Assembly (NCBI GenBank): GCA_913064945.1
Contig: CAJYAN010000019.1
Location: forward strand, 1 to 39,178
Reading direction: 5' to 3'
DNA: 39,178 nt
Origin: an uncultured Gammaproteobacteria bacterium
GTDB lineage: Bacteria > Pseudomonadota > Gammaproteobacteria > UBA6429 > Thiohalophilaceae
A model generated the notes under the pieces. The model saw only the letters and a program-made list of their open reading frames with translations. It had not been told where the DNA came from and did not search any database. The position numbers were made by a program, and so were the translations under genes. Positions 1-39,178 of the stretch are shown one piece after another (the stretch's first letter is position 1; each line of letters opens with the position of its first letter).

Positions 1-15
1 TGAAAGACTGGGATA

Positions 16-186
16 TCAACGTACACCCGGTATCCGACACTGCGAAACCTGGTTTCCATAGACAGAACATTTCCCCGTTTCAGTATCGAATGCCACTTTC
101 AACATTGCGTTGAGGGTGGCTAGTGTCCATTCACCTGCGGGATCAAGGAAGGTGCTGAAAAAGCACAGATCATTCTGTTGTAAAAA
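16..186 (-). pseudogene. possible C-terminal fragment of an unrecognised protein
   Basis: An open frame of 56 codons on the minus strand runs from a stop at 187-189 to a TGA at 16-18. Its translation looks protein-like (it contains FLDPAGEWTLAT and ends SQCRIPGVR), but it has no good start codon at its upstream end; the first ATG lies well inside. I do not recognise a family. It could be the decayed end of a cassette gene or chance coding. No ribosome binding site is visible. Confidence 0.2.
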
Positions 187-214
187 TCATCCAGGTTAAA
201 GAAATACTAAGTTT

Positions 215-416
215 ATGCCAGCAGTGCGGCACATGAAGCGATTGTTTTTGGTTGGCTTAAGATGGGTGTCTTATTTACTTCATCTCCTAGGGTGGTGATT
301 TTACCACCTATGTTGGTGTCCGGGTTTATTAGACCACTATAATGCCAGCAGTGCGGCACATGAGGCGATTGTTTTTGGTTGACTAAAGATGGGTGTCTTA
401 TTTACTTTTATCTCCA
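215..416. repeat. 73-bp direct repeat, two copies
   Basis: Two copies (about 215-287 and 342-416) begin with ATGCCAGCAGTGCGGCACATGA and continue to a TTATTTACTT tract; they are about 90% identical and offset by 127 bp. Both contain GATGGGTGTCTTATT, which resembles the segment just before the attC-like end at 485-502. The stretch 187-495 has no supportable gene. The repeats may be remnants of recombination sites downstream of the last cassette, but this is inference. Confidence 0.55.
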
Positions 417-429
417 GGGACGATCTCAT

Positions 430-502
430 TCACACCCAATTGAAGGTACTGAGTGCGGTTTTCAGGGATACAAATTGTGGGTGTCCTTATTATTCGTTAG
501 GC
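430..502 (-). other. degenerate or truncated attC-like site
   Basis: On the minus strand the seven bases GCCTAAC (496-502) follow the stop codon of the HEPN-motif gene directly, as expected for the start of an attC. An inner stem is visible between CACACCCAATT near 431 and AAATTGTGGGTG near 472. No matching GTTRRRY end is found on the far side, so the site looks truncated or decayed. The identical seven bases bound the intact attC at 1689-1805. Confidence 0.45.
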
Positions 503-508
503 AATTTT

Positions 509-1675
509 TTACCAATCCATGTCACCTGCACGATCATGCAGCCCTAATAGATAGTCAACAAAGCTCTCCATATCCTCTGTTGAGGCCATAGCATTTTTGT
601 ATGTGGCGTCTGACGCATAGGTAAGAATACTTGGCAGTGTACTTTTTATATACATCACCTCCGGAAAATCGTTTGACTCCCAATAGAACTGCATAAATTC
701 CTCAATTGCGCTTATTGCTTCTTCTTCTTGAAACTCAGTTCCGCTCTGCATTGAGAAACGAGAGCTTCCTTTCTGATGAGGCATAAGCAAAGGTACTGCT
801 CCTGCACCAGAGTGAATTTGAAAGGCCTCACCGTTTTTGCCAAACGCCCCATGAGCCATGTAGTTTCTTATTTGTCTTTTGATTGCAACCAATTTGTCAT
901 AGTGTGGCTTTACCGAATTGTGCTGAACATCAAGACAGGCTTTGAATTTTGATGCCCAATCTTTGTCTGCTAAATTTGCAACATCTTCGCCTGTTAATAA
1001 ATGACCTTTCAAAATTGCTGCATGGATAAACACATGCTCGGTAAAACTGTAAAAAGCATCAATTGCTGAAAGAGCCAACCATTCTGATTCCCTTTTCAGC
1101 TCATAATATGGCATACGAACACTCCAAGAATTCTCAGAATGTTGCGTCTTTATTCTTTCGTTCTTTCTAGAGATTGCTTCTTCTAACTTTTTCTTATGCT
1201 CATTTTCAAGGAATGAATATCTATCGTGCAATCTTAAGCTGTGGTTCAAAACATTCAATTTTGATTGTTTTGCTGCTTCATTTGCAATCCACTCGAAATA
1301 TGGCTGAGCTGCTTTTGCAGCTTTCTTTATCTTCTTTACAATCTCGTGGCATTCATCTTCCTGATTTTCCTTATCAGCAGCAAATAAACCCATCCCCATC
1401 TTTCTGTGCTCCAAAAGATAGGCTGTCCCGTTATAATCAATTGGTACTGACCATGCGACTTTTTCAAACTGGCCTAGGTTTTTATAACCGAGCAAATCCA
1501 CAAACAGAAAATAAACCAAATAATATGGAGGTAAGCTCCTCCCAGCATCTGTTCGGCTTGCAGTAAATAAGAAATCCTTCTCAGCCTTGGTGCCTCTATC
1601 TACCGCTGATACAACTGGGTCAAGAATTTCTTGTATTCGCTCCCTCAAGCTATCTATGTCATTTGGAAGATTCAT
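509..1675 (-). CDS. HEPN-motif protein of unknown function, integron cassette gene
   Basis: This 388-residue protein has no signal peptide or membrane segment and a charged, coiled-coil-prone middle (about 150-185). Residues 270-275 read RNYMAH, preceded by KRQI. That is the R-x4-H form, with Asn after Arg, typical of HEPN-fold proteins; many active HEPN proteins are RNases in toxin-antitoxin, abortive-infection or CRISPR systems. The rest of the sequence is not recognised, so nuclease activity is inferred from the motif only. The gene lies between an intact attC (1689-1805) and an attC-like end (496-502), which fits a promoterless integron cassette read on the minus strand. It follows a trypsin-like protease cassette in the same direction. 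Its ATG is preceded by a purine-rich AGAGA. A structural or housekeeping role cannot be excluded. Confidence 0.75.
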   Translation of the reverse strand: MNLPNDIDSLRERIQEILDPVVSAVDRGTKAEKDFLFTASRTDAGRSLPPYYLVYFLFVDLLGYKNLGQFEKVAWSVPIDYNGTAYLLEHRKMGMGLFAADKENQEDECHEIVKKIKKAAKAAQPYFEWIANEAAKQSKLNVLNHSLRLHDRYSFLENEHKKKLEEAISRKNERIKTQHSENSWSVRMPYYELKRESEWLALSAIDAFYSFTEHVFIHAAILKGHLLTGEDVANLADKDWASKFKACLDVQHNSVKPHYDKLVAIKRQIRNYMAHGAFGKNGEAFQIHSGAGAVPLLMPHQKGSSRFSMQSGTEFQEEEAISAIEEFMQFYWESNDFPEVMYIKSTLPSILTYASDATYKNAMASTEDMESFVDYLLGLHDRAGDMDW

Positions 1676-1688
1676 CGTCTCTTGTTAC

Positions 1689-1805
1689 GCCTAACGCCTA
1701 CATCAGCTGTTGCTAAAAGTGACGGTTTTTTGTGTGATAATGAGCGACAGCGAATTACACAAAAAAACGGCGCTTTTGGCAATCCGCTGGATGTTATTGT
1801 TAGGC
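1689..1805 (-). other. integron attC recombination site (59-base element)
   Basis: The site is bounded by GCCTAAC (1689-1695) and GTTAGGC (1799-1805), matching RYYYAAC and GTTRRRY. Between them lies a long imperfect palindrome. CATCAGC near 1701 pairs with GCTGGATG near 1786 with one extra G, as expected for an extrahelical base. TTGCTAAAAG near 1710 pairs with CTTTTGGCAA near 1773, and the T-rich TTTTTTGTGT pairs with ACACAAAAAAA. In the minus-strand orientation it follows the protease gene, whose TAA stop lies inside the first core site, and precedes the HEPN-motif gene. The 117-nt length is normal for chromosomal integrons. Confidence 0.88.
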
Positions 1806-2522
1806 ATGTTTTTCTGCCAAATTAATAACGCTCGACATAACGTTTGCACTAACAAAGTGACCAATTTGGCTGGAAGCAGTACCCCTTAAAAGCATACCTA
1901 CCAATAAAGGTAAAAGCACCTCTTCGCCTTCATGAATAATTTGCTTCATATAGAACACTGGGCTGCCACTTAGCCCGTCATAGTCATTTAGCTTTATTGA
2001 AGTAGAAAAGTTCAATTCATGGCAGTGTTGTGAGACACTTTTTCTATTATATATGGCCCTTAGGACACTTCTTGTATTTATAATTTTACAAGCATCGTAG
2101 TCGATAGAATTAGATTCGGCGGGGTAACCAATAACCCACAAGACATCATTTTGCTTTAGTTGATCTGCATCCATTATTCCTTTTTCTATATCCTGCGTGA
2201 TTAATGGAGCATCACCTGAGTTATCAAATTCGTGCAAATCGAGACGAAGTATAAATATATCTTTGTAATCCTCGTCATCGGAGACACCCTTACTAACTGT
2301 ATATTTTTCATTAAAGGGGATAGATATTCGTGACTTGTCAGATGGAAATATTCGTAAATCATCTGCACTTCCATCCATATTCTCAAGAACGTGAGAAGCC
2401 GTTACCCAATAGCTATTATGAGAATTGGAAAGCAGAATTGACGACCCTTTCCCCCAATATGAAAACTCAGAGTTTTTATTCTCATAAATAACTGGTCTGG
2501 AGATCTCTTCAAACAAACCCAT
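1800..2522 (-). CDS. trypsin-like serine protease, integron cassette gene
   Basis: This 240-residue protein is a predicted chymotrypsin-fold (S1-like) serine protease. The likely triad is His44 in WVTASHV, Asp88 in YKDIFIL and Ser185 in GLSGSPV. The length fits a single protease domain. There is no signal peptide, so it probably acts in the cytoplasm, unlike DegP-type relatives; no PDZ domain follows. Its TAA stop sits inside the core site of the downstream attC, and the ATG lies 7 nt after a GTTAGGC core (2530-2536), so it fills a cassette tightly. There is no clear Shine-Dalgarno sequence, common for cassette genes read from an upstream promoter. The next gene is a HEPN-motif protein. Cytoplasmic trypsin-like proteases occur in several phage-defence operons, but a defence role here is inference. 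Confidence 0.8.
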   Translation of the reverse strand: MGLFEEISRPVIYENKNSEFSYWGKGSSILLSNSHNSYWVTASHVLENMDGSADDLRIFPSDKSRISIPFNEKYTVSKGVSDDEDYKDIFILRLDLHEFDNSGDAPLITQDIEKGIMDADQLKQNDVLWVIGYPAESNSIDYDACKIINTRSVLRAIYNRKSVSQHCHELNFSTSIKLNDYDGLSGSPVFYMKQIIHEGEEVLLPLLVGMLLRGTASSQIGHFVSANVMSSVINLAEKHA

Positions 2523-2529
2523 TTTTTAT

Positions 2530-2614
2530 GCCTAACAGTATATTAGACAGAATGTAGATTATTAGACATTATGTCTATATGTGGTAATTTATGTCGATAT
2601 ATAAACTTTCCTGT
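2530..2614 (-). other. cassette-insertion boundary and AT-rich leader
   Basis: GTTAGGC on the minus strand (2530-2536) marks the upstream cassette boundary. Beyond it lies about 78 bp of very AT-rich DNA with repeated TAGACA/TGTCTA motifs, including the palindrome TAGACATTATGTCTA near 2566-2580. No second core site is found, so this is not a full attC. It could be an attI-like or secondary insertion site and may supply the promoter for the cassettes. No integrase gene is adjacent. Confidence 0.4.
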
Positions 2615-2989
2615 CTATATCTCGACATCCCCAATTTCTTCAACTCTATTTAATACACCAAGTTTTACCGCATCACGATAACGAATCTTCCAGCGTTTTT
2701 TCTCCGGTACCCACTGTCCATCAGCAAGTTTGACTTTCTGACGTAGTCCGGCCTCCTGATAATCGACTCGAATAAAAACATTACGATTCGGGTTTTGTTG
2801 TAAGGATGTTGGCGCTGATTGCTTTAACGGGACATAAAACCCTTCATCTACAACCAACTCTACTGTCGTGATGCGGCGCTTCTGCGTTCCATCACCTCGA
2901 TAGCGAACACAAATTAATTGGTCACCATATTTCGCCACTAGGCGTTTTGTGCCAGGTTCTCCCGGCTTCATTTTTTTGATGACATCCAT
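2615..2989 (-). CDS. conserved hypothetical protein, 124 aa
   Basis: This small, basic, soluble protein begins MDVIKKMKPGEPGTKRLV and has alternating beta-like segments (GDQLICVRYRGDG, TTVELVVDEG, FIRVDYQEAG), suggesting a compact beta-rich fold. I recall similar short proteins in other gammaproteobacteria, often next to mobile or accessory DNA, but no function is known to me. The start is supported by AAGGAA seven bases upstream of the ATG. It is separated from acs by a GC-rich inverted repeat and lies just upstream of the integron cassette boundary on the same strand, so its transcript could also drive the cassettes. There are no signal peptide, membrane segments or catalytic motifs. Confidence 0.75.
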   Translation of the reverse strand: MDVIKKMKPGEPGTKRLVAKYGDQLICVRYRGDGTQKRRITTVELVVDEGFYVPLKQSAPTSLQQNPNRNVFIRVDYQEAGLRQKVKLADGQWVPEKKRWKIRYRDAVKLGVLNRVEEIGDVEI

Positions 2990-3008
2990 GTCATTTCCTT
3001 TTTTATCT

Positions 3009-3035
3009 GGATTCCCGCCTCCGCGGGAATGACGT
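3009..3035. repeat. dispersed GGATTCCCGC...GCGGGAATGACG palindrome
   Basis: An 8-bp stem (ATTCCCGC/GCGGGAAT, 3011-3018 with 3023-3030) with a 4-base loop and flanking GG/GACG matches a palindromic element scattered through many proteobacterial genomes. It lies just past the acs stop and may act as a terminator, although no T-run follows directly. A related copy is at 19211-19246. Confidence 0.6.
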
Positions 3036-3042
3036 TAATGAT

Positions 3043-4995
3043 TTATTTATTCGCCCGGTTATGTACCAGGTCATCGACGACGGAGGGATCCGCCAGTGTC
3101 GAAGTGTCGCCCATGCTGCCAATTTCGTTCTCGGCGATCTTGCGCAGGATACGGCGCATGATCTTACCGGAGCGGGTCTTGGGCAGGCCGGGTGCCCATT
3201 GAATGACATCCGGTTTCGCAATGGGACCGATTTCTTTACGGCACATATCGATCAGTTCTTTTTTAAGTTCATCACTGGGTTCAATTCCCTTGACTAACGT
3301 CACGTAAGCATAAATCCCCTGGCCCTTGATGTCATGCGGATAACCGACCACGGCGGCTTCGGCGACGGCATCGTGCAGTACCAGCGCGCTTTCCACTTCG
3401 GCGGTACCCATGCGATGGCCGGAGACATTTAACACGTCGTCCATGCGGCCCGTGATCCAGTAGTAACCATCGGCATCACGCTTGGCGCCGTCGCCACTGA
3501 AGTAGTATCCGGGGTAGGTCTTGAAATAGGTATCTACAAAGCGCTGGTGATCACCATAGACGCTACGCATTTGTCCCGGCCATGAGCCGAGCATGACCAG
3601 TGCGCCGCTGGCTTCACCATTGCCTTCAATCAAGGTATTGGTGGTGGTATCAATAATGCCGGGGCGTACGCCAAAGAAGGGGCGTGTGGCGGACCCGGGT
3701 TTGAGTTTGGTCGCGCCGGGCAGGGGTGTAATTAAGTGACCACCGGTTTCGGTCTGCCACCAGGTATCGACAATCGGACAACGCTCGTCGCCGACGACCT
3801 TGTGATACCACTGCCAGGCTTCCGGGTTAATTGGTTCACCCACAGTGCCCAACAGGCGCAGGGATTTTCGTGACGTTGATTTCACTGGACCATCACCTTC
3901 ACGCATCAGGGCGCGAATGGCGGTCGGTGCGGTATAAAACACGGAGACCTTGTGCTTATCGACGACCTGCCAGAAACGCGAGGCATCGGGGTAGTTGGGC
4001 ACGCCTTCAAAAAACACCGTGGTATTGCCGTTGGCCAGCGGTCCATACAATAAATAGCTATGACCGGTGATCCAGCCAACATCGGCAGTACACCAGTAGA
4101 TATCGTTATCCTTCAGGTCAAAGACGTACTTGGTGGTCATGGCCGCGAACAGCAGGTAGCCGCCGGTGGTATGCAGGACACCCTTGGGTTTGCCGGTGGA
4201 ACCGGAGGTGTAGAGAATAAACAGCGGGTCTTCGGCATCCATTTGTTCGGGCGGACAATCGGCCGAGGCGGTGGCCATGACGTCGTGATACCAGACATCG
4301 CGATCGGCGTGCCAGTCAATCTTGCCGCCGGTACGCTTCACGGTCAGTACAGTATGCACATTAGGACAGTTGTTGACGGCCTCGTCGGTGTTGGCTTTGA
4401 GTGGCACGGCTTTGCCACCACGCACGCCTTCATCGGCGGTGATGACCACGCGACAGTCGGAATCGAGGATACGGTCTTTCAGGGATTCGGGCGAGAAGCC
4501 ACCGAAGACCACCGAGTGCACCGCACCGATACGGGTACAGGCCAGCATGGCGTAGCCGGCCTCCGGGATCATGGGCATGTAGATACAGACGCGGTCGCCT
4601 TTTTTGACGCCGCGGGCCTTCAGGACATTGGCCAGCTTGCTGACTTCCTGGTGTAATTCCTTGAAAGTGATTTTTTTGTCGTCGCTGGGGTTATCGCCTT
4701 CCCAGATAATGGCCACGTCGTCGCCGCGAGTGGCCAGGTGGCGGTCGATACAGTTTTCGCTGACATTCAGCTTACCGCCTGCAAACCACTTGATGTGCAG
4801 GTCCTTGGCATCGTAGCTCCAGTCCATAACCTTGTCCCAGGGTTTGGACCAGTCGAGAAATTTTTCCGCCTGCTCTGCCCAGAAACCCTCCGGGTCGTCG
4901 ACAGAGCGCTGGTACATGTCGGTGTATTGTGCGGCGGTAATATTGGCCTGGGCCGCAAAATCGGCGGGGATGTCATAGAGCTTTATATCAGACAT
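3043..4995 (-). CDS. acs: acetyl-CoA synthetase
   Basis: AMP-forming acetate-CoA ligase. It activates acetate with ATP to acetyl-AMP and transfers the acetyl group to CoA in the cytoplasm, feeding the TCA and glyoxylate routes. The 650 residues match the usual length. The ANL-superfamily P-loop [11 protein letters not shown] spans 262-272, an adenylation motif [10 protein letters not shown] lies near 420, [11 protein letters not shown] follows, and the C-terminal SGKIMRR carries the conserved catalytic lysine (K611) that is the classical acetylation site. The ATG has AGAGGAA about 8 bases upstream. The gene stands alone with a palindrome just beyond its stop. Nothing unusual is seen. Confidence 0.97.
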
Positions 4996-5218
4996 TTATT
5001 ATATTCCTCTGTTGCTTGAATGCTTAATTTATATGATCCGACGTCGGGAAAAAACCGTTTGTGGCGTCAAATTTTCTGCTAACTGATGTTCCGGGCAGAC
5101 ATCGACGTTGTTCTCAGAATGGATGGAGGTGAAATCATTCGTGTCGACGGCTGTGCCTGTGGTTTTTTGCCCGCAGGGGAGGCGTACGACCGGTTAAATT
5201 TTTTGTAAGGTGACGGAC

Positions 5219-5959
5219 TTATTCGGCCTCTAATTGTTTACGCTGGGCCTCGGTATGGTGAATATAGCGCTGGATATTGGCCTCGAAATCCGAGCTGATA
5301 CTGACAAAGCTACAGCCCATGCGCTGGCCTGCCCCCGGGTCGTCAAACTTGAGGGGTAGCTGGTTGCGAATCTCCAGGCTGACCTGTCCCTCACCAAATT
5401 CCGGCAGGGTGATGCGACAGTTCTGCAGCACGGTACCGGCGGCATCCTCCAGGTCAAAAAGATAGTCGGGGTCAGCCAGGGCAAGACCGCCAGAGCTAAG
5501 GTCGATGACGGTGTGGATCCGGGTTTCACCATTGTCATCGGTATAATGACACTCGATGGGAATACCCAGTGGAACGCGGACACGATAGAATTCACGGCGT
5601 TGTACCCAGAGCAGATCTTCGGGCAGAGGCACAGCAAATACCGGCTGACCTTTTAGCTTGGCCTTGATAATATTTTTGGCGTTAAATTGCGCGGTTATGC
5701 CGTGATGCTGTGTTTTAAAGACAATCCGCTCGGCATTGAGCAGTTTCTGATTGACCTTTTCATTGCTGCCATAATCCAGTACCAGGAGTTCTTTTTCCTT
5801 GAGGACATCAATGACGGCGGTGATCAACGAATCCTGACCGGCGTTAAAGTGGGCCGAAATGAGACACTTATCTTTGGCCAGCATGCGGAGTTTTTGAATG
5901 ATTTCGCCGCGACTGTGCAGCAAAAACTTCTCAGCATTTTCGATGTTATTATTTTGCAT
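5219..5959 (-). CDS. YcgR-like PilZ-domain c-di-GMP effector
   Basis: This 246-residue protein has an N-terminal YcgR-type beta domain (about 15-110) and a C-terminal PilZ domain. The c-di-GMP-binding signatures are present: QRREFYR near 119-125 (RxxxR) and DLSSGGLAL near 152-160 (D/N-x-S-x-x-G). Proteins of this architecture bind c-di-GMP and act as flagellar brakes or link the second messenger to surface behaviour. It ends a minus-strand run with a 147-residue hypothetical and a cNMP-fold protein, suggesting a signalling operon. A diguanylate cyclase occurs elsewhere in the window (27500-29197). No flagellar genes are nearby, so the downstream target is unknown. Confidence 0.88.
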   Translation of the reverse strand: MQNNNIENAEKFLLHSRGEIIQKLRMLAKDKCLISAHFNAGQDSLITAVIDVLKEKELLVLDYGSNEKVNQKLLNAERIVFKTQHHGITAQFNAKNIIKAKLKGQPVFAVPLPEDLLWVQRREFYRVRVPLGIPIECHYTDDNGETRIHTVIDLSSGGLALADPDYLFDLEDAAGTVLQNCRITLPEFGEGQVSLEIRNQLPLKFDDPGAGQRMGCSFVSISSDFEANIQRYIHHTEAQRKQLEAE

Positions 5960-5986
5960 ATCGGGTAAGAGCTTAAAGGTCCAGGC

Positions 5987-6430
5987 TTATTTTTGCCATA
6001 AAAATTTCCACCACGGTTGCCGTTTTTGTGCCGTGAAAATATTACGGTCAATGGCCACGGGTGCCTCATGCGAGAGTACCCAGCCAGGCAGCGGCGGGGG
6101 TAAATCCGAAATGCCACAGACCACGCCGAGGTTATTCGGGTCATAGATTTTAATGTAGCTTGGTTGATCGGGGTCGTCGGCGTAGACAATACCGCAATAG
6201 TCCTCGCCATGTTGTGCGCGCAACTGTTCTGCCAGCTGGTTGAGAAACCCCGGCCATGCCGATTTTTCCAGCGGCTGCGAGGGGACGGTGTCATCCAGTT
6301 TGTAGACATACCATTGCTGCGGGTCATTGCGTAGTTTGTCCCACAGGCGATCAAACTGTTCCCAGCGCAGCATATTAATAAAGGCACCTCGGAATTTTCG
6401 GTGGTAGGCGGTTTCAGGTATTGTCGTCAT
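5987..6430 (-). CDS. conserved hypothetical protein, 147 aa
   Basis: This soluble protein is rich in Trp and Pro. It opens MTTIPETAYHRKFRGAF and ends with WWKFLWQK. The middle (about 20-70) is helical and contains RWEQFDRLWDKL; the remainder looks beta-rich, ending in WVLSHEAPVAIDRN. No catalytic motif or signal peptide is visible and I do not recognise a named family. It lies 11 bp downstream of the cNMP-fold gene and 27 bp upstream of the PilZ gene on the same strand, so it is probably co-transcribed and may belong to the same regulatory unit. That role is inferred from position only. Confidence 0.75.
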   Translation of the reverse strand: MTTIPETAYHRKFRGAFINMLRWEQFDRLWDKLRNDPQQWYVYKLDDTVPSQPLEKSAWPGFLNQLAEQLRAQHGEDYCGIVYADDPDQPSYIKIYDPNNLGVVCGISDLPPPLPGWVLSHEAPVAIDRNIFTAQKRQPWWKFLWQK

Positions 6431-6441
6431 CGGTCATATAC

Positions 6442-6948
6442 TCAAAGATAGTCAATCAGCACACCGCTGGTCTGACGCAGGCGTGAACTAAGTTGCCAGG
6501 CCAGACGCCAGAGAAGTTTATTACCCAGTGACGGGTATTCATCACAAATACGTTGCAGGTTGGCCTTGGTTAACAGGACGATCTCGGCATCGGTGGCCGT
6601 CATGGCGCTGGCCGAGTGCGGGAAGTTGTCGACCACGGACATTTCGCCAATGGCGCTGCCTTCACGTATGGTGGCGAGCTTTTTCTTTTCAAAGCCCTGG
6701 CTCTCCTTAAGGATGTCCACCCGGCCCTGGGTGATGATACAGATATACGTGTCACGTTCTCCCTCTTTCATCAGCAGGGTGCCTCTGGGGGCACGGTAGG
6801 CGTGGACATACCTGGCCAGGGTCGTAATTTCGGCGTGGCTAAATTCATGGAACAGTACCGTGTCTTCCAGCATATTGCAGAGCGTGGCTTCAAAGCCACT
6901 CCCAATACCGATTTCTTCGAGTTGATTAAATTTATCGCTATTTACCAT
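6442..6948 (-). CDS. cyclic-nucleotide-binding-fold protein without DNA-binding domain
   Basis: This 168-residue protein is almost entirely one CRP-like cNMP-binding beta-roll (about 30-145) followed by a short helical tail; no helix-turn-helix follows. The fold is shown by LLMKEGERDTYICIITQGRVDI and the phosphate-cassette region GEMSVVDNFPHSASAM. In classical cAMP/cGMP binders this cassette ends R-S/T-A; here the Arg position is His (PHSA), so canonical nucleotide binding is doubtful. It may bind another ligand or serve as a protein-interaction module. It heads a minus-strand run with a small hypothetical and a PilZ protein, and lies downstream of gluQ with a 76-bp gap. Confidence 0.85.
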   Translation of the reverse strand: MVNSDKFNQLEEIGIGSGFEATLCNMLEDTVLFHEFSHAEITTLARYVHAYRAPRGTLLMKEGERDTYICIITQGRVDILKESQGFEKKKLATIREGSAIGEMSVVDNFPHSASAMTATDAEIVLLTKANLQRICDEYPSLGNKLLWRLAWQLSSRLRQTSGVLIDYL

Positions 6949-7024
6949 GCCTGACCAGTGGACACTCTTGTTTGTGATGTTATGGACTCTGTTTCGACGT
7001 CGGCATGAAAATATTGAGTTTTTC

Positions 7025-7963
7025 TTAGCCCTCCAGGGTAATCTGTCGACATCGCGGAATGCGTTCCAATTGCCAGTATTGTATCGCCCATTGCCACAAT
7101 TCCTGCAAGGTCGCGTCCTGCCGTAGGTCCGGGGGAGGATTTTGTCCCAGAAAGGCCAGGACCTGATAGAGGGTTTCGGTCACGGGGAGTTGCTCAATTG
7201 CGGTGGCATGTGTCTTTTTGCTTAGTTTTTCACCAAGTGTGTTACAGGCGAGCGGCAGGTGGGCATAGACCGGCGACGGTAAGGAGAGTAACTGCTGCAA
7301 GTGGATCTGGCGATACGTGGATTCAAGCAGGTCAGCGCCCCGCACGACCTCGGTAATCCCCTGAAGGGCATCGTCGACCGCTGTGGCCAGTTGATAGGCA
7401 AACAGGCCGTCAGCCCGTTTAACGACGAAGTCACCACACTCGGTTTCCATTGCCATCTGTTGTGGTCCCTGTAGCCGATCCTGAAATTGAATTACACGGT
7501 TATCGGTACGCACCCGCAGGCTACGCTCAGTCTGACCGGGGGCCAGGCCGTGACGACAAATGCCGGGATAGACATCCGGGTGCGCCGGGTCGAGGTGGGT
7601 GGCCAGCGAAGCGCGGCTACAGCCGCAGGGATAGACCAGTCCTTGCTGCCGTAACTGCCGTAGCATGTCCCGGTAGCGGGCTTGATGCTGGCTTTGATAA
7701 CTGACCTCGCCATCCCATTCAAAACCATATGTCTCCAGGTGACGCAGGATCTGCCCGGTGGCACCGGCCACCACGCGGGGCGGGTCAATATCATCGATGC
7801 GTAGCAGCCACTCGCCCTGTTGTTGGCGGGCCTGTAGATAGCTGCCGGTCGCGGCGATCAGCGAGCCAAAGTGCAGGGCACCGCTGGGGGAGGGGGCGAA
7901 GCGACCTTTGTAGTGACAGGGACTAGGCTCTAGGGACGAGGACCTAGGATTATTGTTATTCAT
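7025..7963 (-). CDS. gluQ: glutamyl-Q tRNA(Asp) synthetase
   Basis: A truncated glutamyl-tRNA synthetase paralogue that ligates glutamate onto queuosine at position 34 of tRNA-Asp. The class I signature region is FAPSPSGALHFGSL (about 22-35), and the KMSKS-equivalent is LGEKLSKKTHA. A zinc site is suggested by YPCGCS and YPGICRHG. The 312-residue length and lack of an anticodon-binding domain fit the family. The start is odd: residues 6-15 (PRSSSLEPSP) are encoded by four seven-base repeats (7921-7948), with 14 more perfect heptads upstream. No alternative start lies between the repeats and the core, and no clear Shine-Dalgarno precedes the ATG. queF, needed for queuosine, is also in the window. 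Confidence 0.95.
   Translation of the reverse strand: MNNNNPRSSSLEPSPCHYKGRFAPSPSGALHFGSLIAATGSYLQARQQQGEWLLRIDDIDPPRVVAGATGQILRHLETYGFEWDGEVSYQSQHQARYRDMLRQLRQQGLVYPCGCSRASLATHLDPAHPDVYPGICRHGLAPGQTERSLRVRTDNRVIQFQDRLQGPQQMAMETECGDFVVKRADGLFAYQLATAVDDALQGITEVVRGADLLESTYRQIHLQQLLSLPSPVYAHLPLACNTLGEKLSKKTHATAIEQLPVTETLYQVLAFLGQNPPPDLRQDATLQELWQWAIQYWQLERIPRCRQITLEG
7921..7948 (-). repeat. four imperfect heptad repeats inside the gluQ start region
   Basis: On the plus strand the units read GACTAGG, CTCTAGG, GACGAGG and ACCTAGG. They total 28 bp, not a multiple of three, and are translated within the first 15 codons of gluQ. Gain or loss of one unit would shift the reading frame. Confidence 0.75.
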
Positions 7964-8000
7964 AGTGAAGATATTTTACATTTCTGCATCGCATATACTG

Positions 8001-8100
8001 TAGTACCTAGTACCTAGTACCTAGTACCTAGTACCTAGTACCTAGTACCTAGTACCTAGTACCTAGTACCTAGTACCTAGTACCTAGTACCTAGTACCTA
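8001..8100. repeat. perfect tandem heptanucleotide array (TAGTACC)14
   Basis: Fourteen uninterrupted copies of TAGTACC plus two bases fill the gap between the nitroreductase stop (8105) and the gluQ leader. Two copies of the same heptad recur near 38232-38246. Perfect identity across 14 units implies recent slippage. The array contains GTAC and CTAG palindromes and is not a CRISPR, since it has no spacers. Confidence 0.97.
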
Positions 8101-8104
8101 TATT

Positions 8105-8770
8105 TTATTCGTACCATTTTGTATATGAATCAACAGGTTCCCGCTCCAGTCGGTACTGGTTCACCGGTTGGCTGGTGTCGGCATAGCCGAGCGACAGGCC
8201 ACAGGCCAGTTTGTCTGTGGCGGGCCAGTCCAGTTGCTGCCGGATCACATCCGGGTAGTCGGCCAGGGAGGCCTGTGGGCAGGTGGCGAGGCCGGTATCG
8301 ACTGCCGCGAGCATGATGTTCTGGATGAACATACCGAGGTCGAGCCAGGAACCCTGTGCCAGTTCGGCGTCGATAAAGACAAACAGACCGATGGGGGCAC
8401 CGAAAAAACGGTAATTGTTGTACCAGGCCTGTTTCTGCTTTTCGGTATCTTCGCGGCGAATGTCCAGGGCGCGATACATGGTCAGTCCGCAGACCTTGCG
8501 ACGATTCCGGTAAGGTTCCTGCCAGTTGGCGGGATAATACTGGTAATCCGGGTTGGGTTCCTGACCGCTGTCCCTGACCTGGATCAGGGCGTCGGTAATG
8601 GCCTGTTTTCGCTGGCCGCTCACCACGGCTACTCGCCAGGGCTGGGTATTGACGCCCGAGGGTGCCCAACGGGCGGTATCGAGAATGTGCGTGATGATCT
8701 CAGTACTGACGGGGCTGTCTAAAAAGGCCCGGCAGGCATAACGTTGTGTAATTGCAGAGGTGGTATCCAT
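8105..8770 (-). CDS. nitroreductase-family flavoprotein
   Basis: This 221-residue protein is of the FMN-dependent nitroreductase fold, likely an NAD(P)H-dependent homodimer. Family marks are the N-terminal ITQRYACRAF, APSGVNTQPWRV at about 36-47 (FMN contact region), and GLATCPQASLADYPDVIRQQ near 155-175, with a C-terminal GLSLGYAD segment. The length is typical. The natural substrate cannot be told; relatives reduce quinones, nitroaromatics or enoates. The stop lies five bases beyond a 14-copy heptad array that separates it from gluQ. It is divergent from the DUF3579 gene. Confidence 0.9.
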   Translation of the reverse strand: MDTTSAITQRYACRAFLDSPVSTEIITHILDTARWAPSGVNTQPWRVAVVSGQRKQAITDALIQVRDSGQEPNPDYQYYPANWQEPYRNRRKVCGLTMYRALDIRREDTEKQKQAWYNNYRFFGAPIGLFVFIDAELAQGSWLDLGMFIQNIMLAAVDTGLATCPQASLADYPDVIRQQLDWPATDKLACGLSLGYADTSQPVNQYRLEREPVDSYTKWYE

Positions 8771-8878
8771 GGCGTTGTCTATTTTTGTATAAAGAATTGT
8801 TACGTTGCTAAAGTTGTTACCCGGCAGGCCGATCTAGAGTACCTGCAGAGGTGAAGCATAACATCTGGGAGCGATGGG

Positions 8879-9187
8879 GTGATCTTGAAAAATTGTGTGG
8901 TGATTGAGGGCGTGAAAGAAGACGGAAATCGCCTGAGGCCGGGCGACTGGATTGAGCGGCTGTCTTCCAGTCTGGCCAGTTTCGGTCATGACCATCGCCT
9001 GCGTTACGACGCCTGTGTACAGCCCTGTATCGTCGAGGGTCAGAAATGTCTGGTGGTGGCACGGGACCTGTCGGAGAGGAATCCGGCGGCCTATGACTTT
9101 ATTATGGATTTTGCCCGTAGTAACCAGCTGCGGTTGCAGCTGGATCGACGCGAGGATGAGCGTGCCTTACAGGTCCAGCCCGCCTGA
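8879..9187 (+). CDS. DUF3579 family protein
   Basis: This 102-residue soluble protein carries the DUF3579 pattern (KNCVVIEGVKEDGNRLRPGDWIERL, then SFGHDHRLRYDACVQPC and AAYDFIMDFARSNQLRL). The function is unknown; the family is conserved in beta- and gammaproteobacteria. The start is taken as GTG at 8879 because GGGAG lies seven bases upstream. The nearby ATG at 8874 is out of frame and stops at once. A TTG two codons later is a possible alternative. A bidirectional terminator follows the stop. Confidence 0.85.
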   Translation: MILKNCVVIEGVKEDGNRLRPGDWIERLSSSLASFGHDHRLRYDACVQPCIVEGQKCLVVARDLSERNPAAYDFIMDFARSNQLRLQLDRREDERALQVQPA

Positions 9188-9206
9188 GCCACGGATAAAT
9201 GAAAAT

Positions 9207-9235
9207 AAAAAAGGGTCCGTCAGGACCCTTTTTTG
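9207..9235. terminator. bidirectional rho-independent terminator
   Basis: An 8-bp perfect stem AAGGGTCC/GGACCCTT (9211-9218 with 9223-9230) with loop GTCA is flanked by A-runs on the left and T-runs on the right. It can therefore stop both the DUF3579 transcript (plus) and the dksA transcript (minus). Confidence 0.92.
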
Positions 9236-9254
9236 TACGACTGGCAAAACGTCC

Positions 9255-9899
9255 TTAGCCGCGGGTGCGTTCTCGAATCTCGTCCAGACTCTTGCAGTCA
9301 ATACAGAGAGTGGCGGTCGGGCGGGCCTCCAGGCGGCGCACACCAATTTCAACGCCACACTGTTCACAGTAGCCATAGTCACCGGAATCGATATTATTTA
9401 ACGATTCTTCAATTTTCTTAATCAGTTTGCGTTCTCGGTCACGGGCACGCAGCTCCATGGCAAATTCTGATTCCTGGGTGGCGCGGTCATTCGGATCCGG
9501 AAAATTGGCCGCTTCATCCTGCATGTGATGCACGGTGCGGTCGACCTCTTCCATAAGCTCCTGTTTCCAGCCACGCAAAATGCCACGGAAGTGGTCTTTC
9601 TGGGCATCGTTCATGTAGTCTTCACCACGTTTCTCGGTGTACGGGGTGAATTGACTGAATTCGCTGGCGCTACTGGCCTGGGGTTTTTTGGCCGCTGCCT
9701 TCTTGCCGGCCGTTTTCTTGGTGGCCGTTTTTTTGGTCGGAGTCTTCTTGGTGGCCACTTTCTTGGTCGCGGCCTTTTTCGCAGGTGCTTTCTTAATCAC
9801 TTTTTTCTTTACAGCCTTTTTCTTGGTTGCAGTCTTCTTCGCTACCGTCTTCTTCTTGGCAGCGACCTTTTTCTTGGCAGTTTTCTTCTTTGCGGACAT
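9255..9899 (-). CDS. dksA: DksA-type transcription factor with histone-H1-like N-terminal tail
   Basis: DksA binds the RNA polymerase secondary channel and works with ppGpp in the stringent response. Residues about 90-214 are nearly canonical DksA: FPDPNDRATQ at the coiled-coil tip, ELRARDRERKLIKKIEESL, and the C4 zinc finger CEQC...CIDC. Residues 2-72 are instead a low-complexity KKK/AKK/TKK-rich tail of the H1/AlgP kind, expected to bind nucleic acid. The 214 residues exceed typical DksA by about 60. The start MSAKKK is chosen because AGGAG lies just upstream of that ATG; an upstream in-frame start at 9971 lacks this support. A bidirectional terminator follows. The tail's antisense strand gives a false hydrophobic frame. 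Confidence 0.93.
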   Translation of the reverse strand: MSAKKKTAKKKVAAKKKTVAKKTATKKKAVKKKVIKKAPAKKAATKKVATKKTPTKKTATKKTAGKKAAAKKPQASSASEFSQFTPYTEKRGEDYMNDAQKDHFRGILRGWKQELMEEVDRTVHHMQDEAANFPDPNDRATQESEFAMELRARDRERKLIKKIEESLNNIDSGDYGYCEQCGVEIGVRRLEARPTATLCIDCKSLDEIRERTRG

Positions 9900-10112
9900 C
9901 GTTTGCTCCTGCTGACCGGTATTCCGTAAAAAACAACGCGCTTTAATACCAGAATAGCCACCCGGCTGCAATAAATACTCGAATTAATCTCACGGTTAAT
10001 TTTACAATATTGTGCTAATTATGTTTATTTACAATAAGTTAACTAGTATTGCTGCATTGGCGTGATGACTGCGGTAATCTAGCGACCTTTTGTGAATGGA
10101 GTATTCAGACGA

Positions 10113-10880
10113 ATGGCATTAGAAGCACTGTTGTTTGATGTGGACGGCACAATGGCGGATACCGAGCGCGATGGTCATCGAATCGCCTTTAACCTGGCCT
10201 TTGCCGACGCAGGACTCGATTGGGACTGGGATGCGCCGTTATATGGCAAACTCCTGAGCGTGACCGGCGGCAAGGAGCGTATCCGCTACTATCTTGATCA
10301 ATTTAATACGGGTTTTGCCCGGCCCGAGGCGCTGGATGATTTTATCGCCGGTCTGCACAAGGCCAAGACGGCACACTACACCAGGCTGCTCGCGCAGGGA
10401 GCCATTCCGCTACGGCCGGGTGTTGAACGCCTGCTTCACGAGGCCCGTGAGGCGGGGCTACGACTGGCGATCGCCACCACCACCACACCGGCGAATGTCG
10501 AGGCCCTGCTGGTCAATACCCTGGGTCGGGAATCCATGGACTGGTTTGAGGTGATTGCGGCAGGGGATATTGTGCCAGCCAAAAAACCGGCCCCGGATAT
10601 CTATACGTATGCCCTAGAACAAATGAACCTGACGGCAGATAAAGGCTTTGCCTTTGAAGACTCGCGTAACGGTATTCTCTCCGCCCAGGCGGCGGACCTG
10701 CCTGTGTTGATCACCGTCAACGGCTATACGGCGGCAGATGACTTTAGTGGTGCGGCACTGGTGTTGAGTGATATGGGTGAGCCGGATGCACCATTCACCG
10801 TCCTGGCGGGCGAGGCGAATGCGATGTCATACGTCAGTATTGATTTAGTGAAGCTGCTACATCAAAGAATGAGTGCCTGA
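10113..10880 (+). CDS. CbbY-like HAD phosphatase
   Basis: HAD-superfamily subfamily IA hydrolase of the CbbY/beta-phosphoglucomutase type, 255 residues. Motif I is FDVDGTMAD (nucleophile D9, acid D11), motif II sits in LAIATTTT, motif III Lys is in VPAKKPAPDIY, and motif IV is FEDSRNG. CbbY of autotrophs removes xylulose-1,5-bisphosphate, a Rubisco inhibitor; whether this protein does so cannot be read from sequence. The ATG at 10113 places motif I at the usual distance; a GTG at 10092 would add seven residues. It lies 6 bp upstream of an aminotransferase gene and is probably co-transcribed. Confidence 0.9.
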   Translation: MALEALLFDVDGTMADTERDGHRIAFNLAFADAGLDWDWDAPLYGKLLSVTGGKERIRYYLDQFNTGFARPEALDDFIAGLHKAKTAHYTRLLAQGAIPLRPGVERLLHEAREAGLRLAIATTTTPANVEALLVNTLGRESMDWFEVIAAGDIVPAKKPAPDIYTYALEQMNLTADKGFAFEDSRNGILSAQAADLPVLITVNGYTAADDFSGAALVLSDMGEPDAPFTVLAGEANAMSYVSIDLVKLLHQRMSA

Positions 10881-10886
10881 GTCGAA

Positions 10887-12044
10887 ATGTCGGTTCACTC
10901 GCGCACGGAGCGTATCGAACCCTTTCGCGTTATGGCATTACTGGCGCGTGCCAAGGAGCTGGAGGCGAGTGGTCGCGATATTGTGCACATGGAAGTGGGT
11001 GAACCGGACTTCGCCACACCCCAGACGATTATCGATGCCGGTCAGGCCTTTCTGGCCACGGGGCAAATTCATTACACCGCCGCATGCGGTCTGCCTGCCT
11101 TACGTGAAAAGATTGCCTGGTATTATCAACAGCAATATGGCGTTGGTGTCTCCGCGCAGCGTATTGTCATTACGCCGGGTGCCTCGGGGGCCTTGCTGTT
11201 AGCCATTGGTGCCTTGCTGGAGCAGGGTGAGTCATTACTACTGGCAGACCCCGGTTATCCCTGTAATCGTAACTTTGCCTGGTTTTTAAATGCCGAAGTT
11301 CAGAGTGTACCGGTGCAGGCATCCAGCCATTATCAATTAACGGCCGACGTGATCGCGCAACACTGGCAGGCGCAAACCCGCGCCGTGTTACTGGCCTCGC
11401 CGTCGAATCCCACCGGTACCATTATCGAGGCCGATGAACTCGATCGAATCGTGCAAACTGTCCACCCGAAACAGGGTCACGTGATTGTCGATGAGATCTA
11501 TCACGGTCTGGTCTATGACACACAGGTGCCGACCGCACTGTCGGTCAGCGATGATGTCTTTGTCATTAACAGTTTTTCCAAATACTTTGGTATGACGGGC
11601 TGGCGTCTGGGCTGGATGGTAGTGCCGGAGAAGTATGTCGAGGTTGTGGACCGGTTGGCGCAGAATCTATTTCTGGCCGCACCAACGCTGGCACAACATG
11701 CGGCACTCGTTGCCTTTGATGAGGACACTCGGGTAATTCTTGAACAGCGTCGAGCGGCTTTTCAACAGCGGCGGGATTTTTTGTTACCTGCCTTGCGCGA
11801 CATCGGGTTTGATATTCCCGTGACCCCTCAAGGCGCGTTTTATTTGTATGCCAACGCCAGTCATTTTACCGATAATAGCGAACAGTTTTGCAACGACCTG
11901 CTGGAAAATATCGGTGTTGCCATTACACCGGGGACGGATTTTGGTAAATACAAGTCGAATCAACATGTGCGTTTTGCCTATACGACGTCATTGGAAAAAC
12001 TGCAAAAAGGTATTGATCGTCTGGCAAGGTATTTGGGTAATTAA
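10887..12044 (+). CDS. class I/II PLP-dependent aminotransferase
   Basis: This 385-residue fold-type I aminotransferase has family marks EVGEPDFATP near the N-terminus, a SPSNPTGT motif, VDEIYHGL (Asp/Tyr contacting PLP), and the Schiff-base Lys232 in SFSKYFGMTGWRLGW. The substrate is not determined; relatives are annotated as aspartate or alanine transaminase-like, or succinyldiaminopimelate aminotransferase. It follows the CbbY-like gene by 6 bp with no strong Shine-Dalgarno, consistent with translational coupling. A MITE-like element begins 12 bp after its stop. Confidence 0.92.
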   Translation: MSVHSRTERIEPFRVMALLARAKELEASGRDIVHMEVGEPDFATPQTIIDAGQAFLATGQIHYTAACGLPALREKIAWYYQQQYGVGVSAQRIVITPGASGALLLAIGALLEQGESLLLADPGYPCNRNFAWFLNAEVQSVPVQASSHYQLTADVIAQHWQAQTRAVLLASPSNPTGTIIEADELDRIVQTVHPKQGHVIVDEIYHGLVYDTQVPTALSVSDDVFVINSFSKYFGMTGWRLGWMVVPEKYVEVVDRLAQNLFLAAPTLAQHAALVAFDEDTRVILEQRRAAFQQRRDFLLPALRDIGFDIPVTPQGAFYLYANASHFTDNSEQFCNDLLENIGVAITPGTDFGKYKSNQHVRFAYTTSLEKLQKGIDRLARYLGN

Positions 12045-12055
12045 ATAAAGAGCGT

Positions 12056-12219
12056 TTAACGCAAAGACTGATGATACAAAACACATCGTATGGATTTTTT
12101 TATCCTGAATTTACTGCACTAAAGCTTCTCCCCTTGACCATAGTTACACGCCTGCAAAGCTCAATGATATGATCAGATATTCAGTAAATATAAGTCTTTT
12201 TTTTGCGCCTTGGCGTTAA
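12056..12219. mobile_element. MITE-like element, copy C
   Basis: Ends TTAACGCAAAGAC on the left and TTGCGCCTTGGCGTTAA on the right form terminal inverted repeats about 160 bp apart. The same ends bound two elements between zipA and ligA (24152-24308 and 24318-24477). The interior is non-coding and AT-rich. It occupies most of the 326-bp gap between the aminotransferase and the ATP-grasp gene; no gene is supported in the remainder. Confidence 0.65.
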
Positions 12220-12370
12220 GACATGTATTTGCTGCCCACACCGTGGGTATGGTGGTAATAGTTTAGAGGCTGATGAACACCAGGCTACCGATGTAGAGCA
12301 GTCCCACCAGAAAACTTTCCCAGCTAGTGTTATTCAAGAGGAACAGTATTGTAGTGCCAGCACTAAAAAA

Positions 12371-13321
12371 CTAGACGGTATTGACGCCGAAGTGTTGTCG
12401 GGCAAATTGTATGCGTGATGCAGTATCGGTTAGCGAATCGATATGTTGTTCAACCAGTTGTAGACGATGCAATAAGCCACTGCTATTGGCAATTTGAATG
12501 TTGAGGCCGGGACGGGCATTCAATTCGAGTACCAGAGGCCCCTTGTCTCGGTCCAGGACTATATCGACACCCTGATAGCCCAGGCCGGTCATTTCATAAC
12601 ACTGTGCGGCAATTTCCAGGATGCTATCCCAGTGCGGTACCTGAATTTTCTCCAGATGTGTCCCGGTGTCGGGATGTTCGCTAATGATATGATTTTTCAG
12701 GACGGCAGTGAGGGTTTTTCCCGTGGCGATATCAATACCGGCGCCAATAGCGCCCTGATGTAGATTGGCCTTGCCGTCGGAAGTGCGTGTCGGTAAGCGC
12801 ACCATGGCCATGACAGGCACACCGAGCAGAATAATAATACGTATGTCCGGTACGCCAAGATAGGTAATGTTTTCAAAAACTGGATCAAACTGCACGCGGT
12901 ATTCGATTAAAGCCTTATCGGGTTGCCCGCCAAGGCTGTACAGACCACTCAGGACGTTCGAGACGTGATGTTGTATTTCACTCTGTGACAAGAGGGCGCC
13001 GCTGGCTTTCTGGTACTGGCCCATGCGGCGTCCGGTAATCACGACAATGCCATCACCACCGGAACCCTGTGCGGGTTTGATGACGAACTCGGAGTATTGT
13101 TCAAGAATCGCCGGTAGCCCCTTGATCTGGTGCTCGATTTCCACCGTGTAATAGAGTTCCGGGGTAGCAATGCCGGCCTGAAATGCCAATTGTTTGGTTT
13201 GTGCCTTATCGTCGACCAGGGGATAGAGCCGACGTGGATTGTAACGCAGGGTGTAATCCGCGTTACGTTTATTGATGCCGATGACACCAGCTTTATGCAA
13301 GTTTTTGATTAAGCCCAACAT
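12371..13321 (-). CDS. alpha-L-glutamate ligase-related ATP-grasp protein (RimK-like)
   Basis: This 316-residue ATP-grasp amidoligase is related to RimK. Marks are EFVIKPAQGSGGDGI near 95-110 (ATP-binding Lys and Gly-rich loop) and the metal-binding C-terminal VLELNARPGLNIQIAN. RimK-like enzymes join amino acids, often glutamate, to peptide or other acceptors; the acceptor here is unknown. It is the last gene of a three-gene minus-strand operon with an inactive transglutaminase-7TM protein (5 bp upstream) and a retropepsin-like protease. This is a recurrent proteobacterial trio whose ligase and protease are thought to act on the same modified substrate. Confidence 0.92.
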   Translation of the reverse strand: MLGLIKNLHKAGVIGINKRNADYTLRYNPRRLYPLVDDKAQTKQLAFQAGIATPELYYTVEIEHQIKGLPAILEQYSEFVIKPAQGSGGDGIVVITGRRMGQYQKASGALLSQSEIQHHVSNVLSGLYSLGGQPDKALIEYRVQFDPVFENITYLGVPDIRIIILLGVPVMAMVRLPTRTSDGKANLHQGAIGAGIDIATGKTLTAVLKNHIISEHPDTGTHLEKIQVPHWDSILEIAAQCYEMTGLGYQGVDIVLDRDKGPLVLELNARPGLNIQIANSSGLLHRLQLVEQHIDSLTDTASRIQFARQHFGVNTV

Positions 13322-13326
13322 GTCGC

Positions 13327-14856
13327 CTATCTCGCCGCCAGGACTTTAAAACGAAAAATCTCCAGTAGTCGATAACCACTATAGCGGCCTAACAGCAGGG
13401 TAATCGCCAGAACGATGAGCAACAGTTCCGGGAAAATGAATAACAGGTAGCGTACTAGTTCGATGTTCATGACCAGAAATGCCAGCACCGCGACGATCAG
13501 ACTGCCTATCCCCTGCTTTAGTGATTCTCTGGCGCCGCGTTCATCCCAGATGATACTCATGCGTTCGATGGTCATGGTCAGAATAACCATCGGGAAGAGG
13601 GCAACGGAAAGCCCTGAGTGGATACCGAGTTTATGGCTAAAGAGACTGATGGCCAGCATCAGGACTATGACGGTAATCAATACTGCCGCCAGACGTGGTA
13701 CCAGGAGTAATTTAAGTTGCTCCAGGTAAAAGCGTATGCCAAGGCCCATGCTGACAACAAGGCTGAACAGAATAACGCCCCAAAGTAATTGCGTTTCCCG
13801 AAAGGCCATGGCAATTAACACCGGCATAAATGTACCAAAGGTTTTTATCCCAATAATGTTTCGTAATAGCACCAGTAACAGCACACCAATGGGCACCGTT
13901 AATAGCACGCGATAAACATTCTGGGTATCGAGGGGAAGCGCAAGCAAGGAAAATTCATATAAAAAAGGTCGTATGGCCTTTTGCCGCCACAGGGCTGAAA
14001 TAAGTGCGGACTCATCATTACGGCTTACCGCCGTTTTAACTGAAACCAGTTTGCCACCAGTAACGTTGGCGATGGATTTATCACCACGCCACCAGGGGAG
14101 ATAGTTCTCAGGTATTTCGGGTTGACCTGTAGCCGCGTTGTAACTCTTCCATTCGTGTGTATGGTAAACCTCCAGCCAACGTACGTATTTTGTATGGCGG
14201 TCAAAGTCGACTAACTGAATGCCATTGACAATACGTGCGGGGATATTTTCGATCGCCAACAGTTGTGTGGCGACTTCGAGTCGTTGCACGGTGGTTGCCT
14301 TCGGTCTGATTAATATTGACAAAGGATCGTTTGCACCCTGCGTGACTGGCTTATTCAAACGGACAATAATTTCACGAATAAAACTTTCATTGTCAGCAGA
14401 TTTGTTTTTGGCCTCAGCAATAATGGCGTTCGCCGCGACACGCTGTGCTTCAACATATTCAATCTCGGGTACTTTTGGCGTTGTGAGTTTTGTTTCTATC
14501 GAATCAGTTCTAGGGCGAACGGTCGCTTTATAATACAGTACCTGTTCACCAGTGGCGTGACGAATGGTCCAGGCCGCCTGACGGTTGCCTGCCTTACGCT
14601 TGATATCCAGACCGTAACCGGAGGAAATGAATTCCTCATCCGTAATGGAAAACCGGTGATTACCTCTGGGGATAGAGAGTTGTACCTTGGCGGGCCCTTC
14701 CGCTGAGGTGTAGAGTACTTTGGCTTCAATATTCCAGATTTGTGCCTGTTTTTCCGGAATAACGGGAAACTTTAAGACCAGTGATTTATAGAGAAATAAG
14801 CCGGCACCCAACAGACATAGGCAACCGGCGAGCCAGTAAAGATGTTTGTTATTCAT
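13327..14856 (-). CDS. inactive transglutaminase fused to seven transmembrane helices
   Basis: This 509-residue inner-membrane protein has a single N-terminal helix (about 7-27), then a periplasmic region with an inactive transglutaminase-like domain (about 150-280), then a bundle of hydrophobic helices from about 315 to 500, starting near VYRVLLTVPIGVLLLVLL. It matches the Pfam families described as an inactive transglutaminase joined to 7TM helices. The gene overlaps the upstream protease gene by 8 bp and precedes the ATP-grasp gene by 5 bp, implying coupled expression. It probably presents or senses a peptide substrate across the membrane; no enzymatic activity is expected. Confidence 0.9.
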   Translation of the reverse strand: MNNKHLYWLAGCLCLLGAGLFLYKSLVLKFPVIPEKQAQIWNIEAKVLYTSAEGPAKVQLSIPRGNHRFSITDEEFISSGYGLDIKRKAGNRQAAWTIRHATGEQVLYYKATVRPRTDSIETKLTTPKVPEIEYVEAQRVAANAIIAEAKNKSADNESFIREIIVRLNKPVTQGANDPLSILIRPKATTVQRLEVATQLLAIENIPARIVNGIQLVDFDRHTKYVRWLEVYHTHEWKSYNAATGQPEIPENYLPWWRGDKSIANVTGGKLVSVKTAVSRNDESALISALWRQKAIRPFLYEFSLLALPLDTQNVYRVLLTVPIGVLLLVLLRNIIGIKTFGTFMPVLIAMAFRETQLLWGVILFSLVVSMGLGIRFYLEQLKLLLVPRLAAVLITVIVLMLAISLFSHKLGIHSGLSVALFPMVILTMTIERMSIIWDERGARESLKQGIGSLIVAVLAFLVMNIELVRYLLFIFPELLLIVLAITLLLGRYSGYRLLEIFRFKVLAAR

Positions 14857-15349
14857 TTATGATTGCTCTTTTACAGCGTGGTTTGTTCATAAAGGTTCTC
14901 CCCGGGTCTATGGTGTGGGTGCCTTCCAGAAAGCGTCGGCCGATTAAAAGTGGGTAATTGAGACCGGTACGGTCAACGAGGTTGATTTCCGTTTCCTTAA
15001 AAACGTCGCCCAGACATATGCCCATCTTGACAACGAAGCGCTGCTGGCTTTCACCAAAATGCCGCTTGATCTTGACCGTGTGAAGAATTTTGCGTTCATA
15101 CCATTTTAATTCGCCGGTTGTACTCATGACACTAAAGCGCACCCACTTTTCGCCATCACGTTTGATCGGGGTGACACAGTTACAGTTGATGGAGGAGGAC
15201 GTGGCACCGCTATCGATCTTTGCCTTGATGAGGAGTCCGCCGGGATAGAGACGGGCATTTTCAACCCAGCCGACCATCTCCTTGGCAGACAGGGTCTGCG
15301 GTAGTAGTACAATGCCAATGAGAAAGCATACTGGCAGGTATTTGAACAT
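14849..15349 (-). CDS. exported retropepsin-like aspartic protease (PF05618 family)
   Basis: This 166-residue protein has a signal peptide (MFKYLPVCFLIGIVLLPQTLSA) and a single retropepsin-like domain. The active motif is AKIDSGATSSS near 43-53 (DSGA), with the supporting hydrophobic-Gly element YPLLIGRRFLEG near 132-143. The family was earlier named ATP-dependent zinc protease (PF05618), but the motif is aspartyl-protease-like. It likely acts in the periplasm, probably as a dimer. It is the first gene of the operon with the transglutaminase-7TM and RimK-like ligase genes. Confidence 0.9.
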   Translation of the reverse strand: MFKYLPVCFLIGIVLLPQTLSAKEMVGWVENARLYPGGLLIKAKIDSGATSSSINCNCVTPIKRDGEKWVRFSVMSTTGELKWYERKILHTVKIKRHFGESQQRFVVKMGICLGDVFKETEINLVDRTGLNYPLLIGRRFLEGTHTIDPGRTFMNKPRCKRAIINE

Positions 15350-15382
15350 AGTGCAGGCCTTTATCGGTTTAAGAACGACCGG

Positions 15383-16120
15383 CTAAGTATGTTCGCTAAT
15401 TTTAATTTGTTCAACACGCATGCGAGTGGCGCCAGCGACGGCCATGGGCATGACAAAAAAATTCACTAGCGGGATCATAGTGGCCAGGGTAGCGGCACCG
15501 CCAAAACCCAGCGCCAGCCAGCGGTGTTGTTTGAGTGTCGCCCTGATTTCCGCAAAGCCATACCCATGATTTCCTAAAGGGTAGTCGCCATATTCAATGG
15601 CCAGCATCCAGGCACCAAACCAGGCCCACAGCAGGGGCGAAATAAAATTCAGGCCGGGGATTACTGTAATAATCAGCAGGGGAATGAGCCACAACAGCGC
15701 ATAGAGGATTTTGCTGATCTCACTTTTGATCGACTTAACGATCTCGGCGGGCAGACTTAAGTCACCGCCGGCGGGTTTTTGTCCCGTCAGGTGCAACTCG
15801 ACGGCGGCGGCGAGATAACTGTTAAAGGGGGCACCGACCAGGTTGGCAATGACGGTAAAACTGAAAAAGATCAGCAAAGCGGCCAGCAAGGCGAAGATGA
15901 CCCACAATAGCCAGGTCAGCCATGACAGCCAGTTCGGTAGGGAAGGGGTTAGCCAATCAATAAATACACCAAATTGATCGGAGAGCAACCAGATTAAGCC
16001 GGTAAATAAAATGATATTAATCAGTAAGGGTATGATGACATAGCGTTTAATGCCGGGCTTGTTGAGTAACGCGAAGCCTTTTAGTAAATAACCTGCGCCG
16101 TTGCTAAAATCTTTAATCAT
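15383..16120 (-). CDS. cysZ: sulfate transporter CysZ
   Basis: This 245-residue inner-membrane protein of the CysZ/EI24 family allows sulfate entry for cysteine synthesis. Four or more hydrophobic segments are seen (about 25-47, 65-95, 140-165, 205-230), separated by an amphipathic middle region. Characteristic pieces are NLVGAPFNSYLA and the C-terminal MIPLVNFFVMPMAVAGAT. Its ATG overlaps the TGA of the upstream FGGY kinase by four bases (ATGA), so it is translationally coupled to it. This pairing with a pentulose kinase has no obvious metabolic logic. Confidence 0.92.
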   Translation of the reverse strand: MIKDFSNGAGYLLKGFALLNKPGIKRYVIIPLLINIILFTGLIWLLSDQFGVFIDWLTPSLPNWLSWLTWLLWVIFALLAALLIFFSFTVIANLVGAPFNSYLAAAVELHLTGQKPAGGDLSLPAEIVKSIKSEISKILYALLWLIPLLIITVIPGLNFISPLLWAWFGAWMLAIEYGDYPLGNHGYGFAEIRATLKQHRWLALGFGGAATLATMIPLVNFFVMPMAVAGATRMRVEQIKISEHT

Positions 16121-17430
16121 GTCTGTGCCTCAAATCCCTGTTTTGCCAGTAGCGCCATACCATAGGCTGCCTCGGTATGAGCGGGAATGACAATGCTAAC
16201 ACCAAGTTGTTGCTGCCGCATTTCCATCCAGACGCGATTCGTTCTGCCACCACCAGCGGTGTAGATCCTCTTTGGGTAAGGTGCCCCCAGTTCTGCCAGT
16301 AAACGATAACCTTCATGTTCGATTTGAGTAATGCCTTCCAGCAATCCCTGAAAGAATGTGACATCACGTTCCGGGCGAGGTGTCAGCCTTGCCGGCCAGC
16401 GTGAGTCGTTGTGGGGAAAGCGCTCGCCGTCATGCAACAGGGGATAGTAGTTTAATCCAGTGGCTTTATCGGCTTGCAACTGTGTTTGCATACTTTGCAT
16501 TTGTTGATCGGAGAAGTAATGCCGCAATACCGCACCACCGCTATTCGAACCGCCACCGGCCAGCCAGAAATCACCAAACGGCTGACTATAAATACCATAG
16601 CCCTTATTAAACAGCGGTTGCTCGGTAATGACTTTCAGCACCAGAGTGGAACCGAGTGAGGTGATCGCCTCGCCCGATTGCTGCGCACCGGTGGCCATGA
16701 TGGCAGCGGTGCTATCGGTACTGCCGGACAGGATCTGGGTTTGTGGTGAGAGGCCAAGTGGTGTTGCCACGGCGGATTGAATGTCGCCAATGAAACTACC
16801 GGGTGTGGTGACCATAGGTAGCCAACCGCGATTGACAGCCAGGTGGTCGAACCATTGCGGCCATTGTTGTGTGATGGGGTCATAGCCGGTTTTCAAGCAG
16901 TTGTTACTGTCGCTGATGTGGTACTTACCGGTGAGTTTGCCGACCAGCCAGTCGGCCTGGTGGCATAGGTGCTCGGCCTTGTTGGCATAGGGTTGCGCTT
17001 GTAGCCAGAGCCACTTGGCGAGACCGGAAGTCGCGCTATGCACGGCACTGTTGGCAGGTGCATGCCGGGCAATGACATTGAGATAAGCGTCGGCTCGGGC
17101 GTCGTTATACATCAAGCCGGGTGACACCGGTGTACCATTTTTATCACACAACAAAACCGTGCCCGAGGTCCCGTCCAGGCAGAGGCTTCTGATCTTTGTT
17201 GCATCGATTTTATTGGTAAGTTCTTGCAGAACATGACACAACCCCGACCACCAGAGCTGCGGTTCCTGTTCAATCGCATTGTTGTAGTGAAGTGGTGCTG
17301 GTAATGCGGTACTGGCTTCAGCACAGATACGACCGTCGCGATCAATGACCATGGCCCGTATGCCGGAGGTGCCGACATCAATGCCTAAAAACAGGTTCGA
17401 GGGACGAGGTTCGAGGGACGAGGAAGACAT
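16117..17430 (-). CDS. FGGY-family pentulose kinase (xylulokinase/ribulokinase-like)
   Basis: Sugar kinase of 437 residues, ATP-dependent, cytoplasmic. The phosphate-1 loop is GIDVGTSGIRAM (about 16-27), the catalytic-Asp segment is GSTDSTAAIMATGA, and the adenosine-binding motif is AGGGRTNRVWMEM. The length is slightly short for the family. D-xylulose or D-ribulose is the likely substrate but not proven. The first residues (SSSSLEPRPSNL) are encoded by four heptad repeats (17394-17421); no in-frame ATG, GTG or TTG lies between them and the P-loop, and no Shine-Dalgarno precedes the ATG. The leader and start region are duplicated upstream in the tandem array. It overlaps cysZ by four bases. 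Confidence 0.92.
   Translation of the reverse strand: MSSSSLEPRPSNLFLGIDVGTSGIRAMVIDRDGRICAEASTALPAPLHYNNAIEQEPQLWWSGLCHVLQELTNKIDATKIRSLCLDGTSGTVLLCDKNGTPVSPGLMYNDARADAYLNVIARHAPANSAVHSATSGLAKWLWLQAQPYANKAEHLCHQADWLVGKLTGKYHISDSNNCLKTGYDPITQQWPQWFDHLAVNRGWLPMVTTPGSFIGDIQSAVATPLGLSPQTQILSGSTDSTAAIMATGAQQSGEAITSLGSTLVLKVITEQPLFNKGYGIYSQPFGDFWLAGGGSNSGGAVLRHYFSDQQMQSMQTQLQADKATGLNYYPLLHDGERFPHNDSRWPARLTPRPERDVTFFQGLLEGITQIEHEGYRLLAELGAPYPKRIYTAGGGRTNRVWMEMRQQQLGVSIVIPAHTEAAYGMALLAKQGFEAQT
17394..17421 (-). repeat. four translated heptad repeats at the kinase start
   Basis: Plus-strand units GGTTCGA, GGGACGA, GGTTCGA, GGGACGA lie directly after the ninth base of the coding region. The duplicated copies upstream have 6 (17560-17601), 5 and 5 heptads in place of these 4, so unit number has varied between near-identical sequences. 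Four or seven units keep the kinase in frame; five or six do not. Confidence 0.85.
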
Positions 17431-17477
17431 AGCGGTTATTTTTCGCTATTTGTGCAGGAGTTGCAATGTGGTTTTAA

Positions 17478-18069
17478 GTAGGGTGGGCACTGCCCACCAT
17501 AGCAATATTTAAGATGACGTTATTTGTGGGCGATGCCCACCCTACAGGGCTAAAAAACAGGTTCGAGGTTCGAGGTTCGAGGGACGAGGGACGAGGGACG
17601 AGGAAGACATCGCGGTTATTTTCGCTATTTGTGCGGGAGTTGCAGTGTGGTTTTGAGTAGGGTGGGCACTGCCCACCATAGCAATATTTAAGGTGATGTT
17701 ATTTGTGGGTGATGCCCACCCTACAGGGCTAAAAAACAGGTTCGAGGGATGAGGGATGAGGGACGAGGTTCGAGGAAGACATCACGATTATTTTTCGTTA
17801 TTTGTGCGGGAGCTGCAATGTGGTTTTGAGTAGGGTGGGCACTGCCCACCATAGCAATATTTAAGGTGATGTTATTTGTGGGTGATGCCCACCCTACAGG
17901 GCTAAAAAACAGGTTCGAGGGATGAGGGATGAGGGACGAGGTTCGAGGAAGACATCACGATTATTTTTCGTTATTTGTGCGGGAGCTGCAATGTGGTTTT
18001 AAGTAGGGTGGGCACTGCCCACCATAGCAATATTTAAGGCGATGTTATTTTGTGGGATGCTCACCCTAC
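17478..18069. repeat. tandem array 1: four ~175-bp units each with a 68-bp palindrome pair
   Basis: The 68-bp element GTAGGGTGGGCACTGCCCACC...TGGGCGATGCCCACCCTAC occurs at 17478-17545, 17657-17724, 17830-17897 and 18003-18069. The units repeat every 179, 173 and 173 bp. Between elements, each unit repeats the kinase leader: a minus-strand ATG, heptads, and the CGCTATTTGTGC upstream segment. The array fills the gap between the kinase start and the transposase pseudogene; no gene is present. Confidence 0.95.
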
Positions 18070-18071
18070 AT

Positions 18072-18617
18072 TTATTCACCATATTTGTCGTTTGGTAATT
18101 TAATATCACTACCCCAATCTTTGGGATAAATACCTTCTTGAACATGCCGATGAAAAGTGGAATAGGGCCAGTCTGAAACGTGCTTTACCAAACCATGTTT
18201 AACGGGGTTGTAATGAATATAGTCCATATGATTTTGATAATCTTGTTCATCCCGGATTTGATGTTCCCAAAAACGGCGCTACCAGATGGTGCTTTCTCGG
18301 TGTTTTTGCTTGGAAGTAGACAGCCATTTTTCCTGCTGTAAGTAAGCTTTAGCCTGTTTTGAAAATCGTGCTTTAATAATTCCCCAGCGTTTTGAGTAAT
18401 TATGATCGTTTTCCGGCAACGTCCAGATGCAATGAAGATGATTGGGAAGAAGTATCCAGGCATTAATGGTAAAAGGAAATTGATTGCGGGTAGTTTCGAT
18501 AGCACTGCGTAGCATGGTGCGAACCGGGTCATCGGTTAAAAATCGCTGACGATTATAGGTGACTACGGTAAAGAAATAAGTGCCGCCATACGTCCTTGCA
18601 CGTCGGTAATTGCTCAT
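18072..18617 (-). pseudogene. REP-associated tyrosine transposase (RAYT), amber-interrupted
   Basis: The full frame from ATG 18617 to TAA 18072 would give 181 residues, a normal length for a RAYT, the single-strand HUH nuclease linked to REP palindromes. It begins MSNYRRARTYGGTYFFT and has the HUH pair in NHLHCIW. An in-frame TAG at 18279-18281 follows RESTIW; the next residues RRFWEHQIRDEQDYQNHMDYIHYNP continue the family pattern, in which this position is usually Gln (CAG). A single C-to-T change thus splits the gene after 112 codons. Palindrome arrays lie on both sides, ending three bases beyond its stop. Amber readthrough is possible but not supported. Confidence 0.88.
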
Positions 18618-18660
18618 GTCGTCTCCTCGACAAGATGATTGAGCGAATCATTTTAGCGTG

Positions 18661-19140
18661 CTTGGTGGGCGGTGCCCACCCTACATATCTATTCTCCATC
18701 TGCCAGGCTTGGGGTATGAGGTGTAGGGTGGGCACTGCCCACCATTGTTCTACATGACATATTCTATTTGGTGGGCAATGCCCACCCTACATTTATGTTA
18801 TGACAGCGTAACAGCTCGTAGGTGAAGCTACGAACCTCAACATTTTAAATTTTCGTTGGGGGTCGATTCTCCATCTGCCAGGCTTGGGGTATGAGGTGTA
18901 GGGTGGGCACTGCCCACCATTGTTCTACATGACATATTCTATTTGGTGGGCAATGCCCACCCTACATTTATGTTATGGCAGCGTAACAGCTCGTAGGTGA
19001 AGCTACGAACCTCAACATTTTAAATTTTCGTTGGGGGTCTATTCTTCATCTGCCAGGCTTGGGGTATGAGGTGTAGGGTGGGCACTGCCCACCATTGTTC
19101 TACATGACATATTCTATTTGGTGGGCAATGCCCACCCTAC
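18661..19140. repeat. array 2: 68-bp palindrome pairs in 175-bp tandem units
   Basis: A half element lies at 18661-18684. Full 68-bp elements are at 18723-18790, 18898-18965 and 19073-19140, each with interior CATTGTTCTACATGACATATTC, a different subtype from array 1. Units repeat every 175 bp, starting ATTCTCCATCTGCCAGGC at 18691, 18866 and 19041. A second inverted repeat, TCGTAGGTGAAGCTACGA, lies in the first two spacers. No gene is present in 18618-19253. Confidence 0.95.
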
Positions 19141-19210
19141 ATTTATGTTATGGCGGCGTAACGGCTATTCAACGACGTTTAGAATCCAGAAATTTAAAAA
19201 TAAAGGAGCT

Positions 19211-19246
19211 GGATTCCGGGTTTGCTGTTTTATACCCGGAATGACG
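19211..19246. repeat. dispersed GGATTCC...GGAATGACG palindrome
   Basis: The stem ATTCCGGGT/ACCCGGAAT (19213-19221 with 19234-19242) has the same GG and GACG flanks as the element at 3009-3035. It lies just downstream of the queF stop and may end its transcript. Confidence 0.55.
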
Positions 19247-19253
19247 CAGGGCG

Positions 19254-19643
19254 TTAGGGTAACTGAACCTGCTGTGGTGCAATCCAGCCTTCTTTGCGAT
19301 GCTCGACGACGACCGTCGTGTAAATGCCACCACGCACATTGAACTTGCCGGTCAGGCGCATAAATCTTGGCTGGGTGGCCTTGACCAGGTCATCGAGGAT
19401 CATGTTGGTGACTTTCTCGTGGAAGTGGCCTTCTTCGCGGAATGACCACATGTAGAGCTTCAGTGACTTTAGTTCGACACACTGCTGGTCGGCGACGTAT
19501 TCGATATGGAAGGTGGCAAAGTCCGGCTGGCCGGTCTTGGGGCACAGGCAGGTGAACTCCGGCACGTCGATGCGGATGGTGTAGTCCCGTTCCGGCATGG
19601 GGTTGTCGAAGGTCTCGAGGTCTTTGCTGGGCTTGTTGGTCAT
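19254..19643 (-). CDS. queF: NADPH-dependent 7-cyano-7-deazaguanine reductase, short form
   Basis: QueF reduces preQ0 to preQ1 in queuosine synthesis. The 129 residues are the unimodular type, unlike the double-length E. coli enzyme. The catalytic Cys is within [14 protein letters not shown] (about 30-43), and the substrate-binding QueF motif is [14 protein letters not shown] (about 56-69). The product pathway feeds the tRNA-Asp modified by GluQRS, also in this window. It is divergent from smc; no preQ1 riboswitch is apparent in its 5' region, and the Shine-Dalgarno is weak. Confidence 0.95.
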
Positions 19644-19855
19644 GGGCGGGAAGATACCGGACTTCTTTTATAGGGACAAGGGAAAAGTATCGGGGGACGT
19701 ATTAATGAAATGAGCGGGGATCAGGTCGTGTGAACGGGCGTATATCAGGATTTTGGCCACCTTTGCCTCGATCCTCGACCCTCTGGACGAGTTCCTGTGT
19801 TTTTTGCGATGTCAATCTTGTCTGTATAGAGCGGGATCCTGTATCTTCATGCCCC

Positions 19856-22800
19856 ATGCGACTCTCCAAACTCAAACTTGCTGGATTCAAATCCTTCGTC
19901 GACCCCACCACGGTAACCCTGCCCAGCGAGCTGGTGGCGGTGGTTGGCCCCAATGGTTGTGGAAAGTCCAATATTATCGACGCCGTGCGTTGGGTCATGG
20001 GCGAAAGCTCGGCCAAGCACCTGCGTGGCGATTCCATGGCCGATGTCATCTTCAACGGCTCCTCGACCCGCAAGCCGGTGGGCCAGGCGATGATCGAACT
20101 GATCTTCGATAACAGCGAAGGCAAGCTCGAGGGCCAGTACGCCAACTACAACGAGATCGCGGTCAAGCGCACGGTCAGCCGTGACGGCACCTCGAATTAC
20201 TATCTGAACGGCACCCGCTGCCGACGCAAGGATATTACCGACCTGTTTCTCGGCACCGGCCTCGGACCTCGCAGTTACGCGATTATCGAGCAGGGCACCA
20301 TTTCGCGCATTATTGAGGCCAAGCCTGAAGAGCTCCGCGTTTTCCTCGAAGAGGCCGCCGGCATCTCAAAATATAAAGAGCGTCGCCGCGAGACCGAGAA
20401 CCGTATTCGTCACACCCGTGACAATCTGGACCGTCTCAATGACCTGCGAGACGAGCTGGAAAAGCAGCTTGAGCGTCTCAAGCGACAGGCCCGGACCGCT
20501 GAGCGTTACAAAGTCCTCAAAGAAGAAGAACGCCTGGTGCGTGGCCAGTTACTGGCCCTGCGCTGGAATACCCTCAACGATCGTTCGGCCAAGAGCGAGA
20601 GTGGCATCCGTGAGCAGGAGACCGCACTGGAAGCCGTGATTGCCAGGCAGCGTGGTATCGAAACCGATATCGAAAAACAGCGTGAGGCGCATACCGAGGC
20701 CAATGAAAAACTTAATGAGGTGCAGAGTCGCTACTACGGTGTCGGCACCGAAATCGCCCGTCTGGAACAGTCCATTCAGCATTCTCGTGAGCGCCGCCAG
20801 CAACAGCAACAGGACCTGGCCCAGCTGGAAACCGACTGGCAGGCCGCGCAGACTCATATCAGTACGGATCGGGACAAGATCCAGCACCTTGAACAGACAC
20901 TGACCACCATCGAACCGGAACTCAATGCCGCCCGTGAGAGCGAGCTGCAGACCCAGACCGCCCTGCAGGAGGCCGAGCAGGCCATGAGCAACTGGCAGTC
21001 TGAGTGGGAGGCCTTTAACGAGGCCGCCGCCGAGCCGGCGCGTCAGGCAGAAGTCGAACGTGCCCGTATCGAACATCTGGAACAACACCTGCAGCAACAG
21101 CGGCTACGTCTCGAAAGGGTGGAAAAGGAACTGGAAGTGCTTAACCCCGATGCCCTGCAGGCGGAGCTGGATAGCAAACAGAGTGCCAAGCAGGAGAGCG
21201 AATTACGCATTCAGCAACTGCAGGCACAATTAAACGAACAACAGCAGCAGACCAGCCAGCGTCGTGAACAAAATCATGAACTCAGTGACCGCCTGGACCA
21301 GGCCCGTCGCCAGATGCAGGACCTGCGCGGTCGCAATGCTTCGTTAGAGGCCCTGCAACAGGCCGCCCTCGGTAAACAACAGGGCGCGGTGAATAACTGG
21401 CTGGTGGGTCGCCAACTGGATCAGGCGCCACGCCTGGCGGAGAAGCTGGACGTTGCCAATGGCTGGGAGCGCGCCGTTGAGTGTGTGCTTGGCGCCCATC
21501 TGGAGGCCGTCTGTGTCAATGGCGTCGATCCTGTGGCGGCGGCACTCGATAGTCTGAACGAAGGCAGTCTGACTCTTTTCGATACCACGGTCGCCTTACA
21601 ACAAAATATTGCGCAGGGTGGAGGAAGCCTTTTGCGGGATAAAATTACGGCGCCGTGGTCACTCGATTCGCTACTGGCTGGCGTGCACGCCGCGGAATCT
21701 TTAAACGATGCCCTGGCCATGCGCTCAGGTCTGGCCTCGCACGAATCGGTTGTGACCCGTGACGGTATCTGGCTGGGCAACAGCTGGTTACGTGTGGTCC
21801 GTGATCAGGACGAGCGCGCCGGTGTGCTGCAACGGGAGCAGGAGCTGAAGTCTCTGGCCAGTGATATTGAACAGGTGGCTCAGCAGATTGCCGTCTCCGA
21901 ACAACAGCTGCATGAAGGCCGGGAACAGCTCAAGGCCCTGGATACGCAGCGCGATCAACTGCAATCTGAACTACAGCAGGCCAATCGTCAGCATGCCGAA
22001 TGCCAGTCGGCCCTGAGTGCCGTGAATACTCGCCTGGAACAGGCGCGTTCACGTCACGGCCAGTTGAGCAACGAAATGCACGAGGCTCAACAACAGACAC
22101 AACGCGATACCGAAGAACTGGGCAATTGCCGTGGTCGACTGCAGACGGCCATAGAGAAAATGAGCACCCTGGAACAACAGCGTGAGCAGTTGAACCAGCA
22201 GCGTGACAGCCTGCGCCAGCAACTGGACGACAGTCGTCAACGGGCACAGACAAATCGCCAGCATGCCCACGATATCGCCCTGCGAGCCGAGACCCTGCGG
22301 ACAGAGTTGACTTCGACTCAGCAGGCACTGACGCGCATGGATAACCAGATCCAGCAGTTGACGGGCCGCCGTGAAGAATTACAGGTTGCACTCAGTGAGA
22401 GTGAGGCACCAATCACTGAAATGAGCACCGAGCTGGAGACCCTGCTGGCCAGGCGCGTTACGGTGGAAAATGAATTGAACGAGGCACGCAGTCAGGTGCA
22501 GGAACGGGAACACCAGATGCGTGAGCTCGAGTCCGCGCGCAATGCCGCCGAGGAAGGTGTGCAGATTGTCCGCGGTGAGCTGGAACAATTGCGCATGGCC
22601 TGGCAGGAGATCAAGGTGCGGCGTCAAACGCTGGAAGAGCAGGTACGTGAGACCGGCTTCCAGTTGAAGACGTTGATCGACGAAATGCCCGAAGCCGCCA
22701 ATGAAGAGACCTGGACCGAGAGCGTTGAAGAACTGGAACGTAAGATTACTCGACTAGGCCCGATTAACCTGGCAGCGATCGACGAGTTTGAACAGCAGTC

Positions 22801-23368
22801 CGAGCGTAAGAAATATCTGGACGAACAAAATGCCGACTTAATGGAAGCGCTGGATACCCTGGAAAATGCCATTCGTAAAATCGACAAGGAAACGCGTAGC
22901 CGTTTTCAGGAGACTTTCGATAAGGTCAATACCGGCTTGCAGGATCTGTTCCCGCGGATGTTTGGCGGCGGCCATGCCTACCTGGAAATGACCAGTGAAG
23001 ACCTGCTCGATGCCGGTATTACCGTTATGGCCCGCCCACCGGGCAAGCGTAATAGCAGCATTCATTTATTATCAGGTGGTGAGAAGGCACTGACCGCCGT
23101 GGCGCTGGTGTTCTCGCTGTTCCAACTGAACCCGGCACCCTTCTGTATGCTGGATGAGGTCGACGCCCCGCTGGATGATGCCAACGTCGGGCGTTACTGC
23201 GACATGCTTAAGTACATGTCGGATAAAACACAGTTTATTTTCATCACTCATAATAAGGTCACCATGGAAGCGGCCAAGCACCTGACCGGTGTCACCATGA
23301 ATGAACCGGGCGTCTCCCGCCTGGTGGCAGTGGATATTGAAGAGGCCGCAAAATTGGCGGCGGTCTAG
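19856..23368 (+). CDS. smc: chromosome segregation protein SMC
   Basis: SMC ATPase of 1170 residues, which with ScpA/ScpB compacts and orients newly replicated DNA. The N-terminal Walker A is GPNGCGKSN (31-39). Two long coiled coils (about 170-500 and 670-1000) flank a hinge near 510-650. The C-terminal head has the signature LSGGEKALTAV and Walker B CMLDEVDAPLDD. The start is set at ATG 19856 (MRLSKLKLAGFKSF), the universal SMC beginning; the frame is open a further 42 codons upstream but that part is not family-like. It is followed after 21 bp by zipA, then ligA, a conserved gammaproteobacterial order. Several long antisense frames here are artefacts of the repetitive Q/E/R-rich codons. Confidence 0.97.
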   Translation: MRLSKLKLAGFKSFVDPTTVTLPSELVAVVGPNGCGKSNIIDAVRWVMGESSAKHLRGDSMADVIFNGSSTRKPVGQAMIELIFDNSEGKLEGQYANYNEIAVKRTVSRDGTSNYYLNGTRCRRKDITDLFLGTGLGPRSYAIIEQGTISRIIEAKPEELRVFLEEAAGISKYKERRRETENRIRHTRDNLDRLNDLRDELEKQLERLKRQARTAERYKVLKEEERLVRGQLLALRWNTLNDRSAKSESGIREQETALEAVIARQRGIETDIEKQREAHTEANEKLNEVQSRYYGVGTEIARLEQSIQHSRERRQQQQQDLAQLETDWQAAQTHISTDRDKIQHLEQTLTTIEPELNAARESELQTQTALQEAEQAMSNWQSEWEAFNEAAAEPARQAEVERARIEHLEQHLQQQRLRLERVEKELEVLNPDALQAELDSKQSAKQESELRIQQLQAQLNEQQQQTSQRREQNHELSDRLDQARRQMQDLRGRNASLEALQQAALGKQQGAVNNWLVGRQLDQAPRLAEKLDVANGWERAVECVLGAHLEAVCVNGVDPVAAALDSLNEGSLTLFDTTVALQQNIAQGGGSLLRDKITAPWSLDSLLAGVHAAESLNDALAMRSGLASHESVVTRDGIWLGNSWLRVVRDQDERAGVLQREQELKSLASDIEQVAQQIAVSEQQLHEGREQLKALDTQRDQLQSELQQANRQHAECQSALSAVNTRLEQARSRHGQLSNEMHEAQQQTQRDTEELGNCRGRLQTAIEKMSTLEQQREQLNQQRDSLRQQLDDSRQRAQTNRQHAHDIALRAETLRTELTSTQQALTRMDNQIQQLTGRREELQVALSESEAPITEMSTELETLLARRVTVENELNEARSQVQEREHQMRELESARNAAEEGVQIVRGELEQLRMAWQEIKVRRQTLEEQVRETGFQLKTLIDEMPEAANEETWTESVEELERKITRLGPINLAAIDEFEQQSERKKYLDEQNADLMEALDTLENAIRKIDKETRSRFQETFDKVNTGLQDLFPRMFGGGHAYLEMTSEDLLDAGITVMARPPGKRNSSIHLLSGGEKALTAVALVFSLFQLNPAPFCMLDEVDAPLDDANVGRYCDMLKYMSDKTQFIFITHNKVTMEAAKHLTGVTMNEPGVSRLVAVDIEEAAKLAAV

Positions 23369-23389
23369 GTAAGGCCCGATGATATTGCG

Positions 23390-24139
23390 ATGGACACCCT
23401 GCGCCTGATCCTGCTATTGATTGGACTGGCCATTGTTGGCTTTATCTTTTTGCGCGCGCGCAGTCAACAGGGTAAGAAGCTGGATATCCTGCGCCACTTT
23501 GACAAGACCTTCCTCTCTTCCTTCAAAAGCAGCAAGCAACCTGCCGAACCCCTGCATCCAAGACGTGACGCCTCACTCGATATCGACGACCTGGGTGAGA
23601 TTGATAGCATGGTTGCCGCCCGTGAGAATGTCCCGGTAGTGGCGAAGGATGAGACAGTGGGCATTACCACCAGCGACATGACTATCAATCGCGGCGAGCC
23701 CATGATTGTTACGTTAACGGTGATGGCGCACCAGGGTAAACTCTCCGGTCCGGCACTGTCGAGCGCCGTGCATGCCCAGGGATTTCACTTTGGTGAGATG
23801 ATGGCCTTTCATCGCTATGCCCAGCCGGAACAGAACCGAGGCATGGCCGTCTGCACCATACTAAATGTTATGGAACCGGGTTCCTTCCCGGATGCAGAAT
23901 TAGAGGATATCGAGGTGCCGGGAATTATTTTACTCATGCAATTGCCCGGCCCGGTGGAACCGCGTGCGGCCTTTGAACTGGTCCTGTCGGTTGGCCAGCA
24001 ACTCGCCCTCGAATTGAATGCCGACCTCTGTGATGAACATCGCAATCGCCTGACGAAGCAGGGGATTGCCCATTTAAAAGATAAAATCGAAGCCTATCGC
24101 TTTAAACAGAAAATGGCGCAGATTAAGCAACGCCATTAA
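23390..24139 (+). CDS. zipA: cell division protein ZipA
   Basis: This 249-residue inner-membrane protein tethers FtsZ to the membrane at the division site. A single N-terminal helix (about 4-22, LRLILLLIGLAIVGFIFL) is followed by a charged linker (about 25-105), shorter than in E. coli, and the FtsZ-binding ZipA C-domain (about 110-240) with GFHFGEMMAFHR and LLMQLPGPVEP. It lies 21 bp after smc and is probably co-transcribed with it. Two MITE-like elements separate it from ligA. Confidence 0.95.
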   Translation: MDTLRLILLLIGLAIVGFIFLRARSQQGKKLDILRHFDKTFLSSFKSSKQPAEPLHPRRDASLDIDDLGEIDSMVAARENVPVVAKDETVGITTSDMTINRGEPMIVTLTVMAHQGKLSGPALSSAVHAQGFHFGEMMAFHRYAQPEQNRGMAVCTILNVMEPGSFPDAELEDIEVPGIILLMQLPGPVEPRAAFELVLSVGQQLALELNADLCDEHRNRLTKQGIAHLKDKIEAYRFKQKMAQIKQRH

Positions 24140-24151
24140 TTGTTTTTAATG

Positions 24152-24308
24152 TTAACGCAAAGGCGCGAAGACGCAGAGTTGAGAATGGTTAATATTAGAC
24201 GAGGTAGTGTGCGTTTAATTTGTACGCTGGTGTCCTGCTAACAATAAACTTGTTGTATAGCCAACAAGGTTATCTTTATTTTTCTGCGTCTTCGCGCCTC
24301 TGCGTTAA
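24152..24308. mobile_element. MITE-like element, copy A
   Basis: The left end TTAACGCAAAGGCGCGAAG and its continuation to 24177 pair with the right end (24283-24308) as a 26-bp inverted repeat with one mismatch. The interior is non-coding, about 105 bp. No transposase is present, so it is a non-autonomous element. It shares ends and the internal GCCAACAAGGTTATCTTT-like segment with copy B. Confidence 0.8.
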
Positions 24309-24317
24309 TGCTTTGTT

Positions 24318-24477
24318 TCAACGCAAAGCCACCATGGCGCGGAGTTGAAGGCAGTCAGCATTTGACGGTCTGATTTTATAGTTGCTCTGTAACTCGTACG
24401 CTGTCGGCAACTAGTAATGGTTTTTCTGTCTGGCCAATAAGGTTATATTTTTTTGCGTCCTGGCGCCTTTGCGTTAA
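24318..24477. mobile_element. MITE-like element, copy B
   Basis: Left end CAACGCAAAGCCACCATGGCGC and right end GCGTCCTGGCGCCTTTGCGTTAA form imperfect terminal inverted repeats. The interior GCCAATAAGGTTATATTT matches copy A. It lies 10 bp after copy A and 47 bp before the ligA start, and may contribute to the ligA leader. Copies A and B fill the 384-bp gap between zipA and ligA. Confidence 0.75.
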
Positions 24478-24505
24478 AGATGAAAATTATTTGCATGCAA
24501 CATAA

Positions 24506-26536
<2,031 letters not shown>

Positions 26537-26706
26537 AGTCATACCGACTGTGCGTTTATCGCTGTTATGCATCGCTAGACCGGTTTAGACAGCATAATAG
26601 TAAAACCCCTTATAAGAAGTCTCCGAAGACTATGCTATACATCCATACTACGGCGCGGGAAAGGAGCACTCTCATCGTCAGCGCCATTGATGAACAGGAG
26701 GTTGTC

Positions 26707-27051
26707 ATGAAAAATACATTCTATATAAGCATTACCATCATCTTACTGGGTTTGCTACTGCAGTCACCGAGGCTGTTTGCGCAGGATGAAGCCTATGGCT
26801 GGCAGTTAATGTCACAGCAGGAGCGGATGGAGTACAGGAGTAAAATGCAAAGTATGTCATCGGCGGAGGAGCGCGAGCGATACCGCCTGGAGCATCACAA
26901 GCAGATGCAGGATCGTGCTAAACAAAAAGGGATAAGCTTACCGGATATGCCCGGGGATGGTATGCACGACCGTAATCCGAACAGCGATATGATGCGTGAT
27001 CGAATGAATAGCGGCGGAGGCATGGGGAGTCAGGGCGGCGGAAGGCGCTAA
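26707..27051 (+). CDS. exported small hypothetical protein
   Basis: This 114-residue protein has a signal peptide (MKNTFYISITIILLGLLLQ to about residue 26, cleavage near LFAQD) and a mature part rich in Met, Arg, Glu and Gln (WQLMSQQERMEYRSKMQ, ERYRLEHHKQMQDRAKQKG), ending in a Gly-rich GGGMGSQGGGRR tail. The start is chosen for the perfect AGGAGG six bases before the ATG; the frame is open farther upstream without support. The helical, Met-rich character suggests a periplasmic metal-binding or chaperone-like protein, but this is a guess. I recall related short proteins in sulfur-oxidising gammaproteobacteria, with no known role. Confidence 0.75.
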   Translation: MKNTFYISITIILLGLLLQSPRLFAQDEAYGWQLMSQQERMEYRSKMQSMSSAEERERYRLEHHKQMQDRAKQKGISLPDMPGDGMHDRNPNSDMMRDRMNSGGGMGSQGGGRR

Positions 27052-27139
27052 GGAAATATCAATTCGCCTGTTGGCAACGGCTGTGATTTAATGTTGTTGT
27101 CGACAGTTGCGTTTGGTTACCAATTAACAGGATTGATCA

Positions 27140-27457
27140 ATGAGAAATATTACGTTTGCACTACTGTTTTCCATCACGTTGATGGGCTGTACCTGGGTGA
27201 AACTGACTCCGGCAGGGGAAAAGGTCAGGGTGTTATCCCCGACAGAGGTGCATAGTTGTAGAATGCTGGGTAAAACAACGGTATCCGTAAAGGCCGCTGT
27301 TGCCGGTATTCCACGTGATGAAAAGAAGGTTCAAAAGGAACTGGAGGCACTTGCGCGTAATAGTGCCATTGATCTTAAAGGCGACACGGTCGTACCATTA
27401 TCAGCGGCTGACAAGGGACAACAGTCCTTTTCTGTCTATCGCTGTGTCGACCCTTAA
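27140..27457 (+). CDS. DUF4156 family lipoprotein
   Basis: This 105-residue lipoprotein has a signal sequence ending in the lipobox LMGC (Cys17). The mature part has a second and third Cys (HSCRMLGK and VYRCVDP) that may form a disulfide. The pattern WVKLTPAGEKVRV...SCRMLGKTTVSV fits DUF4156, of unknown function in the cell envelope. AGGA lies upstream of the ATG. It follows the exported small protein by 88 bp and converges with the diguanylate cyclase gene. Confidence 0.85.
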   Translation: MRNITFALLFSITLMGCTWVKLTPAGEKVRVLSPTEVHSCRMLGKTTVSVKAAVAGIPRDEKKVQKELEALARNSAIDLKGDTVVPLSAADKGQQSFSVYRCVDP

Positions 27458-27499
27458 AAATACCATAGCCGGTTTCTCCAGGTATCTTCGTCGGCTGGT

Positions 27500-29197
27500 C
27501 TATACAGGGTCAAGCTCGATGAGGTGCACCTGATTTCTGCCATGTTTTTTTGCCTGGTACATGGCCGTATCGACTCGATGTAACAGCATATCAATATTTT
27601 CGTCGCGTAATTTATCGACGTAAATCATGCCAATACTAACCGTGGCGGTGATGTGTGCATTATTCCACTCGATGAGTGTATTTTCGATTTCCTGGCGAAG
27701 TTGTTCAGCGCGCGTAGTGCAAATGTCCCGAGTGCATTGTAGCTGGGCGGCGAATTCATCACCGCCATAGCGTGCCACCAGATCGCCAAGCCGCATTGCC
27801 TTGTTCAGCAGGGAGGCAATTTCCCGAATAACCAGATCACCCGCGGCATGTCCGTAGCAGTCATTGATTGTTTTAAAATGGTCAATATCAATCAGCATAA
27901 GACAGATTTCTTCACTATCATTCTGGCGTCGGTTCAGCCGATTACGCAGGACGCTCTCAAACTGTCGGCGGTTTGGTAGTGTGGTGAGATGATCACAGAG
28001 GGCCAGACGTTCAAGGCGGGCATTGGATTCAAGTAATTTCGCCGTAGCATCATCAACGCGCTGCTGTAAGGTGGCATTGAGTTCTGTATTTTCCTGTTGC
28101 GCCTTTCGGAAACCATCGATCAGAATATTAATGGCGCGATACAGTTTATGAGTTTCCTTTGGCGCGTAGTCTGACAGGGATGGCAGCTCGGTTTTGAAAT
28201 TGGTGCGTAATAAATCCTCAGCTGCATCGGCCAGACGATTAATCGGGCTTGTGATCCAGCGCACCAGGAATAAGCCGGCAAGTAGCGCAAGGCTGACTCC
28301 GAGGAGCAGCCATTCGGTATTGGATTTCATCAGCCTGTGAACCTGGTTTGCGACTTCGCTTAACGGCTGCGGCACCATGACGCCCCAGCCTATTTCAGGG
28401 ACACTGGTATAACCGGCGACCATATCTTCTTTGACGAAGGGGGAATAAAACTGGGTTACGCCGGTTTCTCCATGCATCATTTTCTGTACGACCGAGAGTT
28501 TGGAAAGGTCATGCATGGTCCTCATCCATTCAGGATTGGGGTGGGCGATGACATGACCGAGTTTATCAACAATCGCGGAATGCCCCTTAATGCCAAACTT
28601 GATGTTTTCGCGCAGTTTCTCGATAAGGTCGATACTTAATTCCGCAACCAGTACCTCATCGGGCGGCCTGTCTGTGTCGATGATGGCCTGGGTCATAATA
28701 ATGGTGGGGCGTTTGGTAACAGGTCCCCGTTTAATATTCGACAGGCACCAGATTTGTGTGTTACGTGAATGGACAAAGCAACTGTCATTCTGGTAGCGGT
28801 GGTCATTCGCTTCGAGTTTTTCATTTTCGTGAGCCAGTAATAGTGTCCTGCCACTACGGGAGACCAGCGCAATGGATTCAAAGCCATCCATAAATAGGAT
28901 TGCATCCTCGAGCATGTTCTTTTTGATCGACTGGGAGTGTGACTGGTCTTTTGCGATGTCCTGTGCCAGCTTACCCAGCATGCTACGGCGGTCATCAATA
29001 TAGATCTTGATCGGGTTGGCGAGATTGAGCGCCAGCAGGCGGTGTTTTTCGTTGATCTCGCGCCAGGCATTCTGCCAGGCAGCCTGATATAAGTGACTCA
29101 TTAAAAAGCCAACAGGGATTAGTGATACCAGCAGTAGTGCGAGTAGCAGCAAACGATAGATTGGTTGACTACAAAACCAGCAATTTCGGATTTTCAT
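27500..29197 (-). CDS. membrane diguanylate cyclase with Cache-type sensor
   Basis: This 565-residue protein synthesises c-di-GMP. A transmembrane helix near the N-terminus (LLLLALLLVSLIPVGFL) is followed by a periplasmic double-Cache-like sensor (to about 285), a second helix (WLLLGVSLALLAGLFLV), a HAMP-like linker, a short coiled coil, and a C-terminal GGDEF domain with intact RYGGDEF. The DHLTTLPNRR segment before it is typical. There is no EAL domain. No RxxD inhibitory site is seen five residues before GGDEF. The start is uncertain: ATG 29197 or GTG 29221, neither with a clear Shine-Dalgarno. A PilZ receptor lies at 5219-5959. Confidence 0.92.
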   Translation of the reverse strand: MKIRNCWFCSQPIYRLLLLALLLVSLIPVGFLMSHLYQAAWQNAWREINEKHRLLALNLANPIKIYIDDRRSMLGKLAQDIAKDQSHSQSIKKNMLEDAILFMDGFESIALVSRSGRTLLLAHENEKLEANDHRYQNDSCFVHSRNTQIWCLSNIKRGPVTKRPTIIMTQAIIDTDRPPDEVLVAELSIDLIEKLRENIKFGIKGHSAIVDKLGHVIAHPNPEWMRTMHDLSKLSVVQKMMHGETGVTQFYSPFVKEDMVAGYTSVPEIGWGVMVPQPLSEVANQVHRLMKSNTEWLLLGVSLALLAGLFLVRWITSPINRLADAAEDLLRTNFKTELPSLSDYAPKETHKLYRAINILIDGFRKAQQENTELNATLQQRVDDATAKLLESNARLERLALCDHLTTLPNRRQFESVLRNRLNRRQNDSEEICLMLIDIDHFKTINDCYGHAAGDLVIREIASLLNKAMRLGDLVARYGGDEFAAQLQCTRDICTTRAEQLRQEIENTLIEWNNAHITATVSIGMIYVDKLRDENIDMLLHRVDTAMYQAKKHGRNQVHLIELDPV

Positions 29198-29221
29198 GTG
29201 TTGCGGCCATTGTGAATGCAC

Positions 29222-29905
29222 ATTTTAGGTTTGTTTTTTTGTTGCATTAACTAAGCGTATCGGCACTTTAGCCGAAACAATTAATTTTCAGTGCTTGCCA
29301 GCCAAGCAGCTGAAAAATAGACGGTTTCATGCCGCCCCGTTGCCTCATTGTGACGATTTGCTGTCCTGAGAGACTGACATGGCCATCGTGGAACCATCTT
29401 CCCCAACCTAATAGAGATGCCTGAGCTTTGGAACAGTTTCCTGGTTCGCCAATATGTTTGATGATGACACAGGGAACATTGGAGAGGAGGGGATTGTAAT
29501 GGAATATTTTTCTTGCCGATAGCCTGCAGGAGGGTGTAGGTGGTATTGCTGATCGTGACGATCACCTGGTTCCATTCGGTACTGGAAAGGTCTCCAAAAA
29601 TCTCTCAGAGCATACTACCAACGCGCGAGTCGAGTCGTCGCGTTTGCTCGCTGGAATCTGGCCCTGACAGTGGTGATGCTTACCGGTGGGCAAAATTGAG
29701 CCGATGGAGATTGTTACAGATATACTAAATTCGTACCGGGTGGCATCTAAAATGAAAACAGGAGGTATGTGGTCGGGATACGTCTGCTACCGTCCTAATC
29801 ACTCTTATATGGAATTGGGATAGGTGTAGCAAATTCATCGGCTTGATAGACGACAAATGCCGAGTCTTTGCATACAATAGCATTTCAAATTGCAGGAGTT
29901 AAAGT
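29222..29905. other. 684-bp intergenic region without a supportable gene
   Basis: Only short open frames are present, including 94 codons on the minus strand (29281-29565) with CSLCHHQTYW and no family likeness, and an 18-codon frame at 29767 whose AGGAGG sits one base from the ATG, too close for good initiation. Plus-strand frames contain protein-like runs broken by stops, so the region may hold a decayed gene. No terminal repeats or RNA gene were recognised. Confidence 0.4.
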
Positions 29906-30751
29906 GTGAAGTTAAGCGTTAATGAGTTTCGCCAGTGGCAACATAAGTCGATTACCCTGCTGGGGATGTCTGGTGTGGGTAAAACTCGTTTGTCGAATAT
30001 CCTGCGTCAATCGGACTGGTTTCACTTTTCCGGTGACTATCGGATCGGTTCACGCTACCTGGATGAGCCGATACTGGATAATATCAAACAACAGGCGATG
30101 CAGATCCCGTTTCTGCGAAACCTGCTGCGTAACGACTCTATCTATTTCACCAATAACCTGTCGGTCGATAATTTGCAGCCCGTGTCCAGCTTTCTCGGCA
30201 AGCTGGGTAACCCCGAGTTGGGTGGGCTGCCACTGCAGGAGTTTAAGCGACGACAGGCATTACACCACGATGCAGAAATTGCCAGCATGAGGGATGTGCC
30301 GGACTTTATTTCGAAGGCGCAGAGCATCTATGGTTACCGTCACTTTATCAATGACGCCGGTGGCAGTGTCTGCGAACTGGATGATCCGTCCGTTATGGAA
30401 TTGCTGGCGCGACATACACTGGTTATCTATATCAAGGCAAGTGAACAGGATGAAGCCGAGTTAATCAGACGTGCCGAAGATGACCCCAAACCTTTATACT
30501 ATCGCGAGGCATTTCTCGAAGAGCAATTATCGAACTATTTGCAGGAACATGACCTGACCTATGTCGCCATGATCGACCCGGACGACTTCGTGCGCTGGAT
30601 TTTCCCCAAACTGTTTTATTCGCGTATTCCACGCTACGATGCGATTGCAAAGGAATATGGCTATACCATTACGACACGGGAATTATGGCAGGTTGAATCG
30701 GAAAGTGACTTTCTCAGTTTGATTGAAACCGCCATGCAGCGGCAAAAATAA
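29906..30751 (+). CDS. P-loop ATPase/kinase-like protein next to metA
   Basis: This 281-residue soluble protein has a Walker A GMSGVGKT (about 20-27) directly after a short beta strand (KSITLL). A region FINDAGGSVCEL near 145-156 may be the Walker B or switch equivalent, and TLVIYIKASEQDEAELIRRA resembles the strand-helix of small-molecule kinases. The function is unknown; homologues I recall sit beside metA in related gammaproteobacteria. The start is GTG at 29906, supported by GCAGGAG seven bases upstream. The 14-bp gap to metA suggests an operon and a link to methionine metabolism, by position only. Confidence 0.8.
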   Translation: MKLSVNEFRQWQHKSITLLGMSGVGKTRLSNILRQSDWFHFSGDYRIGSRYLDEPILDNIKQQAMQIPFLRNLLRNDSIYFTNNLSVDNLQPVSSFLGKLGNPELGGLPLQEFKRRQALHHDAEIASMRDVPDFISKAQSIYGYRHFINDAGGSVCELDDPSVMELLARHTLVIYIKASEQDEAELIRRAEDDPKPLYYREAFLEEQLSNYLQEHDLTYVAMIDPDDFVRWIFPKLFYSRIPRYDAIAKEYGYTITTRELWQVESESDFLSLIETAMQRQK

Positions 30752-30764
30752 CAGGACACCTCTG

Positions 30765-31835
30765 ATGCCCCTGGTTGCACATTCAACATTACCAACATTT
30801 GATCGCCTGCGACAGGAAGGAGAAACCGTCCTGCCAGGTGATGTGGCCCTGCAACAACAGATTCGTGAGTTGCATATTGGTCTGCTTAATATGATGCCGG
30901 ATGCGGCGCTGGAAGCCACGGAGCGCCAGTTCTTCCGCCTCATTGGCGAGAGTAACCAGATCGCACAGTTTTATGTGCACCCCTTCACGCTGACGGCCTT
31001 ACCGAGAGGTTCAGAGGCGCAGGCGCATATTGATAAATATTATGAAAGTTTTGACGTGATTAAGGCACAGGGTCTGGATGCCTTGATCATTACTGGTGCG
31101 AACGTGGTCGGCCCCGAACTGTCTACGCAGGCCTTCTGGGAACCGTTAATCGAGGTGATCGACTGGGCCTACGAGAATGTCACCTCGACCCTGTGTTCCT
31201 GTCTGGCTACTCATGCTGTGATGGAATTCCGCTACCGGCAAAAACGTTATCCTCTGGGTTTTAAGCGATGGGGTGTCTATTCGCATCGGGTGGTCGATCG
31301 GCAGCACCCACTGGTCAATGGAGTAAACACACGCTTTGATGTGCCTCATTCGCGCTTTAACCAGATTGATCGGCAACAGTTTGAAGCGGCCGGGTTACAT
31401 GTGCTGGCCGAAAGTGAAGAGGCGGGGGTTCACCTGGCGGTAAGTGAGGACCTGTTCAGACTGGTTTTTTTCCAGGGTCATCCTGAATACGATATCATTA
31501 GTTTGTTAAAAGAATATAAACGTGAAGTCAAACGCTACTTCACCTCTGCGATAAATGAGTACCCACCATTTCCCGATAATTATTTTTCGCTAAAGAGTCA
31601 GGCGATTCTGGGCGAGTATCAGAAACAGGTTGAGCTTGCGCGTGAACAACACGTCGATTTACCGGCGATGCCGGAAGCCTTGCTGGGTGCCGCGATAGAC
31701 AATACCTGGCACGATACGGCTGAAGCAGTGATTAATAACTGGATCGGTAAGGTGTACCAAACAACCAACATCGATCGACGTTTAGCCTTTCAGGGTCATG
31801 TTAACCCGAAGGACCCTTTGGGCCTGAAGCGGTAG
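30765..31835 (+). CDS. metA: homoserine O-acyltransferase, MetA family
   Basis: The enzyme acylates homoserine with succinyl- or acetyl-CoA in methionine synthesis. The 356 residues cover a glutamine-amidotransferase-like fold. The catalytic Cys146 lies in TSTLCSCLATHA, aligned with the E. coli nucleophile, and the His-Glu pair is in FQGHPEYD. The start MPLVAHSTLPTF is preceded by AGGA; an upstream in-frame ATG at 30723 overlaps the ATPase gene and is less likely. The acyl donor cannot be decided by eye. It is probably co-transcribed with the P-loop gene upstream. Confidence 0.92.
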   Translation: MPLVAHSTLPTFDRLRQEGETVLPGDVALQQQIRELHIGLLNMMPDAALEATERQFFRLIGESNQIAQFYVHPFTLTALPRGSEAQAHIDKYYESFDVIKAQGLDALIITGANVVGPELSTQAFWEPLIEVIDWAYENVTSTLCSCLATHAVMEFRYRQKRYPLGFKRWGVYSHRVVDRQHPLVNGVNTRFDVPHSRFNQIDRQQFEAAGLHVLAESEEAGVHLAVSEDLFRLVFFQGHPEYDIISLLKEYKREVKRYFTSAINEYPPFPDNYFSLKSQAILGEYQKQVELAREQHVDLPAMPEALLGAAIDNTWHDTAEAVINNWIGKVYQTTNIDRRLAFQGHVNPKDPLGLKR

Positions 31836-31976
31836 GATGTAACGTCGATTGTATTTGCCGCCAGGACGCGAAGGGCCTCGGTTTTCCTGCGGCACATCAG
31901 TCGAGGATAATTGTCTTCAGATACCTACCTGGCAGACAGGTGAATTAGATCCCCGCTGTTCTGATACACTTGTCGC

Positions 31977-32789
31977 ATGGTCACTGAAAATTCCAACTCC
32001 CTGTTTGTGCTTGCCTATGCCTGCTTAATGTCTAATGAAGTCGACGATAAACTCGCGGCGACAATAAGACTTTTTGAGCAATGGCAAACATCAGGCTTGA
32101 AGCGAGAAATACCTGACGCTGTTACTGATATCGAAGTACCCGGTCGTCCTGAATGTCCTGTGCTGGTAGCGCCTCGGGAACTCAAGCGCCGCAAGCTATC
32201 CACGGCGGAAGGCCACGCGGCGCTAATCCATTCGATTTGTCATATTGAATTTAATGCAATTAATCTGGCACTGGATGCGGTCTATCGCTTCCGGGACTTG
32301 CCAGACGATTATTACCATGACTGGTTAAAAGTGGCCGCAGAGGAGGCCTACCATTTTTCGCTACTACGCGACCATTTGCGGACTTTGGGATATGATTATG
32401 GTGATTTCCCGGCCCATAATGGCCTATGGGAGGCAGCTGTCGATACGGCCCATGATGCCCTGGTCCGTATGGCGCTGGTCCCCCGTGTGCTCGAGGCGCG
32501 TGGACTGGATGTCACGCCGGGAATTATGGCGAAATTGCACAGTATTGGCGATAATAACGGGGTCACTATTCTCGACATCATTCAGCGCGATGAAATCGGT
32601 CACGTTGCCATCGGTAGTCACTGGTTTGCCTATTTGTGTGACCAGCGTGGCCTGCCGGTGGAACGTACTTTTATTGATCTGATTGAAAAATACATGCATG
32701 GTGGTATCCGCAAGCCGATGGCTCTGGATGCTCGCCGTCAGGCAGGATTTACCGAGGCCGAACTGGCCTATCTGGAAGAAGCAGGATAA
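31977..32789 (+). CDS. DUF455 ferritin-like protein
   Basis: This 270-residue protein has a four-helix bundle of the ferritin-like class and probable metal ligands in CHIEFNAINLALD, AAEEAYHFSLL (ExxH) and RDEIGHVAIGSHW (ExxH). DUF455 proteins are of unknown function; a di-metal oxidase or hydroxylase role is inferred from the ligand pattern. The length is typical. No good Shine-Dalgarno is seen before the ATG. The next gene, a lipoprotein, starts 3 bp after its stop, so the two are probably in one transcript. Confidence 0.88.
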   Translation: MVTENSNSLFVLAYACLMSNEVDDKLAATIRLFEQWQTSGLKREIPDAVTDIEVPGRPECPVLVAPRELKRRKLSTAEGHAALIHSICHIEFNAINLALDAVYRFRDLPDDYYHDWLKVAAEEAYHFSLLRDHLRTLGYDYGDFPAHNGLWEAAVDTAHDALVRMALVPRVLEARGLDVTPGIMAKLHSIGDNNGVTILDIIQRDEIGHVAIGSHWFAYLCDQRGLPVERTFIDLIEKYMHGGIRKPMALDARRQAGFTEAELAYLEEAG

Positions 32790-32792
32790 TTC

Positions 32793-33524
32793 ATGTTGAA
32801 AAAAAGTTTAGCAATGTTCGTCGCGGTAGCCGTTCTTGCGGGTTGCCATAGTCAAGACACTGTTTCAAAGCCTTCGATGGCCTTGTTTGCCGAACAGGAG
32901 GCCAATGTCGATCCCTATCAGACGCGAATTATTGTCGACAAGCATTATATGCGTATGGATGACGGTGCCGGTGGCAAGGACTTTGTGTTACTGGATCGCA
33001 AGGCGAAAATGATTTATAGCATTAATAGTGATAACAAGACGATTATGACCATTAAAATGCGACCCGTCGATATCAAACCCCCGATTAAGTTGAATATGGA
33101 ATCCAATAAAGTTGATTCATTGAAAAATGCGCCAAGCATTGATAACAAAAAACCCGAGCATTATGCCTTTAGCGTCAATAACAAAGTTTGTTATGAGGCC
33201 GTGGTGGTCAAGGGGATGTTGCCGGACATGGTTGCCGCGATGAAAACCTTTGCGAAAATTCTGGCGGGGGATAGTGCGGTGACGTTTAAAAACATCCCTG
33301 CCGATGTACAGAATGCCTGTGATATGGCAGGCAATACCTTTGCGCCAACCCGCCATCTGGATATTGGTTTCCCCATACAGGAATGGAAAAAAGGCTATTC
33401 ACGTACGCTGTTGAAGTTCAATAAAGATTATAAGATTGAGCCTAAACTGTTTGAACTGCCCAAAGGTTATTACCAGTTTGCGGTGGATGATTTTCGGGCA
33501 GGCAAAGTCAAAATTCCGGAATAG
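32793..33524 (+). CDS. hypothetical lipoprotein
   Basis: This 243-residue protein has a signal sequence and lipobox LAGC (Cys18), so it is probably anchored in the outer or inner membrane. The mature part is beta-rich with YQTRIIVDKHYMRMDDG and FVLLDRKAKMIYSINSDNKTI, reminiscent of DUF4412-like envelope proteins, but I cannot name the family. Two further Cys (VCYEAV, NACDMAG) could form a disulfide. It starts 3 bp after the DUF455 gene and converges with lpxH, whose stop is 3 bp beyond its own. Confidence 0.8.
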   Translation: MLKKSLAMFVAVAVLAGCHSQDTVSKPSMALFAEQEANVDPYQTRIIVDKHYMRMDDGAGGKDFVLLDRKAKMIYSINSDNKTIMTIKMRPVDIKPPIKLNMESNKVDSLKNAPSIDNKKPEHYAFSVNNKVCYEAVVVKGMLPDMVAAMKTFAKILAGDSAVTFKNIPADVQNACDMAGNTFAPTRHLDIGFPIQEWKKGYSRTLLKFNKDYKIEPKLFELPKGYYQFAVDDFRAGKVKIPE

Positions 33525-33527
33525 TCG

Positions 33528-34247
33528 TCAATCAAGTATCTCAGAATGGCAGCCCTGTTTATTGCAGATCAGGACGTTGCCGCTTTGATACCAGTCACCG
33601 AGGACGATGCGCCTGACGGATTGACCGTCTAGTTCAAAGCAATGCGTATCCGGGCGGTGAGTATGGCCATGAATGAGCTGCATGACGTTGGTGCGGCGCA
33701 TGGCGTCCTGCACGGCATCCTGGTTGACATCCATGATGGCCTCCTGTTTACCGGCCATTTCTGCTTTACTCATTTCACGATACTGTTTCGCCAGGGCCAG
33801 GCGTTCCTCTGGGGACCTGACGAGGAGTTCATCCTGCCATTGTGGATTGCGTACCATCTGCCGGAACTTCTGGTATTTAATATCATCGGTACACAGGGTA
33901 TCGCCATGCAGTAACAGCGTTGGGGTGCCATACAGGTCTATAATGCTCTCATCCGCCAGGAGGACAGCGCCGGTCATACGTTCAAAGGCGTCGCGCATTA
34001 AAAAATCACGATTGCCATACATGACATATACCGGCACACCACTGTCCGTCAGCTGTTTCACCGCCGCAATGGCGGCCTGATATTCCGGTGGTACAAGATC
34101 GTCACCCAGCCATGCCTCAAACAGATCGCCTAGAATGTACAAGGCTTGTGCCTGACTGGCCCGATTTTTGAGAAAATCGATGAACAGCCGTGTTATCGCC
34201 GGTCGTTCTGCACTCAGGTGCAGGTCAGAGATGAACAGTGTGTTCAT
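33528..34247 (-). CDS. lpxH: UDP-2,3-diacylglucosamine pyrophosphatase
   Basis: LpxH cleaves UDP-2,3-diacylglucosamine to lipid X in lipid A synthesis at the inner membrane face. The 239-residue calcineurin-like phosphoesterase shows all metal motifs: FISDLHL (D, H), LGDLFEAWLGDD, YGNRDFL, LHGDTL and HGHTHRP. The start is ATG 34247 with AAGG six bases upstream; the TTG just before it is not needed. It lies 8 bp after ppiB and is the last gene of a ppiA-ppiB-lpxH run, as in many gammaproteobacteria. Confidence 0.96.
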   Translation of the reverse strand: MNTLFISDLHLSAERPAITRLFIDFLKNRASQAQALYILGDLFEAWLGDDLVPPEYQAAIAAVKQLTDSGVPVYVMYGNRDFLMRDAFERMTGAVLLADESIIDLYGTPTLLLHGDTLCTDDIKYQKFRQMVRNPQWQDELLVRSPEERLALAKQYREMSKAEMAGKQEAIMDVNQDAVQDAMRRTNVMQLIHGHTHRPDTHCFELDGQSVRRIVLGDWYQSGNVLICNKQGCHSEILD

Positions 34248-34255
34248 CAAGGACC

Positions 34256-34750
34256 TTATTCGCTAACTTCGACGCTTTCGATAATGACGTCTTCAGCGGG
34301 GACATCCTGATGCATCCCCACCGTCGTGGTGGCGACGCCCTTGATCTTATCAACAACATCCATGCCTTCGGTGACTTTGCCAAAGACACAATAGCCATAG
34401 CCATCGGCAGAGGCAGAGCGAAAGTCGAGGAAGGTATTGTCTTTGATATTAATAAAGAATTGTGCGGTTGCTGAGTGTGGGTCCGGGGTGCGTGCCATGG
34501 CGATGGTGCCACGGGCATTACTCAGGCCATTGTCGGCCTCATTTTTTACTGGCTCACGGGTCGTCTTTTCCTTCATACCAGGTTCCATGCCACCCCCCTG
34601 GATCATGAATCCATCAATCACACGATGAAAAATCGTACCGTTATAAAAGCCATCATTGGCATACTGGGTGAAATTTTCCACAGTGGCCGGTGCCTTGTCG
34701 GCATCCAGTTCCAGTACGATTGTGCCATGGTTGGTATTCAGTTTAATCAT
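34256..34750 (-). CDS. ppiB: cytoplasmic cyclophilin-type peptidyl-prolyl isomerase
   Basis: This 164-residue cyclophilin catalyses cis-trans isomerisation of prolyl bonds. Active-site segments are present: [13 protein letters not shown] (catalytic Arg), ATAQFFINI and [15 protein letters not shown]. There is no signal peptide, so it is cytoplasmic. It is about 50% alike by eye to the next upstream gene, which has a signal peptide, suggesting duplication and relocation to the periplasm. It precedes lpxH by 8 bp. Confidence 0.95.
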
Positions 34751-34779
34751 AAGTAAAGTTCCTGTATTAGCGGTGGTAA

Positions 34780-35370
34780 TTACTTGGCCGGGCCAAGCCG
34801 TTTAACGGCGGTAATAATAACGCTGGGGGAGGGGACATCCTTGTTGAAGGGCCCGGCCGCGGTGGTCGGCAGTTGGCGAATCTTGTCGACGACATCCATC
34901 CCGGCAATGACATGACCAAAGACGCAGTATCCCCAGCCGCGTGGTGTCTTATCAGTGTGGTCCAGAAAAGGGTTGTCGACCACATTAATAAAGAATTGGG
35001 CGGTGGCTGAGTGTGGCTCGAAGGTGCGGGCCATGGCGATGGTGCCACGGGTGTTTTTCAGGCCGTTGTCGGCTTCATTCAGGATCGGTGCGCGGGTGTC
35101 TTTTTTGTGGAAATCGCGGGTAAAACCGCCACCCTGAATCATAAAACCATCAATGACACGATGAAAAATGGTGTTGGTGTAAAAACCATCATCGACATAT
35201 TTGAGGAAATTCGCCACGGTGATAGGTGCTTTGGCGGGATCCAGTTGCAGGACAATCGCGCCCATATTGGTGTCGATCTGGACTTTAACCGGGGCCGCCG
35301 CCGGTGCGGCCAGGAGGCTACTGATCGGGAGTATAAACAATGATATCAGGGTGATGATTAAACGTTGCAT
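34780..35370 (-). CDS. ppiA: periplasmic cyclophilin-type peptidyl-prolyl isomerase
   Basis: This 196-residue cyclophilin has an N-terminal signal peptide ([21 protein letters not shown], cleavage near AAPAA). The catalytic domain has [31 protein letters not shown] and [17 protein letters not shown]. It probably folds envelope proteins. It lies 29 bp upstream of ppiB on the same strand and is divergent from cysS. The close likeness to ppiB suggests a local duplication. Confidence 0.93.
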
Positions 35371-35476
35371 GGCTTTGATTTCCGCTGTTAATGTGCAGTC
35401 GAAATGATAAAGGGTTTGCTGCCCATGTGAAAGGGGCAGGAGTATACCGCTGTGTACTACAGACCTTTTGAGCCGG

Positions 35477-35485
35477 TGGTATAAT
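35477..35485 (+). promoter_or_regulatory. extended -10 promoter element for cysS
   Basis: TGGTATAAT is a perfect extended -10 (TGnTATAAT). No good -35 lies 17 bp upstream, as allowed for extended -10 promoters. It would give a leader of about 60 nt before the cysS ATG at 35552. Confidence 0.5.
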
Positions 35486-35551
35486 TCCGTTACTCTAGAA
35501 AAACGCTATCTGGCATGGCCGTTTGCCAGGCACCAACCAAGATTGAGCCGT

Positions 35552-36940
35552 ATGTTAAAAGTCCATAATAACCTGACCAAGCAAAAAGAAGTCTTTACCC
35601 CGATCGATGGCAACAATGTCCGTCTGTATGTCTGCGGCATGACCGTCTATGACTATTGCCATATTGGCCATGCACGGGTGCTGGTGGTCTTTGACGTGGT
35701 ATATCGCTACCTGTGTCATCTGTATGGCCGGGACAAAGTCACCTATATCCGCAATATTACCGATATCGATGACAAGATTATTCATCGTGCCAATGAGAAT
35801 GGTGAAGATTTTAACCAGCTGACGGCGCGCTTTATCGAGGCCATGCATGTCGATGCCGATCTACTCGGGGTGCTGCGTCCGAATGAAGAACCACGCGCGA
35901 CCCTGTATATGAAACAAATTATCGACATGATTGGTGCGCTGGTCGACAAGGGCTATGCCTATGCGGCGAGCAACGGTGACGTCTATTATGATGTCAGCAA
36001 GTTCGCCCCCTATGGCCGGTTATCCGGTAAGCAGCTGGAGGACCTGCGGGCCGGTGAACGGGTCGAAATTGATGCGTCGAAAGATGACCCCCTCGACTTC
36101 GTATTATGGAAAGCGGTCAAGCCCGATGAGCCCAGCTGGGACTCGCCCTGGGGCAAGGGTCGGCCGGGCTGGCACATTGAGTGTTCCGCTATGTCGACCC
36201 ACTGCCTGGGGAACCACTTTGATATTCATGGTGGTGGCCTCGACCTGCAATTCCCGCATCACGAAAACGAGATTGCCCAGTCCTGTGCGGCGACAGGTGA
36301 CAAGTTCGTCAATGTCTGGATGCATAATGGCTTTGTACGTATTGATAATGAAAAAATGTCCAAGTCACTGGGCAATTTTTTTACCATTCGTGATGTGCTG
36401 GCCAGATATGATGCCGAAGTCATTCGCTATTTTATTCTCACCAGCCACTATCGCAGTCCGCTAAATTATTCGGATCATCACCTGGATACTGCCAAGGCCG
36501 CTCTGACGACACTCTATACGGCGTTGCGCGGGGTCGAAGCCGAAGTCGCGGCACAGGACAATGCGTATCAAGCGCGTTTTATTGCGGCGATAGAGGATGA
36601 TTTCAATACACCGGAAATTCTGGCGTTGTTGTTTGAACTGGCAAAAGCGATTAACCGCGAAAAAGCCAGCAACGCTGATAAGGCCAGACAATATGCCGGC
36701 CAACTGTTGTGGATGGCCTCCCTGGTGGGTCTATTGCAGCAGCAGCCTGAGGCCTTTTTACGTGGTGGTAGTGATGCTGTCAGTGAGCACGATGACGCAA
36801 TTGAGCAGCTGATCCAGCAGCGCCTGCAGGCACGTGCTGATAAAAACTGGGCCGAGTCCGATCGCATTCGTGATGAATTAAAAGTGCAGGGTATCGTGCT
36901 GGAAGATGGCCCACAGGGGACTACCTGGCGCCGGCAATAA
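35552..36940 (+). CDS. cysS: cysteinyl-tRNA synthetase
   Basis: Class I synthetase of 462 residues, usual length. The HIGH motif is in [13 protein letters not shown], the KMSKS motif is [11 protein letters not shown], and zinc ligands are in [16 protein letters not shown] and [11 protein letters not shown]. The start [12 protein letters not shown] is chosen by family alignment; 28 further open codons upstream hold the promoter-like TATAAT and are not coding. It is divergent from ppiA and precedes folD on the opposite strand, the cluster found in many gammaproteobacteria. Confidence 0.97.
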
Positions 36941-37055
36941 AGCGCTGTGATGAACCCCACAGGTCTATGCCGAGCTAAGTTTGAAAACCTGAAACCTACG
37001 ATGGCCGGTGTCTAATGGCAGCCACAGTCGGCGAGGATAGTGAAGACAGGTTTGA

Positions 37056-37913
37056 CTAGTTGCTATGAAAACGCTCTGCGGCATCCAGGGTGTTCTGTAA
37101 CAGGGTGGCCACGGTCATTGGCCCCACGCCACCGGGAACGGGGGTGATCCAGCCGGCATGTTTGACGGCCACGGTGTGATCCAGATCGCCGACCAGCTTG
37201 CCATCGGCGGCACGGTTGATGCCAATATCAATTACCACCGATCCGGGCTTAATCCATTCACCCTGAACAATTCCAGGTTTGCCAACGGCGACGACGAGAA
37301 TATCCGCCTGCTCGACCATAGCCTGCAAATTTCGGGTAAAGCGATGGCAGACGCTGACCGTGCAACCGGCGAGTAGCAATTCCAGTGCCATGGGTCGTCC
37401 CACATGGTTGGAGGCGCCGACAACCACGGCGTGCTGACCCTTGACAGGTTGCCCGGTACTCTCCAGCAACGTCATGACGCCACGTGGGGTGCAGGGTCGC
37501 AATACGGGCTTGCGAGTGGCGAGACGGCCAACATTATAAGGGTGAAAACCATCCACATCCTTGTCCGGCTGGATGCGCTCAATGACGCTGTCCTGGTTAA
37601 TATGTGCAGGCAGTGGGAGCTGGACCAGAATCCCGTCCACGTCAGACCTGAGATTGAGCACATCAATCAGCGCAAGCAGTTCAGCCTCCGGCGTGGTCAA
37701 GGGTAAATCATAGGAAAAGGAAATAACCCCGGATTCTTCACAGGCCAGACGTTTATTACGTACATAGACCATAGAGGCAGGGTCCGCCCCGACCAGTATT
37801 ACCGCCAGTCCAGGGACTCGCTGCCCCTGCGTTTTACGTGTTTCGATACGTTGCTGGACCTGACCACGGAGGGTGGCGGCAATCGCTTTTCCATCAATAA
37901 TTTGAGCTGTCAT
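37056..37913 (-). CDS. folD: methylenetetrahydrofolate dehydrogenase/cyclohydrolase
   Basis: FolD is bifunctional: it oxidises 5,10-methylene-THF with NADP and hydrolyses the product to 10-formyl-THF. The 285 residues are typical. The catalytic Lys is in [11 protein letters not shown] (about 50-60), the substrate segment is [12 protein letters not shown], the NADP site is [17 protein letters not shown], and [13 protein letters not shown] closes the domain. It converges with cysS and is divergent from the tRNA genes. No unusual residues are seen. Confidence 0.97.
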
Positions 37914-38002
37914 GAAATTCGTCGCTTAAAGGGCTTAAAGCCAGTTCATAAAAGGTCTATTATGATCGCATGTTGTCAGCCCATAGCCAAGAAAAGTCTG
38001 GA

Positions 38003-38031
38003 TTGACGCTGTCGGCCGGGGCGGGTATTAT
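38003..38031 (+). promoter_or_regulatory. sigma-70 promoter of the tRNA unit
   Basis: TTGACG (38003-38008) and TATTAT (38026-38031) are separated by exactly 17 bp. The following CGCCGACC is a GC-rich discriminator of the kind found at stringently controlled stable-RNA promoters. Transcription should start about 38038, eleven bases before tRNA-Pro. Confidence 0.8.
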
Positions 38032-38048
38032 CGCCGACCTTAACAATA

Positions 38049-38125
38049 CGGGGCATAGCGCAGTCTGGTAGCGCGCCTGCTTTGGGAGCAGGATGTCGGG
38101 AGTTCGAATCTCTCTGCCCCGACCA
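38049..38125 (+). tRNA. tRNA-Pro (anticodon TGG)
   Basis: A 77-nt cloverleaf with encoded CCA. The acceptor stem CGGGGCA pairs with TGCCCCG, the anticodon arm is CCTGCTTTGGGAGCAGG with TGG in the loop, and the T-arm is GGGAGTTCGAATCTCTC. It follows a strong promoter and probably shares a transcript with tRNA-Arg downstream. Confidence 0.97.
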
Positions 38126-38282
38126 TATAGAGATAGTGCCAAGGGATGAGGCGCTAGTAACGAGGAAGGGCAAGGCAATCGAACTCCCGACGTAATCGAT
38201 CAGGCAGTTCGACAAGTTGCCGCTAAAATACAGGTACTAGGTACTAGATGCTATGCCTAGGAATTATGACCATGAAGAGATG
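38126..38282 (+). other. tRNA-Pro/tRNA-Arg spacer with inverted T-arm copy and heptads
   Basis: The spacer holds TCGAACTCCCGAC (38179-38191), the reverse complement of the tRNA-Pro T-arm segment 38095-38107, starting 53 bp after CCA. It also holds degenerate seven-base units (GGGATGA GGCGCTA GTAACGA, near 38142) and two GTACTAG units near 38232, the same heptad as the 8001-8100 array. No gene or separate promoter for tRNA-Arg is evident. Confidence 0.7.
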
Positions 38283-38317
38283 GCGCCCGTAGCTCAGCCG
38301 GATAGAGCAACGGCCTT

Positions 38318-39007
38318 TAAGGGTGGCTTTAAGCCACCATGTGGAGCCTCTACAGGGAAACAAAACTTGTAGAGTGGACTGCACTATATCGGGGAAACCT
38401 TAACAGTCAGGCTGATGGCAATCCCGAGGAAACCTGTGGATTTCCTGCTTTTGTGATAGCATCTCTTCAATTTTTTTAGATGAGGCATGGATGCGACGTC
38501 ATACAAAAGATAAGGGAGACCTAGGTGTTTTGAAGGCTCAAGTGAGTCTTTATGAGCAGGGTCATTGCATTCTTCTGCCGTTAACGGAGCATGCGCCATT
38601 TGACCTGCTGGTTTATAAAGACAATGACTTCAGAAGGGTTCAGGTAAAATAGTAAGGCATTAGACAAGAATGGCATTTTGAGGATCAAATTCCGTTCTTG
38701 CTGGGCAGACAAAAATGGCACGCATATGCGGCCGGTAGACAAGCAGCGTGGTGATTTGTATTGTCTATATTGTCCGGATACGGATGCATGCTATTTTCTA
38801 GACTCGGAAGAATTTGATAAGTCAGTAAACCTGAGGGTAGAAACACCTAAGAATAATCAAAGGCAGCATATAAAGTTTGCCGTTGACTATCGCAGGGTTC
38901 CGTAGAGGCCATACGTGCAGCACCTGAAACGGTGAAGAGATGGTCCAGACCACAAACAAGATGAATCTAAACCTGATTCTCTCGGCAGTGAAAACTGTAG
39001 TGGTAAG
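38318..39007 (+). ncRNA. group I self-splicing intron in the tRNA-Arg anticodon loop
   Basis: This 690-nt intron follows a 5' exon ending in T and itself ends in G, as group I requires. Visible pairings: a hairpin GGTGGC/GCCACC (38322-38338), P2-like CTCTACA/TGTAGAG (38348-38354 with 38368-38374), P3 CTGCAC/GTGCAG (38379-38384 with 38915-38920), P4 CGGGG/TCCCG (38390-38394 with 38422-38426), P7 GGCCAT/ATGGTCC (38907-38912 with 38940-38946, one bulge), and P8 CACC/GGTG (38921-38924 with 38931-38934). The segment after P4 (AAACC...ATGGCAA) resembles the Azoarcus tRNA-Ile intron, pointing to subgroup IC3. A broken homing endonuclease frame is inserted between P4 and P7. Confidence 0.93.
38491..38905 (+). 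pseudogene. frameshifted PD-(D/E)XK homing endonuclease of the intron
   Basis: Two adjoining frames together resemble the roughly 140-residue group I intron PD-(D/E)XK endonucleases (I-Ssp6803I-like; Pfam PDDEXK_5). The first (38491-38652, 53 codons, GAGG upstream of ATG) has KGDLGVLKAQ, APFDLL (catalytic Asp) and RRVQVK (Q-x-K), then stops at TAG. The second, shifted frame continues SKALDKNGILRIKFRS, WADKNGTHMRPVDK, LYCLYCPDTDACYFLD to a TAG at 38903-38905. The break is at about 38650, best explained by loss of two bases (expected QVKYSKA). The stop lies inside the conserved intron R region. A mature nuclease is unlikely. Confidence 0.87.
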
Positions 39008-39101
39008 CTAAGCCGTAGGTCGCAGGTTCGAATCCTGCCGGGCGCGCCAAACATTGAAAGAACACTGTCGTCTCCTCTGGGCACGGCAGATAAAAGTACT
39101 T

Positions 39102-39158
39102 TTCGAACCTGCGACGAAATAAATTCAGCAGGTTTGACCAATCGGCAGCGCCGATTGG
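39102..39158. repeat. inverted tRNA-Arg T-arm copy and strong hairpin
   Basis: TTCGAACCTGCGAC (39102-39115) is the reverse complement of tRNA-Arg bases 39019-39032 and begins 53 bp after CCA. Next lies a perfect 9-bp hairpin CCAATCGGC/GCCGATTGG with a three-base loop (39138-39158). The latter may be a transcription terminator without a T-run, or an end of a repeat running out of the window. Confidence 0.65.
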
Positions 39159-39178
39159 GACGCACGAAGTGCGCCCCG

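Follow-up and report, generated by a model that had tools for sequence, protein, structure and literature searches.

A putative group I intron with a broken homing endonuclease gene in the tRNA-Arg(UCU) gene of an uncultured gammaproteobacterium

Group I introns are found in the anticodon loop of tRNA-Ile(CAU), tRNA-fMet and tRNA-Arg(CCU), those of tRNA-fMet and tRNA-Arg(CCU) at loop positions different from that of the intron described here. The tRNA-Leu(UAA) introns of cyanobacteria and plastids resemble it in lying between positions 34 and 35 and in having an internal guide sequence (IGS) that reads C32-U33-U34. I-Ssp6803I (PDB 2OST) is the homing endonuclease of the Synechocystis tRNA-fMet intron. 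The free-standing enzyme SegB belongs to the GIY-YIG family and is not known to be connected with any family of introns. The available part of PMC8450103 names the tRNA-fMet intron of PCC 6803, that of PMC4033280 names cyanobacteria, alphaproteobacteria and betaproteobacteria as carriers of group I introns in tRNA genes, and that of PMC13096335 describes SegB of phage T6 as a free-standing homing endonuclease adjoining phage tRNA genes. In a 2014 review (PMC3984707, available to us in part), section 12 describes collaborative homing, in which an intron and a free-standing nuclease converge on a single conserved gene, and places the union of intron and endonuclease among the most intriguing questions about mobile introns, while section 11 sees little evidence of intron movement between distant bacteria. 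In the open-access literature searched we came across no group I intron of a bacterial tRNA-Arg(UCU), and none is named in the available parts of PMC3984707, PMC11835236, PMC8450103, PMC4033280, PMC4013482, PMC6125680, PMC13096335 and PMC3943268; an organelle tRNA-Arg(UCU) intron is not excluded and priority remains unsettled.

We have analyzed a stretch of 39,178 nt (the window), one of the 22 contigs (C19) that make up a draft genome of 3.21 Mb. It contains a tRNA-Arg(UCU) gene split in two, with the following arrangement:

38049-38125, + strand: neighbouring tRNA-Pro(UGG); the order Pro-Arg(UCU)-His is also found in relatives
38283-38317, + strand: tRNA-Arg(UCU) exon 1, nucleotides 1-34 (35 nt)
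38318-39007, + strand: putative group I intron, 690 nt, its last base the terminal G (ARAGORN and covariance model)
39008-39049, + strand: tRNA-Arg(UCU) exon 2, nucleotides 35-76 including CCA (42 nt)

The insert lies between U34 and C35. ARAGORN run without introns did not detect the split tRNA-Arg(UCU) in the window; when introns of 150-900 nt were allowed, it reported tRNA-Arg(tct) with a 690-nt intron after base 35 at identical coordinates. The joined exons, read by eye, give a 77-nt tRNA-Arg(UCU) in which all arms are fully paired. The first-pass annotation of this DNA had proposed that a group I intron splits the anticodon of this tRNA, that excising 38318-39007 gives a perfect 77-nt molecule, and that P3, P4, P7, P8 and the terminal G are readable. 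The first proposal is borne out by the ARAGORN coordinates together with a covariance model of the family, the joined exons confirm the second with the coordinates exact, and all the elements listed in the third are present. Its likening of the 34/35 insertion to that of tRNA-Leu(UAA) was also right, gammaproteobacterial Leu(UAA) introns with the same site being found by the UCU-intron model. As to the nature of the insert, the group I intron stood, but a homing endonuclease pseudogene inside it had been overlooked. The structure that we assign to the intron is as follows:

38315-38317, + strand: 5' side of P1, C32-U33-U34, with U34 opposite the G of the IGS (exon 1 ends in CTT in 104 of 104 introns)
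38321-38338, + strand: hairpin inside the P1 loop
38344-38346, + strand: IGS GAG inside the conserved GGAGCC (GGAGCN in 102 of 104 introns)
38348-38374, + strand: P2 hairpin
38379-38388, + strand: 5' strand of P3, which has a single bulged base and a single A-C mismatch
38389-38427, + strand: P4-P5, with covariation in relatives
38389-38393 with 38423-38427, + strand: P4 strands
38398-38406 with 38412-38418, + strand: P5 strands
38428-38901, + strand: P6, with the endonuclease pseudogene in its loop
38907-38911, + strand: P7 5' strand
38912-38920, + strand: P3 3' strand
38921-38934, + strand: P8 hairpin
38941-38945, + strand: P7 3' strand
38947-39006, + strand: P9 region, two hairpins closed by GACCAC...GUGGU, an ending conserved in relatives

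The hallmarks of group I introns are found in the window: the IGS at 38344-38346 pairs with 38315-38317, there is a U-G pair at the 5' splice site, and a G stands at 39007. This final G was found in all 104 introns compared, although for 99 of them the search pattern itself required the G and the CTAA that follows. It seems that only the loop bases C32-U33-U34, and not the stem, are read by the guide GAG, since introns in tRNAs altered at anticodon-stem bases 30 and 31, such as those of Exiguobacterium, have the same guide as the others; a P1 that uses the anticodon stem is ruled out on the same grounds.

For the core we used a covariance model (R1) made from 24 endonuclease-free introns of relatives, with the window excluded and the core structure written by hand. 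In these training introns 98.9% of 720 cells were paired and 9 of the 30 pairs had changes on both sides; in slid-partner controls on the same 24 introns pairing fell to 30.7-41.8%. R1 matched the window in two halves with the ORF between them, at 38373-38505 (54.1 bits) and 38750-38958 (61.2 bits), the E values of the core halves being 2e-15 and 1.7e-13, and gave no further match in the 39-kb window up to E 10. A covariance model of a single tRNA family leans towards its own structure. In an archaeal intron the model match is likewise split at a large P6 insertion (PMC6125680, available in part). All the pairs of the window core form except one A-C in P3, which is probably tolerated since the P3 spelling ACTATA is also present in relatives. 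Energy-only folds, which cannot represent the P3/P7 pseudoknot, recovered P2, P4, P5, P6 and P8 and neither P3 nor P7 when the ORF region was omitted, and P2 only when the whole locus was folded.

A match to the Rfam model RF00028, named in the first-pass annotation as a check, is absent from the window at the curated threshold. This does not refute the intron, because of the 12 further UCU-intron loci that were scanned 11 are missed as well: only L098 among the 13 (window included) passes the Rfam threshold, which is a detection limit and not a defining trait of group I introns. RF00028 does find a second group I intron of the same genome (91.4 bits; L001 1453-1795, minus strand, core at G000:C5:124613-124883), in a gene labelled Gln by ARAGORN that by our reading encodes tRNA-Ile(CAU); here the interruption follows the anticodon and is thus at another loop position than the UCU intron. 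Both the tRNA-Arg(UCU) and its intron escape a tRNA scan without introns and this Rfam model.

Splicing is inferred to proceed by attack of an exogenous guanosine, which would cut after U34, followed by attack of exon 1 after the terminal G of the intron, and the product would be the mature tRNA-Arg(UCU) for AGA codons. An intact second tRNA-Arg(UCU), which according to the first-pass annotation would count against the intron, was sought in the draft genome by ARAGORN reading and with an intact-UCU pattern, and was not found. The 36 other tRNA genes read by ARAGORN around the tRNA hits of the genome included the Arg anticodons ACG, CCG and CCU. The missing pattern match is weak evidence, since the pattern found a gene in 41 of the 56 gammaproteobacterial genomes searched and none in 15 (that of the window and 14 others), and a further UCU gene could be absent from the assembly, given that this is a draft in 22 contigs with the gene near a contig end. 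The 22 window ORFs chosen by length use AGA in 27 of 8,854 codons. As no other tRNA-Arg(UCU) was found and AGA codons are used, splicing is probably needed for AGA decoding, an inference from a draft genome without RNA data; if the sole tRNA-Arg(UCU) gene found needs ribozyme splicing, AGA decoding would depend on an RNA catalyst. The split gene might instead be a dead tRNA carrying a fossil intron, with another gene reading AGA, which would suit the draft state of the assembly and the broken endonuclease gene. We hold this to be very improbable, because no such gene was found, pairing is perfect in both exons, and over 124 columns the core has 99% identity with the one in a different genus (G036).

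Within the family of the window, the intron is present in 9 of the 40 genomes, counting that of the window; another 14 show an uninterrupted gene at the loci fetched, which leaves 17 unresolved. G032 was counted from the 3' part only, which adjoins a run of N. Scanning named genomes with a pattern for the 3' junction gave at least 117 loci, at least 99 of them with a same-site insertion and a matching exon 1, and in the latter the exons were 202-697 nt apart. Eighteen loci were dropped before counting, 17 without an exon 1 reaching the score and L149, which was unparsed; L057, L078, L087 and L127 lie at the end of the available stretch, and the rest of the 17 are apparent chance matches or intact tRNAs, with L071 unresolved. 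By group there were at least 66 loci in Gammaproteobacteria, at least 17 in Bacilli and at least three in other Pseudomonadota, at least four in gammaproteobacterial symbionts without a listed phylum, at least two each in Bacteroidota, Rhodothermota and Thermodesulfobacteriota, and at least one each in Campylobacterota, Chloroflexota and Myxococcota. Many of them are MAGs, in which taxon labels can be wrong, and stem statistics from the scan are biased because the pattern fixes C41-G42. The first-pass annotation had known of no well-described case in tRNA-Arg(UCU) of a gammaproteobacterium; this agrees with the literature searched, but the case is not isolated, the same-site insertions spanning at least eight named phyla. 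In an even sample of 274 gammaproteobacterial genomes the UCU-intron model had matches in 41, and of the 30 loci fetched from these ARAGORN called 13 tRNA-Arg(UCU) and 8 tRNA-Leu(UAA). The labels Gln, Ser and Pyl that ARAGORN gives to some introns (L001, L017, L018, L244) are frame ambiguities and were overridden by exon reading. The insert of the window is thus not a matter of chance, since the same tRNA-Arg(UCU) site is interrupted in the scanned loci and in the family genomes, and a model made without the window matches both halves of its core. We are highly confident that a group I intron here separates positions 34 and 35 of tRNA-Arg(UCU), self-splicing being inferred from sequence in the absence of RNA data.

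The tree of 65 cores was based on 144 columns of an alignment fitted to the UCU model and has long branches. In it 40 of the 42 UCU introns are set apart by a branch supported at 100/99, and it is by this core branch of its own, by the different host tRNA and by the PF11645 endonuclease gene, intact or broken, in 25 of its 104 introns that the UCU family differs from the tRNA-Leu(UAA) introns. The UCU intron of Halothiobacillus groups with Leu(UAA) introns (87/82), outside the main branch, and that of Desulfogranum lies outside it too. A core from Bacteroidota groups with those of Bacilli (96/88), and one from Desulfobacterales with two of gammaproteobacteria (97/90). On the positions of these cross-phylum and outlying cores, the UCU family would probably have moved between phyla, and the tree points to at least one putative separate colonisation of the tRNA-Arg(UCU) site, perhaps from tRNA-Leu(UAA), which also has CUU. 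The core tree adds evidence of intron movement between distant bacteria.

The pseudogene in the P6 loop consists of these parts:

38491-38905, + strand: homing endonuclease pseudogene, PF11645, in two frames
38491-38649, + strand: frame one (P0002), with tandem stops after the VQVK motif; PF11645 at 50.8 bits
38651-38902, + strand: frame two (P0003), with its stop at 38903-38905; PF11645 at 56.2 bits

The curated cut-off of PF11645 is 26.1 bits. The ORF is of the I-Ssp6803I type, a PD-(D/E)XK homing endonuclease, and is broken by a frameshift directly after the VQVK motif, which has the putative catalytic lysine. By length the 104 UCU introns fall into a short class (79 introns, 202-524 nt) and a long one (25 introns, 629-697 nt). 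In the long ones the ORF lies in the P6 loop, and its last codons with the stop, GTTCCGTAG in 22 of the 25, are inside the conserved core; the gene is full-length in 23, truncated in L092 and frameshifted in the window. Remnants of it were found in 9 of 80 short introns, one of them weak. The gene is rare, with matches in 6 of 369 gammaproteobacterial genomes, that of the window included. All of the 24 intron-borne relatives aligned match PF11645, and a profile of such relatives finds I-Ssp6803I (2OST) at E 7e-5. The structure predicted for the intact relative L140 (pLDDT 86.5) has 2OST as its best match (TM 0.81/0.75, E 7e-10), this comparison being based on L140 and not on the window copy. 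The PD-(D/E)XK fold is common to both enzymes, whereas I-Ssp6803I has only about 22% identity and another tRNA target, and relatives of the window gene are also found free-standing beside intact tRNA-Arg(UCU) genes.

The endonuclease gene could still be alive if the frameshift were an assembly error, or if it were bypassed by a shift at the stop codon: there is a single frame break, each half scores above 50 bits to PF11645, and by our reading the window retains 24 of the 26 columns that are invariant in 24 relatives, one of the two changes, Y101 to F, being also found in an intact free-standing copy (G008). The other change affects P104, which G008 keeps, and the frame break itself is unusual, as the frame is full-length in 23 of the remaining 24 long introns; besides, the intron whose core is nearest to that of the window, in G036, retains the gene only as a remnant. 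A live gene is on this balance quite doubtful, and the intact gene expected of a mobile intron is lacking in the window, where the frame is broken. We prefer to see in this copy what looks like a mobility gene in decay with the ribozyme kept, as far as can be read from its sequence. With its P6-loop gene broken the intron is probably past its mobile phase: it would be fixed and, as a mobile element, in decay, with the ribozyme probably retained because the tRNA is needed.

Two other intron loci may be recorded here. The Exiguobacterium introns L055 and L103 have matching ends (70 and 62 bases), one being 632 nt long with the endonuclease gene and the other 284 nt without it, which makes them a natural pair for homing. 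In L267 (G396:C9), an intron with an intact endonuclease gene lies at 1395-1964 with its tRNA exons partly deleted; exon 1 is missing and a sequence like the T-arm of tRNA-Pro is joined, either a dead copy or a chimeric assembly.

The endonuclease is also found without the intron. The chromosome of G008, from the same family as the window, has an intact copy of 138 codons between tRNA-Pro(UGG) and an uninterrupted tRNA-Arg(UCU), and this copy is the nearest to that of the window among the 42 proteins in the tree (69% identity). In another gammaproteobacterium (G126) a divergent copy occupies the corresponding position, its stop falling inside the start of the intact tRNA-Arg(UCU), so that in two chromosomes the free-standing gene directly flanks this tRNA. 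Both carriers lack the usual CGGC stem. The idea that changed anticodon stems protect such carriers was unsupported, the CGGC stem being also absent in 9 of 41 intact gammaproteobacterial tRNAs, and G012 having the stem change of G008, yet no endonuclease match at the locus.

Among viral contigs, 16 loci encode relatives of the endonuclease. An intron core was sought at the free-standing loci and was absent in 15 of the 16 viral loci and in L011, L269 and L260, with a match of only 11.5 bits in L261. Twelve of the viral loci adjoin an intact tRNA-Arg(UCU), one of them (L244) labelled otherwise by ARAGORN. Of 24 matching phage records 5 were examined: tRNA-Arg(tct) lies upstream of the endonuclease by 68 nt in Synechococcus phage Sf-FR1 and by 22 nt in Acinetobacter phage Herod, while three carry distant PD-(D/E)XK relatives, near tRNA-Ser(GCU) in Streptomyces phage Bartholomune, with Ala(CGC) as the nearest tRNA in Haloarcula tailed virus 2, and with no annotated tRNA within 2.5 kb in Enterococcus phage EFP01. 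A search of plasmid vectors gave no match. In one viral-labelled contig (L258) the tRNA-Arg(UCU) at 40-749, near one end of the stretch, contains an intron whose endonuclease frame is broken; this may be the border of a prophage and not an intron carried by a phage.

We compared the phage loci with the expectation from local tRNA counts, using 13 distinct loci from which the near-copies L250, L252, L251 and L259, the intron-type L258 and the three distant phages had been left out, and to which Sf-FR1 and Herod had been added. UCU was directly flanking in 10 of them and the nearest tRNA in 9, versus 2.8 expected (P 8e-5); this P is too small, since the phage loci are related and not fully independent, and with the three distant phages counted as misses UCU is flanking in 10 of 16. 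The adjacency could follow merely from phage tRNA clusters that collect endonuclease genes, with no target in common with the intron, a reading to which the distant relatives near Ser(GCU) and Ala(CGC) tRNAs, the lack of an annotated tRNA around the gene of EFP01, and L256, where Thr and Val are nearer than UCU, all lend some weight. It has to face the excess of UCU neighbours (with the reservation that kinship is ignored and the distant phages are uncounted), the fact that two of the four loci without UCU nearest are beside tRNA-Arg(CCU) and tRNA-Arg(ACG), the same arrangement in two chromosomes, and the intron-borne members of the same protein clade in tRNA-Arg(UCU) itself; we think it unlikely, although it deserves more weight than a live endonuclease in the window. 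As the endonuclease occurs without the intron beside intact tRNA-Arg(UCU) in phages and in two chromosomes, intron and endonuclease probably have this tRNA gene as a common target, with cleavage inferred and shown for no member.

In the endonuclease tree a free-standing phage copy pairs with an intron copy from Rhodothermota (96/90), and the intron label must have changed at least twice to fit the supported branches, the deep forks being weak. The best account is that intron and endonuclease have parted or joined more than once, the direction of the joins being inferred. The situation resembles collaborative homing, in so far as the analogy can be drawn with both cleavage and splicing inferred: a free-standing gene beside the target of the intron is found at 10 of the 13 phage loci and in two chromosomes. 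In the case described for two phages (PMC3984707, in the part available) the setting is different, since here the gene is a tRNA gene found in chromosomes and phages, and cleavage has not been shown. Taken together, we give a probability of roughly 45% to the reading that the anticodon arm of tRNA-Arg(UCU) is shared as a target by two selfish elements which unite and separate, namely an intron that reads only CUU and crosses phyla and an I-Ssp6803I-type nuclease that moves independently. If true, it would exemplify, at a tRNA gene, the route proposed for the assembly and disassembly of mobile introns, with phages as carriers; a bolder extension is that the phage nuclease cuts the tRNA-Arg(UCU) gene of the host or of a rival while the phage supplies a resistant copy. 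The UCU family spans at least eight named phyla, its endonuclease gene is intact, broken or missing, and free-standing copies are found at the same tRNA; this makes the union of intron and endonuclease testable at one small locus.

Some minor observations were made around these genes. In three genomes of the family (L029, L030, L031) an intact tRNA-Arg(UCU), placed after tRNA-Pro or before tRNA-His, has a different acceptor stem, GTCCCGG, like that of Bacillus L135, and a tRNA replacement is possible from these sequences. In the window, exact inverted copies of the T-arm of 13-14 nt are found at 38179-38191 and 39102-39115, about 52 nt after each own tRNA gene, and form a hairpin with a further partial copy. 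Such copies follow 2 of the 38 tRNA genes scanned in the genome, the other 36 sharing 7 nt or less; at related loci they reach at least 10 nt in 18 of 427 tRNA genes and at least 13 nt in 7, and are often followed by other palindromes. Finally, at the contig end (39113-39178, minus strand) there is a weak match to the Pseudomon-groES RNA (RF01721), with 27 bits against a threshold of 50.
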